A stretch of DNA of 64,000 nucleotides from assembly GCA_958295775.1 (NCBI GenBank), contig CATQHC010000003.1:124001-188000 (forward strand), written 5' to 3'. Below are positions 1 through 64,000 of this stretch, piece after piece. The notes under the pieces are model-generated. The model was not told the origin of the DNA. It saw only the letters and a list, made by a program, of their open reading frames with translations, and did not search any database. The translations under genes and the position numbers were made by a program. Source of the stretch: Chloroflexota bacterium. Its GTDB lineage: Bacteria > Chloroflexota > UBA11872 > VXOZ01. The stretch's first letter is position 1, and every line of letters starts with the position of its first letter.

Positions 1-812
1 TCGAGCGGGTAGCCCGTCCGCCGGCGGTAGATTTTGGCCAGATTGCGCGCGGTGCCGCCAATGCCGATCATGACCGGCTTGCCTTTGTGTAAGAGGGTGG
101 CGTCTTTGCGCGGCCTGCGCGCGGCGTTTTCGCGCGGCTTACGCGCGGCGTTTTCGCGCGGCTTGCGCTTGGCGGCCTGCTTGCCGGAGCGCAAGGGCGC
201 GGCAACGTCGTCGTGCCCGTTGAGCCAAGGGAGGGCCTGGAGATTGGTCTTGATGTGGTCCTCGAGCGTGCGCAACTGTTTGTTGGTGGGCTTATCCCGG
301 TCGAGGAACGCGCTGGTAAGCGTGATTGCGCCCAGCGGCACGCTCGTCATGTGTGTGGCGGCGCCTGCGTGCGTGCGCACGATCTGCACGCTGCCACCCC
401 CAATGTCTACGACGAGGCCGTTTGAGGCTGCGGCGCTGTTGGCCGCTGCGATGTAGTCGTAATAGGCTTCCTCATCACCGGATATGATGCTGATGCGCAG
501 ACCGGTCTCGGCTCTAATGCGGTCGACGATTTCCGGTCCGTTACGGGCCCGCCGCAGGGCGCTCGTGGCAACGCCGATAACGTGCGTGACGCGATGCGCG
601 GTGCAGAAGCGTGCGAGTACGCGGGAAATCTCCAACGTGCGCGCGGTGGCCTCGGCAGTGAGGTAGCCGTCCTCATCGAGCTGTTCCCCCAGCCGCAGCG
701 TCTCACGCAGTTCGTCCACGAGCTTGAACGCACGGTCCGCATAGACCTCCAAGAGCGCCAAACGCGCTGAGTTGGAGCCGATGTCGATGACGGCCACGCG
801 TTCTCCGGTCAT
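1..812 (-). CDS. Ppx/GppA family phosphatase, C-terminus cut by window edge
   Basis: Exopolyphosphatase/guanosine pentaphosphate phosphatase of the actin-like ASKHA fold. Seen: the N-terminal phosphate-binding motif DIGSNSARLALLEV (about residues 9-22), the VATSALRRARN motif, the ISGDEEAYYDY motif and the second glycine-rich loop VVDIGGGSVQIV, all in the expected order. About 270 residues are visible and the gene continues beyond position 1. An insertion of basic 8-residue repeats (KPRENAAR type, from three 24-bp units at 101-172) sits before the GIGGTARNLAK motif, which I do not know from this family. The gene starts 43 bp after a CHAD-domain gene on the same strand, a known polyphosphate association, so the two are probably one operon. 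Whether the substrate is polyP or pppGpp cannot be told from the sequence. Confidence 0.9.
   Translation of the reverse strand, partial: MTGERVAVIDIGSNSARLALLEVYADRAFKLVDELRETLRLGEQLDEDGYLTAEATARTLEISRVLARFCTAHRVTHVIGVATSALRRARNGPEIVDRIRAETGLRISIISGDEEAYYDYIAAANSAAASNGLVVDIGGGSVQIVRTHAGAATHMTSVPLGAITLTSAFLDRDKPTNKQLRTLEDHIKTNLQALPWLNGHDDVAAPLRSGKQAAKRKPRENAARKPRENAARRPRKDATLLHKGKPVMIGIGGTARNLAKIYRRRTGYPL
101..172. repeat. Three tandem 24-bp units inside the Ppx/GppA gene
   Basis: Units at 101-124, 125-148 and 149-172. The middle and last units are nearly identical and the first is diverged. Each encodes 8 residues of the KPRENAAR type on the minus strand, so the reading frame is kept and a basic linker is lengthened. 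Confidence 0.85.
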
Positions 813-855
813 GCTTCCTCCTCGTCAAGTTGCGGCGATGGCTGCGCGCGGGACG

Positions 856-1875
856 CTACGCCGAAGACGACACAATCTCTTGCAAGCGCTGACGGAACTC
901 GACCCCGGTGAGACGTTCCCAGATAACCGGAAACGTATGCGCGTATGTCCGTACGCGCTCGTCGCAATAGGCGAGGTATCCGCCCAACGCTTCCTGGGCC
1001 GCGGCGGGATGACGCGCTTCAGCCTCGCTGCGCTGCCACTTTTCCAGAAGCTTGCGCAGGTCGACACCGGCCACGTACGCATCGTTCAGTTCGCCAAGAT
1101 GATCTTGGGCGCGCTTGATCTCCTCGATTGTGGCTTTCGCTTGCGGAGCAAGGGCCTCGCGGAGGAATTCCATAGCGTAGCGCAGACGCTTACAATCGAT
1201 GCGCACCGCGTGCAACGTCTCTATCGACGCGCCGTGGAGCGAAGGACCGTACCTGAGCAGCTTTTCATAGCGTTTGCAGATGAGGCGCGGCGTCTCGGTG
1301 GCAACGCGCGATTCACCCTTGGGAGAGAACGGCGCCGTTTGGCCGTTACTGCCGGCGGAAGGGGATTCAAGCGGAGATTCACTGGCAAGGAGTGTGCCTA
1401 CTCTTTGCTTTAGCACTTGGTACCGTTTGCTTTCCAGGTACTTCAGCATCGCTTTGCGGGCGCGGGCGCGCCGCTTCTGCCAGCGCTGCGCGAGTGGGTT
1501 CAACGCAGCCTGCCCGTCCGCCGGCAGAGTGGCGCGGTAGGCGGCCAGGTTCTCAAGCATGACGTCACAATCCCGTGCGGGTCCAAGGGCGCGTCCGAGG
1601 CGGCGCAGGTCTTTGCGCAGGTAGGCGGCGTGCTGCTTGGGGAGATAGGGGCGAAACAACAGTACTGCCGCACGCAGCCGGCGCACGGCAACCCGCATAT
1701 CGTGCAGTTCTAAGCTGTCGCTGCCAGCAATGGCGCCGGCTTCATGCCGCAACACGCGGTTGAAATGCAAGCGCAGAGCCTTGCGCGCGGCCGCGTGCAC
1801 GGTGTCGTGCCGCGCTATCCCCGGACGTTTCGTGGACGGCTTGACGTTTGCTGTCGTTGTGATCGCTCTCTCCAA
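856..1875 (-). CDS. CHAD domain protein
   Basis: CHAD (conserved histidine alpha-helical) domains bind polyphosphate. Seen: the LHDMRVAVRRLRAAV signature near residue 58, a Lys/Arg-rich helical body, and a second half with ETLHAVRIDCKRLRYAMEF near residue 219, which is the internal CHAD repeat. A low-complexity Ser/Pro/Gly linker (about 167-194) separates the halves. The likely start is TTG at 1875; I see no clear Shine-Dalgarno, and a GTG at codon 26 is an alternative. It lies just upstream of the Ppx/GppA gene, so a joint role in polyphosphate binding and hydrolysis is a reasonable inference. Confidence 0.88.
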   Translation of the reverse strand: MERAITTTANVKPSTKRPGIARHDTVHAAARKALRLHFNRVLRHEAGAIAGSDSLELHDMRVAVRRLRAAVLLFRPYLPKQHAAYLRKDLRRLGRALGPARDCDVMLENLAAYRATLPADGQAALNPLAQRWQKRRARARKAMLKYLESKRYQVLKQRVGTLLASESPLESPSAGSNGQTAPFSPKGESRVATETPRLICKRYEKLLRYGPSLHGASIETLHAVRIDCKRLRYAMEFLREALAPQAKATIEEIKRAQDHLGELNDAYVAGVDLRKLLEKWQRSEAEARHPAAAQEALGGYLAYCDERVRTYAHTFPVIWERLTGVEFRQRLQEIVSSSA

Positions 1876-2335
1876 CCGTAACGGAAAGGTGCGGCAGTGT
1901 GAGATTCGGGTTTAGTGCGCCAATGCAGGAGGCGTACGCAGGGGCAGCCCGACACTTCGGAGTGATTGCTAAGAGTAACTCCCAAGCTCAATGCCGATGC
2001 GCGTGCGACCGTTGCCTCCAAGGGACTTTCTTCCGACCGGTCCCGGACGCACATCGCGCCTGCGCTCAACATTAACCTACCAAGGTTGGCGTGAGATTGC
2101 GAGACTATTGCCGCCGCAGTGTTGGCCGGATGGTTAAGGATGACAAACGCGTGGGCTCGAGTTCGGTGTAGTAGGGAGCAGGACTGTCCGGTCAATCTAG
2201 CAGGTGAGTGAGCCGCGAGACTACACTTGCCGCTAAATTCCACTAGCGTCGGCCGCAATTCTACGCCCAGCCACCGTAGGGGCAACCCTTGTGGTTGCCC
2301 TCTTCTCTTTCGTCCAATTGAGGGAGACTGGCCGT
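1876..2335. other. Intergenic region with one short palindrome
   Basis: No convincing gene. It lies upstream of the CHAD gene and downstream of the aminotransferase gene. Near its right end (2276-2301) is an inverted repeat with GGGCAACC arms of the same general type as the dispersed palindromes elsewhere in the window. Confidence 0.6.
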
Positions 2336-3466
2336 TTACACGCCTACACCGGCAAGCGCTTCCGCCAGCGCCGTTTCACAGGCCTCCACGTCTGCGGGCG
2401 TATTGTAGAAATGCGGCGAGATGCGCACGCGCCCCTCTTTGTACCAGACCTGAACGCCGGCAGCTTGCAGCGCGTCTCCCAGCCGCTGGTAGTGCGGCGT
2501 TTCAAAGGACACGATGCCTGCGCGCTGCCGTGGGTCGCGCGGTGTCAGCGGTGTGATCCCCAGCCCTGTCAGACCGCCGTGAACCCGGCCGGAAAGCTCG
2601 AGCACGCGCTCCGTAATGTACGGCATCCCCACCTGCCGCAAGAATCCCAGCGCGGCGTGGAGCGTATAGACCGCGGTGTAGTCGAGAAGTCCGGTCTCGA
2701 ACCGGCGCGCGTCGTCGTGGAACGCATAATCGAGGGTATCGACGACGGTTGGTGGTGCCGCGGCGCCGCGCCAGCCGGCATAAAACGGCTGCACCGCGTC
2801 GATACGGTCTTGGCGGCAGTACAGAAAGGCCAGCCCGTGAGTCGCGAGCAGCCATTTGCGGGTGCAGGCGGCGATAAAATCGACAGAACCGACCGCCAGC
2901 GGCACCGCGCCCACCGACTGCGAGGCGTCAACGAGCAGCAACGCGCCGTGATCGTGAGCGCAGTCCGCCGCGGCCTCCAGGTCTGCCCGGTAGCCGGAGC
3001 GATAGCTGACGTGGCTGATGACGACAAGCCGGGTGCGGTCGTCCACGTGCGCGGCAAGGGCCGCCGGGGTCACCACGCCGCCGGTGTGGCGCACCAACCG
3101 TACCTCTACGCCAAGGCGCCGGCCCAGGTGGAGGCACGCGATGATGGAACTGGGAAACTCCAGGTCGGTAACGACCAGGTTGTCGCCCGCTGCCCAAGGC
3201 AGGCCGTAGAGAATGGCGTTCACGCATTCGGTGGTGCTCGACAGCAGGGCGATTTCCGGCGCGCTGCACCCAATGAACGCAGCGACCCGCTGGCGGCAGT
3301 CGGCTTCGACTTCCTGCATTTCCGTGGGCGTGATCGCGCCCTGCAGCTTTTCCTCGGTGTACTGCTGCAGCGCGGCAGCGACCGTCCGCCCCAGGCACGA
3401 CCCCGCCGCCGTATTGAGATAGACCCGTCCGCACAATCCCGGAAATTCGTCACGCCAGTCGGTCAT
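2336..3466 (-). CDS. PLP-dependent aminotransferase class V (cysteine desulfurase/epimerase-like)
   Basis: Fold-type I PLP enzyme of 376 residues. Seen: YLNTAAGSCLGR near residue 16, the cofactor-contacting SSTTECVN region near 76, the pyridine-nitrogen Asp in LLLVDASQSVGA (D180) and the Schiff-base Lys in ACTRKWLLATHGLAFLY (K204). The C-terminus has the RISPHFYNTPADVE pattern of isopenicillin-N-epimerase/SufS relatives. The start at 3466 (MTDWRDEFPG) fits the family better than an in-frame ATG 18 codons upstream. There is no SufU/NifU partner nearby and no clear active-site Cys loop, so a desulfurase role is not assured. Confidence 0.88.
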   Translation of the reverse strand: MTDWRDEFPGLCGRVYLNTAAGSCLGRTVAAALQQYTEEKLQGAITPTEMQEVEADCRQRVAAFIGCSAPEIALLSSTTECVNAILYGLPWAAGDNLVVTDLEFPSSIIACLHLGRRLGVEVRLVRHTGGVVTPAALAAHVDDRTRLVVISHVSYRSGYRADLEAAADCAHDHGALLLVDASQSVGAVPLAVGSVDFIAACTRKWLLATHGLAFLYCRQDRIDAVQPFYAGWRGAAAPPTVVDTLDYAFHDDARRFETGLLDYTAVYTLHAALGFLRQVGMPYITERVLELSGRVHGGLTGLGITPLTPRDPRQRAGIVSFETPHYQRLGDALQAAGVQVWYKEGRVRISPHFYNTPADVEACETALAEALAGVGV

Positions 3467-3747
3467 GATAGGCAGGCTCCTCACGTTGCATGAATCGTAG
3501 GACACTCCGGCAGAACCCATGGACAGTCGACAGCCATTCAGCTTGTCACCAAGCTACCAAGTCTGCGGGCAGTATACGGTGAAGAAGAGTAGGGTGTGTA
3601 CGATTTCACTGTCGTCAGGATGCCACAATGAGCGCACATCTTGCTATCAAAGGCAGCGGGCCATGGGTAGACTGAAAGGAGTAGCTTGACGACAGTCTAT
3701 CTAGGCGTGGCCGCGAAAGCCATTAGAGTCCCTGAGGTTGGTGTGTT

Positions 3748-5697
3748 GTGACCCGCGAGCAGCGGCTAAGTTTTATCGGCATTAGTTTGGCGCTCTTCTT
3801 GGCGGCGCTGGATCAAACCATTGTCACCACGGCCTTGCCGCGCATTACGCAGGAACTCGGCGGCTTGGACTATTACGCCTGGGTGGTTACGTCGTACCTC
3901 CTCGCGTCGGTGCTGGGGCTGCCGCTCTTTGGGCGTCTCATCGAATTGTTCGCTGCCAAGTGGGTGCTGTTGGCCGCGGTGAGTATCTTTCTGGCCGGCT
4001 CTGTGCTCTCCGGCCTGGCGCCGGGGATCGAGGCGCTGATCGCGTTTCGTTTCCTGCAGGGCCTTGGCGGCGGCGGCATCTTAGCCTTGACGGTCACGCT
4101 GATTGCCCTGCTCTTTCCCTCCCGCGAGCGGGGCAAGCGGCAGGGCATGATGGGCGCCGTGTTCGGCATCTCCAGTGTGGCCGGGCCGTGGCTCGGCGGT
4201 CTGCTGACCGACCTCCTCTCCTGGCGCTGGATCTTTTACATCAACGTGCCCGTGGGTGTGGTCGCCGTCATCTTCATCGTGGGTTTCATGCCGCAACTCC
4301 GGCCCGAGCAGCGCGGTCGCTTCGACCTGCCGGGTATGAGTCTGCTCGCGCTGTGGGTCATGCCGCTGGTGGTCGCGCTGTCCTTAGGCGGCACGAACTA
4401 TCCCTGGCTTTCGGTGCAGGTGCTTGGCTTGGCCGCTTTCGCGGTCGCAGCCCTACTTCTTTTTGTGTGGTGGCAGCGGCGCAGCGCCGAGCCGCTGGTT
4501 CAACTCAACCTCTTTCAAACCAAGGTCTTTCGTTGGGCGGTGGCAGGCAGCTTCTTCTTTGGCGGCGCGTTTCTTGGCTCCGTAGTCTTTCTGCCGCTCT
4601 ATCTCGTGCACGTGAAGGGCTTTTCGGCAACGAATTCCGGCCTTTCCATCACGCCGCTGGTGATGGGTGTCGTGGTGGGCAGCATTACCGGGGGCCAGAT
4701 TGCCAGCCGCACCGGACGTTACAAGCTCCCGCTCATCACCTCGCTTTGTATCGGTATCGTCGGCTTCGCCGCCTTCGCCCTCAATCTGCGCGTGGATACG
4801 CCCCTATGGCAGGTGATCCCGCTCATGATCGTGATCGGTGTGTGCCTGGGCCCGTCGCTGCCGCTCTATACCCTGGCCGTGCAGAATGCCGTGCCGCGCA
4901 ACCGTCTCGGCACCGCCACCAGCACGCTGCAGTTCATGCGCCAGGTAGGGTCCACGGCGTCAATTGCGCTCATGGGCGCCGTGCTCGCCGCAACGGTTAC
5001 CGCGACTACCGCCACCCAGGTACCGGCGGCAATGCGCGCGCAAGTTACGGCGCTGAGCCCGGACGAGGTCGGCAACGTCGGCAACCTGGCCAGTGAAGTA
5101 CAGGCGCGTTTTGCAGCGCTCGAGCAACAGGTTGCGGCAGCATTGAATGGGGACGAAGCTGCGCGCAAGGCCTTGCTGGAAGACCCGACAGTGCGCCCGG
5201 AGTTTGCGGCTCGCCTGCAGCCGAATAGCGTCCGCGATCAGGTGCGGCTACAGTTGGTCTCAACTCTTGGCCAGATCGAGGCCGCGCTCGCAGGTAACGC
5301 TGCCGCCCGCGCAGTAGCGCTGCAGAATCCCCTCATTCCGGCAGAGGTGAAAGCCCTGCTGCAAGACCCACCAACTGCTGACGCCGCCCGCAACGAACTC
5401 CTCAATGCGATTCGAGAACGGATGCAGTCTCACGAGCAGACCCTGATACGCGAGGCAACAACACTGGCGGTTGCCCAAAGCCAAGCTGAATTGCGCAGCC
5501 AGGCAGCCGCGGTCATTGCCGCACTAACGAACGCGCTCAATTCAGGCATCACCGACGCCATTAGGCGGGTCTACTCATTCGCCACGGCGTTGATGCTCTT
5601 CAGCTTTCTCGCCGCATTGCTGCTCCCCGACGTCGAGCTTGGTGGAGCGCCGCAATCGAGGCGTGAGAAGGAGCCGCTTCCCGCTGATGCCCCGTAG
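3748..5697 (+). CDS. MFS drug exporter, DHA2 (EmrB/QacA) type, with a long loop insertion
   Basis: Multidrug/H+ antiporter with about 14 membrane segments, 649 residues from a GTG start. Seen: motif D1 LDQTIVTTALPRI in helix 1, motif A around GLPLFGRLIELF, the RFLQGLGGGG motif of helix 4, and motif C around GAVFGISSVAGPWLGG, all typical of DHA2. Between the penultimate and last helices (about residues 430-595) lies an Ala/Glu/Gln-rich, probably helical insertion with the pattern ALNGDEAARKALLEDP and a later related segment ALAGNAAARAVALQNP, suggesting an internal duplication. No TetR/MarR regulator is adjacent. Confidence 0.92.
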   Translation: MTREQRLSFIGISLALFLAALDQTIVTTALPRITQELGGLDYYAWVVTSYLLASVLGLPLFGRLIELFAAKWVLLAAVSIFLAGSVLSGLAPGIEALIAFRFLQGLGGGGILALTVTLIALLFPSRERGKRQGMMGAVFGISSVAGPWLGGLLTDLLSWRWIFYINVPVGVVAVIFIVGFMPQLRPEQRGRFDLPGMSLLALWVMPLVVALSLGGTNYPWLSVQVLGLAAFAVAALLLFVWWQRRSAEPLVQLNLFQTKVFRWAVAGSFFFGGAFLGSVVFLPLYLVHVKGFSATNSGLSITPLVMGVVVGSITGGQIASRTGRYKLPLITSLCIGIVGFAAFALNLRVDTPLWQVIPLMIVIGVCLGPSLPLYTLAVQNAVPRNRLGTATSTLQFMRQVGSTASIALMGAVLAATVTATTATQVPAAMRAQVTALSPDEVGNVGNLASEVQARFAALEQQVAAALNGDEAARKALLEDPTVRPEFAARLQPNSVRDQVRLQLVSTLGQIEAALAGNAAARAVALQNPLIPAEVKALLQDPPTADAARNELLNAIRERMQSHEQTLIREATTLAVAQSQAELRSQAAAVIAALTNALNSGITDAIRRVYSFATALMLFSFLAALLLPDVELGGAPQSRREKEPLPADAP

Positions 5698-5786
5698 AGC
5701 CTTCGACAAAGTCAATTCAGTGTGCGTAGGTGTCACTGGGGCGCGGCGAACTATTGAACGGACCACTTCTAGGGCTGCCGGTCGGC

Positions 5787-5811
5787 GCAGGTTGCAAACC
5801 TGCGCTACCGG
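5787..5811. repeat. Dispersed palindrome, GCAGGTTGCAAACCTGC type
   Basis: Core GCAGGTTGCAAACCTGC at 5787-5803 followed by GCTACCGG. The same core and flank recur at 15336 and, inverted, at 26364; a relative with ACAGG/CCTGT arms is at 26430. Confidence 0.85.
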
Positions 5812-5851
5812 AGAACCCGGCGCTCAGTCTGGGACTGCCGTGCGCGTATGC

Positions 5852-5857
5852 TACAAT
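5852..5857 (+). promoter_or_regulatory. Extended -10 promoter of tRNA-Thr
   Basis: TACAAT preceded by TGC (extended -10), 18 bases before the mature tRNA 5' end. No convincing -35 hexamer at the matching distance. Confidence 0.5.
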
Positions 5858-5874
5858 TGGAGTGAAATCTTCCG

Positions 5875-5946
5875 GCCGACGTAGCTCAGTGGTAGAGCAA
5901 TGGTTTCGTAAACCATAGGCCGCCGGTTCGAATCCGGCCGTCGGCT
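5875..5946 (+). tRNA. tRNA-Thr (CGT)
   Basis: Full cloverleaf: acceptor arm GCCGACG/CGTCGGC, D-arm GCTC/GAGC, anticodon stem ATGGT/ACCAT with loop TTCGTAA (anticodon CGT, reading ACG), T-arm GCCGG/CCGGC with TTCGAAT loop, discriminator T. CCA is not encoded. Confidence 0.95.
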
Positions 5947-6164
5947 CCTAAAACACTGACACTACCGAGTAAAGCAGCGCATTCGCCGGGTTCGTTGCGA
6001 GGCGCTGCTTCTTTAGTTGGCAACAGCATGGGTGCCGCTCTGCCGGGGGCGACGGCACCTTAGAAAGCACCGTGGTAAAGCGCGTGTTCGTGGTTCTGTA
6101 CGGTACGGGAGAGCGGCGCTGCTCTCGCTGTTCCCGCTTCGGTCTCAATCGCTAGACCGCCACT

Positions 6165-7073
6165 ATGGGATCCTCCCAAGTAGCGAATCGCAACCCCGAT
6201 GCCAGCATCGTCGCGCTTGTCCTGCTCCTCGCGTTGCTGTGGGGCGGCAATTCCGTTGCCATCAAGATTGGCCTGCAGGATATTCCGCCGTTAGCGCTGG
6301 CGGGATTCCGTTTCATCATCGGACTGGCGGCCGTAACCGGCTGGGCCCTTTACCAGCGGGTACGGATCAGGCTGGAACCCGGCGAACTCGTGCCGCTCAT
6401 TTGGCTTTCGCTGATCTTCCTGCTCCAAATCATTGCCCTCAACGTCGGCACGCACTACACGACCTCCTCCCGCTCAATCGTGCTCAACAGCACCTATCCG
6501 CTCTTTACCACCCTCTTCGCGCACTTCATGTTGCAGGGCGACCGGCTGACCGTGCCCAAGTCACTGGGCATCCTGCTTGCCTTCGGCGGGGTGACGTTTA
6601 CGTTTATGGAGAGCATGAATCTGGCTTCACGTGAGTACCTGCTCGGCGACGCAATTGTGCTGGCAAGCGGCGCCCTCCTGGGATTGCGTGTCGTCGCCAC
6701 CAAGCGGCTGGTGCAGAGCATCCACCCCTACCGCCTCTTGATCTGGTCCATGCTCTTTAGCCTGCCCTGCTTCTTCCTCCTGAGCCTGATCTTCGAGCAG
6801 GGCTGGGAGTATCAAGTATCGCTCTCCAGCGTCGCGGCGATTCTCTATCAGGGGCTGGTGGTGGCAGGTTTCTGCTTCGTGGCTTGGACATCGGTGCTGC
6901 AGTTCTACAAAGCGAGTCGCCTGGTGGTGCTCTTCTTTGCCACCCCGCTCTTTGGCGTGGTGCTGAGCAGGCTGCTGTTAGACGAACCGCTCGGCCTCGA
7001 GTTGATTGCGGGCGCCGTGCTGGTGGCGGCCGGGATCTATTTGGTCAACCGAACGAAGGAAGAGGAAGGGTAG
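6165..7073 (+). CDS. EamA/DMT family transporter (RhaT/YdcZ-like permease)
   Basis: Inner-membrane metabolite exporter of the drug/metabolite superfamily, 302 residues with about ten predicted hydrophobic helices in two EamA repeats. Seen: LLWGGNSVAIKIG in helix 1, PLALAGFRFIIG, YTTSSRSIVLNSTYPLFTTLFAH at the end of the first repeat, and LLDEPLGLELIAGAVLVAAGIYLV at the end of the second, which is the classical DMT ending. The ATG at 6165 has no obvious Shine-Dalgarno. Substrate not predictable. Confidence 0.9.
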   Translation: MGSSQVANRNPDASIVALVLLLALLWGGNSVAIKIGLQDIPPLALAGFRFIIGLAAVTGWALYQRVRIRLEPGELVPLIWLSLIFLLQIIALNVGTHYTTSSRSIVLNSTYPLFTTLFAHFMLQGDRLTVPKSLGILLAFGGVTFTFMESMNLASREYLLGDAIVLASGALLGLRVVATKRLVQSIHPYRLLIWSMLFSLPCFFLLSLIFEQGWEYQVSLSSVAAILYQGLVVAGFCFVAWTSVLQFYKASRLVVLFFATPLFGVVLSRLLLDEPLGLELIAGAVLVAAGIYLVNRTKEEEG

Positions 7074-7127
7074 GTGTATGCCGGGATGCCGCCGCGGTGG
7101 CGATTTGAAATCGGCATGGAGGGATCA

Positions 7128-7165
7128 ACCCTCACCCCCTCCCTCTCCCAGGCTTGGGAGAGGGA
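7128..7165. repeat. Dispersed palindrome, CCCTCTCCC...GGGAGAGGG type
   Basis: CCCTCTCCCA and TGGGAGAGGG arms around a short loop, preceded by AACCCTCACC. Related copies lie at 26765, 27871, 29949, 37549 and around 61490. Confidence 0.8.
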
Positions 7166-7308
7166 AGATGCGGAGCGGAAAGAGGAAGAGCGAGTGCCAG
7201 CTTCTCCGTAAAGTCGTGCCGCTGCCGGTGTCCGTGAGGCTGGGTTTAGTTGCCGGGAGCAGGCTCATTCTAAGCGCCCCTAGGACAGCGAAACGGGCGC
7301 GCAAAAGG

Positions 7309-7338
7309 GTGACAAAGGGGCCGCTTGGCTGCTATACT
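7309..7338 (+). promoter_or_regulatory. Promoter of the tRNA-Tyr/tRNA-Asp unit
   Basis: GTGACA at 7309-7314 and TATACT at 7333-7338 with an 18-base spacer, about 41 bases upstream of tRNA-Tyr. No promoter is visible between the two tRNAs, so they are probably co-transcribed. Confidence 0.6.
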
Positions 7339-7379
7339 TAACTGTGAGGAAGCGTATACCAGCTTGCTGCCTGATTTAT

Positions 7380-7463
7380 GGGTCGGTGGGCGAGCGGTCA
7401 AAACCACCAGACTGTAAATCTGGCGCCGTAATGGCTACGGAGGTTCGAATCCTCCCCGGCCCA
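7380..7463 (+). tRNA. tRNA-Tyr (GTA)
   Basis: Class II tRNA with a long variable arm. Acceptor GGGTCGG/CCGGCCC, anticodon stem CCAGA/TCTGG with loop CTGTAAA (anticodon GTA), T-arm GGAGG/CCTCC, discriminator A. Confidence 0.95.
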
Positions 7464-7497
7464 CCGCGATAGTTCTCCGCGTGATTGAGAACGCTTT

Positions 7498-7572
7498 GGT
7501 CCCGTGGTGTAGTTGGCCCAACACACGGCCCTGTCAAGGCTGAGATCGCCGGTTCGAATCCGGTCGGGACCG
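7498..7572 (+). tRNA. tRNA-Asp (GTC)
   Basis: Acceptor GGTCCCG/CGGGACC, D-stem GTGT/ACAC, anticodon stem CGGCC/GGCTG with loop CTGTCAA (anticodon GTC), T-arm GCCGG/CCGGT, discriminator G. It starts 34 bases after tRNA-Tyr. Confidence 0.94.
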
Positions 7573-7617
7573 CCCCCAAACCTAAAGGCCCGGACAGCGG
7601 GTCAATCTTGCAAAATA

Positions 7618-7652
7618 GTGAGAGGATCGTATTGGCACGGTCCTCTCATTTG
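7618..7652 (+). terminator. Terminator after the tRNA pair
   Basis: Imperfect stem GTGAGAGGATCGT with ACGGTCCTCTCAT around a 6-base loop, followed by TTGCTT. It lies 46 bases after tRNA-Asp. Confidence 0.65.
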
Positions 7653-7782
7653 CTTAAGGAGAGAAGGGCCCAGTAGTGCTCGTGGGCGGCGTGGCAACAC
7701 CAGCGAAGGTCGCCGGGCGGCAAGTGGGCGTGAAGGAAAGAGCCGCGCGCGCTGAGGTGGCAGTGCGGATCAAGCTGCGTGT

Positions 7783-7818
7783 CGGTAGCTCCGGTAGCTC
7801 CGGTAGCTCCGGTAGCGC
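7783..7818. repeat. 9-bp tandem repeat, four units
   Basis: Three perfect CGGTAGCTC units and one CGGTAGCGC. The surrounding stretch 7653-7934 has no convincing gene. The minus strand would read Ala-Thr-Gly repeats here, but nothing else supports coding. Confidence 0.8.
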
Positions 7819-7847
7819 CGGCGTGGGCTAGGTGCCTGTGAAACGAG

Positions 7848-7878
7848 AGAAGCCGCGAGCTCAATGCCCGCGGCTTCT
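7848..7878 (-). terminator. Hairpin downstream of the zinc-ribbon gene
   Basis: Perfect 10-bp stem AGAAGCCGCG/CGCGGCTTCT with an 11-base loop, 57 bases past the stop of the minus-strand gene at 7935. The downstream U-tract on the minus strand is weak. Confidence 0.55.
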
Positions 7879-7934
7879 TAGATTTCATGCGCTCATTCGG
7901 AAGAGCGAATATAGTCAGGTTCAGGTACGCGCTG

Positions 7935-8408
7935 CTAGCGTCCTACCGGCTGCTTTGCCGCACTCTGTGCAGAATCGACCATTTTGTGCAGCCGCGCTTC
8001 TTCACGCTTCTTCTGGGCCCAGCGCTTGGTCGTGACGAGGCGCTTGCGGCGGTATTCGGCATCGGTATGGTACTTGTTGCGGACGTAGCACTTTCGGCAG
8101 CGCAGCGCACGCTGGACGAGGGTGCCACAATCTACGCAGAACTTCGGTTCCTTGGGCTTCTTGGGTTGCTTGCTAAGGCGGATGCGGCGCAGCTCTGCCA
8201 CGCGCTCCTTATTCTCCCGCGCCCACCGGCGATTCTTTTCCAGAATCTTATCTTTGTTGCGTTGGTAGTAGCGCTTGAAATACGTGGAAAGCCGCTCGGC
8301 GCGGCCGCAGCGGGCACACAGGCCGGCTCGCTTGGACTTGCCGTCACGCTGGCCGGTAATGTCGGTCTCACAGCGTGCACAGGTGAGAACTTGAACTGTT
8401 GCCTCCAT
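7935..8408 (-). CDS. Two-zinc-ribbon basic protein, unknown function
   Basis: 157 residues. Seen: an N-terminal pair CARC/CARC, a highly basic helical middle with YYQRNKDKILEKNRRWAREN, and a C-terminal CVDC/CRKC pair, then another basic helix. The middle resembles the segment that precedes HNH or endonuclease VII-like domains in phage and mobile endonucleases, but no HNH motif is present. The start at 8408 is chosen because GGAGG lies 6 bases upstream; an in-frame ATG 28 codons earlier lacks this and adds unrelated sequence. Nucleic-acid binding is inferred from charge and zinc ribbons only. Confidence 0.7.
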   Translation of the reverse strand: MEATVQVLTCARCETDITGQRDGKSKRAGLCARCGRAERLSTYFKRYYQRNKDKILEKNRRWARENKERVAELRRIRLSKQPKKPKEPKFCVDCGTLVQRALRCRKCYVRNKYHTDAEYRRKRLVTTKRWAQKKREEARLHKMVDSAQSAAKQPVGR

Positions 8409-9053
8409 ATTAACCTCCAACGGAAATCCAACGATAGCACCAACTAGGCCAAGTACATGCTGCACACGGACGCGGTACGCAAACGCATCCACAATGCTGG
8501 TGAACTATCGCTTACTCAAGATTACTCGTACGCTTACTTTGTGTGCTTTTTCACATGCGAATACAGGATATCTAATAATGGCGGCTGCTGTCAAGCTTCT
8601 GCAAATCCGATTGATGCGCGCCATTGCAGGGAAAAGTGCCTCTCGACCCAATTCAACCTCACGAAGTTTCCTAAGAGATTGATAAGAATTGTTGCCTGTG
8701 AAGCACCACAGCCGGTTGCAGCCAAACGCTATGTAGCGTAACGGTTAATTGGATTTTCCCAAATGTGGCATACCACAATACGCAGGAAGTTGACAGGCTT
8801 GGGGTCGCCCTACACAATAGGCGCTAGCGGGAAGACGTACTCTTTTTCCCACACATATGCACACGGCACACCGAACTATTGACAGGTGCACGTCCTGGCG
8901 CTTTTGATGTTACCTTTATCACAAGCTTCAGCCTAGATTGCGAGTCTATGCCGGGAATCGCGGCTTCCGCTCTCGCACAGACAAGGGCCCGCAAGGTTCA
9001 AGATTGCCTTGCCAAGTATACGTGCGCACGTATCAAGAACAAAGGCGTAGCGC
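8409..9053. other. Intergenic region, 645 bp, no gene seen
   Basis: Separates divergently oriented genes. Reading frames here are short and lack start signals. The only signal I can support is a promoter candidate at 8790-8818. Confidence 0.6.
8790..8818 (+). promoter_or_regulatory. Sigma70-like promoter candidate
   Basis: TTGACA at 8790-8795 and CACAAT at 8813-8818 with a 17-base spacer. The next plus-strand gene begins 235 bases later, so a long leader would be needed. Confidence 0.4.
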
Positions 9054-9989
9054 GTGGCGCTCTCATCCACGGTTGAATATCCTGCCTGGCCGACGCTTTC
9101 GCCCAACGGTTGGAGTTGGCCGGCGTTTGCCTTGGGCGGGTTCTGGTACTTGCGGCAAGGCATGACTCAAAAGGGGCGCGTGCTGCTCGTGCCCCAAGCT
9201 ATCGTGGTAGTGCTTGCGCTCTTCAACGGACTGTATCTACTCCGCCAATTGGCATTCCCGGCGGTTGTAGCTCCCGCGCTGTTCGGCGGGCTCTTGCTTT
9301 GGTCGTTCTTTGGCTCCTACTGCGCCGCGTCGTTTCGGGGCGATGCCTACCGCCGCTGGTGCGCTGAGAGTAATCAGACGCCGCTCGTGCCGACCCAGTG
9401 GCAGTGGTGGGCGTTTCTGCTCACCGGCGGTTGGTACGTGGCTAACGGCATGCGCGTGAAGGGCCTCTGGCTGTGGCTGGCCTTCTTCACCTCGGTGGGA
9501 AGTGTCGTGGGTATACCGATCGCGTTTGCCCTCATGTGCTTTTGCGGGGCGAATGCTCGGGCGGAACAGTTTTTGGATAAACCACCGGCGCACATCGGCC
9601 CGACGCCGCAGGAGGGCTGGATTCACCAGGATATCCTGAAGGCGCTGACCGCGGTTGCCCAGACTCCCCAGGTCTCGCTGCGCGCCTCGCTGGTGGAGAC
9701 CGCGGTCCGCGGCCTGCGGCGACGGGGGTATACCGTGCGCATGGAAGATGAGCAAGATGAAGAAGCCACGGCCCTCACGCTGCAGCGCGGCGCTCGCTCT
9801 GTGGTTGTGCGTGTGGTCCCGGATTCGCCGGTAGCCGTAGCGCAGGTCGAGCAACTTGTGGCCGCTTTAGAGGATGATTCCTATCGGGTCGGCGTGCTGG
9901 TGGTGAACGGTCCGCTTTCCGGACCGGCCCAGGACGGGGCAGCGCGGGCGCACGTGCGTGTGCTCAACGTGCAGGAAGCGGCAACATAG
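9054..9989 (+). CDS. Membrane protein with a cytosolic C-terminal domain
   Basis: 311 residues from a GTG start. Two similar N-terminal units, WPAFALGGFWYLRQGM (about 22-37) and WWAFLLTGGWYVANGM (about 119-134), each followed by hydrophobic helices, look like a duplicated DUF2628-type membrane module. From about residue 175 a soluble domain follows with the pattern ETAVRGLRRRGYTVRMEDEQDE, a Ser/Val-rich strand RSVVVRVVP and RVGVLVVNGPLSG. This resembles small restriction-endonuclease-like or sensor folds, but I see no catalytic set. Function unknown. Confidence 0.72.
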   Translation: MALSSTVEYPAWPTLSPNGWSWPAFALGGFWYLRQGMTQKGRVLLVPQAIVVVLALFNGLYLLRQLAFPAVVAPALFGGLLLWSFFGSYCAASFRGDAYRRWCAESNQTPLVPTQWQWWAFLLTGGWYVANGMRVKGLWLWLAFFTSVGSVVGIPIAFALMCFCGANARAEQFLDKPPAHIGPTPQEGWIHQDILKALTAVAQTPQVSLRASLVETAVRGLRRRGYTVRMEDEQDEEATALTLQRGARSVVVRVVPDSPVAVAQVEQLVAALEDDSYRVGVLVVNGPLSGPAQDGAARAHVRVLNVQEAAT

Positions 9990-10116
9990 CAATGGTGTGA
10001 GCGCGCGCCGCCTGATTGCAAAGTCTTGTATTGAATTGCTGGCCTAGCGGGTGTGGGTGTGGTTTGGAATAAATAGCCTGCGTGCCACCCCGCGGGCAAG
10101 AGGAGCGAAGCTTGTG

Positions 10117-10920
10117 ATGTTACGGCGAATTGCGGCAGTTGGCCTGCTGGCAGTTGGCGCGGTCATGTTCCTGCGCCGGTTGCGGCAGTGGGCCGGCGAG
10201 CCGCCGGTGCAGCGCACCTCCCACAAAGAGGCAATTGAGCCGCCGGAACTGGTCGCGCGCTACAGCCGCTTCATGGGCCTACCTCCCATGCGGCTGATAC
10301 GCGCGTACCTCGCCCGCTACGTTGCCGCCGGTGCAGTGCAGTGGCGCATCCTCGACGTGGGGTGCGGGCCGGGGTGGTTTCCGCTGGAACTCGCGGAGGT
10401 CGCGCCCAATGCGCACGTTACAGGCGTTGATCTCTCGCATCCGATGACGGTCACCGCCGTCGCGCACGCCGCAAATCATCGCAGTGTGGAGCGCGTGCAC
10501 TTTGCGCAGGCGCGCGGCGAAGTATTGCCATTCGCAGACGGCACGTTCGACCTCGTCGTCAGCACCCTGGCGTTGCACCACTTGCAAGATCCGGTAGCCG
10601 CCCTGGAAGAACTGCGGCGCGTCGTCCGGCCGTCGGGCAGGATCGTCGTATTTGACACGCGCCGCAATCTTCATCCCTGGCTGTGGACGGCGCTCAAGGT
10701 CTCGCAGGCATTCGTGGACGGATTGGCACTCTGCGAGAACGGCGAACCGGCAGCGTCCATCGGCGCGTCATATACCGCGTCGGAAGCCCAGCGCCTGGCG
10801 CTCCAAGCCGGTTGGGAGCGGGTGCAGGCGCGCGCCGGCATCGGTTGGATTGTATTGGAGCGACGAGCTGCGCCCACGGCTTCATTGCCACTGCCCCCGG
10901 TGCCGCGCCCCAGGCGATAG
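10117..10920 (+). CDS. Class I SAM-dependent methyltransferase with N-terminal membrane anchor
   Basis: 267 residues. An N-terminal hydrophobic segment (about 5-20) is followed by a UbiE/Methyltransf_11-type domain. Motif I is RILDVGCGPGWFPLEL (about 78-91), the acidic loop is VTGVDLSHP, post I is RGEVLPFADGTFDLVVSTLALHHL, and motif III is LRRVVRPSGRIVVFD. A GAGGAG-like Shine-Dalgarno about 9 bases before the adjacent GTG/ATG pair (10114/10117) decides the start. The C-terminus ends in a Pro-rich tail. Substrate unknown; a lipid or quinone-like substrate would fit the membrane anchor. Confidence 0.85.
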   Translation: MLRRIAAVGLLAVGAVMFLRRLRQWAGEPPVQRTSHKEAIEPPELVARYSRFMGLPPMRLIRAYLARYVAAGAVQWRILDVGCGPGWFPLELAEVAPNAHVTGVDLSHPMTVTAVAHAANHRSVERVHFAQARGEVLPFADGTFDLVVSTLALHHLQDPVAALEELRRVVRPSGRIVVFDTRRNLHPWLWTALKVSQAFVDGLALCENGEPAASIGASYTASEAQRLALQAGWERVQARAGIGWIVLERRAAPTASLPLPPVPRPRR

Positions 10921-11184
10921 CATCCTTCGTAAGAAACTGGAAGTGTTTCTGCTACCGGCCTCAGCAGAGCGGGCACGCAGGTGACGCGGCCCGTGTTGCC
11001 GCAGTTTCCTCACCGCCCAATCCGGTAAGAGGCCTACTCAGTAGTCACGCGCACCGCCTATGAGGGCGTATCTCAACGAATTTGTTCGCCGGTCGTCGAC
11101 AGAGGGTATCGCAGGGCGAGCTTCTGCTAAGATTGTTGGCAACCAACCTGCGTAGCGCTTTTCCGAGAGTGAGACCGGTCGCCC

Positions 11185-12906
11185 ATGAGTCAATCTCACA
11201 TGCAAGTGCGCGTGCCGGGGAGTACCCGCCGGTTCTCGCTGGGACTGAATGAAAGCTACCTTGGCTTGCGCGGGCTCTTCACCGGGCTCTTGCTTGCGGT
11301 GCTTTTCTTGGATAGAGCCTGGCCGTGGCAGGCTGCACTGCCATGGCTGCTGGCGGCGGTGATTGCGCCCGTGGGCGTTATCGGCTGGCAATGGGGTTAC
11401 TGGTGGCTGCTCCGGCGCATGGGAGCGACAGGCCCGGCGGCCGGCAGCGTCCTGAACTGGTCATTAGCGCCGCTGTGGCTGGCCGTACCGGGCCTGCTGC
11501 TATTCTACTTTTCCGATTACGTCCACTATGTGCTTTGGAATATTGCGCTGCCCCGCATCCTGCTGGTATACGCGATCGTGGGAGGCACACTCCTCCTGCA
11601 ACTGTGGGCGCTCGATACCGCTCCGGCGTTGGACCGCTGGCCGCCGCTGCGTCTCGCGAGGTTCTTGCGCGTTTCCCGTGCAAGCGGGAATCTGCTCCAA
11701 GAAAGCTGGCGCCGGGTGTGGCAGCTCCTTTCCGCGCACGGAGCGCTCGTCATACTTCTGCTGGCGGGTCTGGCGCTGCGCATGCGGCAGTTCCTCCACG
11801 AGGGCGGCGACGTGGAGCACTTCTATTTCTATGCCAGCACGGTTTTCACGAAGATCCACTTTCTCTACTACCACCTGACCGGAGACTTGCCTTGGCCCCA
11901 GGACCAATTGGCCACCTTTCATCTCATCATGGCGCCGCTGTGGCGCGCGGCCTACCACTTCGACTGGCCGCAGATACTCTCAATCAAGATTCCTACCTAT
12001 ACGGCGGATGTGCTGAGCACGCTCGTCGTCTACGTGCTGGCGTTGCAAGCGCAAAAGCGTTTCTTAGGAGAAGCGGTTGGCGAAGAGACTCGTGATGCTG
12101 CTGGCGGAGGCGTGCGGTCGCTGCGCCAGAGGGGACAGCTTATCGCGCTGGTGGCCGCGGCGATCTGGTACTTGCAGCCCTGGCTGCTCACCGCCACCAT
12201 CGATAATGCGCAAAGCCACGCCGTCGCCCTGCTCTTCTTCGTGCTGGCGGTGGCGCGGTGGGAGAAGCCCTGGCTCGTGGGCATCTTGCTGGCGCTGGCC
12301 GCTTCCACGCGCCTGGAGTTCGGCATTGCCGGGATAGTGGCGTTCTTCTGGTACCTGCGCTGGCGCGGCCCGCGCGACGCGGGTCTCTATGCGCTCACGT
12401 CGCTCGGCTTGCTTGGGCTGATCGCAGTGCCGTACGCCCTCGCCGACTTTACGGCGTTCCGTTGGGCACTCGGCGGACACCTGCTGGACCGCGGCGAGCC
12501 GCTGCTGCTCGTGCAAGAACTCTACCGTGCGTTCGGCGCGACGGCGCCCGCGTGGCTCGATACGCTCGACAACCGCTACGTGGGCCTGGCCAACGCGCTC
12601 TTTGCCATACTGGTGATGTTCGATCCCAGCCACCGCCGCGCCCTGGCCAAGGCCGGGCTCTTCTACATCCTCACGCTGCCGGTCATCCACGACCGCTACC
12701 TCTTGTTCGGCCTGGCCGCGCTCTTCCTCTTTGCGCTGCCCCAACGCCGCTTGGCCTACCTCATCATCGGCCTGCTCTGGGTAACTGCATTCATTCCCGT
12801 ACTCTGGTTCCTCGCCACCTTCCTGGCCGTACTGGCGCTGCTTTTCTTCACCAAGGAACCGCGCCAGAATGCAGTGGCGGTCAGACATCCCAATGTTGGG
12901 CCGTAG
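11185..12906 (+). CDS. Polytopic membrane protein, GT-C-like glycosyltransferase candidate
   Basis: 573 residues, about a dozen hydrophobic helices. A GDVEHFYFYASTVFTKIHFLYYHL segment near residues 208-231 follows the helix-plus-acidic-loop layout of GT-C mannosyl/arabinosyl transferases, in which an early extracytoplasmic acidic pair binds the lipid-phosphate sugar. Later come QPWLLTATIDNAQSHAVALLFF and a Pro/Leu-rich series of helices. I recognise the architecture and not a specific family. It stands alone between the methyltransferase and DUF3644 genes with short gaps. Confidence 0.6.
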   Translation: MSQSHMQVRVPGSTRRFSLGLNESYLGLRGLFTGLLLAVLFLDRAWPWQAALPWLLAAVIAPVGVIGWQWGYWWLLRRMGATGPAAGSVLNWSLAPLWLAVPGLLLFYFSDYVHYVLWNIALPRILLVYAIVGGTLLLQLWALDTAPALDRWPPLRLARFLRVSRASGNLLQESWRRVWQLLSAHGALVILLLAGLALRMRQFLHEGGDVEHFYFYASTVFTKIHFLYYHLTGDLPWPQDQLATFHLIMAPLWRAAYHFDWPQILSIKIPTYTADVLSTLVVYVLALQAQKRFLGEAVGEETRDAAGGGVRSLRQRGQLIALVAAAIWYLQPWLLTATIDNAQSHAVALLFFVLAVARWEKPWLVGILLALAASTRLEFGIAGIVAFFWYLRWRGPRDAGLYALTSLGLLGLIAVPYALADFTAFRWALGGHLLDRGEPLLLVQELYRAFGATAPAWLDTLDNRYVGLANALFAILVMFDPSHRRALAKAGLFYILTLPVIHDRYLLFGLAALFLFALPQRRLAYLIIGLLWVTAFIPVLWFLATFLAVLALLFFTKEPRQNAVAVRHPNVGP

Positions 12907-13001
12907 TGCTCGGGCAGAGCGTTTGTATTAGCTTGACCCAACTGCAGGGCCAAGGTGCTCTACTTGAATTGAGACCAGTGGCGTCAGAGGCTGTCAGCAA
13001 C

Positions 13002-14072
13002 TCAATTTTCCTCGATTCCAATGGGATGGGGTTCTTTGCCTAGAATTTCCACATATGTAGAAGGCACCGACAGATTCTTGACCAAGAATTCGACCCATTC
13101 GTCAGTATAGATGTAGTCTTTGTGTGGTTTGTCATATTGGCAGAATCTGGGATTCGTTATCGTGGGAGCTGTGGCATTAGTAGCTGGCCTAACTTGGTAG
13201 AATTTCCAACAAACCGTGTGATCATTGATCCTAAACCTGTACCCGAGCTTAGCTTCTACCTTACGCACTACGTCACCTGGCTTCATTTCTCCAGGATGAG
13301 CTACCGGAGTTTCACGTGTCTTGATCAGAGTTACGAACCTCTCGTACTCACTTCTCAATTCGTCATTGAGATCCTCAGGTTTGATGAATTCGACAGCTGC
13401 ATCAGAGGATTTGGCACGGTTTGCAGGTTTGGGAATGAGAAACACCCTGAAACTATATTCCATGCTTTGCTCAGTGTCCGTAGATAAACCACTACGGAAT
13501 CGCTCCACATAGTCCATAACCGACGAATAACTCTTGCTCTGTAGTGATCTAAGTGCCTCTAGCTTTTTCCTTGGAACAACGGTTGAGAACTGAAGCGACA
13601 CGGTTAGGCTTTCATTGAGTGCGTATTGGTCACCAAACTCCTCGCTCAGAAGTGCTTCAAAGTTCAATAGGAGTGCCTGGCATTCACCGAAAATCCGATC
13701 ATCAAGGTGAGGCATGTTTCGGTGTTCTATCTTGTTCCTTAGTCCAATGAAGAACTCCAAATTCCTACGTGCTGGCGGGTTTTCGTCCTTGTAGAACTGA
13801 CGCAAGCACTCTTTGAGTTCCCATGCCTTTTTGTCCCCATCCACCTTCTTGTATCGGACATACCTTTTAGTCCTTATTCTCGTGTAGAACGGTTTGACAC
13901 GGTCTCTGAGAAAGACTGCATGGAATAAAGATGTCCAAGCTATAACCATCAATACTATGTATGCACCAGACCTAAAGGCGGTTTCCGGTCTGTTATAGCA
14001 TCCAACAGCGAGCAGAGCAGACTCTCTGGCCTTCTCCAGGCAAGCTTTGACGTCACGGGGCAGCCTTTTCAC
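13002..14072 (-). CDS. DUF3644 (HEPN-like) domain protein
   Basis: 356 residues from a GTG start with GAGAGGG upstream. N-terminal half matches DUF3644: ESALLAVGCYNRPETAF, YIVLMVIAWTSLFHAVFLRD (about 38-57) and FFIGLRNKIEHRNMPHLDD (about 107-125). The last contains R112-N-K-I-E-H117, which fits the RX4H catalytic motif of HEPN ribonucleases. The C-terminal half has no family I know. The gene is visibly richer in A+T than its neighbours and lies alone on the minus strand, which suggests acquisition. Function in defence or RNA cleavage is inference. Confidence 0.78.
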   Translation of the reverse strand: MKRLPRDVKACLEKARESALLAVGCYNRPETAFRSGAYIVLMVIAWTSLFHAVFLRDRVKPFYTRIRTKRYVRYKKVDGDKKAWELKECLRQFYKDENPPARRNLEFFIGLRNKIEHRNMPHLDDRIFGECQALLLNFEALLSEEFGDQYALNESLTVSLQFSTVVPRKKLEALRSLQSKSYSSVMDYVERFRSGLSTDTEQSMEYSFRVFLIPKPANRAKSSDAAVEFIKPEDLNDELRSEYERFVTLIKTRETPVAHPGEMKPGDVVRKVEAKLGYRFRINDHTVCWKFYQVRPATNATAPTITNPRFCQYDKPHKDYIYTDEWVEFLVKNLSVPSTYVEILGKEPHPIGIEEN

Positions 14073-14129
14073 AACGACCCTCTCCCGTCTCAGTGAGAAT
14101 TGGGATTAGCTGGATTCCATCGATGCTGA

Positions 14130-14160
14130 TTGACGATGATTACAAGTAGAATGCTATACT
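14130..14160 (+). promoter_or_regulatory. Promoter candidate upstream of hisH
   Basis: TTGACG at 14130-14135 and TATACT at 14155-14160, spacer 19, with a TGC extended -10 element. The leader to hisH would be about 165 bases. Confidence 0.45.
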
Positions 14161-14329
14161 CTATTGTCCCTCACTAGCAATGACATTGCTCAATTCACAC
14201 TCGGCCTGCGTTCTTGGCATTTTCTTGCAAAACACATAGTCTAGAGACAGGAAGGCTCGATATTCAATGCGGGCGAATGACGTTCAAGAAGCTTACACAA
14301 CACGGTATGGTAGCTTTGGAAGCTCTATC

Positions 14330-14977
14330 ATGATCGCGATAATTGACTACGGCGCGGGGAATCTGCGCAGCGTCAGCCGGGCGGTGGCGTTGTACACGCA
14401 GGACTATGTGGTAACGCAGGACCCGGCTGATGTAGAGCGCGCCGCGGCGGTGATTCTGCCCGGCGTGGGCGCGGCGGGTGATACCATTCGCGGGCTCGAG
14501 CGGCACGGCATGACGGAATTGGTGAAGGAGACGATTGCCTCCGGCAAGCCCTACTTCGGCATCTGCATGGGGTTGCAGGTCTTGCTGACTGAGAGCGAGG
14601 AGGACGGCGGCACGCCCTGTCTGGATATCTATCCAGGCACCGTGCGGCGCTTTCCCAAGGGGCTCACCGTGCCCCATATGGGCTGGAACCAGGTGCGCCA
14701 GGCCCAGGCGCATCCGATGTTCGCCGGCGTGCCGGACGAAGCCTATTTCTACTTCGTGCACTCGTATTACACCGATCCGGACGACGCTACGCTGACGGCC
14801 GGCGCCACCGACTACGGCGTCACGTTTCCCAGCGTGCTGGCGCACGAGAACGTGTTTGCCACCCAATTTCACCCGGAAAAGAGCGCTGCCATGGGCCTGC
14901 GGCTCTACGCGAATTTCGTGGCGTGGGCGACGGGAGTAAAGTCCCGCGTGCAAAGTGGCGCCCATACTGAACCTTAG
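14330..14977 (+). CDS. hisH: Imidazole glycerol phosphate synthase, glutaminase subunit
   Basis: Glutaminase of the HisH-HisF complex; supplies ammonia for the fifth step of histidine synthesis. 215 residues. Seen: start IAIIDYGAGNLRSV, LPGVGAAGDTI near 43, nucleophile Cys79 in FGICMGLQ, the VPHMGWNQV motif and the His-Glu pair in TQFHPEKS near the C-terminus. The start at 14330 is the family start; an in-frame ATG 21 codons upstream would add a non-conserved leader. hisA follows after about 450 bp and hisF about 2.3 kb further on, so the his genes are dispersed singly. Confidence 0.97.
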   Translation: MIAIIDYGAGNLRSVSRAVALYTQDYVVTQDPADVERAAAVILPGVGAAGDTIRGLERHGMTELVKETIASGKPYFGICMGLQVLLTESEEDGGTPCLDIYPGTVRRFPKGLTVPHMGWNQVRQAQAHPMFAGVPDEAYFYFVHSYYTDPDDATLTAGATDYGVTFPSVLAHENVFATQFHPEKSAAMGLRLYANFVAWATGVKSRVQSGAHTEP

Positions 14978-15125
14978 CCAGTCCCGGGGCTGCGGAATGT
15001 CCGCGGCTTGCCCGAGACGGTAGGAGTTCTTTGCGCTAAAGAGCGGGAGACAAGCCCCAACGTTGTCGCGTTACAAGGAAAAGGCAATCACAAGGGTGTC
15101 CTGTTACGCATTGACAAACGCGGTT

Positions 15126-15153
15126 GTAGGGGCACGACATGTCGTGCCCCTAC
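15126..15153. repeat. 28-bp perfect palindrome, GGGGCACGAC type
   Basis: GTAGGGGCACGACA joined to its exact reverse complement. Close copies lie at 29889 and 37755. Confidence 0.9.
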
Positions 15154-15335
15154 GTGACTGCAAGGAAGTCTTGACCCCTCATGGCAATGCGTAGTCCCAC
15201 GATTGTCCCACGTGAACGGTAATGCGACAGCATTGGGGACAAGCACCCGCGCTACGACGCATCGATGAGGGTCAAATGCTATACTGTCGTTTTCGCAAGA
15301 TGAGAGCGGCGTACACGGATTGACTCAAGAGGGCC

Positions 15336-15360
15336 GCAGGTTGCAAACCTGCGCTACCGG
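15336..15360. repeat. Dispersed palindrome, GCAGGTTGCAAACCTGC type
   Basis: Same 17-bp core and GCTACCGG flank as the copy at 5787. Confidence 0.85.
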
Positions 15361-15426
15361 GATGTGAAAGGCCGAACGTGCAGGACGCCGCAGCGCAAGC
15401 GGCGCGCAGGCCGATAACAAGCAAGA

Positions 15427-16152
15427 ATGATTGTAATTCCCGCCATAGACATCAAAGACGGCGCGGTGGTGCGCCTCTATAAAGGCGATTTCGGCCAGAG
15501 TACGGTCTTCTCCCACGATCCGGTAGAAACCGCCCTTGGTTGGGAGGAGCAAGGCGCCGCGTTGCTCCACGTGGTAGACCTGGACGGCACCGAGAAGGGC
15601 GGCAGCCGAAACCTGCCGGTGGTGGCAGCCGTTGCGGACGCGCTGAACATTCCCGTGCAGATGGGCGGCGGCTTGCGCGATCTGGCCGCCATTGAACAGA
15701 CGGTTGCCGCGGGGGTGGACCGGGTCGTGTTGGGCACGGTGGCGCTGGCGGATCCCGCGCTGGTGGCCGAAGCGTGCGCGCGTTACCCCGGCCGCGTGGT
15801 GGTGGCTTTGGACGCCCGCAACGGCAAGGTAGTGACCCACGGCTGGCAGCAGCCAAGCGACGTTGACATGTTCGTTCTGGCGCAACAGATGGCGGCGGTC
15901 GGCGTCAGCCGCTTCCTTTACACCGACGTGGAACGCGACGGCACGCTGAGCCAGCCAAACTTCGCGGCCACTGCGGCGCTCGCAGAGGCCGTGAGCGTGC
16001 CCGTAATCGCCTCCGGCGGCGTGGCGACGCTGGACCATCTCACACGGCTGGCAGGGCTCGGCGTGGAAGGGTCTATCGTCGGCTCCGCGCTCTATCGGGG
16101 CGCGTTCACGCTGCCCGAAGCGCTGGCGGTGGTGAGCAGTGAGGGACAATAG
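15427..16152 (+). CDS. hisA: ProFAR isomerase (phosphoribosylformimino-AICAR ribotide isomerase)
   Basis: TIM-barrel Amadori isomerase, fourth step of histidine synthesis, 241 residues. Seen: catalytic Asp8 in PAIDIKDGAVVRLYKGDF, the first phosphate-binding motif QMGGGLRD, the second catalytic Asp in VVALDARNGKV (near 129), TDVERDGTL and the C-terminal phosphate motif VIASGGVATLDHL. The paired half-barrel phosphate loops fit HisA and not HisF. The ATG follows an ACAAGCAAGA stretch with only a weak ribosome site. Confidence 0.97.
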   Translation: MIVIPAIDIKDGAVVRLYKGDFGQSTVFSHDPVETALGWEEQGAALLHVVDLDGTEKGGSRNLPVVAAVADALNIPVQMGGGLRDLAAIEQTVAAGVDRVVLGTVALADPALVAEACARYPGRVVVALDARNGKVVTHGWQQPSDVDMFVLAQQMAAVGVSRFLYTDVERDGTLSQPNFAATAALAEAVSVPVIASGGVATLDHLTRLAGLGVEGSIVGSALYRGAFTLPEALAVVSSEGQ

Positions 16153-16287
16153 AGGACGGTCCGGTAGCCTTGTGTCACTCCTTCTGTGTCAGAACGGTCG
16201 ATCAGGATGCGGAATCGTTGTGGGAAAGTTTAGCCGGAGCGGACACCAATGGCGCACAAGGGGAACTAGACTACAGCCTATTTCCCC

Positions 16288-16316
16288 TTGACATTTTTGC
16301 TCCTAATTGCTAGTAT
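16288..16316 (+). promoter_or_regulatory. Strong sigma70-type promoter upstream of the NYN gene
   Basis: TTGACA at 16288-16293, exactly 17-base spacer, TAGTAT at 16311-16316. Predicted start of transcription is near 16323. Confidence 0.75.
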
Positions 16317-16351
16317 CTAGATACAACCCCTATCGCTTCGCCGGTAGGGTG

Positions 16352-16380
16352 GAGACCGCTCTCAGAGCGGTCTCTGTCTT
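16352..16380 (+). promoter_or_regulatory. Perfect palindrome in the NYN leader (attenuator or operator)
   Basis: GAGACCGCTCT and AGAGCGGTCTC separated by a single C, followed by TGTCTTT. It begins about 30 bases after the predicted transcription start and ends 30 bases before the NYN start. As RNA it would form a hairpin with a short U-rich tail; as DNA it is a symmetric binding site. Confidence 0.6.
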
Positions 16381-16404
16381 TAAGATGGCCAGATGGAGTG
16401 TCAA

Positions 16405-17037
16405 GTGAAGACCAACGTCTATGTTGACGGTTTCAATCTCTACTACCGCGCGTTACGGGACACGCCATTCCGATGGCTCGACCTCCGTAAACTGGCGCAG
16501 ACGCTTTTTCCGCAAGACACGATCAATCAAGTCTGTTACTTTACCGCATTGCTTGATGCGCGTCCGAATGACCCTGGTCAACCTCGGCGGCAGTTGGTGT
16601 ACTTGAGAGCGCTAGCAACCCTGCCGAACCTTGAGGTCTACTACGGTACCTTTCGTTCGCGAACCAAGCACCGCCCGCTGGTCAACCCAATAGCGGGTAT
16701 GCCGGGTGTGGTTAGAGTAAGAGATTCGGAGGAGAAGGGGTCTGACGTGAATCTCGTAACCAGGCTATTGGTTGACGGGTTTAGAGGCCGGTATGAACAA
16801 GCTGTTGTAATATCCAACGATTCAGACTTTGCAAGTGCCTTACATTACGTGCGAGATAGCTTGCACCTGCGCGTAACGGTTGTGAATCCCGATCGCAAGA
16901 TTAGAACGCACAAGGACCTAAAGGCCGCGGCAACGTACATCAAAAGGCTCTGGAAGAGTCATTTGCGGCAAAGTCAGTTTCCTCTTACGCTGACCGACGC
17001 GCACGGCACCATCAGAAAACCGCCTAGCTGGGCATAG
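16405..17037 (+). CDS. NYN domain (PIN-like) RNase-family protein
   Basis: 210 residues of the LabA/DUF88 type. Seen: the first acidic motif TNVYVDGFNLYYRAL at the N-terminus (D8), EEKGSDVNLVTRLLVDGF in the middle and VVISNDSDFASAL, which together give the acidic cluster expected for a metal-dependent PIN-like nuclease. GTG at 16405 is chosen because GGAG lies 6 bases before it and it gives the usual MKTNVYVDGFN start; an ATG four codons upstream is the alternative. It sits between hisA and hisF with its own promoter, so it is probably not part of a his operon. RNA target unknown. Confidence 0.85.
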   Translation: MKTNVYVDGFNLYYRALRDTPFRWLDLRKLAQTLFPQDTINQVCYFTALLDARPNDPGQPRRQLVYLRALATLPNLEVYYGTFRSRTKHRPLVNPIAGMPGVVRVRDSEEKGSDVNLVTRLLVDGFRGRYEQAVVISNDSDFASALHYVRDSLHLRVTVVNPDRKIRTHKDLKAAATYIKRLWKSHLRQSQFPLTLTDAHGTIRKPPSWA

Positions 17038-17262
17038 GTGCAACTTAGGACATACCCCCGCAGTACGAAGTCGCCACTGAACTGACGTCCGCCAACAGCC
17101 CGCAATATTTTCCCCTTAAGGCCGGTGTGACGCCCTGAATGTCGTCCATTACTATGGTGGTAGGTAGGGCAAGATTGTCGAAGACTTTCGTAGGCCAAGC
17201 TATGCGTGAGTCCGAGTTCACGTAGTTCGTGCCGTTTCAAGCAACGAAATGATGTAAGAAGT

Positions 17263-18036
17263 ATGCTCACCACACGTATCATTCCCTGTCTCGACGTCCA
17301 TCGCGGCCGCGTGGTGCGGGGACAGCAGTTTTCCGCCGATAAGGACGCCGGTGACCCCATCGAGTTGGCTGTGCGCTACAACGAACAGAGCGCCGACGAG
17401 TTGGTTTACTACGACATCACCGCCTCGGCGGAGGAGCGCGGCATCTTTCAAGATCTCGTGGAGCGCACCGCCGACCAGCTCTTTATACCCCTCACCGTCG
17501 GCGGCGGCATTCGCACGCCGCAGGACATGCGCCGCATGCTGCAAGCCGGCGCGGACAAGGTCTCAATAAATACGGCGGCGGTGGACAACCCCAACCTCAT
17601 CAACGCCGGCGCTGAGGGCTTCGGCAGCCAATGCACCGTGCTCTCCATGGACGTGAAGCGCGTGCCTCAAGCCGACGGTACGATCAAGTGGCATGTCTTC
17701 ACTCACGGCGGCCGCCGCCAAACCGACGGTGAAGCGGTTCCCTGGGCTGTCGAGGGCGTGGCGCGCGGCGCGGGCGAAATCGTGGTCAACAGCATCGACG
17801 CCGACGGCACCCTGGCCGGGTACGACCTGGAACTCCTGGCCGCCGTGTGCGCCGCCGTGGACGTGCCCGTGGTCGCCAGCGGCGGCGGCGGTACCCTGGA
17901 TCACCTCTTCGACGCGCTCGACAAGGGGCACGCCCATGCCGTGCTTGCCGCTTCGATTTTCCACTACGAACACTTCACCGTGCGCGACGTGAAGGAGTAC
18001 CTGGCGGCCAAGGGGATCCCCATGCGCCTATCCTAG
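17263..18036 (+). CDS. hisF: Imidazole glycerol phosphate synthase, cyclase subunit
   Basis: TIM-barrel cyclase partner of HisH, forms imidazole glycerol phosphate and AICAR. 257 residues. Seen: IIPCLDVHRGRVVRG with catalytic Asp11, PLTVGGGIRTPQDM, KVSINTAAV, the second catalytic Asp in VLSMDVKR, EIVVNSIDADGTLAGYDLEL and the closing VVASGGGGTLDHL. The start at 17263 gives the usual MLTTRIIPCLD opening. The 225-bp gap to the NYN gene suggests separate expression. Confidence 0.97.
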   Translation: MLTTRIIPCLDVHRGRVVRGQQFSADKDAGDPIELAVRYNEQSADELVYYDITASAEERGIFQDLVERTADQLFIPLTVGGGIRTPQDMRRMLQAGADKVSINTAAVDNPNLINAGAEGFGSQCTVLSMDVKRVPQADGTIKWHVFTHGGRRQTDGEAVPWAVEGVARGAGEIVVNSIDADGTLAGYDLELLAAVCAAVDVPVVASGGGGTLDHLFDALDKGHAHAVLAASIFHYEHFTVRDVKEYLAAKGIPMRLS

Positions 18037-18098
18037 AGTGTCGTAATTCACGTGAGTGAGAGCGTTTGCTCTCGCAACTCAATTCTGTGGAGAAGAGC

Positions 18099-19076
18099 AT
18101 GTCAGTCAAGGTGCAGATTCGACCGTACAACCCCAATCTCGACACGGCGGCCCTGCTGCCCCTCTGGCAGGCGGCGCTCGGTGACGCGTGGCCCATGCGC
18201 GCTGACCTCTTGCGGCGGCAATTGACCGAGCATCGCTTCTATCGCGGGGACGACCATCTTGTGGCGGTTGCGGACGGGCGGATTGTGGGTTTCGTGGGCA
18301 CGCAGGTGGACCGCTGGGAAGGCCTCCCCGACCAAAAGCGCGGCGGCGGCATTTCGGTCGTGGTCGTGCACCCGGACTGGCAACGGCGGGGAATCGGCAC
18401 ACGGCTGCACGAGGCGGCGCTGGCGCAATTGCGCTGTGAAGGCGTGCAGGAATTGAGGCTCGGCGGCGGCGGCGCGTACCGCTTCTGGCCGGGCATTCCC
18501 ACGGACATTCCCGAGGCATATGAGTTTTTTGCCGCCTGCGGCTGGCCGTTAGACCCGGAACAGCGGTCATGCGACCTGGTGCGCGACCTTGCGGACTACC
18601 ACACACCGTCTGCCATGCACGCGCGCTTGGCGCAGGAAAACGTGAGCGTACGTCCCGCCCGGCAGGACGAGGTCGACGACGTCCTTGCCTTTGAATTTGA
18701 GCACTTTCCCGGTTGGGCCGCCGGTTTCGTCTACATGGCCGAACTCGGTGACTTCCAGAATATGCTCGTCGCTCTTGACGCAGAAAAGGGCATCGTCGGC
18801 ACGCTCATGCTGCACACGCCCTCGTCACGCTGGCTCACGGCAAACATCACGTGGAAGACGCTGCTGGACAATGCGCTGGGCGGCATCAGCGCCGTGGGCG
18901 TGGCCGCCCGTGAACGCGGGCGCGGCATCGGCATGGTAGCGGTTGGCTCGGAGGTCCTGCGCGAGCGCGGCGTCGGCAACTGCCACATCGACTGGACGCG
19001 CATCGTCGACTTCTACGGCAAGCTGGGCTACACGGTTTGGCGTGAGTACTGGATGAGCACGCGCACGCTCGCCTGA
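18099..19076 (+). CDS. Double GNAT acetyltransferase
   Basis: 325 residues with two GNAT folds. First domain: DHLVAVADGRIVGFVG, then the acetyl-CoA loop VVHPDWQRRGIGTRLHEAAL (about 87-106). Second domain: VRPARQDEVDDVLAFE, then VGVAARERGRGIGMVAVGSEVL near 267-288. Both carry an R/Q-x-x-G-x-G/A type pyrophosphate loop. GGAGAAG lies 4 bases before the ATG and decides the start. It sits 62 bp after hisF, so co-transcription is possible. Acceptor substrate unknown. Confidence 0.87.
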   Translation: MSVKVQIRPYNPNLDTAALLPLWQAALGDAWPMRADLLRRQLTEHRFYRGDDHLVAVADGRIVGFVGTQVDRWEGLPDQKRGGGISVVVVHPDWQRRGIGTRLHEAALAQLRCEGVQELRLGGGGAYRFWPGIPTDIPEAYEFFAACGWPLDPEQRSCDLVRDLADYHTPSAMHARLAQENVSVRPARQDEVDDVLAFEFEHFPGWAAGFVYMAELGDFQNMLVALDAEKGIVGTLMLHTPSSRWLTANITWKTLLDNALGGISAVGVAARERGRGIGMVAVGSEVLRERGVGNCHIDWTRIVDFYGKLGYTVWREYWMSTRTLA

Positions 19077-19521
19077 CAAGCATGGGCGCAACCACGGCTG
19101 GCAGCGTCCGGCGCCAGCTCATGTGGTCGGTGGTGGGCAGTGCGCCGGAAGTCTCGTGCTGAGCGGCTGACAAGACCTTGCCATGGGTTGCGGACTCCTT
19201 AGAGTGGTTTGTGCGGATACGCGCAATGCACGCCGGTTGCGGTCTCGCTCCCCGCGCTGCCGCTGAACGAACTGCCGGTTAGGGCTGCGCAAAGCCTACG
19301 GCGTCCCGTAGTTGCGCCCATTCATCCGCGTGTCCGCATGCTCTTCCCTGGGTCTCCCACTTCTCTGCCTCACTCTCAGGCAGGAGCGTGATCGCCGCGC
19401 ATCATGCCGTGCGCCGCCAGCAGGGGGCGCCATCTATGTGTGGCAGCCATGCTTGAGGTGACCGCTCACTTGGGTTGCTGACAACCTTTCTCAAAAAACC
19501 TTAAAAACTGCCCTAAGGGGC
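19077..19521. other. Intergenic region upstream of the cbi promoter, no gene seen
   Basis: I checked it for a cobalamin riboswitch and did not find a convincing B12 box. No coding frame has a start signal. The right end leads into the cbiM promoter. Confidence 0.55.
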
Positions 19522-19550
19522 TTGCAATCGCCCAATACCGCGTATATAAT
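19522..19550 (+). promoter_or_regulatory. Promoter of the cbiMNQO operon
   Basis: TTGCAA at 19522-19527, 17-base spacer, TATAAT at 19545-19550. Predicted transcription start is near 19557. Confidence 0.75.
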
Positions 19551-19566
19551 ATCCCCACACGGTATT

Positions 19567-19585
19567 GCTAATCATTTGCATTAGC
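19567..19585. promoter_or_regulatory. Palindromic operator of the cbi operon
   Basis: GCTAATCATTTGCATTAGC: 6-bp arms GCTAAT/ATTAGC around 7 bases. It lies just downstream of the predicted start site, where bound repressor would block transcription. The A+T-rich 19-bp layout is like Fur/Zur/Nur-family boxes, but the identity of the regulator is inference. Confidence 0.55.
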
Positions 19586-19622
19586 TAAAAGGATACGGAA
19601 GTTTTTGGAGAAAGGGGCGCAC

Positions 19623-20423
19623 ATGATCGCTTCAATCGCGCACTCCATGCCGAAGCAGCGCGTGGCTATGATTGTCATAGCCGGACTGTTGCTGGCCTTC
19701 GGCACCGTGCGATCGGCACACGCCATGCACATCTCAGAGGGGTTCTTGCCTCCCACGTGGGCGGTGCTCTGGTTCATTGCGGTAATTCCGTTCTTTCTTT
19801 GGGGCTTGCGCGCAATTGCCAAGCAGGTCAATCGCTCTCCGCAGAGCAAGATCACGCTCGGCATGTCGGGAGCTTATTCATTTGTTCTCTCGGGTCTAAA
19901 GCTGCCCTCGGTTACCGGTAGCTGCTCGCATCCGACCGGCATTGCCCTGGGCGCCATCCTGTTCGGCCCCACCACCATGGTGGTGCTCGGCACCATTGTG
20001 CTTTTGTTCCAGGCCATTGTCCTGGCGCACGGCGGCCTGACAACTCTCGGCGCGAATGTTTTCTCCATGGCAGTGATCGGCCCGTTCGTCGCGTATGGCG
20101 TCTTCAAGGCCTGTCGCGGCTTTGGTCTGGCGTGGGCCGTATTCTTGGCCGCCGCTCTTGCGGACTGGGCCACCTATATCGTCACGGCCGGGCAGTTAGC
20201 CTTGGCGTGGCCGGCCGCTACCGGCGGCATCTTGGAGTCATTCATCAAATTCCTCGGCATTTTCTCCATTACGCAGATCCCACTGGCCGTTGCCGAGGGC
20301 ATCCTTACAGTAATCGTCTTCAACCTGCTCTTGCAGCACAGCCGCGAGGTGCTCGTGGAACAAGGCATTATCTCAGACGAATCGCCTGAGCCCGCGACCG
20401 GCCCTACCGCCGCCACGAGCTGA
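19623..20423 (+). CDS. cbiM: ECF transporter S component for cobalt or nickel, CbiM
   Basis: Substrate-binding membrane component of a cobalt/nickel ECF transporter, 266 residues. A cleavable signal ends at about residue 28 (VRSAHA), exposing the family N-terminus MHISEGFLPPTWAV, whose Met-His-Ile-Ser start wraps the metal; conserved later are SGLKLPSVTGSCSHPTG and FGPTTMVVLG. The start at 19623 follows GGAG and GGGG stretches. It is the first gene of cbiMNQO, which is on one strand with short gaps. Metal choice (Co or Ni) is not readable here, and no cobalamin genes are nearby. Confidence 0.95.
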   Translation: MIASIAHSMPKQRVAMIVIAGLLLAFGTVRSAHAMHISEGFLPPTWAVLWFIAVIPFFLWGLRAIAKQVNRSPQSKITLGMSGAYSFVLSGLKLPSVTGSCSHPTGIALGAILFGPTTMVVLGTIVLLFQAIVLAHGGLTTLGANVFSMAVIGPFVAYGVFKACRGFGLAWAVFLAAALADWATYIVTAGQLALAWPAATGGILESFIKFLGIFSITQIPLAVAEGILTVIVFNLLLQHSREVLVEQGIISDESPEPATGPTAATS

Positions 20424-20477
20424 GGGACCGGTTCCTGGCGCTAGCGCACCTAAAGGGAATGTGAAGGAGAGTTAGCA

Positions 20478-20978
20478 ATGTCGCCGGCGAGACGCAATTG
20501 GCTATTAGCAGCAATCGTGATTCTCTTGGTTGTCGTGCCCTTGGTCTACCGGGGTTGGATTGCGGAAGGCACGGAGTGGGGCGGGGCCGACATGCAGGGC
20601 GTTGCGGCCGTGGAAGAATTGGCCGGTGAAGACTTCGTGCCCTGGTTTAATCCCATCTATTCTCCTGAAGACCTGGAGCGCTACTATTTCGGCTTGCAGG
20701 CGTTGCTCGGCACGCTGCTTGTGGCCGGCATCGTTGGCTGGATTCTCGGCCGTTCTCGTGCCCGGCATGGCATGGCAGGCGCCGCCGACCTGGCAGTCGC
20801 CGGTGTGCTGTGCGCAGTGGGCGTGGTACTGGCTATCGGGCTCCTCTTTGTGGAGACGGAATTTGGCGAGTTGCAGGCGACAATCTCCGCCTCGCAGGGC
20901 ATTGGTTTAGGGCTGTTGGCGTTCTTCATCGGGTATCCGTTGGGTAGGCGCGCCGGAGCAGCGGTAAACGCTTCGTAG
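20478..20978 (+). CDS. cbiN: CbiN-like subunit with two extra membrane helices
   Basis: Auxiliary membrane subunit that loads metal into CbiM. CbiN proteins are usually about 100 residues with two helices; this one has 166 and about four. The CbiN part is clear: helix, then GTEWGGADMQGVAAVEEL, VPWFNPIYSPEDLERYYFGLQALLGTLL. After the second helix come two further hydrophobic segments (about 103-122 and 136-153). GGAG lies about 9 bases upstream of the ATG. It sits between cbiM and cbiQ in the operon. Confidence 0.85.
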   Translation: MSPARRNWLLAAIVILLVVVPLVYRGWIAEGTEWGGADMQGVAAVEELAGEDFVPWFNPIYSPEDLERYYFGLQALLGTLLVAGIVGWILGRSRARHGMAGAADLAVAGVLCAVGVVLAIGLLFVETEFGELQATISASQGIGLGLLAFFIGYPLGRRAGAAVNAS

Positions 20979-21044
20979 CCGGCAACCGTATTGCCGCTTA
21001 CGTGCGGATGCACTGTGGCGGCGTCAGCGCTGAGTAAAGAAGCG

Positions 21045-21824
21045 ATGCATCCTTTTCCCATCGATATGTACGCGTATCAGAATCGGCTGCGGGACGCACA
21101 CCCGGCCGAGAAGATGCTCTTTGCCGGTCTGACCATCCTCATCTGCTTGATCGCCAGTTCGCCGCTAGTGGCGCTCTTGGCGATCGGTATTGTCACGGTT
21201 GCCGTTGTCCGTGTCGCGGGTATTCCCTTGCGGGCGTTCTGGTATTTTGTGCGCCTGCCTGCCGGCTTTATCCTCATAGGCGTGCTCACCCTGGCCATTA
21301 CGTCGGTAGATCCCGCAAACCCCGCGACGTTGCTGGCGCTGCCTATCGGCCCGTGGCACGTCGGCGTGATGGAGAGCAGCCTGGCGCGCGCGGTGCAAGT
21401 TGCGTCCGTATCGTTTTCGTGTGTGGCAAGCATGCTGGCGTTGGCGCTAACGACGCCGATGGTAGACATCACGGACCAATTGCGAAAGTGGCGGGTGCCC
21501 CAGTTGTTCATCGAGTTGATGGTGTTGATGTATCGCTTCATTTTTGTATTCATCGAGACCGCGCAGGCGATGTATATCGCGCAGAACGCCCGCCTGGGCT
21601 ATAGCAATTGGCGGCGCTCTCTGCAATCGGTGGGAATGCTCGCCGCAAACCTCTACCTGCGTTCACAGACGCGAGCCTCAGCGCTATTCACCGCACTCAC
21701 CGCCCGGGGCTATAGCGGCGAATTGCGCGTGCTCACGGCGCAGCCCACCTGGTCCCGCCGCAACCTCGTTCTTATTGCCGGCGTTGAGAGCGTGCTGCTC
21801 CTCGCTGCAATTGCAACTTGGTAG
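21045..21824 (+). CDS. cbiQ: ECF transporter T component, CbiQ
   Basis: Transmembrane scaffold linking CbiM/N to the ATPase, 259 residues with about five hydrophobic helices. Seen: DAHPAEKMLFAGLTILICL at the N-terminus, LIELMVLMYRFIFVFIETAQ-like helix, then the coupling helices with the A-R-G signature in ALFTALTARGYSGELR near residues 213-228. The start at 21045 (MHPFPIDMYAY) fits homologues; an upstream in-frame start adds a poorly supported leader. The gap to cbiO is only 11 bp. Confidence 0.93.
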   Translation: MHPFPIDMYAYQNRLRDAHPAEKMLFAGLTILICLIASSPLVALLAIGIVTVAVVRVAGIPLRAFWYFVRLPAGFILIGVLTLAITSVDPANPATLLALPIGPWHVGVMESSLARAVQVASVSFSCVASMLALALTTPMVDITDQLRKWRVPQLFIELMVLMYRFIFVFIETAQAMYIAQNARLGYSNWRRSLQSVGMLAANLYLRSQTRASALFTALTARGYSGELRVLTAQPTWSRRNLVLIAGVESVLLLAAIATW

Positions 21825-21835
21825 GGGAGAAGAGT

Positions 21836-22849
21836 ATGAGTTCAATTGACCCCACCCATACCCATGCCCCCGGCATCGCGCCTTCTCCAGGCTTGCAGGA
21901 CCCCGAGGAATTTGTCGCGGCGCGGAGCAACGGCGATCAGCTCGCGGCGCGAGAGCCGGTGGACTCCAAGACGGATGGGTCCCCTGGCGTGCTGGCGGCT
22001 GAGAGCGTCACGTTTGCCTATCCCGACGGTACCGTGGCGCTGCACGATCTCTCCTTAACGCTGCCGCAAGGCCGCAGGGTTGCCATTTTGGGCGCCAACG
22101 GCTGTGGCAAGACGACATTGTTCCTGAATTTCAACGGCATCTTGCGGCCCTCCGCCGGCACAATCGTGCACAATGGCGAACCGATTCAGTACGACCGGGA
22201 AGCGCTGCGCGATTTGCGCCGCCGCGTGGGTCTGGTGTTTCAGGACCCGGATTCGCAACTCTTTGCCGCCAGTGTCCGACAGGACATTTCTTTTGGGCCG
22301 CTGAACTTAGGCTGGTCGGAAGAGCATGCGCGCGCCAGAGTTGAACAAATCATCGTAGACACCAATCTGACAGAACTTGCGGAACGCCCCACGCACATGC
22401 TGAGCTACGGTCAGAAGAAGCGGGTTGCCATCGCCGGCGTGCTGGTGATGGAGCCTGAAGTCATCATCGCAGACGAACCTACCGCCGGCCTTGATCCGGA
22501 AACAACCGGTCGGGTCCTCAACTTGCTCGATTCTCTGCACCATGCCGGCCGCAGCATTGTCATCTCCACGCATGACGTTGAGTTGGCGCTGGCTTGGGCG
22601 GACCACGTAATCGTGATGCACAGAGGCCATCTCCTGGCGGAAGGTCCGCCTGACGTTGTCCTCGCGGACGACCCGTTGCTGCGCGAGGCCGGGCTGCTGC
22701 AGCCAATCGTGGTTGACGCTTACCGGCAGTTTTGTGCCGCGGGACTGCTGCCGTCGTCAGAGGCTGTGCCCCGCACGGTGAGCGACTTGACCGCCCTGCT
22801 CGTGCGCCACGCCGCGCCGCGCACGCCTCCAAACAGCCCGCCCGACTGA
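21836..22849 (+). CDS. cbiO: ECF transporter ATPase, CbiO
   Basis: Energises the cobalt/nickel ECF transporter. 337 residues. After an N-terminal extension of about 50 residues with a His/Pro-rich start (DPTHTHAP), the ABC domain has Walker A LGANGCGKTT (about 85-94), Q-loop VGLVFQDPDSQLF, signature LSYGQKKRVAIAGVL, Walker B VIIADEPTAGLDPET and switch His in VISTHDVELALAWADH. The QDPDSQLFA sequence is typical of CbiO/EcfA. GGGGAGAAG precedes the ATG. A single ATPase gene implies a homodimer. The extension is longer than usual and could bind metal, which is inference. Confidence 0.95.
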   Translation: MSSIDPTHTHAPGIAPSPGLQDPEEFVAARSNGDQLAAREPVDSKTDGSPGVLAAESVTFAYPDGTVALHDLSLTLPQGRRVAILGANGCGKTTLFLNFNGILRPSAGTIVHNGEPIQYDREALRDLRRRVGLVFQDPDSQLFAASVRQDISFGPLNLGWSEEHARARVEQIIVDTNLTELAERPTHMLSYGQKKRVAIAGVLVMEPEVIIADEPTAGLDPETTGRVLNLLDSLHHAGRSIVISTHDVELALAWADHVIVMHRGHLLAEGPPDVVLADDPLLREAGLLQPIVVDAYRQFCAAGLLPSSEAVPRTVSDLTALLVRHAAPRTPPNSPPD

Positions 22850-22977
22850 ACCACGTTTTGGCACTCTCGACGGTGGACGCGGCACGGGAAGCGGGCGCTG
22901 CTACTCCTTCACCTTGGGCCTCTGCGCTGCGACAGGCTCAGCGCGAACGGTTAGAGGGGGACTGCTGCACGAGCCTC

Positions 22978-23982
22978 CTACGCCATCCGATCGTACGTAT
23001 CCAACGTGATCGGATAGCGCAGCGGTTCATCGTTGAGGAAGTGTTCCAGTTCGTCTACCATCGCCGCGCCCTGGCGCATTCTCGTATCATCGCTATGGCC
23101 TGCCATGTGCGGGGTCAAGAAGACGTTTTCCATCCCGCGCAGCGGACTATCCTGGGCTAGCGGTTCCGGGTTGAAGACGTCGAGGACGGCGCGGATGCGG
23201 CCGGTGGCCAGTTCGACGACCATATCATCCTGGTTTACGGCGCGCGCCCGTGCGTTATTGATAAACACGCCGCCATCTTGAAGCAGCTTGAAATGCGTCG
23301 CTGTCACCATGCCGTCCGTCTCCGGGGTTGTGGGTGCATGATTTGCGATGACGCGGCACGTGCTGAAGAGTTCTTCCAGGGATACCCGCGTGACGTTGAG
23401 CGCGGCGGCGCGTTCGTCCGGCAGATAGGGGTCGTAAACCGCAATCGGCATACCGAAGCCCTGCAATTTCTGGATGACCCGTTGCGCGACGTAGCCGCAG
23501 CCGATCAGGCCCACTCGCTGCGCTTCCAGCAGGTTGCCGTCGGTGGCACGGCATTCCGACCAGGGTTTGCCCGCATGCATCCAGGCATTCTGCCGGTGCG
23601 GCCAGCGCAAGCCCAGCAGCATGCCGAGCACCGTAAATTCCGCCACCGCCTCGGCAATCATGGGAGCGGCGTGGGTGACGGCGATGCCTTGTACCAACGC
23701 GGCTTTTGGGATAAGTCTTCTAATACTTCCCGCGCTGTGGGCGATGATGCGCAATTCAGTAGCGGCAGCCAAGACCTCCGGTGTGATCTCCGGCGTTCCC
23801 CAGCCGGTAATCAGCGCCGTGCAGCCGCCAATACGCTCCGCGAGATCAGCGCTCGCTAGCTTGTCGTCGTGGTCGCCGCCGTGCACGGTGAATTGAGTGG
23901 CGAGGCGCTCTTCGCTTTCCGCTGAAAAGAGACTCGACCGCAGCGTCTTGGTAATGGCGATGAATACTTCTGGTTTGGGCAC
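22978..23982 (-). CDS. D-isomer-specific 2-hydroxyacid dehydrogenase
   Basis: NAD-dependent dehydrogenase of the phosphoglycerate/formate dehydrogenase superfamily, 334 residues. Seen: the Rossmann loop RVGLIGCGYVAQRVIQKL, the catalytic Arg in VFINNARARAVNQDDMV (homologues have NTARG), the catalytic Glu within FNPEPLAQDSPLR and the catalytic His in VFLTPHMAGHSDD. A GTG at 23982 with AGGGAG 8 bases upstream decides the start; an ATG far upstream adds unrelated residues. The first 47 bases and the ribosome site are duplicated at 24709-24755. Substrate unknown. Confidence 0.87.
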   Translation of the reverse strand: MPKPEVFIAITKTLRSSLFSAESEERLATQFTVHGGDHDDKLASADLAERIGGCTALITGWGTPEITPEVLAAATELRIIAHSAGSIRRLIPKAALVQGIAVTHAAPMIAEAVAEFTVLGMLLGLRWPHRQNAWMHAGKPWSECRATDGNLLEAQRVGLIGCGYVAQRVIQKLQGFGMPIAVYDPYLPDERAAALNVTRVSLEELFSTCRVIANHAPTTPETDGMVTATHFKLLQDGGVFINNARARAVNQDDMVVELATGRIRAVLDVFNPEPLAQDSPLRGMENVFLTPHMAGHSDDTRMRQGAAMVDELEHFLNDEPLRYPITLDTYDRMA

Positions 23983-24283
23983 TGGTAAAACTCCCTGTAA
24001 TGCAGCAAGGTTAGGATTTCGACAGTTCTCCCGTATGCTACCAGAATGACACACGACGACATCGGCTATTTGACAACACCAATTGAATCCGAATTCTTGA
24101 TGCGAAAACTGCATCGTGTTTTAGTGAGGGGGGTCAAGTATTATCTCCATTCTGAGGCAGTACATAGTTGTTGTCTTGGGCTGTGGAGCGAACATAGAAT
24201 GTAATATGCCCTTTGAAGCCATCTGAATGGTCTGCTAGCTGCAAGAGGGTGAGAGTATTACAGAGAAATCGAGGAGGGAAACT

Positions 24284-24697
24284 GTGCCTGAAAGGGAGTC
24301 TCAATTGAGTGAGAGTGAGTTGCTCAATAGACGTAGAGCACTGGAGCTAATAGTAGAGATCAATGATATCGCGGCAGGATTGGGAGGATTCGTTGAAGAG
24401 ATTGGGACAAAATCTATGGAACGGAAAGTTGTGGAAAACGTCATTTTTGCGATTTGCGACACTCTACCTTCTAAATGTTACCAGCTACTCAAGGTGGCTG
24501 AACGAGACCGCTACAAGGAATGGCGGTCGTACGTTCTTGCTTATGCTTCATTTGGAATATCGGGCGCCTGCGTTATCAATGGCGCGGAGTGGCCTCATTT
24601 AGAGAGGGACTTTTATAGTTCCTGTCTGTCTCACATGGCCAGACTACATTTACGATTATTGGAAATGAATAAACTTCATACTGGGGAATTACCATGA
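24284..24697 (+). CDS. Hypothetical 137-residue protein
   Basis: GTG start preceded by a strong GAGGAGGGA ribosome site. The protein is probably all-helical: an N-terminal SELLNRRRALELIVEINDIAAGLG helix, then KVVENVIFAICDTLPSKCYQLLKVAERDRYKEWRSYVLAYASFGISG, and a C-terminal CLSHMARLHLRLLEMNKL helix. I do not recognise a family. It is clearly lower in G+C than its surroundings and sits between two copies of a dehydrogenase gene start, which suggests it was inserted. Confidence 0.65.
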   Translation: MPERESQLSESELLNRRRALELIVEINDIAAGLGGFVEEIGTKSMERKVVENVIFAICDTLPSKCYQLLKVAERDRYKEWRSYVLAYASFGISGACVINGAEWPHLERDFYSSCLSHMARLHLRLLEMNKLHTGELP

Positions 24698-24708
24698 AGT
24701 AGGGTTTC

Positions 24709-24804
24709 GGTAATGGCGATGAATACTTCTGGTTTAGGCACTGGTAGAACTCCCTTTGCGCTGGCTGGGCAAGATAGCCGTCAACTCTTTCGTATGCTAC
24801 CAGA
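24709..24804 (-). pseudogene. Remnant of a second 2-hydroxyacid dehydrogenase gene start
   Basis: 24709-24755 matches 23950-23996 at 45 of 47 bases and covers the ribosome site, GTG start and first 11 codons (VPKPEVFIAIT) of the dehydrogenase. A second block of 14 identical bases (24791-24804 and 24032-24045) is found at exactly the same distance in both copies. The rest of the gene body is missing; its place is taken by the gene at 24284-24697. Confidence 0.7.
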
Positions 24805-24932
24805 CCCATAGGCAAGACGTGGTTGGTCGTGCGTTTGACTTCCGCATGGATTCCGAGAATCTTGACGATTTGGCATTCCCTTTATATGCTACTGCTAAAT
24901 GGCACGCATTCCAGAAGCAGGGAGGAAGGGCT

Positions 24933-26222
24933 ATGTCGAGAATACTGAAGACATTGACGCTGATCGTCGTGGTGAGTGCGCTGGTGCTGTTTGCAGCAGC
25001 GTGTGCCGCTGAGCCGGCCGCCGAGCCGGAGATGGCCGAGAAGGAAGAGATGGCAGCCGCGCCAGTGGTGAAGATTGGCGTGCTGCTTCCGTTTACCGGG
25101 CCTTTGGGTGAGTTTGGCGCGGCCTTTGAGAAGGCGGCAGCCCTCGCCGAAGAGCATTTGGCTGCAGGCGGCTATCCGATAGAGATCGTCTACGGTGACA
25201 CCGAGACGAATCCGACGGCAGCCGTGGAGGCGGCCCGCAAGCTGGTGGACGTAGACCAGGTGCACGCGCTGATTGGCGCCGCGGCCAGTAGCTCCAGTTT
25301 GGCCGTTGCCGAGTCGGTGACCATCCCCAAGGGCGTGCCCCAGATTTCCTACGCCTCTACGTCGCCGCTGCTCACGATTCTGCCCGCTGACGAGGGCCAG
25401 GACTTTCTGTTCCGCACCGTGCCATCGGATGCGCTGCAGGGGGTGGTGCTGGCGGGCGTGGCCGCGGAGCAGGGCTATACGAACGTGGCCATCCTTTACG
25501 TCAACAATCCGTACGGCCAGGGCCTGAAGGACAACTTCCAGGCAGCATTCGAGGCTGCCGGCGGCTCGGTGAGCGCCGCGGTGCCCCATGACGAAGCGGA
25601 TTCCACCACCTACGTGGCGGAACTGCGCAAAGCAATCGAAGGCGAGCCGGAGGTGCTGCTGGCGTTGAGTTATGCCGGCCATGCGACCATCTATCTGCGG
25701 GAAGCCATCGAGAATGACTTCATTACGAAGTTCCTTTTCGTGGACGGCACCCGATCGGAAGAGATCATCAAGGCAGTCGGCGCTGAGAATCTCGAGGGCA
25801 TGTTTGGCACGGCGCCGGGTTCAGCCGACACGCCGTCGCTTGAACTCTTCACGGCAGACTATCAGGCGAAGTACGGCGAGTTGCCGCCGCTGCCCTTCAT
25901 GACCAACGTCTACGACTCCATCGTCATTGCGGCCTTGGCGGCACTGGCGGCGGAAGTATCCGGTGTGGAGGTCACGCCCGCTGCGGTGCGTGACATGCTG
26001 CGCACGGTCTCCAATCCTGACGGCGACGTGGCTGCGGCCGGCGCGGCCGGGGTCAAGGCGGCAATTGAAACCCTCCGCGCAGGCGGGAGCATTAACTACG
26101 AAGGCGCCGCAGGCGCACATGACTTCGATGCGAATGGCGACGTGGTCACGCCTATCGAGGTCTGGAAGTACGCCGGCGGCACTATTGAGAGTGTGCGCAC
26201 GGAGGAAGTCACGATAGAGTAA
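24933..26222 (+). CDS. Liv-type ABC transporter substrate-binding lipoprotein
   Basis: Periplasmic-type binding protein of the branched-chain amino acid/amide family (peripla_BP_6), 429 residues. Lipoprotein signal with lipobox FAAAC near residue 24, then an Ala/Glu/Pro-rich linker. Mature domain opens with VKIGVLLPFTGPLGEFG, with VYGDTETNPTAAVEAARKLV and LIGAAASSSSLAVAE following, the usual two-lobe LivK layout. GGAGGAAGGG just before the ATG at 24933 decides the start. No permease or ATPase genes are adjacent, so it relies on a transporter encoded elsewhere. A strong terminator follows. Confidence 0.93.
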   Translation: MSRILKTLTLIVVVSALVLFAAACAAEPAAEPEMAEKEEMAAAPVVKIGVLLPFTGPLGEFGAAFEKAAALAEEHLAAGGYPIEIVYGDTETNPTAAVEAARKLVDVDQVHALIGAAASSSSLAVAESVTIPKGVPQISYASTSPLLTILPADEGQDFLFRTVPSDALQGVVLAGVAAEQGYTNVAILYVNNPYGQGLKDNFQAAFEAAGGSVSAAVPHDEADSTTYVAELRKAIEGEPEVLLALSYAGHATIYLREAIENDFITKFLFVDGTRSEEIIKAVGAENLEGMFGTAPGSADTPSLELFTADYQAKYGELPPLPFMTNVYDSIVIAALAALAAEVSGVEVTPAAVRDMLRTVSNPDGDVAAAGAAGVKAAIETLRAGGSINYEGAAGAHDFDANGDVVTPIEVWKYAGGTIESVRTEEVTIE

Positions 26223-26252
26223 CTGCCCTCATTTTCTAAGGGTGTGAAAAGA

Positions 26253-26288
26253 ATGGAGGGCCGGCCGAGCGCCGGCCCTCCATCTTTC
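26253..26288 (+). terminator. Strong intrinsic terminator
   Basis: 13-bp perfect stem ATGGAGGGCCGGC/GCCGGCCCTCCAT with a 5-base loop, followed by CTTT; 31 bases after the binding-protein stop. Confidence 0.85.
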
Positions 26289-26363
26289 TGCCGCGCACTG
26301 AATCAGCGCGAGTGGACCTTGAGGTTGAGCAAGCCTGTATTGACGGGCAAGAGCGCCGGTAGC

Positions 26364-26380
26364 GCAGGTTTGCAACCTGC
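26364..26380. repeat. Dispersed palindrome, inverted GCAGGTTTGCAACCTGC
   Basis: Inverted relative of the 5787 copy; preceded by GCCGGTAGC, the reverse complement of the usual flank. Confidence 0.85.
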
Positions 26381-26429
26381 GGCAGCTTCTCGGGAAAATG
26401 GGCGATCACGCCCTTCCGAAGGGTTGAGC

Positions 26430-26453
26430 ACAGGTTGCAAACCTGTGCTACCG
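26430..26453. repeat. Dispersed palindrome, ACAGGTTGCAAACCTGT
   Basis: Compensated variant of the 17-bp core (A/T closing pair in place of G/C), followed by GCTACCG. The paired change keeps the palindrome. Confidence 0.85.
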
Positions 26454-26589
26454 TTTACGCTTATTGAACTCCTGCGGCGGAACCCCTCGTGCAGAGCTCA
26501 CCGATCCTGAGCTTGTCGATGGGTCGATGGGTCGAATATGAACGGTTGCACTTGCGCCCATCTCCTTCTATGTCTTCTGCCGCCAAACC

Positions 26590-26616
26590 GTAGCGCGGGG
26601 GCTTGTCCCCCGCTCC
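26590..26616. repeat. Dispersed palindrome, GTAGCGCGGGGGCTTG type
   Basis: GCGGGGG and CCCCCGC arms around CTTGT. Copies at 26713, 31232 and 36316 (inverted). Confidence 0.85.
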
Positions 26617-26712
26617 GCATCGAGTGCAGGGTAGGTTATGTGTACAGCACCGCACACCCCGCAAAGTCTATAGTCAAGCGCGGACGCCTGACCTTCGCCT
26701 ACCGCAAAGCCG

Positions 26713-26738
26713 TAGCGCGGAGGCTTTTCCCCCACGCC
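26713..26738. repeat. Dispersed palindrome, diverged GTAGCGCGGAGGCTT copy
   Basis: Imperfect copy of the 26590 element with a TTTCCCCCAC right arm. Confidence 0.75.
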
Positions 26739-26764
26739 GACGACCCTTGCGCGACTTCGCATGC

Positions 26765-26803
26765 TCCCTCTCCCAAGACTGGGAGAGGGCTGGGGTGAGG
26801 GTT
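26765..26803. repeat. Dispersed palindrome, CCCTCTCCC type
   Basis: CCCTCTCCCA and TGGGAGAGGG arms, followed by GGTGAGGGTTGA, inverted relative to the copy at 7128. Confidence 0.8.
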
Positions 26804-26946
26804 GAGAGTTGAAACTGCCCGTTGCGCGTGTGGGACAGGCCGTGTGGTTCAGCACCTAACACCCCGCAGAGTCTATAATCAAGGGAGAAATATACGCTCT
26901 TAACCATTACACCGAGAACGGCAGCGCATACAGGAGAGACCACCGC

Positions 26947-27774
26947 ATGACGACCAAGTATCTTTACGGCAAAATGACGTGGCCGGAGATTAAGGAAGCG
27001 GCAGCGCAGGAGCGGGTGGCTCTGCTCCCCACGGGCTGCATCGAAGACCACGGCCCGCACCTGCCGCTGGACGTGGACGTGCTGCTCCCCAGCACCATCT
27101 GCGAGCGCACGGCAGAGCAGATTCCTGAGCAATGTGTCGTGGTTCCGGCCGTCGCCCACGGCTATGATCCGCACCACTTGGACTTTCCCGGTGTGATCCA
27201 CGTGGACGGCGACGTGTTCATTCGCTATCTCGTGGATATCTGCAAATCGCTCATCCACCATGGCTTTACGCGCATCATCATGCTGAACGGCCACGGCAGC
27301 AATACGGCATTTACCGAGGTTGCCGCCCGCCTGGCGGTGATCGAAACTGAAGGCGAAGGGCTGGTTTACGCGCTGAACCACTGGGGCATCGCCGAGGTGC
27401 GCAAGGTGGTGGCCGAACTGCGGGATTCGCCCCACGGCGGCATGTCCCACGGCGGCGAGTTGGAAACGAGCCTCTACCTCGCCATCGATCCCGATAACGT
27501 CTACATGGACAAAGCGGCGGCGGAAATCCCGCCGGACGTGCCGATGAGCCTGGGCGGGTGGAACGACTTGGTCGCCGGCCGTGCCGACGAGGCCAACCAT
27601 GTGGCGGCAATGCCCTACTGGAGCACCTTTTCCAAGACCGGCGTGCGCGGCGATCCCACGGTGGCGACTGCCGAGAAAGGGGAAAAGTTCTTGGAGGCTG
27701 CGGTACGCGGCCTGGCCCAGATGGTGCGCGATTTACGAGAGCTTGAGATCAATCCGCGCGTAGACCACCATTAG
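26947..27774 (+). CDS. Creatininase family protein
   Basis: Metal-dependent amidohydrolase family that includes creatininase, the FAPy deformylase ArfB and mycofactocin MftE. 275 residues. Seen: LLPTGCIEDHGPHLPLDVD (about 26-44) with metal-binding Glu and His, the MLNGHGSNTAF motif near 118, and the second metal site in GGMSHGGELETSL near 168-180. GGAGAG lies about 10 bases before the ATG. It stands alone between repeat-rich gaps, so the substrate cannot be inferred from context. Confidence 0.92.
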   Translation: MTTKYLYGKMTWPEIKEAAAQERVALLPTGCIEDHGPHLPLDVDVLLPSTICERTAEQIPEQCVVVPAVAHGYDPHHLDFPGVIHVDGDVFIRYLVDICKSLIHHGFTRIIMLNGHGSNTAFTEVAARLAVIETEGEGLVYALNHWGIAEVRKVVAELRDSPHGGMSHGGELETSLYLAIDPDNVYMDKAAAEIPPDVPMSLGGWNDLVAGRADEANHVAAMPYWSTFSKTGVRGDPTVATAEKGEKFLEAAVRGLAQMVRDLRELEINPRVDHH

Positions 27775-27870
27775 CGCCTGTTCAGCCCAATTCTGGCAAA
27801 GAACAGAACCCTCGTCCTGTCACCTTACCGTAATGCGGGAGAAGACTAGGCAAATAGAACTTCTGTCTTA

Positions 27871-27955
27871 TCCCCTCTCCCGTGACGGGTGAGAGTAAGG
27901 TGAATAGAATGTCCGTCTTGTCCCCTCTCCCGCCGGGAGAGGGTTAGGGTGAGGG
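27871..27955. repeat. Two CCCTCTCCC-type palindromes in tandem
   Basis: First unit CCCCTCTCCCGTGACGGG near 27871, second CCCCTCTCCCGCCGGGAGAG near 27922, with the shared spacer pattern GGTGAATAGAA-TGTC between them. No gene lies in 27775-28056. Confidence 0.75.
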
Positions 27956-28056
27956 GGAAGCAATGGGATTGGATTTCGCCGAATAGGTGAAAGCGCCGTT
28001 TCTTCGTTCAACCTGTGCCTTTGAAATGTGCATAACGCTAGAAGGAGTACTGCCTG

Positions 28057-29787
28057 TTGGAGACCTCCGTCACCCCAGACCCGCCAATACAATCGCAGTC
28101 TCGTCAGCCCGGTGGAATTTCCCCACCCAATCATGTCGGCGAAGAGCCCTCACCCCGTCAATCCGACCAAGGGCCCACAATCCGTCATTCCGGCAATGAG
28201 ACCTCCCTGCGTCATTCCCGCGAAAGCGGGAATCCATCTTCTCTTCCTAGGAAGACCCGCGAGTGCGTCGTAGTGCTGGACTTCGGCTCTCAGTACAGCC
28301 CGCTTATCGTGCGCCGCATCCGTGAATGCGGCGTGTATGCGGAACTCATGCCCTACGACGCGGATGAGGCAGCTATCCGCGCTCTCAATCCCCGCGCCTT
28401 GGTGCTCTCCGGCGGACCGTCCAGCGCCTACGCGCCTGGCGCGCCCCATCCGCAGCCGTACGTCTGGCAGGGCAAGCTGCCGGTGCTGGGCATTTGCTAC
28501 GGCATGCAGCTCATGGCACAGGCGTTGGGCGGCAGCGTGGAGCCCGCTGAGCGGCGCGAATACGGCCATGCCATGATCCAGGCGGAGGATGCCGCTGGAA
28601 TTTTCGCAGACCTTGCCCCCGACCAGGACGTTTGGATGAGCCACGGCGACCACATCACGGCGCTGCCGCCAGAATTTCAGGTGCTGGCGTCGTCGGCCAA
28701 CGCGCCCATTGCCGCCATGGGCAACGCACAGGGCATGATCGGCATTCAGTTCCACCCGGAGGTCGCCCACACGCCCCAAGGCATGGCGATCATGCGTAAC
28801 TTCCTCTTTGAGGTCTGCGGTCTGCGCGGCGATTGGACGCCCGCCGCCTTCATCGATGAGGCCGTGGCCGACATTCAGCGGCAGGTAGGCGAGCAGCGGG
28901 TGATTTTGGCCCTTTCAGGCGGCGTTGACTCCACCGTGGCGGCGGCGCTTCTCCACCGGGCCATTGGCGACCGCCTCATCAACGTATTCGTGGACAACGG
29001 CCTGCTACGCCTCAACGAACCGGACTGGGTCGAAGAAAGCCTCACGCGCCTCGGCATTCCCGTGCGGCGGGTGGACGCCCGCGCCCGATTCTTAAATGCG
29101 TTAGCGGATGTTGCAGACCCTGAGAAAAAGAGGCGCATCATCGGCGAGACGTTCATTGACGTCTTCGAGGACGAGGCCCAGCGCCACGCGCCGGTGGACT
29201 TCCTGGCCCAGGGCACGATCTATTCCGACGTGATCGAGAGTCGCGCGCCGGATTCAAAAGCTGCCGCGCGCATCAAGAGCCACCACAACGTGGGCGGCCT
29301 GCCGGAAACCATGCGCCTCACCCTCGTCGAACCGCTGCGCAAACTCTTCAAGGACGAGGTGCGCACCGTGGGCGAGGAACTGGGACTGCCCCACGAACTC
29401 GTCTGGCGCCACCCGTTTCCGGGACCGGGTCTCGCCGTGCGCGTGCTCGGCGCGGTGACGGAAGAGAAGCTACACATTGTGCGTCTGGCGGATGCCATCC
29501 TCACCGAGGAACTCCGCGCCGCCGCGCTGTATGAAAAATACTGGCAGGTGCTGGCCGTGCTGCCGGACGTGCAGAGCGTCGGCGTGATGGGCGACGAACG
29601 CACCTACGACCACCTGGTCGCTCTGCGCGCCATCGAGAGCCAGGACGCCATGACCGCCAATTGGGCCCACATCCCCCACGACGTGCTGGCCCGCATCTCC
29701 AGCCGCATCGTCAACGAAGTCCCCCACGTCAATCGCGTGGTCTACGACATCACCAACAAACCTCCAGCCACCATCGAGTGGGAGTGA
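28057..29787 (+). CDS. guaA: GMP synthase (glutamine-hydrolysing) with a repeat-derived N-terminal extension
   Basis: Converts XMP to GMP. 576 residues from a TTG start. Glutaminase domain: [19 protein letters not shown], nucleophile Cys147 in LGICYGMQ, His-Glu in [13 protein letters not shown] pyrophosphatase domain: PP-loop [14 protein letters not shown]-terminal dimerisation domain ends with [15 protein letters not shown] at 28043-28047 lies 9 bases before the TTG and supports this start. Residues 1 to about 70 have no GuaA counterpart; codons for [11 protein letters not shown] come from a GTCATTCC-type repeat (28211-28236). The only later in-frame candidate is a GTG at 28273, which would begin inside the first conserved strand. 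Confidence 0.95.
28211..28236. repeat. GTCATTCC-type palindromic repeat inside guaA
   Basis: ATTCCCGC/GCGGGAAT arms around GAAA; translated in-frame within the guaA extension. Partial copies precede it at 28184-28197 (CGTCATTCCGGCAATGAG). Confidence 0.85.
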
Positions 29788-29888
29788 GGCAAGGGTTTCT
29801 TAGGCGCTGCTAGAGTGGTGGGACTCGCAGGATCCCCTCTGCCCCACCTCCCCCCTTAGTGTTCCCGCAACAGTGAGATTAGTATCAC

Positions 29889-29918
29889 GTAGGGGGCACG
29901 ATATGTCGTGCCCCCTAC
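29889..29918. repeat. 30-bp palindrome, GGGGGCACGA type
   Basis: Near-perfect; one extra G/C pair and a central ATAT variant relative to the copy at 15126. Confidence 0.85.
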
Positions 29919-29948
29919 ACCTGCGTGCGCGTGGTTGCGGCGAATTCA

Positions 29949-29988
29949 ACCCTCACCCCGGCCCTCTCTCCCAGTCATGGGAGAGGGG
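29949..29988. repeat. Dispersed palindrome, CCCTCTC type
   Basis: AACCCTCACC leader, then CTCTCCCA and TGGGAGAG arms; same order as the copy at 7128. Confidence 0.75.
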
Positions 29989-30134
29989 GCTATCGGAGCG
30001 GCACGAGGGTCTAGCGGAGTTTGCCGAGACTGAGCAGGGGGCGTTGCGGAGCGATGGGAGTTGGGCCGGCTCGGAATGGAGAACCGCGAGTTTTTCCGAC
30101 GGTGCTCCTTATGTTGATCTGTAGCTAGGCCACC

Positions 30135-31202
30135 CTACGCCGCAGCCAGGGTGGCTTCCATGCGGCGGCCGAGGGCGGTGACGCCGAGGAGGAACACGGC
30201 GCAGATGGCGAAGCCGATGGCGAGGTCTACCCATACTTCGGCGAGGCCGGCGCCGCGGATGGCGATATCGAACAGCGGGGAGAGGAAGTAGTAGGTGGGG
30301 AAGACTTTCGCGATCCACTGGGGCAGGTTCGGCCAGATGAAGAAGACGACGGGCACGAGCAGTACGATAGCGCCGGACTTCCAGATGGTATAGAGCGCTT
30401 TCGTATCTTTGGCGAAGGAGCCGAGCATCAGGCCGACCTCCACCGCCATGAGCGTCGCCAGCACGAGCACGAGCAGCAGCGCGGCGGTGTTGGTACCGAG
30501 CGCGCCGTTCAGCGCCAGGGTCACGACGCCGGTGGCCATGGCCAGGATGAAGCCCAATGCGCCCTTGCCGAGCAGGACGTCGCCCAAGCGGGTCGGCGTG
30601 ACGAGCAGTGCGGTGAGCGTCCGTTTTTCCTTCTCTTCCACGAGACTAGTCGCCGGTGTCAAAGCCCCCGCAATGAGTACCGCCATGAGCACGATCAACG
30701 GCAGCAGGCGGGAGACGATGGGCACGGACTCGCCATCGCCGACGGTGATAGTTTCCACGTCAATTGGCGCGGGAGAGCCCGCCACCTCGCGGATGAGGTC
30801 GACCATGGTCACTCCCAACACGACGCGGTTGGCGGCCAGGCTCTGTCCGCCAAAGAAGAATTGCACGTTGGGCATCTGGCCGGCCTGCAAGGCACCGTCA
30901 AAGCCCGTGGGCAGTATGAGACCGGCGTCGAGATCGTTATTCTCTACCATCTGTTTCAGGACGGCGGCGGATTCAGGAAACGTCACTTGGACGCCCTCCA
31001 TCGCGCTGGCGTTACGGACGATCTGCGAGTCGCCTTCATCCACGATGCCGAGCCGGGGCGCGGGGTCGAAGAGGCTGCCGAACACTACGCGAATCAAGAG
31101 CGTGAGAATCACGGGCAGGGCGATGGCATACAGAAAGATGGGTGAGCGCGGCCCGACGCCCAAGTCCTTACGCAACAGGTGCCACGCGTGTACACCTACC
31201 AT
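30135..31202 (-). CDS. ABC-2 type transporter permease
   Basis: 355 residues. One N-terminal helix (about 22-42), an extracytoplasmic domain of about 130 residues (LGIVDEGDSQIVRNA, DAGLILPTGFDGAL), then five C-terminal helices beginning near 160 (LLPLIVLMAVLIAGALTPA). The conserved EEKEKRTLTALLVTP motif after the second helix is the ABC-2 family signature. This is the ABC2_membrane_3 layout of Na+ or drug exporters such as NatB. No ATPase gene lies next to it, and the next gene downstream on this strand is not in the window's operon. GGAGA precedes the ATG. Confidence 0.87.
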   Translation of the reverse strand: MVGVHAWHLLRKDLGVGPRSPIFLYAIALPVILTLLIRVVFGSLFDPAPRLGIVDEGDSQIVRNASAMEGVQVTFPESAAVLKQMVENNDLDAGLILPTGFDGALQAGQMPNVQFFFGGQSLAANRVVLGVTMVDLIREVAGSPAPIDVETITVGDGESVPIVSRLLPLIVLMAVLIAGALTPATSLVEEKEKRTLTALLVTPTRLGDVLLGKGALGFILAMATGVVTLALNGALGTNTAALLLVLVLATLMAVEVGLMLGSFAKDTKALYTIWKSGAIVLLVPVVFFIWPNLPQWIAKVFPTYYFLSPLFDIAIRGAGLAEVWVDLAIGFAICAVFLLGVTALGRRMEATLAAA

Positions 31203-31231
31203 GGTGTCTCCGCCTTTCGCTCTATATCCTT

Positions 31232-31258
31232 GTAGCGCGGGGGCTTGTCCCCCGCTCC
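31232..31258. repeat. Dispersed palindrome, GTAGCGCGGGGGCTTG type
   Basis: Identical core to the copy at 26590, followed by a degenerate inverted half at 31299-31318 (AGCGGGACAAGCCCGC). Confidence 0.85.
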
Positions 31259-31380
31259 TCGTTACCGCATCTTATCTTCAGCATCTGCATAGTGCCACAG
31301 TAGCGGGACAAGCCCGCCACGAATTACCAGCAAGAATCGCACGTATTTTGAGAATATCCAGCCTGAATTGGTAAATGGGC

Positions 31381-32988
31381 TCACGCGATGAAAACTGCCC
31401 CTTCGCCGCGGGGATCGGCGCCGCCGTCCACTGTGCCGTCAGCCGCGAGCGTGACGAGTTGGCAGAGCGCGAATCGCGACGGATAGCTGATTGGGTCCTG
31501 CTCAACCGTGAATCCCCGCGCGCGCAGGGCGGCGCACGTGTCCGTGCGCAGGCGGGCGTCGCACCAGATGGTGTCGCCCTCGGCGTGGATGCGGGGCGCC
31601 ACCACCGCTTCCGTGGCGCTCATGTTGAAATCAACGACGTTGGTAAACGCCTGCACGAGCGCGCTCAGGATGGCGTTGCCGCCCGGCGCGCCCCAGGCCA
31701 GCACGGGCCGGCCCGCCTGCGTGGCGATAGCCGGCATCATCAAGTGCAGCCGCGCCTTGCCGGGGGCGAAGGAACTGGCGCGCCCCGGCCGGGGATCGAA
31801 GCGGTTCATGCCGTTGTTGTAGACGAACCCGGCGCCGGGGGTGATGATCCCGGAATGGTTGCCGTTGCTGTGGGTAATGCAGGCGATGTTGCCCGCCGCA
31901 TCCACCACCGTGAGGTGGGTCGTATCCCCATGCTCTTGGGGCGGCGCGCTGCCGCCGACCGTGCCGGCAGCCACCGCCGCGCGGAGTTGCGCCGTGCGTT
32001 CCGGCGAGAGCAGCAGCGACTCCGGCGTTTGCGCCAAGACTTCCGGATCGCCCAAGTAATCGCGCCGGTCTTGATTGACCAGTTGCAGGGTCGATCCCAT
32101 GTGGGTCAGGTAGTCTGCACTGCCGTGCCCCAACGCCGGCAGGTCGAACCCGGCGAGCACGTTGAGCGCTTCCAGCAGCAGGGGCCCGCCGCCCGGCGCG
32201 CCGTTACTGTACACCGTGTAATCGCGATAGGCAGCAGCGCGGGGCGCATAGGTCACGGGCGTATAGTTCGCGAGGTCGTCGCGCGTCACGAACGCGCCGT
32301 TTTGCTCCAGGTCTTTACCGATTCTCTCCGCCAGTTCGCCGCGGTAGAAGTCGGCGGGGCCGCGTGTGGCGAGGTGATCCAACGTATCTGCATACGCCGG
32401 ATTGCGCAGTTGGTCGTCCGGATCGAACGGCATGCCGTCGGGCTTTAGATAGAGCGCGGCGCAATCCGGCGAGGCGCTCAGGCGCTCCGCGCGGCTCGGC
32501 TTGTAGGGTTCCGGTTGTTCGTGAGTGACCTGTGTCATGCCCGGCAGCACCGGAAAACCCTGCCGCGCGATGCGAATGGCCGGTTGCAGCAGGTCGCGCC
32601 AGGGCATGGTGCAGAAGCGGCGTTGCACCTCGCCCAGAGCGGCTACCGCGCCGGGCGTGCAGATGGCGGTGTAGCCCATGGTGCTGCGGAAGTCATCGAA
32701 GAGGCTTTCGCCGTTGAATTCGCCTTCGCCACGATAGTCCGCGAGCCACATGTCCGGCGTCACCCGCGACCCGGCGCGCAGGCAGCCGTCCACGATCACG
32801 TGCGCATCGTGCGCGCGCGACATCAGGTGCGCCGAGACCATGCCCCCGATGCCGCAGCTAAAGGGAGTCACAATCATCTGCACGAAGGCGGTCGCAACGG
32901 CGGCGTCGAACGCGTTGCCGCCCGCTTCCAGGACTTTCGCGCCTGCTTCGGCGGCGCGGGGGTGAACGCAGACTACTATGCCGGGCAT
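31381..32988 (-). CDS. Gamma-glutamyltransferase family protein
   Basis: N-terminal nucleophile hydrolase family (GGT/glutathione hydrolase and cephalosporin acylase relatives), 535 residues. Seen: AGAKVLEAGGNAFDAAVAT near 15-33, CGIGG near 45, and the autoprocessing site EHGDTTHLTVVD with the catalytic Thr near 356, followed by FVYNNGMNRFDPRPG and WGAPGGNAI. No signal peptide is visible, so this is a cytoplasmic form. AGAGGAGC precedes the ATG. The exact substrate is open. Confidence 0.92.
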   Translation of the reverse strand: MPGIVVCVHPRAAEAGAKVLEAGGNAFDAAVATAFVQMIVTPFSCGIGGMVSAHLMSRAHDAHVIVDGCLRAGSRVTPDMWLADYRGEGEFNGESLFDDFRSTMGYTAICTPGAVAALGEVQRRFCTMPWRDLLQPAIRIARQGFPVLPGMTQVTHEQPEPYKPSRAERLSASPDCAALYLKPDGMPFDPDDQLRNPAYADTLDHLATRGPADFYRGELAERIGKDLEQNGAFVTRDDLANYTPVTYAPRAAAYRDYTVYSNGAPGGGPLLLEALNVLAGFDLPALGHGSADYLTHMGSTLQLVNQDRRDYLGDPEVLAQTPESLLLSPERTAQLRAAVAAGTVGGSAPPQEHGDTTHLTVVDAAGNIACITHSNGNHSGIITPGAGFVYNNGMNRFDPRPGRASSFAPGKARLHLMMPAIATQAGRPVLAWGAPGGNAILSALVQAFTNVVDFNMSATEAVVAPRIHAEGDTIWCDARLRTDTCAALRARGFTVEQDPISYPSRFALCQLVTLAADGTVDGGADPRGEGAVFIA

Positions 32989-33432
32989 GCGTTGTGCTCC
33001 TCTATTACAAGATTCTGCCGCACTGCAATTATCCTCGCCGGACTTCTGCCCTTCGACCCTTCGGCAAGGTCAGGGCGAATGGTTGCATCGCGCGTTGGCC
33101 GTGTTTTCTCTAAACCCGGCTTCTTTGAAGCTGACTTCTATCTGTTGGCTGGGTTTCTTTCGTTCGTACTGAGCCTGTCGCAGTACGTACAGTGCCCGCA
33201 ACATGATTTCTCAGTTTTACTTTTGAAATCAGTAGCATAGTGGCTGGCCAGTTAGTCCGATTTTGCAGCGCGATCAATCGAGATACGTCAGTTATTCCGT
33301 CGAAAGGCTTGACCCGTGTCTGAGCCCGGTCCGGAATCTCCCCTCACTCGACCCCTGAACTCCAGAGCCAGCCGGAGTGACAGGCGAGCCGCCACGTTCC
33401 CCAGATCTCGGGCCGCCGCGTAGAGATCAAGG
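32989..33432. other. Intergenic region with degenerate repeats
   Basis: No gene. Contains fragments of a GACAGGCTCAG-type repeat near 33063-33085 and 33166-33190 (related pieces lie near 22930 and 26505), and an imperfect CCGGAGTGAC element at 33358-33382. Confidence 0.55.
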
Positions 33433-33870
33433 TCACTCCAGCCGGCCGGTGGCCGTGCCGACCACGACCGGCGTGCCGTCTTGGTTCTCGCACCAGACGT
33501 CGAGCGCGAGGCATATGCCGGGTCCCGTTTCCTCTCTCGCCGTCACCCGCGCCTTACAGAAAATGTCGTCACCGGCGTCGACGATGCCGATGAATTTGGA
33601 CGTGAGCTCGCCGTGGCGCAGCCACTCGTCGCCAAAGAGGTCGACCAGAAACTCCGTCAGGTAGCCGAGGCACATGGCGCCGGAAGCGGCCCGGGTGGGC
33701 AGACCGCTCTGCTGCGCGGCGGCCAGGTCGGTGTGGACGTTTTTTGCGGGCCAGCCGTCGAACCGGGGCCAGCCGCCGGAAAAGAGCCACGTGCGATACG
33801 ACGTGACCGTCTTCTTGCGGCCCGTCACGGTGTGGCCCACGGGCGTATCTGGGGACAGTGGCAGCATCAT
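33433..33870 (-). CDS. MaoC-like/FAS1-type hydratase
   Basis: 145-residue hot-dog fold protein. Seen: a central helix region KNVHTDLAAAQQSGLPTRAASGAMCLGYLTEFL with the conserved His-Thr-Asp pattern of the MaoC hydratase signature, then the strand-rich half LTSKFIGIVDAGDDIFCKARVTAREE. AAAGGA lies just before ATG 33870; an ATG 11 codons further upstream is possible. It is the last gene of a minus-strand set with a second MaoC-like gene and a PaaK-like ligase. Enoyl-CoA hydration is the family role; the substrate is inferred from context only. Confidence 0.82.
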   Translation of the reverse strand: MMLPLSPDTPVGHTVTGRKKTVTSYRTWLFSGGWPRFDGWPAKNVHTDLAAAQQSGLPTRAASGAMCLGYLTEFLVDLFGDEWLRHGELTSKFIGIVDAGDDIFCKARVTAREETGPGICLALDVWCENQDGTPVVVGTATGRLE

Positions 33871-33909
33871 GGAGTCCTTTTCGGTTTCTAAGTCACTTTG
33901 CATTTGATC

Positions 33910-34005
33910 CGTAATTCCGGCGAAGAGCCTGCCCCGTACTTGATACGAGGCCGGAATCCAGCTTTGGACCGGCCATGGACTCCGGCGGAAGCCGGAGTGA
34001 CGCTA
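33910..34005. repeat. Compound repeat between the two MaoC-like genes
   Basis: A GTAATTCCGGCGAAGAGC half, a segment at 33924-33946 that recurs inverted and identical over 23 bases at 61673-61695, then CCGGAATCC and a separate ACTCCGGCGGAAGCCGGAGT palindrome (33979-33999). Confidence 0.8.
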
Positions 34006-34033
34006 CCTCTGTCACCCTCTAATGCAACCGCCA

Positions 34034-34462
34034 TCACCCTTCTCCCATGTAAATGTTCGTCGAAATACGACGCAACACCTGATTCCCGGTTTCCGTCGTA
34101 ATGAGCGCTTCCACCACCTGATAGAGGCGGCCGCGTTTCTCGTAGGTGTCGGTGATCTTCCAGGAGACGGTGAGCGTGCTGCCGACGGGGGCAGGCTGCA
34201 AGAACGCGGCCTCTTCGTGCGTGTGGATGGCCGCGACTCCGGCGGGCAGCGAGAACGAGGGACTGCGCGTCAGGTTGCTGAAGTTGAAGAGCAAGCCGGC
34301 GTGGATGATAGGGGCCCGGCCTGCGTGATCCTCCACATACCGTGGATGAAAGTCCTCCATTGAATGCAGAAAGTTTTCATTGAATTCTTCCGTTACGTGG
34401 AACGTAAACGGATCCAGTTTTTCACCGGCCGCGAGCCGGTCGGTGCGTTTCGGCGCTCCCAC
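34034..34462 (-). CDS. MaoC-like/FAS1-type hydratase, second copy
   Basis: 142-residue hot-dog protein. Seen: a FTFHVTEEFNENFLHSMEDFHPRYVE opening, then HAGLLFNFSNLTRSPSF, THEEAAFLQPAPVGSTLTVSWKITDTYEKRGRLYQVVE, which matches the FAS1-like dehydratase half. I chose GTG at 34462, which has AAGAAGGGA 9 bases upstream, over an in-frame TTG eight codons earlier. It is not a close copy of its neighbour, so the pair may form a heterodimer, as two-gene MaoC hydratases do. That is inference. Confidence 0.8.
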   Translation of the reverse strand: MGAPKRTDRLAAGEKLDPFTFHVTEEFNENFLHSMEDFHPRYVEDHAGRAPIIHAGLLFNFSNLTRSPSFSLPAGVAAIHTHEEAAFLQPAPVGSTLTVSWKITDTYEKRGRLYQVVEALITTETGNQVLRRISTNIYMGEG

Positions 34463-34526
34463 AAGTGCACATCCCTTCTTACGCAATGGTCCACAGAATC
34501 AGGCGACCGCTCACCGTTCTGCGTCG

Positions 34527-35954
34527 TTAGTCCGTGTCCGATCGCTCGTCCACAAACCGCTTGAACTTATAGCCGCCCGCAATCTCGGCAAAGCCGTCTT
34601 CCGGCAGAAACTCGATTTCGGGACTGATCTCCGTTTCGGCGCGCACGGTTGCTTGGATCTCCTGTCGTAAACGCGCTTGTTCTGAAGCGGCGCACGCCGC
34701 GCGTACCCGCAGCACATCGGCCGCGAGCGGATCGCGCGGGTTTTCCCGGCTGATGACGACCTGGTACTCCCTCACCCCGCGGCTGAGCAAGCCGGAAAGC
34801 CTTTCCAAGAGCACGGCAGGATTCACCAACGTGCCCTTGACCTTCGTCAGGCCGTCAACCCGATACGGACTGCCCAGAAAACGCGGCTCATGGCGGCCGC
34901 AGTGCGGGCATTGCGCGTGGGTCAGCGCCACCACATCACCGGCCACGTAGCGCAGCAGCACCGTGCCCCGGCGATTCAGGTGGGTGAGGAGCAACAAGCC
35001 CCGCGCGCCGTCGGGCACGGGTGCATACGTCTCCGGGTCTACCACTTCAAAGTAAAATTGCTCGGGCGCGGGCAGGTGGGCGCCGCCGTTCTCACGGCAC
35101 TCCGTAGAGGGGCCCATGAGTTCCGTCATGCCGTAGCCGTTGTTGACCGTAATCTCTCCACTGCCCAAGTTCATGAGGCGCCTGCGCATGTCGTCGCGCA
35201 TGGCGGTCGGGCAGGGCTCGCCCATTGCCATCACGAGCCGCACCGCGCTGAAGTCCCTACCCAGTTCCTCGGCGCGCATGATCACGCGCCGGACGTACGA
35301 GGTGATGCCCCACAGCACTGTAGCGCGCTGGCTCTCAATGAGGTCGATGGCCTCGTCCATGCGCCGGTGTACGGGAAAACCGGCATAGGCGCGGCCGGTG
35401 AGGCCGCTCAGCAGCTTGCTGCCGGCTGCCATCGGCCCCCACGTAGCACTCAAGAAGCCTTGATGGGGAACGACACTTAAAGGAAAGAGATTCATAATCG
35501 TGTCGGCAGGCCCGATGCCCGCGATGCGCGTGGCCCGCGCCATGAGATCAATGCGCGCATAGCGATCGTGCACCGTATCGTAAAAAGGTGTCGGCTCGCC
35601 GGAGGAGCCCGCCGTATAGATGATGTCGGCAATCGTCCGCTCTTCCAGGCTCAGTCCGGTGACGCGGGCGGGGTCGAGCCGGAACGACTCCGGATCGCGC
35701 ATATAGTCCTGCTTGGACATGGGCGGCAGCTTGCGGATGTCGTCCACGGTCCGAAAGTCGTCCGGTGTCAGCCCGCGGTCACGCAAAACCTGCTTCGCAT
35801 AGGGATGGGCCTGTGCGCACAGATGCACCATGCGTTCGAGATACGTGTTGCGCTGCACGCGCAGCCGCTCCATGTACGCAGCCGCGCCCGCCGTCGCAGG
35901 CGGTTCGTCTGCGTGCCGCGCCTCGGTTGGTGCTCTCATCGTGCCCATGTTCAT
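34527..35954 (-). CDS. AMP-dependent CoA ligase of the phenylacetate-CoA ligase (PaaK) type
   Basis: 475 residues. Activates an acid to its acyl-adenylate and CoA thioester. Seen: YTAGSSGEPTPFYDT (the Ser/Thr/Gly-rich P-loop, near 113-127), GITSYVRRVI, VNNGYGMTELMGPSTEC (motif A5), the zinc-type CPHCGRHEPRFLGSPYRVDGLTKVKGTLVNP region with the A8 core, and the closing GGYKFKRFVDER. The zinc pair and lack of a luciferase-type C-terminus are typical of PaaK. It precedes two MaoC-like hydratase genes on the same strand. The substrate is not readable; phenylacetate is not assured. Confidence 0.87.
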   Translation of the reverse strand: MNMGTMRAPTEARHADEPPATAGAAAYMERLRVQRNTYLERMVHLCAQAHPYAKQVLRDRGLTPDDFRTVDDIRKLPPMSKQDYMRDPESFRLDPARVTGLSLEERTIADIIYTAGSSGEPTPFYDTVHDRYARIDLMARATRIAGIGPADTIMNLFPLSVVPHQGFLSATWGPMAAGSKLLSGLTGRAYAGFPVHRRMDEAIDLIESQRATVLWGITSYVRRVIMRAEELGRDFSAVRLVMAMGEPCPTAMRDDMRRRLMNLGSGEITVNNGYGMTELMGPSTECRENGGAHLPAPEQFYFEVVDPETYAPVPDGARGLLLLTHLNRRGTVLLRYVAGDVVALTHAQCPHCGRHEPRFLGSPYRVDGLTKVKGTLVNPAVLLERLSGLLSRGVREYQVVISRENPRDPLAADVLRVRAACAASEQARLRQEIQATVRAETEISPEIEFLPEDGFAEIAGGYKFKRFVDERSDTD

Positions 35955-36438
35955 CTACCGTTTGTCCCGCCCCACCTCTTGCAAGGATGCCAGAGTCGGG
36001 ACGATTTGTTGTAAGTTGCGGGCGCCGTGGCGCCGCAAAGCTAGATTTACCGATTCTAGCGCGGTGGGTAGGTGGTTTCAAGGAGTGGCGATGCGCGCGG
36101 GTGCGGGTGAAGGGCTGAATCGATGCCATTGCTGTCTAAGGGGTGTGCTTTGCTGTATCCGGAACGAGGTTGACCTCCGCTAGGGGTCAAGGGGTTGGTT
36201 CTGGCGCAGTGGTGTAAAATGTCACCAATGGTCGTAGACCCTAAAGTACGTTCCGATCGTTTTGACTTGGACAGAAGCAGGCGGGAGTGCGCGTGCTCGT
36301 TTCCATTTCGAGCTAGGAGGCGGGGGACAAGCCTCCGCGCTACCGGAAGCCGGATTCGCAGTCGCAAAAGTATATTGACCGTAATTGAGTTCAGGCACTG
36401 AGGTGAAGCAAGTCAGCGAAGTTGGGAGGAAATACACA
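35955..36438. other. Intergenic region between divergent genes
   Basis: No gene seen. It separates the PaaK-like gene (minus) from the dioxygenase gene (plus) and holds the repeat at 36316-36344. No promoter I can support. Confidence 0.55.
36316..36344. repeat. Dispersed palindrome, inverted TAGCGC type
   Basis: GGAGGCGGGGGACAAGCCTCC followed by GCGCTACC; inverted relative of the 26590 element. The outer arm GGAGGC/GCCTCC is a compensated variant. Confidence 0.8.
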
Positions 36439-37416
36439 ATGGCAAGCACGCAAATACTTTCGGAAGTGATTGGCGATCAGCGGGCGTGGACCGCGCAATC
36501 GATCGATGGGGGCGAGTCGTGGCGCTATACCTTGACAGCGGACTGTTTCGCGGAGCTCGATGCCTTTCTCGCACAGCGGCAGAGCCAGTCGCAGCCGATT
36601 ACCGAGACGCGCATCCAGCGCGCCGACTTTCCCGCTTGTGCCGCAGTTCTTGAAGGTGCGCTCCCCGCGCTGGAAAGAGGGCGGGGTTTCGCCATCGTCG
36701 AGCGGCTGTCATTCGAGCGTTACACACGAGATGAAGCGCAGATGGCTTACTGGGTGATCGGCCAGCTTCTGGGTGTGCCGTTCGCGCAGGACGTGAAGGG
36801 CACGCTGCTCTACGATGTGAAGGATACCGGACAGGACGTGTCAAAGGGCGCGCGCTTCTCCGTGAGCAACGTGGAGAGCAGCTTCCACATGGACCACTGT
36901 TTTGGCGATCCGATCCCCGATATTCTAGGTTTGCTCAGCTTGCAGGGGGCGAAGTCCGGCGGCAGGAGCCAGTTCCTCAGCGCGTATACGCTTCACAACG
37001 AGCTGCTCACCAAGTGCCCGGACGCGCTGCCAATCCTCTATGAGCCCTTCTACTTCGACCGGCGCGGCCAATTCAAAGAGGGTGAGAAGCCGGTGTTCGA
37101 AGCGCCTATCTTCCGCTGGGATGCGCAAGGCCTGCACATTCGCTACCTGTACTACTACATCCAGGTCGGTCAGGAGCGCATGGACGTGCCGTTCAGTCCG
37201 ACGCAGGCGCAGGCGCTGGCGGCGGTGGAAGACACGTTAGCCCGCCAAGACCTGCACGTTGAGATGCTGCTGGAGCCGGGACAGATGCTTTTCACAAGCA
37301 ATCACTGGTTGCTGCACAACCGCACCTCTTTCGAAGACCATCCTGAGCCGGAAAAGCGGCGGCATCTGGTACGCCTCTGGCTGAGTTACCGGAACGGCGC
37401 GGCGGCGCACCACTAG
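36439..37416 (+). CDS. TauD/TfdA-type Fe(II)/2-oxoglutarate dioxygenase
   Basis: 325 residues. Seen: the iron-binding HxD in SSFHMDHCFGD (H150 and D152), the distal His in LLHNRTSFEDHP (near 293) and the 2-oxoglutarate Arg in HLVRLWLSYRN (near 312). RGFAIVERLSFERYTRDEA near 82-100 is the usual TauD entry region. GGGAGG lies 9 bases before ATG 36439, which decides the start over an ATG 18 codons upstream. No transporter or regulator is adjacent, so the substrate is unknown. Confidence 0.88.
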   Translation: MASTQILSEVIGDQRAWTAQSIDGGESWRYTLTADCFAELDAFLAQRQSQSQPITETRIQRADFPACAAVLEGALPALERGRGFAIVERLSFERYTRDEAQMAYWVIGQLLGVPFAQDVKGTLLYDVKDTGQDVSKGARFSVSNVESSFHMDHCFGDPIPDILGLLSLQGAKSGGRSQFLSAYTLHNELLTKCPDALPILYEPFYFDRRGQFKEGEKPVFEAPIFRWDAQGLHIRYLYYYIQVGQERMDVPFSPTQAQALAAVEDTLARQDLHVEMLLEPGQMLFTSNHWLLHNRTSFEDHPEPEKRRHLVRLWLSYRNGAAAHH

Positions 37417-37548
37417 ACTGCTTGAAGAGCGGCGCTGCAGCCGGCCTGCATTGCCCTTTCGAGACTTTCGCGTGATCCTCATCCGGTTGGGTGGATTCCT
37501 AATCCCGCTGAAATCACCTGCAAAAGCCGATCCAACGGTCGTGAAGAC

Positions 37549-37622
37549 GCCCTCTCCTGGGGGAGAGAAGCTGAACCGAGGGTCGTGGTGACACCCTCTG
37601 GGGGAGAGGGTTGGGGTGAGGG
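37549..37622. repeat. CCCTCTCC-type repeat, double unit
   Basis: GCCCTCTCCTGGGGGAGAG then ACCCTCTGGGGGAGAGGGT, ending with GGGGTGAGGGG, similar to the 27871 double unit. Confidence 0.7.
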
Positions 37623-37754
37623 GATCTTGGCGCCGATCCAGCCCACTTCCAACTATCATGCAGAAGTACGCAGGAGGCAACGCTGGGAAAGGGCCGGAGC
37701 CCGCCCCGTTCGCGTTACGGTGATAGGGATGATACCTTCCACGAATAGCAGGGC

Positions 37755-37782
37755 GTAGGGGCACGACATGTCGTGCCTCAAC
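37755..37782. repeat. GGGGCACGAC-type palindrome with diverged right end
   Basis: GTAGGGGCACGACATGTCGT as at 15126, but the right arm ends GCCTCAAC and loses part of the symmetry. Confidence 0.8.
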
Positions 37783-37901
37783 GGGTAGTAGTTCACTTTC
37801 TAGAGCGGCCAATTGTACGGCGAAGGGATTGCCGAATTCATTCGCCTCTCTGCGCAGGTTAGGCCGGAATACGCAGCAGGCTTCCATTAAGGAGATACAT
37901 C

Positions 37902-38489
37902 ATGCCGATCAGCGACGAGCTGCGCGAGAGCGTGCGCCGGAGCTTGCCGGAGTTGGCCGACATTGCCGACGAGACGCTGCGGAATCAGGTGGTGGAGGCG
38001 TGGGCTTTCGCGCTCTCCGAGACCGAGTTCACGAGTATCGAGCAAATTCGCGGGTCGGGCAATCCGGATACGCCCGCCATGAAACAAGGCACGCAAGCGG
38101 AACACTTGCGCGGTGTCGCGCGCATTGCCTTGGCAATGGCTGATGCCCTTGAGCAAGTAATGGGGCCGTTGGGCATTGACCGCGATCTCCTTTGCGCCGC
38201 CGCACTCTGTCACGACCTTGGCAAGCCCTTCGAGTTTAGTCCCGCCAATCAGGCACGCTGGCGCGCTGATCCCGCCAAGGTGGGATTCCCCTCGGTACGC
38301 CATCCGGTCTATGGCGTCCACGTCGCGCTCTCCGTAGGCTTGCCGGAAGCGGTGGTGCACACGGCCGGCGCACACTCCATGGAGGGTGAGAATGTGGAAC
38401 GCAGCCTGGAAAACACTATTGTGAATCTGGCCGATCATGCCTTCTGGACCGTGCTCAGACGCGCGGGCGGGCTGTCCGAGAATGAGTGA
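37902..38489 (+). CDS. HD-domain phosphohydrolase family protein
   Basis: 195 residues, metal-dependent phosphohydrolase fold. Seen: H68 in QAEHLRGVARIALAM, then HD pair H104-D105 in LCHDLGKPFEF, and a later RHPVYGVHVALSVGL with a further His, and ENTIVNLADHAFW giving the fourth metal ligand Asp. TAAGGAG lies 8 bases before ATG. No partner gene is obvious; the next gene begins 199 bp downstream. Confidence 0.87.
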   Translation: MPISDELRESVRRSLPELADIADETLRNQVVEAWAFALSETEFTSIEQIRGSGNPDTPAMKQGTQAEHLRGVARIALAMADALEQVMGPLGIDRDLLCAAALCHDLGKPFEFSPANQARWRADPAKVGFPSVRHPVYGVHVALSVGLPEAVVHTAGAHSMEGENVERSLENTIVNLADHAFWTVLRRAGGLSENE

Positions 38490-38688
38490 TATCGTGCCGG
38501 TGCGGCCCGCACCCGCCTGCAATTAGGTGGGAGAGTAGACAGTCGTCCCTCACCCAAAGGCTTGCAGGCATCCACAACTCTTCCTTTATGCCATACTCTC
38601 ATGTGAGAAACTACACCTATGGTTTCGAGGAAGTCCGCGTAAGAGAGATCATTGCTAGCGAGCGCTTGCGGAGAAGAAAGAGGTAACC

Positions 38689-39822
38689 ATGTCCCAATTC
38701 CATGACCGCTATGGGTTGACGCCCATCATCAACGCGTGCGGCAAGATGACGCATCTGGGCGCGGCCGCGGTGCCGCCGGAGATAACGAGCCGTGTACTGG
38801 AAGCTATGTCGGAATTCGTAGATATGCCGGAGTTCCTAAAGGTGGCGGATGCCGCCATCGCCGACGCCACCGGCGCGGAAGCGGGCACGGTGACCCACTG
38901 CGCCGCGGCGGGAATTGCCGTGACCTGCGCCGGGGCCATGACCGGCGACGACCTAGGCAAAGTGCTTTCCCTGCCCGACACCACCGGCATGAAGAATGAG
39001 GTCATCATTCAGAAGGGCCACGCCGTGAATTTCGGCGCGCCCATCACGCAGATGATCCGCATGACCGGCGCCACAGCCGTTGAGTTCGGTGAAGTGAACC
39101 GCGCCTTACCTGAACACATGGCGCGCGCCATCACCGCCAACACCGCGGCGGCCGTCTTTGTGCTCTCGCACCACACCGTGCAGCACAACCAGCTCTCATT
39201 CGCGGAGTTCGTGGAGGTCGCGGACGCGCACGGTGTGCCCGTGATCGTGGACGGCGCGGCGGAGGCGTTCTTGGCGCGTGAATTGCTGGAGCAGGGCGCG
39301 TCTGCCGTGGTGTTCAGCGATCAGAAGCACCTGAACGGCTTTACGGCCGGCGTGATAGCCGGCAACCGTGACCTCATCGACGCGACCGCGCGCAACGGCA
39401 TGGGCCTGGGACGCCCCATGAAGCCGACGAAAGAGGGCATCGTGAGCGTGATTGCCACCATGGAGTGGCTGCGCACGTTCGACCGCGACGCCTATCTCGC
39501 CGACATGGACGCGAAGACCGATCCCGTGGTAGCGGCAATGGCGGAGATTCCCGGCATTACGGCCATTGCGGAACCGGACATCACCGGCAACCCGCAGGCC
39601 CGGGCGAAGATTATCGTCGATCCCGCCGTCACCGGCACGACGGCCGAGGAAGTCTGCGAAGCGTTGAAAGCCGGCACGCCGTCGATCCACCCGCGCGCCC
39701 ATCACGTTGATGAAGGGTTCTTCTACATCGACCCCGTCGAACTGCGCCTGAGCGAAGTACCGACGGTGATCGCGCGGCTGCAGGAGATTTTCCAAAGCGC
39801 CAGCGTTCCGGTCGAGGTGTGA
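38689..39822 (+). CDS. SelA-like PLP enzyme (D-glucosaminate-6-phosphate ammonia-lyase type)
   Basis: 377 residues, SelA/DgaE-related fold-type I PLP protein. Seen: PIINACGKMTHLGAAAVPPE at the start, THCAAAGIAVTCAGAM, VFVLSHHTVQHNQLSFAEFVEVADAHG, cofactor Asp in VPVIVDGAAEAFL (D188) and Schiff-base Lys in VVFSDQKHLNGFTAGVIAG (K213). The GAGGTAACC just before the ATG is a good ribosome site. No selenocysteine machinery (selB, tRNA-Sec) is near, so a catabolic lyase/transaminase role is more likely than SelA. Function inferred. Confidence 0.85.
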   Translation: MSQFHDRYGLTPIINACGKMTHLGAAAVPPEITSRVLEAMSEFVDMPEFLKVADAAIADATGAEAGTVTHCAAAGIAVTCAGAMTGDDLGKVLSLPDTTGMKNEVIIQKGHAVNFGAPITQMIRMTGATAVEFGEVNRALPEHMARAITANTAAAVFVLSHHTVQHNQLSFAEFVEVADAHGVPVIVDGAAEAFLARELLEQGASAVVFSDQKHLNGFTAGVIAGNRDLIDATARNGMGLGRPMKPTKEGIVSVIATMEWLRTFDRDAYLADMDAKTDPVVAAMAEIPGITAIAEPDITGNPQARAKIIVDPAVTGTTAEEVCEALKAGTPSIHPRAHHVDEGFFYIDPVELRLSEVPTVIARLQEIFQSASVPVEV

Positions 39823-39902
39823 GCACAAGCAGACATTGATTTTGGAAACGGTTGGCCGTGCCCAATAGCGCGCCTGTGAGCCCATCCAGCCCAGGGAGTA
39901 AG

Positions 39903-40166
39903 CTAAGGGACCCACCGGAGGACCGCGACCACAAATCCACCTACCGCCACCACCAAACCGCCCAACACCACAAAAAGCCAAACAAGCGTTTTGGTCTGGT
40001 CGTGCAATTGCTTCTCTATGCGAAGCTCAAGCGCTTGCAGGTCCTGCGTGGTACCAAGCGAACGCTGCGACTCGGTTACCACGTCGACCAGGGCTTGCGC
40101 CTGCGATTCAGAGAAGCCTGCGCCCGTTAGCATTCTTATGGCCCGATAGGTGTCAAACACAGCCAT
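39903..40166 (-). CDS. Small DUF1640-like coiled-coil membrane protein
   Basis: 87 residues: an N-terminal AVFDTYRAIRMLTGAGFSESQAQALVDVVTE motif typical of the CCDC90/DUF1640 family, a predicted coiled coil over about 30-55, and one C-terminal membrane helix. GGAG lies 8 bases before the ATG. It faces away from the nucleotidyltransferase gene at 40249; the two starts are 82 bp apart. Confidence 0.8.
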   Translation of the reverse strand: MAVFDTYRAIRMLTGAGFSESQAQALVDVVTESQRSLGTTQDLQALELRIEKQLHDQTKTLVWLFVVLGGLVVAVGGFVVAVLRWVP

Positions 40167-40248
40167 CGAGAAGCTCCGTCATGCGCATTACAATTAGGTA
40201 GCACGATTATTGTATCATGCGTTCTGCGTGAACTGCAGTTGACGACTC

Positions 40249-40551
40249 ATGGTACTTACCAAAGAAGACGCAATACGGACCATCACCCAACACCGCGACG
40301 ACATCGCTGAACTTGGCGTTGCCGCAATCGGACTGATCGGCTCCGTCGCACGCAATGAAGCCCACGCTGCCAGCGACCTGGATGTCGTCATCGACCTGCC
40401 GCCGGAGCATCAAACACTGCGAGGGTATTTCGCAATAGTTGACTACCTGGAGGCACAGTTCGGCCGCCACGTTGACGTGCTAATGCTGGATACGTTGCGG
40501 CCTCGCTTTCGCCGCGCGATTGAGCGTGAAATCGTCTGGATCGACCTCTGA
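40249..40551 (+). CDS. MNT-type minimal nucleotidyltransferase
   Basis: 100 residues. Seen: GLIGSVARNEAHAASDLDVVIDLPP (G31, S32, D43, D45), the polymerase-beta catalytic core G-S-X(n)-D-x-D, and a third Asp in RHVDVLML. In MntA/HepT modules this gene sits next to a HEPN toxin; here no HEPN gene adjoins it. The next gene is on the opposite strand and begins right at the stop. I see no good ribosome site before the ATG. Confidence 0.82.
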   Translation: MVLTKEDAIRTITQHRDDIAELGVAAIGLIGSVARNEAHAASDLDVVIDLPPEHQTLRGYFAIVDYLEAQFGRHVDVLMLDTLRPRFRRAIEREIVWIDL

Positions 40552-41691
40552 TTAGGGAGCGCCGAGAAAGGCCCTCAGAATAGGTGTCAGGGTCTCCGCG
40601 TGGGTGTAGTGTGGAAAGTGTCCCGCCCCCTCGATAGTGACTATCTGGGTAATATCTATCCAGGCAGCGTAGTCTTGAGCCACGTCAAGCGGCTGCAGGT
40701 CGATGGCGCCGTGCACGATAAGCGTCGGCGCGGTGACAGCGGCCAGTGCATCCGAGTAGTCGTGGCGCTGACCCATGGAAAAGAATTGCGCGCGGGCGTG
40801 CCATGACCCAACCCGCTCCAGCGGTGGAGCCACTGCTACCGGAGAAGGCCCTGCCGCTGTCTCGAAATAGACAAACAGCTCAGCGTCCAACTCCTGGAGT
40901 TCAGATTCCGGCTTGTCGAAAATGCTCGCGAGGTCAAAATACCGTTGCAGCCACTCGTCGTAGCTCCCGTGTTGTTCAGGTGGAAGTCGCTCTCGCAAGT
41001 TGTCGAACAGCCCACCGTGTCGCGACGGAAACACAATCAGATCAGCAGGAGCAACAAGGATTAGCTTTTCGACCCTGTCAGGCAGTTCGGCTGCGTACAG
41101 CGCGGCGAGAAGCGCACCATATGAGTGGCCGACCAGGATCAGCTTTTCATCGCCCAGGAGACGACGGATACGTTCGATGTCGGCTAGCTGCTCCGCGATG
41201 CCGAGAGCGCCTTCAAGCTGCTGGATGTTGTCCCATTGACTGCCTGAGAACTCGAACTCGGGCCGCGTTGACAGCCCGGACCCGCGCTGGTCGTAGTAGT
41301 GGAATCGATAGTTGTCGCCCAACGCATCGAACGCAGGAGCAGAGGCGGTTGGTGGAATCCCTGGCCCGCCGTGAATTACGAGCACGTTCCGGCCTTCACC
41401 GCTTGCGAAGTGGTGAAGCAATATCCCAGACGCTACTTCCCACGTCTCTAGATCACCGCTTACTGGCTCCAAGTTCGGATGCGAAGCAAGTCCACCAGGA
41501 GTGTAAAGCGGTTGCTGCATGAACCACCAGAGCAGCCCTCCTCCCCCAGCGGCTAAGAGTGCGAGAACTACGACGACCGATACAATTATCCTCTTCGTTG
41601 AGCCAAAGAGCCTTGTTACATACCCCCGTCGTTTCGAAGCCGGTGTGTCACCTGAAGCGAGGGTAGGTTTTCGCTTTTCTGAGCTGCCCAT
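40552..41691 (-). CDS. Membrane-anchored alpha/beta hydrolase, proline iminopeptidase-like
   Basis: 379 residues. A basic N-terminus, one membrane helix (about 34-58), then an alpha/beta hydrolase domain. Seen: the HGGPGIPPTASAP oxyanion region near 108, DQRGSGLSTRPEFE near 134, nucleophile Ser190 in LVGHSYGALLAAL, the acid Asp in LIVHGAIDLQPLD near 323, and the catalytic His in IEGAGHFPHYTHAE near 358. HGGPG plus DQRGSG is the prolyl-aminopeptidase subfamily pattern. No signal for cleavage after the helix, so it should stay anchored. Confidence 0.87.
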   Translation of the reverse strand: MGSSEKRKPTLASGDTPASKRRGYVTRLFGSTKRIIVSVVVVLALLAAGGGGLLWWFMQQPLYTPGGLASHPNLEPVSGDLETWEVASGILLHHFASGEGRNVLVIHGGPGIPPTASAPAFDALGDNYRFHYYDQRGSGLSTRPEFEFSGSQWDNIQQLEGALGIAEQLADIERIRRLLGDEKLILVGHSYGALLAALYAAELPDRVEKLILVAPADLIVFPSRHGGLFDNLRERLPPEQHGSYDEWLQRYFDLASIFDKPESELQELDAELFVYFETAAGPSPVAVAPPLERVGSWHARAQFFSMGQRHDYSDALAAVTAPTLIVHGAIDLQPLDVAQDYAAWIDITQIVTIEGAGHFPHYTHAETLTPILRAFLGAP

Positions 41692-41794
41692 GTTCTTCTC
41701 AATCTTTGGCTAGTACCTCAGTAGCCTCGACTAAGCTGTCCATCTTCAATGTGCTATTCTGGGCACACTCCAAGATTATCACAAGGGGTTCACC

Positions 41795-43297
41795 ATGCAG
41801 TATCAACTCTATTGGGGCGACATCCACAACCACTGCGGGATCAGTTACGGGCACGGCAGCTTGGAGCGGGCGTTGACGCTCGCGCGGCAGCAGCTTGACT
41901 TTGCCTCCGTGACCGGCCACGCCTTCTGGCCGGACATCCCCACCGACCGTGAGACATTCGGCGCCATCATCGACTACCATCAGGCCGGTTTCGCCAAGCT
42001 GCACGCAAATTGGGACACCGTTCAGGATACCTTCGAGTCCTTTCACGAAGACGAGAAATTCATACCGTATCTCAGCTATGAGTGGCACTCGCGGGGTTAT
42101 GGCGACCACCACGTGCTTTACAAGGGTACGCACGGGCCGCTGCTGGGCGGCGAAACGGTGGCAGACTTGCGCGAGAGCCTGATCGCAACCGGACACCAGT
42201 TCATTCTCGAACCGCATCACATCGGCTATCCGTTGGGCGGGCGCGGCATCAATTGGGACGCCTACGACCCCACCTGCTCGCCCATCGTAGAGACCTATTC
42301 CATGCACGGCTGTTCCGAGAGCGACGAAGCGCCGTATCCCATGCTCAACACCATGGGGCCGCGCGACCACAACAGCACCATCCAAGCCGGGCTGGAGCGG
42401 GGACACCGCTTCGGCATCGTGGCGTCCACTGACCAGCATTCCGGCTATCCTGGCTCCTACGGCGACGGCCGCCTGGCAGTCTATGCCAACGAACTATCAC
42501 GCGACGCCATCTGGGACGCACTCTGGAACCGCCGCACCTATGCGGTCACCGGCGACAAGATGGCGATAGGGTTCCATATTAATGAAGCCATGCTGGGCGG
42601 AGAGGCCCACGGCAGCCAGCGCCAGCTCAGCATCAGCGCCGAGGGGTCGGACTTCTGGGATACGATAGAGGTCATTAAGAATAGTAGAGTCTGGCGGCGT
42701 TGGGCGCCGCTGCCGAGTTACAGCCTGCCGGAGACGCAACGCCGCGTGCGCGCCAAGATACACTTCGAGTGGGGCTGGTCGGCCGTGGACCAGGACGCAA
42801 ACTGGGAGATGGCCGTGCGCCTGCAGGACGGCGTGATCCTGGATTGCGAGACCTGCTTCCGCGGCGATCCGGTATTGCGGCACGAGCAGGTGGAAGGCGT
42901 CGCCGAGACCATACCCCATGCCGTGGAGGAACAGACGGCGCAAGAGTTAAAGTGGCGCTCGGTCACGCGCGGCAATGTGACCACCCGCCATCCCACCACC
43001 CAGGGGCTGATTCTCCATGTGGAGATGCCGGTCGGCGCAACGCTCACGCTTACCGCCAACGGCTATACCGCCGAACACACCCTTCAAGACCTGCTCACCG
43101 CCACCCGCGCGCACCATACCGACGGCTTCCGCAGTCCCGCCGTGCGCATTCACCGCGCCGTGCCCGCGCAGGACTACACCTTTGCCGCGACCGTCACGGA
43201 TACCGAACCGGAACGGCCCACCGACTATTATTACGTACGCCTCGCCGCCCGCAACGGCCAGTATGCCTGGACGACCCCGATCTGGGTTTCTAGCTAA
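41795..43297 (+). CDS. PHP/DUF3604-type metal-dependent hydrolase-like protein
   Basis: 500 residues. Seen: the opening LYWGDIHNHCGISYGHG (H11 and H13 as metal ligands), SVTGHAFWPD, the YLSYEWHSRGYGDHHVLYKG region, LEPHHIGYP and FGIVASTDQHSGYPGSYG, which together resemble the metal-binding set of PHP and DUF3604 proteins. The last 150 residues are strand-rich and look like a separate beta-sandwich module. AAGGGG precedes the ATG. Substrate unknown; no related genes adjoin. Confidence 0.75.
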   Translation: MQYQLYWGDIHNHCGISYGHGSLERALTLARQQLDFASVTGHAFWPDIPTDRETFGAIIDYHQAGFAKLHANWDTVQDTFESFHEDEKFIPYLSYEWHSRGYGDHHVLYKGTHGPLLGGETVADLRESLIATGHQFILEPHHIGYPLGGRGINWDAYDPTCSPIVETYSMHGCSESDEAPYPMLNTMGPRDHNSTIQAGLERGHRFGIVASTDQHSGYPGSYGDGRLAVYANELSRDAIWDALWNRRTYAVTGDKMAIGFHINEAMLGGEAHGSQRQLSISAEGSDFWDTIEVIKNSRVWRRWAPLPSYSLPETQRRVRAKIHFEWGWSAVDQDANWEMAVRLQDGVILDCETCFRGDPVLRHEQVEGVAETIPHAVEEQTAQELKWRSVTRGNVTTRHPTTQGLILHVEMPVGATLTLTANGYTAEHTLQDLLTATRAHHTDGFRSPAVRIHRAVPAQDYTFAATVTDTEPERPTDYYYVRLAARNGQYAWTTPIWVSS

Positions 43298-43624
43298 GCC
43301 GACAATTGCAGTGCAATCCGCCTGGCGACGGGCTGTCTCCTTCAAATGCTCGCTGTAGCGCTAAATATGGCAGAGACTCTTGTGCGTAGCTATCTGTTTT
43401 TTGGATTGATGCAGTTGACAAAGCTACCGCAGTGGTCTAAAAATAGTCTTAGCATGGAAGCCTGACCGTGTTGCGGCGACAGCATTCCGCTAGAGTTGTA
43501 CATTTGCCGCTTATTGAGGAGGTGCAGAACACGGGGATCCGGGCCTACCCAAGCCAAGCCGCACATAGTGCGTGCATGTGTACGTTGTACGAAGCGTATT
43601 GGTATTGGTAAGGAGACAGCAAGA
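43298..43624. other. Intergenic region upstream of the sugar-binding protein
   Basis: No gene. The promoter candidate at 43415-43443 is the only feature I can support. Confidence 0.55.
43415..43443 (+). promoter_or_regulatory. Promoter candidate of the sugar-binding lipoprotein gene
   Basis: TTGACA at 43415-43420, 17-base spacer, TAAAAA at 43438-43443. The leader would be about 175 bases. Confidence 0.5.
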
Positions 43625-45013
43625 ATGAAATCTCGTTTTTCGAGACGAACCATCCTCGGCGGCATGGGCGTCGGTATCGCTGCCACGTTCGCGGCGGCCT
43701 GCGGCGCGGCTGCCGGCACAGCTCCGGCAGGTGAAGCGCCAGCCGAGTCTGACGGCGAGACGGAGGCCGCAGAGCCTTCGATGGAAAAGCAGAGGGTGCT
43801 CTATTGGTCCCACACGACGCAGCCGTTCCATGAGGGCATTGGCGCCGAAATGGTCGCTGAGTTCAACGCGTCACAGGACGCCGTTGAAGTCTTTGCCGTT
43901 GGTACTGCCTACGGCGATACGCGGGACAAGCTCCCCACCGTGGTCGCGGCGGGCAGCGCACCCGACATCTCGTTCCTCGACCGCTACATCACGAAGTCGC
44001 ACGCCGCAGTCGGCGCGACCATGGACATCACCCCGTTCGTGAAGGCCTCCAGCGTGATGCAGCCGGACGACATCTGGGAACGTATTCTCAATGACGTGAC
44101 CTACAAGGGCCGCCACTTTGGTTGGCCGTGGGGCCCGGACACCCGCACGCTCTTCCTGAACCACGACATTTTGATCGAGGTCGGCCTCGATCCGGAAGAA
44201 CCGATCGGGGACTGGGAAGACTTTCACAACGCATCGACCAGGATTCACACGCTGGAAGGTGAGAACATTACCCGCCTGGGCTTTGTGCCAAACTGGGGCA
44301 GCGCCGGTATCATTGCCGGTTGGATGATTCCTTATTGGCAGCAAGGCATGGATCTCACCAGCGCTGACGAGACCCAGGCCACCATGGACAATGCGGAGAT
44401 GGTGGCGGCGCTGGAGCACAGCACCCGCTTCTACGACGCGCAGGGCGGCTGGGACGCCGTGCAGGCCTTCCGCGGCGATATCTCGCCAGCACTCGTGTTT
44501 ACCGGCGGTGGCGTCGGCATGTTCTTTGATACCTACAGCACGCCCAAGAATACGGCGTTCGCTGAGGAATACGCCAAGATTAACTACAGCGTAGTCTTTG
44601 AGCCGTATCCGGACGACGGCGAGCCCGCGACTTACGGCGGTGGCTGGTCCAACGTCATTCCCACCGGCGCGAAGTCCGCTGAGGGCGCATTCCAATTCCT
44701 CGAGTTCCTCTTCATGGAGCCGCAGGACCGGCGCTGGGCCGATCGCTGGGACCGCATTCCGGTGCGCAAGTCCGTTGGCCGGAGCGAAGAGTTCATCCAG
44801 GGTGACCCTGACCGCGCACACGCCATCGACGAGATGCCGGGCGCGCACTGGGTGGTCACCGCAGCCGGCGGTCCCGACATTCTCGGCGCGCACATCCAGC
44901 TCAGCCGGGATGCCTGGCAGCACCTGAAGACCATTCCCGAGGCCATCAAAGAGGCCGAGGCCAAGACCCAGCAACTGATGGACGAGTGGGAAGCCAACTC
45001 CGTCGTTCAGTAG
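43625..45013 (+). CDS. Extracellular solute-binding lipoprotein, sugar type, Tat signal
   Basis: 462 residues, SBP family 1 (carbohydrate-uptake ABC). N-terminus has the Tat motif SRRTILGG followed by a hydrophobic stretch and lipobox-like AAAC near residue 23, then an Ala/Glu-rich linker. The mature domain has VLYWSHTTQPFHEGIGAEM, KLPTVVAAGSAPDISFLDRY and VKASSVMQPDDIW, the standard opening of this family. AAGGAGACAG just before the ATG at 43625 decides the start. No permease or ATPase genes follow; the strong terminator at 45072 closes a monocistron. Confidence 0.93.
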   Translation: MKSRFSRRTILGGMGVGIAATFAAACGAAAGTAPAGEAPAESDGETEAAEPSMEKQRVLYWSHTTQPFHEGIGAEMVAEFNASQDAVEVFAVGTAYGDTRDKLPTVVAAGSAPDISFLDRYITKSHAAVGATMDITPFVKASSVMQPDDIWERILNDVTYKGRHFGWPWGPDTRTLFLNHDILIEVGLDPEEPIGDWEDFHNASTRIHTLEGENITRLGFVPNWGSAGIIAGWMIPYWQQGMDLTSADETQATMDNAEMVAALEHSTRFYDAQGGWDAVQAFRGDISPALVFTGGGVGMFFDTYSTPKNTAFAEEYAKINYSVVFEPYPDDGEPATYGGGWSNVIPTGAKSAEGAFQFLEFLFMEPQDRRWADRWDRIPVRKSVGRSEEFIQGDPDRAHAIDEMPGAHWVVTAAGGPDILGAHIQLSRDAWQHLKTIPEAIKEAEAKTQQLMDEWEANSVVQ

Positions 45014-45071
45014 AACCAGTACCGGACGCAAACGGTACCGGGTCTTCTGTAGAGACTGGTCTGGAAATCTA

Positions 45072-45108
45072 AAGAGGGTGGCGCTGTATCAGCGCCACCC
45101 TCTTGCTC
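45072..45108 (+). terminator. Strong intrinsic terminator
   Basis: 14-bp stem AAGAGGGTGGCGCT/AGCGCCACCCTCTT with a 5-base loop, followed by GCTCTTGC. The rest of 45014-45341 holds no gene. Confidence 0.85.
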
Positions 45109-45341
45109 TTGCGTACACTCTCGCGGAGAGGCAATTGCTACTCGCGTACTTCCAAGCGGGCCGCAGCGTCCGGTTCTCCTGCTTGTGCCATTTAGCTTCC
45201 TCTTAACATGGTTGCGTTTGTCAACCAACTCCACTAAAGCGGCTACTGTGGCCGCTCCCGGTCTACGGATGACATATTTCTGCGACATTTCATCGCTATC
45301 GTGAGCAGTATCACGGTCTTCTTATATAGAGAGGTAAAGCG

Positions 45342-46334
45342 ATGACTTTCAGGAATCTGTCAGCGAAAAAGCTCCTGGCTGGATCGATCATGGGGGCTAT
45401 GCTCTCCGCCGTAATTATTGGCGGCTGTGCGGTGGGCACCGGACTCCGAGACGGACGAGATTCTGAACATGCTGGGGAAGGTCGAGGCATCTCCGAGCGA
45501 GAAGGACGCGAGTCTGAAGGTGAGCATAGCGGCAGTCGCGCAAGCAACGAGTCCGGCGGAGAAAACGGCGCTGGCGGTGACGGCGGTGGAGAGGCCAATG
45601 AAGCTGCTATGTCGAGCCCGATCATCCCGCTCGGACAGTCGTGGAACGGTGTTCTCGGCGGACTAGCAGTTTCCATGCAGTTTAATGCAGCAACCCTGTC
45701 TATTCATGGCACCGTACGAAACACGCTCTCAGAGAAACTTTGCTACGTACAGGCCGAGCCTCACCTGAAGTCAGGAACGAATACCGTAGGAGAGCTTGGC
45801 CCCGAGAAGCTGGGGCACCTGAACCCAGGACAGGAAGCAACCACAAGCCTGAGCGTTGCCAGCGAACTTAAACTCGCGGGAGTTTCTTTCGATGGCTACG
45901 TCGTGCACATGGAAGTGTTCGATTGCAGCGGCCCCGGCCCGGCAGCGCAGACCGGAGGAGAAGGCGCTGAAGGCAGCGGCGAGCACGGCACTGCGGGTGA
46001 AAGCGGTGATGAGTCCGCTGAAGCTGGCGGCGAAGAAGGCAGCGGCGCAAATGCCTTAGCGCCGGATGAGACCTTCGACATGGTTCGCAGCGGCGCCCGG
46101 TTGGTCCTGAAATACGATGCGCCCAGCAACGCCTTCAAGGGCACCGTGGAAAACACGACCGACGGCGTTTTGAAGCGGGTCAGAATTGAGGTCCACCTAG
46201 CGAACGGCACAGAGCTCGGGCCGACTACGCCAACGGACCTGGAGCCAGGACAGGTGAAAATGATCAACCTGCCTGCGCCGGCGGCAGCGTTCACGGGCTG
46301 GACCGCACATGCCGAGGTGGGCAACGCAGACTAG
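45342..46334 (+). CDS. Lipoprotein with two FxLYD-like domains and Gly/Glu/Ser-rich linkers
   Basis: 330 residues. Signal with lipobox IGGC near residue 29. After a low-complexity acidic linker (RD/EG/ES repeats, about 38-80), a first beta domain with LHGTVRN-like core SIHGTVRNTLSEKLCYVQAEPHL and a Pro-Gly-Gln turn LNPGQEATTSL; then a second Glu/Gly/Ser linker, and a second domain with FKGTVENTTDGVLKRVRIEVHL and LEPGQVKMINL. The two domains align with each other (GTVxNT...V.. E.HL...LxPGQ) and resemble FxLYD. It lies upstream of an OmpR-type pair. Function unknown; the name FxLYD is my best guess. Confidence 0.75.
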   Translation: MTFRNLSAKKLLAGSIMGAMLSAVIIGGCAVGTGLRDGRDSEHAGEGRGISEREGRESEGEHSGSRASNESGGENGAGGDGGGEANEAAMSSPIIPLGQSWNGVLGGLAVSMQFNAATLSIHGTVRNTLSEKLCYVQAEPHLKSGTNTVGELGPEKLGHLNPGQEATTSLSVASELKLAGVSFDGYVVHMEVFDCSGPGPAAQTGGEGAEGSGEHGTAGESGDESAEAGGEEGSGANALAPDETFDMVRSGARLVLKYDAPSNAFKGTVENTTDGVLKRVRIEVHLANGTELGPTTPTDLEPGQVKMINLPAPAAAFTGWTAHAEVGNAD

Positions 46335-46598
46335 GAGAGCGAGTAGGGCGAGAGGCAGCGCGTGCCAGCGAGCATGGCGGCACGCATAGCCGCGCCACGC
46401 AGCGCAGCACAACTGCAGTACGACTGGCAGCCAAGTTTGCGATGGCGGCGGGCGTCGGGACGGCAGCTAGGGTCAATCGGTTGCAACCGAGGGCAGTCAA
46501 CCAGACTCTAGGTGAGATAGTCTGACCATGGCCCTATCCGGTACACAGACGCGTTCCGTGAGGCAGCGCGCCTGAGATGCCTTTCAAGAGGACTGGCG

Positions 46599-47276
46599 AT
46601 GAGCGGCACGGTATTGATTATCGAAGACGATACGAGGATCGCTAACTGGGTCAAGGTGTATTTTGAACGCGCCGGCTTTTCCGCAGAAGTTTCTCATGAT
46701 GGTGAATCCGGCCTGGCCCTGGCCCGCAACTTGGCTCCAGACCTCATAATTCTCGATCTGATGCTTCCGCGTCTCGACGGCGTGGCGCTGTGCAGAATCC
46801 TGCGTCAAGAGTCAGATGTTCCCATCATTATGCTGACGGCCAGAGAAGCCCATGCCGAGCGCATCATCGGGCTTGACAGCGGCGCCGACGACTACATCGT
46901 GAAACCCTTCGATCCGGAGGAAGTCATTGCGCGCGCCGACGCCGTGCTGCGCCGCGTCAAAGGCCGGGTTCAGCGGGTTTTGACGTGCGGCAACATCACA
47001 CTAAATGAGACCACCCGGAGCGTGACGGTCAATGATAGACCCTTGAGCTTGAGCCAGGGGCAAGTTGCGCTGCTCGCGACGTTTATGCGTCATCCCAACC
47101 AGGTACTCAGCCGGGATCAGCTCATCTCGCTGACCTTCAATCACGATTTCCAGGGATTCGACCGCGCCATCGACAGCCAGGTCGCCCGCCTGCGCAAGCT
47201 GATCCGCCGGGAGGGCAATCAGCCGATTCAGACGATCTACGGCGCGGGCTACAAGTTTTTGGTAGAGGCGGAATGA
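46599..47276 (+). CDS. OmpR/PhoB-type response regulator
   Basis: 225 residues. Receiver: acidic pair in IIEDDTR (near 8-13), phosphoacceptor Asp53 in LIILDLMLPRLDG, Thr80 region LTARE, and Lys102 in DDYIVKPFDPEE. C-terminal winged helix with LSLSQGQVALLATFMRHPNQVLSRDQLI and VARLRKLIRREGNQPIQTIYGAGYKF, the OmpR signature. It overlaps the kinase gene by ATGA (47273-47276), so they are translationally coupled. Confidence 0.95.
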   Translation: MSGTVLIIEDDTRIANWVKVYFERAGFSAEVSHDGESGLALARNLAPDLIILDLMLPRLDGVALCRILRQESDVPIIMLTAREAHAERIIGLDSGADDYIVKPFDPEEVIARADAVLRRVKGRVQRVLTCGNITLNETTRSVTVNDRPLSLSQGQVALLATFMRHPNQVLSRDQLISLTFNHDFQGFDRAIDSQVARLRKLIRREGNQPIQTIYGAGYKFLVEAE

Positions 47277-48682
47277 TGTCGCTGCGTTGGCGGATCATGG
47301 GAGCCACCGTCTCGGTCATTGTGCTTACGGTCTTGCTCAGCATTGGCGTAGGCTACTACGCGACCCAGTCCCGCCTCGGCGTGTTCGTCGCCGCAATCGG
47401 CGATGACGAGGCGGGACAACTGGCCCGGAATCTAAGCGTGGAGTACACCGCTGCCGGTGGCTGGGAGACGGTGGACAGACCGCTGTCTGAGGCCGGTTAT
47501 GTTTACGCTGACGCGTTGCAAAGGGAGGAAGCTGAAGACGATGAGGAAGATTCCTTCGAGCTCTTCCACAGCGATCCGATACGCGTAGTCATCGTTGGCA
47601 GCGACGGACGTGTGGTGAAAGACAACCTATCCGAGTTGCCGGTTGGCGCCATTGCGCCGGACTTGGCCGGGCAGCGTGAGACGGTGTTCGACCTGACGAC
47701 CAACCGGCCCGTTGGCCACGTCTATGTGGATGTGAATCATGCGTTCCTCGCGTCTGAGTCGCATAGTTTTCTCACTACGCTCCTGTATATCACCGTTGGC
47801 GGCGGCGTGCTGACAGTTGGCATTGCAGCACTGCTGGCCGCCTGGCTATCCCGACGCATTACCGCACCCGTGACGGCGCTGACACAGGCGACCCAGGCTA
47901 TTGCGCAAGGGGAGACGACCCAATTACCGGTCACGTCCTCCGATGAGTTGGGACAAATGAGCGCGGCTTTCAATCAGATGACCGCCGCGTTAGCGAGACA
48001 GCGCGACCTCCGGAAGCAGTTGCTCGACGACGTTTCCCATGAACTGAATACGCCGCTGAGCGTCATACAGTTGGAGGCCAAAGGACTACAAGACGATCTG
48101 CAGACGCCGGAGAGCGCAGCGGACCGCATCATTCAGGAGGTAGCGAGGCTGCACGGTCTCGTAACCGATCTGAGCTCGCTGGCGGAGACCGACTACGGCG
48201 AGTTGCTGCTCACGCGGGAGGCAAGCTCGCTCGCCGAGCTCCTCGCCGCGGAGGTGGGCCGCTGGCAGCCTCTCGCCGAGACGCGACAGGTTGCGCTGTC
48301 GCTGTGGGTAGCTCCGGACCTCCCGGACCTGAACCTCGACCGGCTGCGCATGAGCCAGGCCTTGGGAAACGTCCTGAGCAACGCCATACATTGCACCGAG
48401 GCCGGCGGGCAGGTGGTGATGCGGGCGGAGGGAGAAGGCGATGAGGCGGTGGCTATTGCGATCAGCGATGACGGGATCGGCATCCCCGCCGCAGACCTGC
48501 CCCACGTCTTCGACCGCCGCTACCGTACCGGCCGGTCTCGTCGCAATGGTATCGGCGGCACAGGTCTGGGCTTGGCCATTACCCAAGCCATAGTCGCAGC
48601 GCACGGGGGTACCGTATCCGTCACCAGCGACGGGTCCGATCAAGGTGTCACCGTGACTTGTCGTTTTCCTTTGGATGAGTGA
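47273..48682 (+). CDS. Sensor histidine kinase
   Basis: 469 residues, BaeS-like. Two membrane helices (about 9-28 and 167-192) flank an extracytoplasmic acidic domain of about 140 residues containing a run of Glu/Asp (EEAEDDEEDSFE). A HAMP linker (about 193-240) is followed by the H-box DDVSHELNTPLSVIQLE with His256, an N-box ALGNVLSNAIHCTEAGG, G1 ISDDGIGIP and G2 GGTGLGLAITQAIV. Stimulus unknown; the neighbouring lipoprotein is a candidate target or sensor partner, which is inference. Confidence 0.94.
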   Translation: MMSLRWRIMGATVSVIVLTVLLSIGVGYYATQSRLGVFVAAIGDDEAGQLARNLSVEYTAAGGWETVDRPLSEAGYVYADALQREEAEDDEEDSFELFHSDPIRVVIVGSDGRVVKDNLSELPVGAIAPDLAGQRETVFDLTTNRPVGHVYVDVNHAFLASESHSFLTTLLYITVGGGVLTVGIAALLAAWLSRRITAPVTALTQATQAIAQGETTQLPVTSSDELGQMSAAFNQMTAALARQRDLRKQLLDDVSHELNTPLSVIQLEAKGLQDDLQTPESAADRIIQEVARLHGLVTDLSSLAETDYGELLLTREASSLAELLAAEVGRWQPLAETRQVALSLWVAPDLPDLNLDRLRMSQALGNVLSNAIHCTEAGGQVVMRAEGEGDEAVAIAISDDGIGIPAADLPHVFDRRYRTGRSRRNGIGGTGLGLAITQAIVAAHGGTVSVTSDGSDQGVTVTCRFPLDE

Positions 48683-48905
48683 GAACCACCTACACCTTCG
48701 TAGGTGAGAACCAGCCACACCGGCCAAGTAAGCCGCCGCCGCGAAAACCCGGCAACTGAGGGACGAAAGGGAAACCGACTCCGTCGTGTAGAAAGACTGG
48801 GTCTAAATTAGTCGGCAATGGGTCTGGGACAATTCGTTCCAGGTCTGTTGAGTTTCTTAGGGAACACGTCAGCATACGGGCTGTTTCAAACGAAACTGGA
48901 TTCTC

Positions 48906-48934
48906 TTGACAAGAGTTGCTAGACTTTATACAAT
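48906..48934 (+). promoter_or_regulatory. Strong promoter of the higB-higA module
   Basis: TTGACA at 48906-48911, 17-base spacer, TACAAT at 48929-48934. Predicted transcription start near 48941, only 12 bases before the HigB start. Confidence 0.8.
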
Positions 48935-48935
48935 A

Positions 48936-48948
48936 CACCCTTAGGGTG
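48936..48948. promoter_or_regulatory. Palindromic operator overlapping the transcription start
   Basis: CACCCTTAGGGTG: 5-bp arms CACCC/GGGTG. It directly follows the -10 box and ends 4 bases before the HigB start codon, the usual place for autorepression by a HigA-type HTH antitoxin. Confidence 0.55.
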
Positions 48949-48952
48949 AATC

Positions 48953-49252
48953 GTGGAAGTCACATTTCGAACCAAGCAATTGAAACTTTGTTACGAACAG
49001 TCAGCCAAGGCGGTCCAAAAGTGGGGACCGGTCGTTGGGCGTAAGTACATCACCCGAATCAACGAACTCTACGCCGTCAAAGACTTCCAGGACGCCTACA
49101 ACATTCGTTCAATGCGCCTCCACCTATTGAAAGGAGGAAGGAAAGGGGAGCTGTCCATCACGCTGACAGGAAAGTGGCGTCTCATAGTGACCAAGGGTGC
49201 AACTGAAGAGCACGTGAATGTAGAAAACGTGAGTAACCATTATGAAGACTGA
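48953..49252 (+). CDS. higB: HigB/RelE-superfamily toxin
   Basis: 99 residues from a GTG start with AGGGTGA before it. The HigB fold is visible as YNIRSMRLHLLKGGRKGELSITLTGKWRLIVTK, including the basic strand R-L-x-L-x-K and the closing R-L-I-V. Family toxins cleave mRNA on the ribosome. It overlaps the downstream antitoxin gene by 11 bp, the inverted (toxin-first) order typical of higBA. Confidence 0.87.
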   Translation: MEVTFRTKQLKLCYEQSAKAVQKWGPVVGRKYITRINELYAVKDFQDAYNIRSMRLHLLKGGRKGELSITLTGKWRLIVTKGATEEHVNVENVSNHYED

Positions 49253-50342
49253 AATTTCGCGTGTGTATTCCGACTTGCCAATTCCTCCGGGAGAAGTGCT
49301 AGAGGAGGAAATTGAGGCTCGCGGCATGACCCAGAAGGAGCTTGCGGCGAGGCTTGGCAAACCAGCACAGGCAGTAAACGAGATAATCAAGGGGAAGAAG
49401 GCCATTACCCCAGACACTGCGATAGGTCTCGGGAAAGTGCTAGGTATTAGCCCGCATTTCTGGAGCACTCTTGAAGCCGACTATCGCATGACTCTGGCTC
49501 GGAACCGAGAGCGGGAAGCAATTGCGGCTAACGTGCAATGGCTGGATGAATACCCAATCAGGGAGATGATCAGGCGCGGTTGGATACAGGCCGGGCGGGA
49601 CAAAGAGAGCAAACTAGAGGCTTTGCTGAGCTTTCTTGGAGTAGCCGACGCCAAGCCGCAGGTGTACCAGGAAGCGGTCGGCTTTCGCATTACTGAGGCT
49701 GGGCAGCAGAATATCTCTATGGGTGCTCTTGCGGCCTGGCTCCGCAAGGGGGAGCTTGAAGCGGAGGAAGTGCAGACGGCTGCATACGACGAGGACGCTT
49801 TCCGTCAGGCTCTCGTCGCCATCAGAAGTATGACCGAAGACCCACCGGAGGAATTCGATCCAGCCATGAGAGCGCTTTGCGCGGGAGCAGGGGTAGCGTT
49901 CTGCGTGGTTCAAGAGTTGCCCAAGAGCGGTGCAAATGGCGCTACTCGTTGGCTAACCCCGCAAAAGGCTCTCATTCAAATGAGCCTCAGGAATAAGTGG
50001 GCCGACATCTTCTGGTTCTCGTTCTTCCACGAAGCATGTCACGTGCTCATGCATCGCCGGCGGCAGGTGGTGATAGACGGGCTAGATGGGGACGCAGACA
50101 TGGCAGCAATGGAAGAAGAGGCGGACCGGTTCGCGAGGGATAGACTCATTCCACCAAGAGAATGGGGCGAATTCCGAAGTGGTGTGACTTTCAATCCAGG
50201 CTCCGTGAAGGCATTTGCGCGGTCGGTCAATGTAGCTCCGTTTGTAGTGGTTGGCAGACTGCAAAAGGAAAAGCTGATTAGCTACAGGCAGCTTTCGTCG
50301 TTGAAGCGGCGCTACGAATGGGTTGCCGATTCGCATAGCTAG
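49242..50342 (+). CDS. higA: HigA-type antitoxin fused to an ImmA/IrrE metallopeptidase
   Basis: 366 residues. N-terminal XRE/HigA HTH: IPPGEVLEEEIEARGMTQKELAARLGKPAQAVNEIIKGKKAI (about 14-55). After a helical linker, the C-terminal half holds the zinc-binding HEXXH in WFSFFHEACHVLMHRRR (H263, E264, H267) and the downstream Glu in AAMEEEADRFARDRLIP near 290-306, the ImmA/IrrE set. Antitoxins of this layout may neutralise HigB and self-cleave under stress; that step is inference here. Confidence 0.9.
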   Translation: MKTEISRVYSDLPIPPGEVLEEEIEARGMTQKELAARLGKPAQAVNEIIKGKKAITPDTAIGLGKVLGISPHFWSTLEADYRMTLARNREREAIAANVQWLDEYPIREMIRRGWIQAGRDKESKLEALLSFLGVADAKPQVYQEAVGFRITEAGQQNISMGALAAWLRKGELEAEEVQTAAYDEDAFRQALVAIRSMTEDPPEEFDPAMRALCAGAGVAFCVVQELPKSGANGATRWLTPQKALIQMSLRNKWADIFWFSFFHEACHVLMHRRRQVVIDGLDGDADMAAMEEEADRFARDRLIPPREWGEFRSGVTFNPGSVKAFARSVNVAPFVVVGRLQKEKLISYRQLSSLKRRYEWVADSHS

Positions 50343-50451
50343 CCCAAGTTGGTTTACACGACTAACCCAAGAGAGAGTCCGACCTAGTCTATGTCCAATC
50401 TCAGGCAGGCTTCAACGAGCTTCGCAGGCAATGAGAAGCAAAGGTGACTCC

Positions 50452-51444
50452 ATGAGCAGTGAAATGCCCAACCCGAATGACTATTTCGAGGAGTTTACCG
50501 GTAAACTCCTCCGCAAACTAGGGTGTCGGATTGAAAGGGAACCCCCAGTCGGCAATGGACTTGCGGACTTTCACGCTACCACCCCCGACAACGACGAGTT
50601 CTATGTTGAGGCTACGGTTGCGGAGCATCGACCCTTCTCAAATAAACCAACTGAAGCTGATGTATGCGACAAGCTAAACGATATGTGCAGTAACCCTGGC
50701 ATGTATTGTTTCAACGCACATGCACAAGGGGAGTTGTCTCAAAAGCTCTCGAAGAAGACGCTGCTTCCAATCAAAGAGTGGATTGAAGAGTTGAGCACTA
50801 CGGAAGTCAAGCGCATAACTCAAACTTTTAGTTACCGTAACGAGACGCTTACGATAGAAGCAAGAGACCTCTCCACTGGATGGACTTTGACGATCAATGC
50901 AAGGCCTCGATCAGAAGATTATCAAGGCACTCACGCTCCGCTTTTGGGAGGCATTGGCGGCGGTGGCGCGGTTGATTCTGCGAAACCTCTTTTGACAGCC
51001 GCAAAAGCTAAATTGAGGCAACACAAAGATATTCCAGGGCCGCTCTTATTGGCGATAAACGACTTTGGGGACTTTCCGAGTGAACGTATTGATGTGACGC
51101 TTGCCCTGTTCGGTTGGGAGCAAGGAGTGGAGAAAGGACTTAGCCGCATATCGTCGCCATCGGTAAGACGGCAACGAAGTCTCTGGGGCAACCGCGAAAA
51201 TACGACTGTTAGTGCTATTCTGTTATTTCACGAACTGACACCACGCGCACTGCCCCACGCGAAAGTATGTTTATATGAGAATCCGTGGGCAAAGTACCCT
51301 ATTCCGTCTTTGCTGAGAACATCCTTCCCACATGCGCTTGTGGAAGAAAAACAAGGCATTCAATACCTGCGCTGGTATCCAGGGCCACGCTTGAGCTCTA
51401 TATCTGGGTATTCCAGCAGAACCTCGACCCCACGCAGAACTTGA
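50452..51444 (+). CDS. Uncharacterised protein with possible restriction-endonuclease-like N-terminus
   Basis: 330 residues. N-terminus: DYFEEFTGKLLRKLGCRIEREPPVGNGLADFHAT followed by EFYVEATVAEH. The D (ADFHAT) plus E-x-T (VEAT) spacing resembles a PD-(D/E)XK core with Thr in place of Lys, but I cannot confirm activity. The C-terminal half is strand-rich with GVEKGLSRISSPS and no motif I know. ATG 50452 is chosen because the stretch upstream is not protein-like; a GGTGA lies 5 bases before it. It follows the higBA module on the same strand. Confidence 0.6.
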   Translation: MSSEMPNPNDYFEEFTGKLLRKLGCRIEREPPVGNGLADFHATTPDNDEFYVEATVAEHRPFSNKPTEADVCDKLNDMCSNPGMYCFNAHAQGELSQKLSKKTLLPIKEWIEELSTTEVKRITQTFSYRNETLTIEARDLSTGWTLTINARPRSEDYQGTHAPLLGGIGGGGAVDSAKPLLTAAKAKLRQHKDIPGPLLLAINDFGDFPSERIDVTLALFGWEQGVEKGLSRISSPSVRRQRSLWGNRENTTVSAILLFHELTPRALPHAKVCLYENPWAKYPIPSLLRTSFPHALVEEKQGIQYLRWYPGPRLSSISGYSSRTSTPRRT

Positions 51445-51515
51445 GCGGAGTCCAGGGCACCGCGGGAGAAGTAGGCCGGAGTCCCCTCCTAGTCTCAATA
51501 GGCAGCCGCGTCTCA

Positions 51516-51545
51516 GTCACTCCGGCGAAAGCCGGAGTCCAGAGG
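51516..51545. repeat. GTCACTCC-type palindromic repeat
   Basis: ACTCCGGC/GCCGGAGT arms around GAAA, downstream of the 50452 gene; the same family as the copies at 28211, 51904 and 63349. Confidence 0.8.
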
Positions 51546-51610
51546 ACTGGAGGGAGGATTGGTTTCCACGAAATCGCCTGTCTCAGCAAGAATCTGGGCC
51601 GATGTTGAAC

Positions 51611-51898
51611 TCAGACGATTTCCCCGTACAAGTCCCGCCACGTCGGATTTTCTTTCTCAATCAACGCGAGTTTCCAGGCGCGCTTCCACTCCTTGATTGC
51701 TTTTTCCCTTTTAATCGCACTCTCCATCGATTCATGAGCCTCGTACCAGACAAGCGTGTGCACACCGTATCTCTTGGTGAATCCCTCCACTAGGTCGTTC
51801 TTATGCTGCCAAACCCGCTGCGCTAGTTCTGAAGTCACCCCGACATACAACGTGCCGTTACGCCTGCTCGCAAGTAGGTAGACATAGCCAGGTTTCAC
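51611..51898 (-). CDS. GIY-YIG nuclease-superfamily small protein (UPF0213/YhbQ type)
   Basis: 95 residues. GIY motif as YVYLLAS (near 5-11), YIG motif as TLYVGVTSEL near 16-26, and the conserved Arg/His in LAQRVWQHKN. The shortness and closing LEKENPTWRDLY pattern match the small stand-alone type. GTG start overlaps the stop of the Type IIG gene as GTGA, so it may be translated together with it. Nuclease activity is the family expectation, not shown. Confidence 0.85.
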   Translation of the reverse strand: MKPGYVYLLASRRNGTLYVGVTSELAQRVWQHKNDLVEGFTKRYGVHTLVWYEAHESMESAIKREKAIKEWKRAWKLALIEKENPTWRDLYGEIV

Positions 51899-54072
51899 GG
51901 CGCGCCTCTGGATTCCGGCTTTCGCCGGAATGACGGAGCGGCGGCCTCCCCTTCAAGGACAGCGAGTAACCTGGTTACGAGGTCTTCTATTTCCTCCGCG
52001 ATGCCGTGGTCGTGGAGGGCGGTGCGGATGTGCTTGCGGGCGGTGACGAAGTACATATTGTCTTTGAGGGGGACGTTGGCGGCGATCTTGGCGGCGCGGG
52101 CGGCGGCTGCAGCGAGTTTACGGTGTAGGGGGTCGTTGACGTTGAAGAGGGGGATGGGCAACTCGAACATGAGCTTGTCGAAGTGGCGCGCGCCCCACTG
52201 ACCGCGGGCCTGCATGGCGGCAACTCGGCTGCGGGCGGCCTCGCTATTTAGGATCGCTGTGACGTAGTACGCCTCACGTTTACTGACTGCAGCCCAGTAC
52301 AATGCATGTTCCAGTACAGCCTCGTTGTCACTAAGAACGGCGGCGGCCGGCAGTGTGCCAGAAGCGGCACAGATCACCCTCACTGATGGTGCCGGAAACT
52401 GAACGCTGAGCTTTCCGAAGTAGTCCAACTGCTCAACAAACGTCATGCGGCCCGCGCCGTGGGTGTTCCACAAACGTTCCGCCTCTGTCAGCCACGCGCC
52501 GAGGTGGGGATAACCGGACTGTTGCGCGGCTTGGGCGTCGAGCAGACGCTTGCCGTCAGAGTCCCAAGGAATGATGCCATCCACCGGTTGGAGTAGGCGA
52601 TACGGCGCAACGGATTCACCGAGGTAGACCGGCCGCACGAACTGCTTCTCCACTTGTTGTTGAAGAGACGGTAGGCCTTTCCACGGTTCTTTCTCTTGGC
52701 GTGTACGACGGCTCCGCACGATGGGCGCGTTCGCCGCACTCCCTAAGACACCCACCGAGGAGACTTCTTCTACAATGCACAGCATGCGCGGGAAAAGCGT
52801 AGCGCCGTTGCGGAACTTCGCCCGATAGGCCGACCCGCCGGTACGTTTCCCGCCGGTGGGCCACGGCGCGATGCTGTGTGTAAGGTACTGCGCCGCCTGT
52901 TCAGGCGTGGCGTCGCGCCGGGGAAGCGTGCCCGTGTACGCTGCGACTTGCTTTGGCAGCGCGCTAGAATCGCCCACGCGCCCGATGAGCACGCACGACG
53001 GCACGGGAAAGAGCGGCTGCACAGACTCGTCAAACGTCCAGGCTTGCCGAATTGCGGCCCGAGCAAACACCACGTCCCCTTCTCCGAAAACTCCGCTGCG
53101 GAAACCCTCGTATTGTTTGCGGTGCAACGTCGCATACGGCAGGACAAAGGCCAGCGTGCCGCCCGGTTTGGCATAGAGTTCCGCGCAGCAAGCGTAGAAA
53201 TACGCGGAGAGGTCTTGGTGTGTGGCCACGTTGCCGCCCGCCCAGAGATTGCGGCGCTGGCTCTCCTCGCGAAAGCGGCGTTGCATGGCGCGTGACATAT
53301 AGCGATAGGCTAGCCAGGGAGGGTTGCCAATGATGACATCGGCCCGTTGGTCGTTTGTAGAGAGCCAGACCGGACGCGCCTGGTTGCGCACCACGTAGCC
53401 CCAGATGTGGTCGCGTCCCGCCGCGCGTAAGTCACAAAGATGCTGATACGTATCTGCAAGCCTGCCCCGTCCCCATTCGTCACCTATATCCTCGCGCTGC
53501 AACCAAGACTGGAGGTCTGATGCCGGAGCGCCGCGCTCGCTGTAGTCAAGCATCCTCTGGACGATCTCATCGAAACGGGCAACGTCAGCCACAATTGCGG
53601 CAGGAAAGTGCAAGCGCGGTCCGTCTGGCACTCGGACTACAACGTCGCGTCCGGTGATGAAGCCTTCAGTATTCCACTGCAAGGAATCCCCCAAGTAAAC
53701 CGGGATTGCTAGACTGCCTCGGTCGCCGATCAAGCGTTCTGGACCTAACGCCAGCAGATAGGTCACGCGGGCGATGAGCGCCGCCACCGGATGGATGTCC
53801 ACACCCAGCACTTTGCGTGTGCACTCCGCCAGCGCGGCGGCATTGTCATAGCCTTTTTCATCCGCTGCAGCCAAGAAGTAACGCACAGCGTGGAAGAGGA
53901 ACGTGCCCGAGCCGCAGGCAGGATCGAGCACACGCTGCGCGAGCGGGTCCGTCACCACCTCTCGCACCATGAGATCGGCCAACCAGTCCGGCGTATAGTA
54001 CTCGCCAAGTTGGTGGCGTTGCGCCGGATCGATGAGCGATTCATAGAGTTCCTTCAAGACGTCTTGCTGCAC
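51895..54072 (-). CDS. Type IIG restriction-modification enzyme, methyltransferase/specificity part (C-terminal fragment)
   Basis: 725 residues from an in-frame GTG. Seen: RHQLGEYYTPDWLADLMV near 19-35, motif I VLDPACGSGTFLFHAV (near 49-63) and motif IV VIIGNPPWLAYR (N250PPW), so it is an N6-adenine methyltransferase of the Eco57I/DEAD-box-free class. The C-terminal half resembles target-recognition domains. Reading in the same frame upstream of the GTG gives RISRIAAQAGRFRLQDVQQDV, which is what homologues have between nuclease and methyltransferase domains. This shows it was once fused to the 54114-54929 gene. The last residues (FRRKPESRGAP) come from a dispersed repeat. Confidence 0.9.
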   Translation of the reverse strand: MQQDVLKELYESLIDPAQRHQLGEYYTPDWLADLMVREVVTDPLAQRVLDPACGSGTFLFHAVRYFLAAADEKGYDNAAALAECTRKVLGVDIHPVAALIARVTYLLALGPERLIGDRGSLAIPVYLGDSLQWNTEGFITGRDVVVRVPDGPRLHFPAAIVADVARFDEIVQRMLDYSERGAPASDLQSWLQREDIGDEWGRGRLADTYQHLCDLRAAGRDHIWGYVVRNQARPVWLSTNDQRADVIIGNPPWLAYRYMSRAMQRRFREESQRRNLWAGGNVATHQDLSAYFYACCAELYAKPGGTLAFVLPYATLHRKQYEGFRSGVFGEGDVVFARAAIRQAWTFDESVQPLFPVPSCVLIGRVGDSSALPKQVAAYTGTLPRRDATPEQAAQYLTHSIAPWPTGGKRTGGSAYRAKFRNGATLFPRMLCIVEEVSSVGVLGSAANAPIVRSRRTRQEKEPWKGLPSLQQQVEKQFVRPVYLGESVAPYRLLQPVDGIIPWDSDGKRLLDAQAAQQSGYPHLGAWLTEAERLWNTHGAGRMTFVEQLDYFGKLSVQFPAPSVRVICAASGTLPAAAVLSDNEAVLEHALYWAAVSKREAYYVTAILNSEAARSRVAAMQARGQWGARHFDKLMFELPIPLFNVNDPLHRKLAAAAARAAKIAANVPLKDNMYFVTARKHIRTALHDHGIAEEIEDLVTRLLAVLEGEAAAPSFRRKPESRGAP
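51904..51936. repeat. GTCATTCC-type repeat at the end of the Type IIG gene
   Basis: ATTCCGGC/GCCGGAAT arms around TTTC, supplying the last coding residues of the Type IIG enzyme and lying just upstream of the GIY-YIG start. Confidence 0.85.
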
Positions 54073-54113
54073 GTCCTGCAGGCGAAAGCGTCCGGCTTGG
54101 GCGGCGATGCGGC

Positions 54114-54929
54114 TTATACGAGGACGTCCCCTGCCGGCGCATCCAGGATCCAGTCAAAGAAGTCCGATTCCACCGCGCCGGTGATACTCGCATCGCGAAA
54201 GGCTTTGCCGGAGAGCAGGTTGGCGGGTGGAGGCAGGGGAATGCCGAGCGCCCGTGTGGCCATCGTCTTTGCCACGATGGTGAGATAGGTGTGCTGGAAG
54301 AACAGATCGTCAGCATCCACAGACTCGCCATAGACCATCTGGAGTAAGTCCGCCCACAGCGTGCGCTTTAGTTCCACGTCCGGCGTAGTCTTCACTTCCT
54401 GCCATAGCCGCCCTAGGTTTGTGCGGGCAACGTGATAGGCTAAGCTCTCACGCCCCAGTTCCTTGCGTACGGCCTCTGGTTCGGGCGGGATCTCCGGCTG
54501 GATAGCGACGGCGGAATCCAACCAGGCAAGAAGAGCGCCGGGATCGTCAATCGAAGGTGTGTGGCGGGCTAACTCAGCAAGAGAATCATCCCGCAATTCA
54601 TAGGTTATGAACTCCGCGCCGTCGGTAGCGATGCCTATGTAATGTTCGCCGGTTTCCCGTTGACGTTGACCGATATAGCGCGCTAATTGCTCCTCTGCAT
54701 CCTCTAGCTCAACGCGCAGATTGCGCTTGAATTCCAGAATGGTGCGGCCAAGCAAGGCATCGGCCCGACCGCGCACCTCACGGATATGCTCCTCGAAACG
54801 AACCTGCTCACTGGTCGCCTCAAGCCCCTGCACCAGCAAGTCATAGACAAGCGACCGTACCTTCTCGTGCCCCGGTCGGCTGAGAAGCTCGACTACGATT
54901 TCTTGCAGGCGATCACTATCTAGTGGCAT
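54114..54929 (-). CDS. Type IIG restriction-modification enzyme, nuclease part (N-terminal fragment)
   Basis: 271 residues. Nuclease core of the PD-(D/E)XK type: R-A-D57 ALLGRTILEF with E66-F-K68, in the layout of HSDR_N/Type IIG N-termini. A helical region follows (KTTPDVELKRTLWADLLQMVYG, TYLTIVAKTMATRALGI), typical of the segment leading into the methyltransferase. The protein stops at GDVLV just where homologues continue into LVRRIARQ...; the continuing peptide is present in another frame 41 bases later. So this and the downstream gene are one enzyme split by a frameshift near 54110-54125. Confidence 0.88.
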   Translation of the reverse strand: MPLDSDRLQEIVVELLSRPGHEKVRSLVYDLLVQGLEATSEQVRFEEHIREVRGRADALLGRTILEFKRNLRVELEDAEEQLARYIGQRQRETGEHYIGIATDGAEFITYELRDDSLAELARHTPSIDDPGALLAWLDSAVAIQPEIPPEPEAVRKELGRESLAYHVARTNLGRLWQEVKTTPDVELKRTLWADLLQMVYGESVDADDLFFQHTYLTIVAKTMATRALGIPLPPPANLLSGKAFRDASITGAVESDFFDWILDAPAGDVLV

Positions 54930-54935
54930 ATGAGT

Positions 54936-55919
54936 CTACGGAAGGCTGTCGTACTCCGCCTGTTCGTCTACCGGATATGGCGGGCGTTTGCCTTGGATGA
55001 CGTCAACGAGGCACTCGAAGGCCATGACGACCATGGCGTGGACGGACTCTTGCGTCACGCCGGCCACGTGGGGGAAGGGCAGAATCTTCGGGTGGTGCAA
55101 GAACGGATGGTCCGGCGGCGGCGGTTCTACCGAGAACACGTCGGAGGCCGCGCCGGCCAGTTGTCCCGCGTCGATGGCGGCCACCAGCGCCTCTTCATCG
55201 ACCAGACTGCCGCGCGCGGTATTAACAATGTAGGCGCTGGGCTTCATGCGCGCTAGCAAATCGGCGTTGACGAATTTCACGGTCTCCGGCGTGCTCGGCA
55301 GGTGGACCGAGATGAAGTCCGATGCCGCAAAGAGCGCTTCCGGCTCCGCGAACTCCACGCCGAGGTCTGCCGCCGCCTTTTCATCCCACATCACGTCATA
55401 GGCGAGCACGCGCATGTTGAAGCCCCTCGCCCGGCGGGCCACGGACTTGCCGATACGGCCGAGACCCAAGATGCCCAGGGTCTTATTGCACACGTCCACG
55501 CCTTGAATGCGGTGGAATCCGCCATCGCGGGCAATGGCCGCGTGCTCAACGAGCTGGCGCGCCAGCGCCAGAATCATCGCCATGGCGTAATCGGCAACCG
55601 TATCGTTATTCGCTCCGGGCGTGATGGTAATCCAGACACCGTGCCTGGTGGCGGCAGCGACGTCGATCTGGTCGTAGCCCACGCCGACGCGGGCCACGAT
55701 CTTGAGCTGCGGATGGGCGGCAAAGACGCGCTCCGTGAAGTGGTCCGAGCCGGCGACAAAGGCCACGACACCGTCGAGATTGTCAATTAATTCCTGTTCC
55801 GTGAGCGGACGAAACACGTCGAGCGGGGGCGCCAGCTCCAAGCCGGCATTGCGTAGTGTGTCCCAATGGGGACCGGGAAGATCAAGGATAGAACGTGCAC
55901 CGATGAATACCTTTGCCAC
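54936..55919 (-). CDS. D-3-phosphoglycerate-dehydrogenase-like 2-hydroxyacid dehydrogenase
   Basis: 327 residues, NAD-dependent. Seen: KIVARVGVGYDQIDVAAATRHGV, the Rossmann GxGxxG in TLGILGLGRIGKSVARR, the catalytic Arg in YIVNTARGSLVDEEALVAAI, Glu in FSVEPPPPDHPFL and the catalytic His in ILPFPHVAGVTQESVHAM. There is no regulatory ACT domain, so it is the short form and may act on other 2-hydroxy acids. GTG start with GAAAGG upstream. It abuts the nuclease gene (6 bp gap) on the same strand, probably by chance. Confidence 0.92.
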   Translation of the reverse strand: MAKVFIGARSILDLPGPHWDTLRNAGLELAPPLDVFRPLTEQELIDNLDGVVAFVAGSDHFTERVFAAHPQLKIVARVGVGYDQIDVAAATRHGVWITITPGANNDTVADYAMAMILALARQLVEHAAIARDGGFHRIQGVDVCNKTLGILGLGRIGKSVARRARGFNMRVLAYDVMWDEKAAADLGVEFAEPEALFAASDFISVHLPSTPETVKFVNADLLARMKPSAYIVNTARGSLVDEEALVAAIDAGQLAGAASDVFSVEPPPPDHPFLHHPKILPFPHVAGVTQESVHAMVVMAFECLVDVIQGKRPPYPVDEQAEYDSLP

Positions 55920-56217
55920 CAGTTACCTACCTTTCTCGCTAGCGGCGACATAGCGCAGCGCTGCTCTACATTAAGCGTGTACAAGGCCTGCGGCCTGCCC
56001 GGCAAGCGAGGCACGGCCGCGCGGCAGAGACCCCTCGTGCCGGGATATCCCGGCATTCAGATCGCATGCAAAACGCCGTGAAGTAGCGGTTCCGGCCGAG
56101 TGAGTTGACGCTTTGCAGAGCAAAATAGTACGGTCATAATTGAACCTTGCGGCATGCCCGCGCATGCCTCTCTCCAATGATACACGCGCACAATGAACGA
56201 CGTTTAGGATATTGAGG

Positions 56218-56694
56218 ATGAGCACATCGGAATCAGACAGCAAGCCAAGCGAAAAGAAACGGAAACGGCGGGCCCGCTACGGCGAAGAAGCAATCGAGTC
56301 CGTAGAAATCCGTTACTTTCCGAATCCCGAGCCCAAGCGGGACTACTACGTGCAGATTCGTTTGCCGGAGTTGACGTTCAAAGACCCGGTCTCCGGCTAT
56401 CCGGACTTCGCCGTAGCCACCATGGTGTACGTGCCCGATGCGCGCATCGTAGACCTCAAGACGCTGAAGCTTCACTTCAATAGCTTTCGCGACAAGTACT
56501 TTTCCCACGAGCGCATCACCAACGAACTCTTCGATGAACTGCTGGCGGGCTTGAAGCCCCGCGGCGCGCTGCTCATGATGGAGTTCAATCCCCGCGGCAA
56601 TGTCTCGACTCGTGTGATCACCACCACGGACGATGCGTTCTTGGAAAAAGCGCAGCACGTGCTTGAGATGCCGGTGACCCGCCCCGCCTTTTAG
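56218..56694 (+). CDS. QueF-like T-fold protein without the catalytic cysteine
   Basis: 158 residues. The body aligns with short-form QueF (7-cyano-7-deazaguanine reductase): RDYYVQIRLPE, PVSGYPDFA (Asp63 of the pair kept), SLKL-like TLKLHFNSFRDKYFSHERI with the His-Glu pair (H97, E98), and LKPRGALLMMEFNPRGNVSTR. But at the nucleophile position, where B. subtilis QueF has SLCP, this protein has FKDP, so Cys is replaced by Asp56. Without that Cys the nitrile thioimide cannot form, so preQ1 synthesis is unlikely. An N-terminal Lys/Arg-rich tail precedes the fold. No other queuosine gene is nearby. Confidence 0.82.
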   Translation: MSTSESDSKPSEKKRKRRARYGEEAIESVEIRYFPNPEPKRDYYVQIRLPELTFKDPVSGYPDFAVATMVYVPDARIVDLKTLKLHFNSFRDKYFSHERITNELFDELLAGLKPRGALLMMEFNPRGNVSTRVITTTDDAFLEKAQHVLEMPVTRPAF

Positions 56695-57306
56695 GGCATG
56701 TCTTCCCGGCCGCGGCGCGTGCAGCGGGCGAATACCGGAAGACGGCCTAGGCATTGGACGGAGTTGCTCCGAAGTGTGCGGCTCCGCATCACCCGGCTGC
56801 GCATTGCCTTACCAGGGACTCTCCCGTGCAAGAGGGGAACTGCAGGGCTCTTTCCCGCTCGCAATGGCCTATAAGCCCAAAGAGTTGGTGCTATTCGTCC
56901 GGTCCCGTGTGGCTGCAAAGGGTTACGCGCCAAAGATGGCGGGCGCGCACCCAGCCGCCCGTGGCATGTGCCTCTTCTCCAGGAATGCTCCAACCGGCTG
57001 AGGCCCCATTCCGGCGTCTGCAAATTTGGAAGAAACGTGTCAGGAATCCGAGCGGTTACGGGGAAGTCTCTCTTTTGGTTCCGAGCGGAATCACGGGAAT
57101 GCGGCAAAAAAAGTCATCGCCGTGCTGACGACACATTCCAAGACTGTCAAGATTTTCATCGGCTTGTTGCCTGCAATTTACACCTGTCAAGAGGCGATTT
57201 AGCCTCTGTATAGGCCTTTTGTGGAATTGACAGTTAGGGTGACAGGGGTGCAACCGGGTTTTTGAGGGAATCTTGCCACTTTTTCGGCTGAATGCGGACT
57301 TTGTCC
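56695..57306. other. Intergenic region, no gene seen
   Basis: About 600 bp. Frames here are open but have no start signals and no protein-like composition. A small GAGGC/GCCTC hairpin (57191-57206) and several TTGACA-like words occur near the right end. Confidence 0.55.
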
Positions 57307-57335
57307 TTGACAGCAATTAATGGTTTCCCCATAAT
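57307..57335 (+). promoter_or_regulatory. Promoter of the first surface-protein gene
   Basis: TTGACA at 57307-57312, 17-base spacer, CATAAT at 57330-57335, about 117 bases upstream of the start codon. Confidence 0.6.
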
Positions 57336-57451
57336 GTCAGCAGCACCACACCGTGGGTATCGCAAACGTGGTGAGCAGTCTAAAGTATCTTTTGGTAGCG
57401 TTCGGTGAAGGGGCGTACCGAACCCGAACGGATCTTAAGGAGGAGGGATCA

Positions 57452-58456
57452 ATGCGTATTACCAGATACCCTACCCAATCACTAGATAGGACGTTCCTGT
57501 ACAGTTCCCTTGTCCAGGTCGCCCTTGTGGTTGCGGTAATCGTTGCGCTGTTGGCAGTAACCCTGCCGGCGCGCATCGCTTCAGCGGCACAGTCCAACGC
57601 ATCTGCGGGGCAGATGGAAGTTGTGATAGTGCCGCCTCGTATTACCATCGCCCTTGGTGACGATGGTTCGCTGCAGTCGGTAACGACTAGCGTATTCATT
57701 GGCGGCACGGCTACGCCGGTGAGTATTTCAGCGAAAGACCTAGCCGCGCTGGGCGCGTTCGGTATTCCTGTACCGGCGCTTGGCCTTGACGCCGTAACGA
57801 CCGGAATCCTGACGGGCGCTGGTGTTGAGCACATTCAGGTCGTGAAGGGTGTTGACGGCTCAATTGACGTCTATACCAACGGCGTATACACCATTGGCGT
57901 GAACCTCGGTGAGGATCAGGCGAACTACGAGCGGGTACTCAATCTGGTGGAAGGTTTCACCGGTTTTGCCATCCCCTTGAAGGACGTTGTGGTTCCCGTG
58001 GTGATTGCTTCCGGTGGCGACGTTGTGATCACGATTGGTGAGACGAGCACTCCCGTTCGCGCGGAAGGCGCAGAGTCCGGCTACGTGGCACTTGAGCAGC
58101 AAGACATCCAGTTGATGGCGAAAGCCACGGTCAGCTACGATGCCGACGGCAATCTCTCAGTGCTAGGTATGTCCGCTGCCGACCTTGGTGTGGTTGGCAC
58201 CGAACTGACCCCGGCCATAGTTGCACTCATGACGGCCAACGGCATTAGCCAGTTGAACGTCAAGATTAACAACGAGGGTCTTGAACTGGGCAGCAACGGT
58301 GAAATGCTTGCCAACGTCCGCTTGAGTGGCGTTGCCGCCGACCATGGGGTTGGGCTGGCAGTTATCAGTTCGTTGGCACCGGGTGCCGATGCACTGCTGC
58401 CGTTCTTGGACTTGCGCGATCGCATTGACGTTGACCTGACGGTGAACCTGCCGTAA
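57452..58456 (+). CDS. Exported protein with two copies of an unrecognised domain (paralogue A)
   Basis: 334 residues. Signal helix (about 18-42) ending ARIASA with a likely cleavage before AQSNA. The mature part has two related units: VPPRITIALGDDGSLQSVTTSV ... LTGAGVEHIQVVKG..SIDVYTNG (about 60-175), and ATVSYDADGNLSVLGMSA ... MTANGISQLNVKINNEGLELGSNG (about 215-300), each ending in a strand pair (VVIASGGDVVITI; RIDVDLTVNLP). The same units occur in the next gene. AAGGAGGAGGG precedes the ATG. I recognise no family. An extracytoplasmic location is inferred from the signal. Confidence 0.8.
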   Translation: MRITRYPTQSLDRTFLYSSLVQVALVVAVIVALLAVTLPARIASAAQSNASAGQMEVVIVPPRITIALGDDGSLQSVTTSVFIGGTATPVSISAKDLAALGAFGIPVPALGLDAVTTGILTGAGVEHIQVVKGVDGSIDVYTNGVYTIGVNLGEDQANYERVLNLVEGFTGFAIPLKDVVVPVVIASGGDVVITIGETSTPVRAEGAESGYVALEQQDIQLMAKATVSYDADGNLSVLGMSAADLGVVGTELTPAIVALMTANGISQLNVKINNEGLELGSNGEMLANVRLSGVAADHGVGLAVISSLAPGADALLPFLDLRDRIDVDLTVNLP

Positions 58457-58518
58457 GAAGGGGTCGCTGTAGTGTAAATCAGGAAAAGCACTACGTACCC
58501 AGTCATACGCAGGTGAAT

Positions 58519-58558
58519 TGAGGGATACCCTATGCGCCCCAAGGGTATCCCTCATTGC
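58519..58558 (+). terminator. Terminator after paralogue A
   Basis: 12-bp stem TGAGGGATACCC/GGGTATCCCTCA with a 12-base loop, followed by TTGCTT. Confidence 0.75.
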
Positions 58559-58637
58559 TTAGAGACAACAGACAGAATCTTTGCATGATTGTTAGACACG
58601 AAACCATGTATGCATGCAAGCACAGAGAGGGAAGGCT

Positions 58638-59912
58638 ATGACCACCTGGAGACATTGGTGGGTGCCCGTACCAATTCTGTGGTTGGTCCTTGTTCTCATC
58701 GCTCTGATTGTGCTGGTAGCGATCGGTGGGGGACTCACTAAGTTCGCAGCAATTCTCTTCTTGGTGAGTTTTGGCCTGGTGTTCTCACTGCTCTATTTGG
58801 GCGCGGGGCTAGGCTACAAGGCAGGGAACCAACTAGGCGGTGGTACCGGTACCGGTCAGGCTGTGGGCATTGTCGGCCTGATCATCGGAGGAGTAGTGGG
58901 CCTGCTGGCTTCGCTCTTAATCGTTTCTACCGGCTTTGTGAGCCACGGGCTTTCCACACCATTTGCGCCAGCGCGCCTCACGAGCGCCGAACCGATCTCC
59001 GGTCCTGGCGCACCGCCCGAACGGGCGGAAGCCTCTATCGAAGTGTACGGCTTGCCTCAGGCAACCGTGCAGTTTGGTGAGGATGGAAGCGTCAGCGGCG
59101 TAGAGGTCGGCATGTTCCTTGCCGGACAGCAGTTCAATCTCAGTCTATCTGAAGGCGAACTAAGCGATCTCGGCTTGGGTGAAATCTTGTCGGCTTCCGC
59201 GATCGAATCCCTCAAGGCGGCAAACTTACAACACGTCCAACTCATCAAGGGACCGGGCGGAGATATTGATGTTTACGTAAATGGCGGCTTTGCGTTGCGC
59301 GTTTCCGTAAACTACGAGCAGGCCGCGTTGGACAAGGTCATTGCGCTGGTCAAGGGACTTGGCTATGACGTAGCTGTGCCGGATCTTGCGGTTCCGCTCG
59401 CGCTGGCGATGCTTGGCACCGTTGCTGTGGACTTTCCCATGGCGGATGGCGCAGCGGCTCTGGAGAAATTCTCCGGCGAGACGTCGCAGCCGCCTGATGT
59501 CCCCGATGCGACGGACCCGCAGTACCCGCTTTTGATTGGTACGGTTCTGAGCGCTAATGGCGACCTGCTGGTGCCTGATGTTGTTATTCTGGAAAATGCC
59601 GCGCCACTGCTCGAAGCCATTGGCTTGAACCTGAGCATGCCCGGTATGCTTCCGGCTGATACAGTGGCAGGCTTGAAGGAAGCCGGTCTCAGCACTATCA
59701 CCGTTAAGCTGGTCCCGCAGGGCCTCGACATCTATCTTGACGATGTGCATGCCATGACCGTCTTCTTGGGCGACGAAGCAACCTTGGCTAACCTAACGAC
59801 GGTTGCCACAGCCTTTGCCGGTGACGAAGTCGGCGAGATGTTGGACACCGTGATGCCCTTTATCGTGCGTCGCAACGAGGTGGCGGTTGACATCGTCGTG
59901 AACATCGAATAA
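58638..59912 (+). CDS. Membrane-anchored protein with two copies of the same unrecognised domain (paralogue B)
   Basis: 424 residues. Three N-terminal helices with a Gly-rich stretch (GYKAGNQLGGGTGTGQ) between the second and third, then two domain copies: ATVQFGEDGSVSGVEVGMF ... LKAANLQHVQLIKGPGGDIDVYVNG (about 143-230), and LIGTVLSANGDLLVPDVVI ... LKEAGLSTITVKLVPQGLDIYLDD (about 300-395), each closing with strands such as EVAVDIVVNIE. The common pattern across A and B is LxxAGhxxhxVxhxxxGhDhY.NG. GAGAGGGAAG precedes the ATG. Function unknown; it looks like an envelope paralogue of A that keeps its anchor. Confidence 0.8.
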   Translation: MTTWRHWWVPVPILWLVLVLIALIVLVAIGGGLTKFAAILFLVSFGLVFSLLYLGAGLGYKAGNQLGGGTGTGQAVGIVGLIIGGVVGLLASLLIVSTGFVSHGLSTPFAPARLTSAEPISGPGAPPERAEASIEVYGLPQATVQFGEDGSVSGVEVGMFLAGQQFNLSLSEGELSDLGLGEILSASAIESLKAANLQHVQLIKGPGGDIDVYVNGGFALRVSVNYEQAALDKVIALVKGLGYDVAVPDLAVPLALAMLGTVAVDFPMADGAAALEKFSGETSQPPDVPDATDPQYPLLIGTVLSANGDLLVPDVVILENAAPLLEAIGLNLSMPGMLPADTVAGLKEAGLSTITVKLVPQGLDIYLDDVHAMTVFLGDEATLANLTTVATAFAGDEVGEMLDTVMPFIVRRNEVAVDIVVNIE

Positions 59913-59961
59913 CGCTTGTTCTTTTGCCCTGCATTGCAGGGCTTGAGAGACAGCAGTGTTG

Positions 59962-59998
59962 AGATGGCTGTGGGTATTGCGCCCACAGCCATCTTGCA
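59962..59998 (+). terminator. Strong terminator after paralogue B
   Basis: 13-bp stem AGATGGCTGTGGG/CCCACAGCCATCT with a 7-base loop, followed by TGCATTTG. A smaller hairpin GCCCTGC/GCAGGGC lies just before it (59926-59942). 59999-60254 has no gene. Confidence 0.85.
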
Positions 59999-60254
59999 TT
60001 TGGGCGGCGGCGCCGGCATTGCCCCGAGGCAGCCAGCTCGCGCAAGGCAGTGATGGACTCCCGCCACGCTCACCGTCGGCTCGTCGTGACGGCTTGCTGC
60101 GCACAGTGGCCGTTGCACGGGACGGCCTTGAGGTTGAGGTTGGAGATTGCGCACGCGGCCGCCTCCTGCTATGCTGTCTAATAGCCGTGCGTGGGCACGG
60201 ATTAATAATTGCATGTGCCGTTGACCACAGGCGCTCCCGCCCGGGAGCATAATC

Positions 60255-60386
60255 CTCAGGTTCACGAGGTAAGCCTGTTGAGGTAAGATCGCAGAACCGG
60301 AGCATTGCACGCTGCCGCATGGCAGCGACGAATGCATGTGAGAGGTCTGTGTATGCTAAGCCTTGGTCAACGCCAAGGCTCTTTTA
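60255..60386 (+). promoter_or_regulatory. Ribosomal protein L10 leader with attenuator
   Basis: The leader contains CACGAGGTAAGCC-type and GAGGTAAGATCGCAG stretches and GCTGCCGCATGGCAGC, in the place of the L10-binding leader of rplJL. It ends in a stem AGCCTTGG/CCAAGGCT (60359-60380) followed by CTTTTATTT, an intrinsic terminator 24 bases before rplJ. Feedback by L10/L12 is established for this operon in other bacteria; the exact fold here is my inference. Confidence 0.65.
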
Positions 60387-60410
60387 TTTGCAGAAGGGAG
60401 GTGACGCACT

Positions 60411-60944
60411 TTGGGAACTCGTGAAGAAAAGTCCGTAATCATCGAGGAGTTGCGTGAGCGGCTGCGGGCCACAGATCTGGCGATCGTAGCTGACTACCGG
60501 GGCCTCACGGTGGGGCAAATGCAGACGCTCCGCCGAGAAATCAGGGGTGCGGGCGGCCAGTTTAAGGTGGCAAAGAACACGTTGCTCCGCTTGGCGGCGG
60601 AACGAGAAGACCAGGCAGGTCTTGCCACGCTGCTGGATGGCCCCAGCGGCATTGCCTTTGCCGAGGGCGACATGGTGGCCGTAGCCAAGGCGGTAACGGA
60701 TTTCGCCAAGAGAGCGGATGCGCTGGAGGTACGCGGCGGCCTGATGAACGGACAGGCCATCGGCGCGGATGGGGTGGCTGCGCTGGCAGCCCTGCCCTCC
60801 CGTGAGGAGTTGCTCGCCAAGATGCTGGGGAGCATGCAGTCCCCCGCCACCAATCTGGTGGGCGTGCTCAACGGCGTCGCGCGCAGTCTGGCCTACGTGT
60901 TGCAAGCACGCGCCGAGCAACTACAGCAGGCGGAAGGCGCATAG
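60411..60944 (+). CDS. rplJ: 50S ribosomal protein L10
   Basis: Forms the stalk base with L12 dimers and binds 23S rRNA near the GTPase centre. 177 residues from TTG, with the strong site GGGAGGTGACG 7 bases upstream. Seen: LRATDLAIVADYRGLTVGQMQTLRREIRGAGGQFKVAKNTLLRLA (about 17-60), then LLDGPSGIAFAEGD and a C-terminal helix LNGVARSLAYVLQARAEQLQQ that carries L12. It is followed by rplL after 99 bp. The usual rplK/rplA upstream and rpoB downstream genes are absent from the visible neighbourhood. Confidence 0.96.
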   Translation: MGTREEKSVIIEELRERLRATDLAIVADYRGLTVGQMQTLRREIRGAGGQFKVAKNTLLRLAAEREDQAGLATLLDGPSGIAFAEGDMVAVAKAVTDFAKRADALEVRGGLMNGQAIGADGVAALAALPSREELLAKMLGSMQSPATNLVGVLNGVARSLAYVLQARAEQLQQAEGA

Positions 60945-61043
60945 TAACGGCATTGCGCTCGCCTGCTTTGCCGGCGAGGGTAATCCCAATTGACGGCAAT
61001 GAGTGAAACAATCGTGCAGTTCCGGAGTTTAGGAGAGAAGACC

Positions 61044-61430
61044 ATGGCGCAGACAATTGCGACTGAGGACATTATTGCAGCGATCGAGAACATGACACTG
61101 CTAGAGGTTTCGGAGCTTGTGAAGGCTCTGGAAGAGAAGTTCGGCGTGTCGGCCGCCGCGCCCGTCGCGGTAGTGGCAGGAGCGGCCGATGGCGATGGCG
61201 CCGCGGCTGAAGAGGAGAAGGATTCGTTTGACGTCGTGCTGACTGAAATCGGCGACAAGAAGATCCAGGTCATCAAGGCCGTGCGCGAAATTACCGGCCT
61301 CGGCCTGCGCGAGGCCAAGGCGGCCGTTGAGGCAGCGCCGAACCCCATCAGGGAAGGCCTTGCCAAAGAAGAGGCCGAAGAGATCAAAGGCAAGCTGGAA
61401 GAGGTGGGGGCCTCCGTCGAGCTCAAGTAA
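61044..61430 (+). CDS. rplL: 50S ribosomal protein L7/L12
   Basis: Stalk protein that recruits and activates translational GTPases, 128 residues. N-terminal dimerisation helix [29 protein letters not shown], an Ala-rich hinge ([21 protein letters not shown]), and the C-terminal domain [45 protein letters not shown] with the factor-binding KxxxIKxVRExTGLGLxEAK pattern. TTAGGAGAG lies 8 bases before ATG 61044. Same leader and operon as rplJ. Confidence 0.97.
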
Positions 61431-61489
61431 GCGCTCGCAAGCTACAGTTAGGTCGCCATTTCAGTCGTCGTAAGTAAGTGAACCAGCCC

Positions 61490-61575
61490 CTCCCGTGACG
61501 GAGACCTTTGAATTACCCACATGCATTCGGGACGAACTTCCTCTCCCTAGGGAGAGGATTGAGGTGAGGGGTCTT
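61490..61575. repeat. CCCTCTCC-type repeat pieces
   Basis: CCCCTCCCGTGACGGAG near 61489 and CCTCTCCCTAGGGAGAGG near 61540, followed by GAGGTGAGGGGTC. The second piece is a perfect palindrome. Confidence 0.7.
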
Positions 61576-61672
61576 TTGGTTGAATTGGTCCCTTAAACTG
61601 TGCAAGGTCAAGACATAACAGAGCGAAGTCGTATTCATAGGTAGGGAATTTGGAAGAGTCACCCTTACCTCC

Positions 61673-61695
61673 GTATCAAGTACGGGGCAGGCTCT
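61673..61695. repeat. 23-base segment shared with 33924-33946
   Basis: Identical over 23 bases but in the opposite orientation (contains CAAGTACGGGGCAGGCTCT). It sits between repeat pieces in both places. Confidence 0.8.
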
Positions 61696-61965
61696 AACCC
61701 TCTTCGTCGAGGGAGAGGGAACCATGTTGGTCCCGCTAGGGTTACGCAATGGTCTCCGTGACGGGAGAGGACTGTATCCGTACGGCGAGAGTTGCCCGAG
61801 GGTCTGTGTCCAGGAAGAAGGTGTTATCTCACTGGGGCAAGGACTGTAAACTCGCCACCTACGACCCACAGGCCTGCCCTGGTCTGACAACCCTCATCGC
61901 TAAACGAAAGCAGCGCAGTCCAGTATGTACTGGACTGCGCTGTCGGGACTAACGCCCGCAGAAGA

Positions 61966-63030
61966 CTATTCAGAATCCCCGACCCTCCCTATCTCTTCCT
62001 GATGGCGCAATTCCAAGCCGTCCTCTGTCAACTGATACAGTTGCACCACACGCAGCGTCGGACAGCACATCCCGTCGCCCTCCCCGTGGGTCACCATTTG
62101 CACCTTGATGTAGAGATCTGCGACGACAAGCTCTTCAAGTTGCACACGGTCGCCCAGCAGGACGGATGCCACGTGCACCGGCGCACCGTCCTCGTTGATT
62201 ACGGCTTCCAGGGAACGGAACGTGCCGCTGCCACCGCCGCTTGCCTCAAGCACGACCGCGGCATCATGTATGCCGTCACCGTTCAGGTCGCCGAATGCCA
62301 CCAGATCCATCATTGTAATGTGAATCTTGCTCGCTGAGCCCTCGATTGCCTCTTCATACTTGCCGTCCTGCAACTGCGCTTGGCCATCCTTGGGAAACTC
62401 ATGCTGATAGGTGGCGTTGCGCAGCGCGTCCTCCGTCAGTTCACCTGCCGGCGTGGTGCGTTGCAGCAGCCTGAGCACGCCAAAGCCCAAATTATAGCGG
62501 CGCACTTCCGCTTGCGTGGGACAACACATGGCGTCGCCCTCACCATGCGCCAGCATTCGCACCGTAATGACGGCATCCTCAATCTCGAGCGACTCGATTC
62601 GCACACGGTCCCCGAGTGCGGCGGAGTGAAAGTGAAACGGATTGCCGAGTCTGTTGATGACAATAGCCAAGGTGTAGAACGAGCCACTGCCGCCCCCACT
62701 CGCCACCAGCACCACTGCGGCATCGTCTAGCGTGTCAGCGTTTACATCACCAAATGCGAAGTGTTCACTCAACACAAGGGTGTTCTTGCTCGCGGAATCC
62801 GGCGCTACCGGCTCCTCATATGCCCCGTCCTGCAACTGCGCCTGCCCCGCCTTCACGAATTCAGACGTATACGTGGCGTTTTTCAATACATCGATGGTGA
62901 GTGGCGCCGGTTCCCCATCGATCAGATTGGGCTCTTGCCCAGCGGGCTGTTGTACTGCACAGCCGCTTAGCAATAACGCCGCCGCCAAAAGACACAACGG
63001 AAACACGCCGGCCGCAACTGACCTCATCAT
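61966..63030 (-). CDS. Lipoprotein with two tandem copies of a Gly-rich calcium-type domain
   Basis: 354 residues. Signal with lipobox LLLSGC near residue 24. Two copies of one domain: each has LKNATY or LRNATYxxEF start, AQLQDGxYEE, an FGDxNxDxxDDAAVVL loop (EF-hand/FG-GAP-like Asp ladder), GGGSGxFxxLxxVIN, GDRVxxExLxxxDxxI and the closing HGEGDxMCCPT with two conserved Cys. The second copy (about 190-340) is clearly related to the first (about 43-183). AAGGAACTAGG precedes the ATG. Similar single-domain lipoproteins occur widely; the tandem form is a duplication. Function unknown, calcium binding inferred. Confidence 0.87.
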   Translation of the reverse strand: MMRSVAAGVFPLCLLAAALLLSGCAVQQPAGQEPNLIDGEPAPLTIDVLKNATYTSEFVKAGQAQLQDGAYEEPVAPDSASKNTLVLSEHFAFGDVNADTLDDAAVVLVASGGGSGSFYTLAIVINRLGNPFHFHSAALGDRVRIESLEIEDAVITVRMLAHGEGDAMCCPTQAEVRRYNLGFGVLRLLQRTTPAGELTEDALRNATYQHEFPKDGQAQLQDGKYEEAIEGSASKIHITMMDLVAFGDLNGDGIHDAAVVLEASGGGSGTFRSLEAVINEDGAPVHVASVLLGDRVQLEELVVADLYIKVQMVTHGEGDGMCCPTLRVVQLYQLTEDGLELRHQEEIGRVGDSE

Positions 63031-63167
63031 GATCCTAGTTCCTTGCTAAGTTCGTGAAGTACTATGCGACGTGAGCGTCGTGGTTTGATCTCTTCCGTCC
63101 CTCTCTCACGACCACAAGTCACAGCTACACACATAGACCAGTATACGCGCTAGTATATTGTAAATGT

Positions 63168-64000
63168 CTATGCGGCATGGCGACGCGTCAAACGGAAGAC
63201 CTGCACGCCAAATAGGACGACAACACTTACCACTGCCAGACCGTACCGTGGCCAGGCAGCGCCGCTCACACTACCCATGAACGCGGCTAAGACGATGACG
63301 AGTGCTACGGTGAGCAGGGCCGCGTCATTCCACCGGAGAAGTGCAGATGGATTCCGGCTTGCGCCGGAATGACGGGAAACGGTCCCAGCGCGCGGCGCGC
63401 CGGCCAATTGACCCGCGTAGCCCCGTAACCGCATGACCGTATACAGCCGTTGCACGTAGTCCATGCTGTGCACAAAGACAAGCCCCAGTCCGATGCTGAG
63501 GTTTTTCACCCGTTGCCACGGCGAACCGCCGCCGAGCCCGCCCCGCAGCCGCAGCGATAGCACAAGACGACGCGTGAGTTCCAACAAGACAAACACCGCG
63601 CGATAGGCCATGAGAAGGCTCTCGGCCACCAACGCGGGCAGGAACCGGCTCAGTGGCGCAAAGATGCGCGGATAGGGCGTGGAGGCAACGAGCAGCAGGA
63701 CAACCAGCGCCATTGTAGGCGCCTTGGCGATGATGGTGAGGACCGTGAGCCAGGTGCCGTCCCAGCGCGAGATAGCGAAGATAGCCACAAATAACACCGT
63801 GTAGAGCGAGGTTGCGCCAAGTGTCAGCACCGGCAGCGGTGTGGTGAGGAGCAAGGCCAGCACCAGACCGTACGTTGCCAGCAAGAGCACGACGTGGTCC
63901 GCCAGTATCACGGCCACAAGTACCGCCACGACGAGCATTGCTTTGGCCGTCAGCGTGGCATTGTGCAGCCAACTGCGATAATGCGTTGCCCATAGATCAA
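63168..64000 (-). CDS. ECF transporter T component (CbiQ/EcfT type), start beyond window
   Basis: Partial gene; 277 residues visible and coding continues past 64000 because the frame stays open through LWATHYRSWLHNATLTAKAML upstream of an internal ATG at 63938. Five to six hydrophobic helices, then LSLRLRGG near the middle and the coupling motif MRLRGYAGQLAG, aligned with TARGYSGELR of the CbiQ at 21045. After that motif, a repeat-derived stretch TVSRHSGASRNPSALL is inserted, followed by the last helices. The matching S and ATPase genes lie outside the window. Substrate unknown. Confidence 0.85.
   Translation of the reverse strand, partial: DLWATHYRSWLHNATLTAKAMLVVAVLVAVILADHVVLLLATYGLVLALLLTTPLPVLTLGATSLYTVLFVAIFAISRWDGTWLTVLTIIAKAPTMALVVLLLVASTPYPRIFAPLSRFLPALVAESLLMAYRAVFVLLELTRRLVLSLRLRGGLGGGSPWQRVKNLSIGLGLVFVHSMDYVQRLYTVMRLRGYAGQLAGAPRAGTVSRHSGASRNPSALLRWNDAALLTVALVIVLAAFMGSVSGAAWPRYGLAVVSVVVLFGVQVFRLTRRHAA
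63349..63375. repeat. GTCATTCC-type repeat translated inside the ECF T gene
   Basis: ATTCCGGC/GCCGGAAT arms around TTGC, in frame within the coding sequence, between two conserved parts of the protein. Confidence 0.85.

Follow-up and report, generated by a model that had tools for sequence, protein, structure and literature searches.

The closest described relatives of the protein treated here are the unimodular QueFs, typified by the B. subtilis enzyme (4F8B; TIGR03139), which are defined at the residue level by Cys55, Asp62, Glu97 and the QueF motif E(S/L)K(S/A)hK(L/Y)(Y/F/W) beginning with Glu78, Cys55 being described as invariant and as forming the thioimide (PMC5372742); Cys53, Cys55, Glu97 and the like follow the published B. 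subtilis QueF numbering. A backdoor cysteine sits at position 99 or 53, with Cys53 present in 22% of unimodular QueFs, and the same survey set aside sequences without the catalytic cysteine as 'non-QueF' (PMC5372742). The QueF-Like archaeosine synthase of P. calidifontis (PDB 5JYX), a single-domain T-fold protein, keeps the corresponding cysteine, its conserved Cys21, and likewise acts via a thioimide (PMC5485725). A description of a natural Cys-less QueF homologue was not found in our literature search. E. coli QueF variants without the cysteine lose nitrile reduction. The C55A mutant of B. subtilis QueF has preQ0 bound (4fgc, as given in the PDB title), which indicates that ligand binding can outlast the cysteine.

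Within the window (the whole 64,000-nucleotide stretch of DNA that was analysed), a 158-aa open reading frame at 56218..56694 on the forward strand encodes a QueF homologue in which aspartate occupies the catalytic position (hereafter the Asp type). The frame is read from the ATG at 56218, with an in-frame TTG upstream at 56212, is backed by profile matches and by strong purifying selection across six species, and has a weak and unproven sigma-70-like promoter match (9 of 12) upstream at 56112..56140 on the same strand. The protein matches the Pfam QueF model at 77.2 bits (cut-off 27.3) and passes the TIGR03139 preQ(1) synthase equivalog at 107.3 bits (cut-off 86.9), a threshold that is evidently independent of the catalytic cysteine. 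The nearest solved structures are those of B. subtilis QueF (4fgc, 4f8b and 5udg; E about 1e-17), and phmmer aligned the two proteins over residues 31-133 with no gaps and about 30% identity. An AlphaFold model built from 47 natural sequences reached a mean pLDDT of 88.5 and, when searched with Foldseek, returned B. subtilis QueF (4f8b, 4fgc) first, followed by GTP cyclohydrolase I as the second-best kind of match (probability 1.0 for both). On this model the protein has the fold of the T-fold (tunnelling fold) superfamily, as a single domain like the archaeosine synthase, and it carries in addition a C-terminal helix (residues 139-149; 56632..56664, forward strand) that is confidently modelled, kept across the genus and foreign to unimodular QueF.

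The earlier note, made from the letters of the window alone, had claimed a QueF frame (P-x-S-G-x-P-D-F-A, which here reads PVSGYPDFA, with FSHE and PRG) and aspartate in an FKDP sequence at the cysteine position, and both claims are borne out. In the gap-free alignment to 4f8b, Cys55 of B. subtilis QueF pairs with Asp56 of the Asp type (ELTFKDPVSGYPDFA versus EFTSLCPKTGQPDFA; codon GAC, 56383..56385, forward strand), and Phe54 (56377..56379, forward strand) takes the place of the backdoor Cys53. Cys99 is also missing; with zero cysteines in the whole sequence, no alternative active-site thiol is available, and the protein falls outside the QueF-Like class, which is marked by the conserved thioimide cysteine. 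The retained residues include Asp63, equivalent to Asp62 of QueF (56404..56406), His97-Glu98, equivalent to the substrate anchor His96-Glu97 (56506..56511) and followed directly by Arg99, and Arg126-Gly127 of the PRG loop, equivalent to Arg125-Gly126 (56593..56598), all on the forward strand. The earlier reading was incomplete in that it missed the altered QueF motif, DLKTLKLH (56452..56475, forward strand), and the Cys-less relatives elsewhere that are described below. Across the genus this motif reads D-L-K/R-T-L-K-L-H/Y, with Glu78 replaced by Asp, Ser/Ala81 by Thr, and Lys or Arg at position 80. In a comparison with 113 further QueF homologues from Chloroflexota, the Asp type is changed at the near-fixed sites Cys55 (Asp), Glu78 (Asp), Ser81 (Thr), Phe51 (Leu), Thr65 (Val) and Asp106 (Glu), and keeps Asp62, Lys83, Arg90, Glu97, Arg125 and Gly126. 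Cys55 is present in all other complete Chloroflexota QueF homologues that were read, one Ala clade excepted, and the nearest Cys-bearing relatives have TC53xC55P where the Asp type has Phe and Asp. Two of the four published defining features (Asp62 and Glu97) are thus present; the other two, Cys55 (Asp in all six species) and the QueF motif with Glu78 (PMC5372742), are not, and together with the loss of both cysteines this means that the thiol chemistry is entirely gone. By the published residue definition, as read from the alignment, the protein is not a QueF.

The loss of the cysteine, taken by itself, would speak for a decaying gene or an assembly error, a reading to which we give practically no chance and which we regard as ruled out, since six independent genomes, diverging by dS of up to about 1.3, all carry an unbroken gene with this Asp, at a dN/dS of about 0.05. 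All six genomes of the genus, which isolate names suggest to be of sponge origin, encode the Asp type at 85-90% identity and with FKDP in every one, so the Asp is common to close homologues, and none was found outside the genus among the 41 genomes of the class searched. Pairwise dN/dS across the six species ranges from 0.02 to 0.07, against 0.07-0.15 for the Cys-bearing paralogue, indicating that the Asp type is under the tighter constraint.

That paralogue, a second, Cys-bearing QueF, is present in five of the six genomes (the sixth assembly is 69% complete) and in the window's genome lies at G000:C9:868185 (EFTAVCPWTGLPD), passing TIGR03139 at 116 bits. It has Gln at the position of His96 and PDT in place of PDF. 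In all five genomes it adjoins a transporter-like open reading frame of one family, which in the window's genome scores 107.6 bits against the TIGR00697 model for the queuosine precursor transporter; the paired genes lie at L002, 652-2085, and on L031-L034. This arrangement agrees with the pattern of salvage reported for YhhQ/COG1738 (PMC5372724). The earlier note had seen no queC or queD in the window, and neither QueC (partial matches of about 19-24 bits only) nor PTPS/QueD was found in any of the six genomes, the window's own included. All six encode both TGT and QueA. Queuosine formation in the genus appears to run on precursor salvage and, with TGT, QueA and a Cys-QueF next to a transporter, the queuosine job is accounted for without the Asp type. 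Loss of the cysteine as a consequence of lost preQ0 synthesis was considered and set aside, because QueC is also absent from many genomes that keep the cysteine, so that this loss is permissive at most.

Taken together, the nitrile reductase function has very probably been lost from the Asp type. Both the nucleophile and the backdoor cysteine are missing, Glu78 and Ser81 have been replaced, the searches turned up no preQ0 route, and a Cys-QueF encoded elsewhere adjoins a queuosine-precursor transporter, so there is good support for the proposal that the protein does not use QueF chemistry to make preQ1. That it might still act as a preQ0 nitrile reductase, or as a nitrile hydratase, with Asp as nucleophile or general base, is improbable: the protein retains the T-fold along with Asp62 and Glu97 and scores above the preQ1-synthase cut-off, but the residue replaced is the invariant one that forms the thioimide, and five of six genomes hold a Cys-QueF besides. 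Within the QueF family we know of no case in which a carboxylate attacks a nitrile. T-fold enzymes can stand in for one another, and a weak match to GTP cyclohydrolase I (17.6 bits) could hint that the Asp type makes up for the lack of some folate or biopterin enzyme of the superfamily; this is very improbable, as that score lies below the Pfam cut-off of 27 and both FolE and FolB are encoded in all six genomes, leaving no folate gap at the FolE and FolB steps for the protein to fill.

The gene neighbourhood gives no link to queuosine, the Asp-type gene standing alone, without linked Q genes or salvage genes. On one side is a divergent D-2-hydroxyacid dehydrogenase gene (54936..55919, reverse strand), a neighbour also found in the relatives examined and with no known queuosine link; on the other, two unassigned proteins are followed by rplJ-rplL, in the same layout in the relatives read. 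No convincing Rfam element, a preQ1 riboswitch included, was found close to either the Asp-type gene or the salvage locus. The two unassigned proteins (window 57353-58456 and 58614-59912) have no Pfam match and have repeated motifs in common (IDVYxNG); in the relatives read, both are conserved at this place, with the QueF homologue on one side and rplJ on the other.

We tentatively take the Asp type to be a functional, neofunctionalised QueF paralogue that keeps the T-fold and works without covalent catalysis, a reading that is quite possible on the evidence at hand. Reduction of preQ0 by the QueF mechanism would be impossible with Cys55 replaced by Asp and Cys53 by Phe, while the fold, the Glu97 anchor and most of the NADPH-contact residues are kept. 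Glu97 may bind a purine-like (guanine-like) or pterin-like ring, NADPH could be held through the altered QueF motif, and hydride would then pass to a substrate that can be reduced without covalent activation, such as an imine, an aldehyde or a pterin C=N, while Asp56 and Asp63 would take care of the protons. This scheme as a whole, in our view the likeliest mechanism, is possible and is offered with reserve. A pterin or purine, as the earlier note supposed, is a candidate ligand that fits Glu97, the T-fold and the preQ0 held by the C55A mutant. Against the scheme, the charged residues that remain may do no more than support the fold and its assembly. Since Glu78 and Ser81 belong to the NADPH-binding motif, their change may mean that NADPH binding is lost too, in which case the protein would be a pure binding protein. 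Such a non-catalytic pseudo-reductase, serving as buffer, carrier or sensor for preQ1, another 7-deazaguanine or a pterin, is somewhat unlikely. The retention of Glu97 and Asp62 alongside a lost nucleophile and an altered E78 and S81 agrees with it, as does the binding of preQ0 by C55A QueF; a genus that appears to salvage Q precursors should contain a pool of preQ1 or preQ0, and the ammonium of preQ1 could pair with Asp56. Lys83 and Arg125, which are NADPH or assembly residues, are nevertheless invariant, and there is no genomic link to the salvage genes.

In the tree of 73 rows the Asp group falls within a clade (98 SH-aLRT) whose QueFs mostly carry Cys53 and Cys55; its stem, at 2.71 changes per column, is the longest branch in the tree, and its crown is very short. 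Rapid early change with strong constraint thereafter is consistent with a new function of the Asp type. A quick tree joined the Asp type to a Cys-less clade from phages (98 SH-aLRT), with both stems long. A horizontal origin from phage was not upheld, as the alternative tree, in which the Asp type groups with TCKCP-type QueFs of Chloroflexota, scores 7.8 higher in likelihood, and neither tree is rejected.

The phage family (L156-L164, L183-L211) comprises two dozen or more uncultured-phage contigs encoding QueF homologues without the catalytic cysteine, with the signatures TF[LIM]G-xxxQPDFA, SYER, NPRGGISS and IDSDW. On some of these contigs, genes for DNA polymerase, thymidylate metabolism or chaperonins lie close by. 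DpdL is a phage decarboxylase that acts on 7-carboxy-7-deazaguanine. The idea that the phages encode a 7-deazaguanine route next to their Cys-less QueF was followed up and not upheld, PTPS being present in just one of 15 records, many of which are fragments. Like the Asp type, the phage proteins have Phe53, Arg98 (next to Glu97) and Asp138 fixed, and Pro124 and Ser129 are mostly common to both; unlike it, they have a loop shorter by one residue and bearing Gly, keep Glu78 and Ser81 intact, and share only about 36-38% identity with it. Eight of the 59 residues that are fixed in the Asp type but seldom seen among Cys-QueFs occur in at least half of the phage proteins, compared with 10/248 for eleven other clades, a difference (Fisher p = 0.01) that is indicative only, because the clades were hand-picked and the residues are not independent. 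That the Asp-type and phage proteins form one thiol-free QueF-fold class, marked by Phe53, Arg98 and Asp138 and sharing an undescribed purine or pterin reaction, is rather unlikely. Cellular genomes beyond Chloroflexota were covered by one scan for close relatives of the Asp type, and plasmids and isolated phages yielded distant QueF homologues only (<60% identity) among the matches listed. Two of the three phage proteins tested pass the TIGR03139 cut-off and the third falls just below it, so that the NCBI equivalog model names Cys-less homologues preQ(1) synthase. Should our interpretation hold, a group of bacterial and phage proteins is misnamed, metabolic reconstructions that count queF by profile overcall queuosine synthesis, and the QueF active site can turn to other chemistry.

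A second loss of the catalytic cysteine is seen in another Chloroflexota genus, four of whose six genomes (G056, G188, G324 and G365) encode an Ala type with TCLAP and an intact Cys53 (L020/L148, L092, L093, L095), while their siblings keep the cysteine; QueC is absent in both kinds. The Ala type resembles the Asp type in having lost the catalytic cysteine in a genome without QueC, but differs in that Cys55 is the sole near-fixed site to have changed, Cys53, Glu78 and Ser81 all being intact, and judging by its sequence Cys53 could conceivably take over catalysis. In three QueC-less genomes a FolE gene lies next to a PTPS gene (G365:C188, G209:C68 and G188:C74; family f19), and these pairs would represent a pterin or a 7-deazapurine route. 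Alongside the usual TGT, seven genomes of a sister family (G006, G008, G010, G012, G014, G018 and G022) encode another TGT homologue, which scores about 300 bits and is fragmented in one of them.
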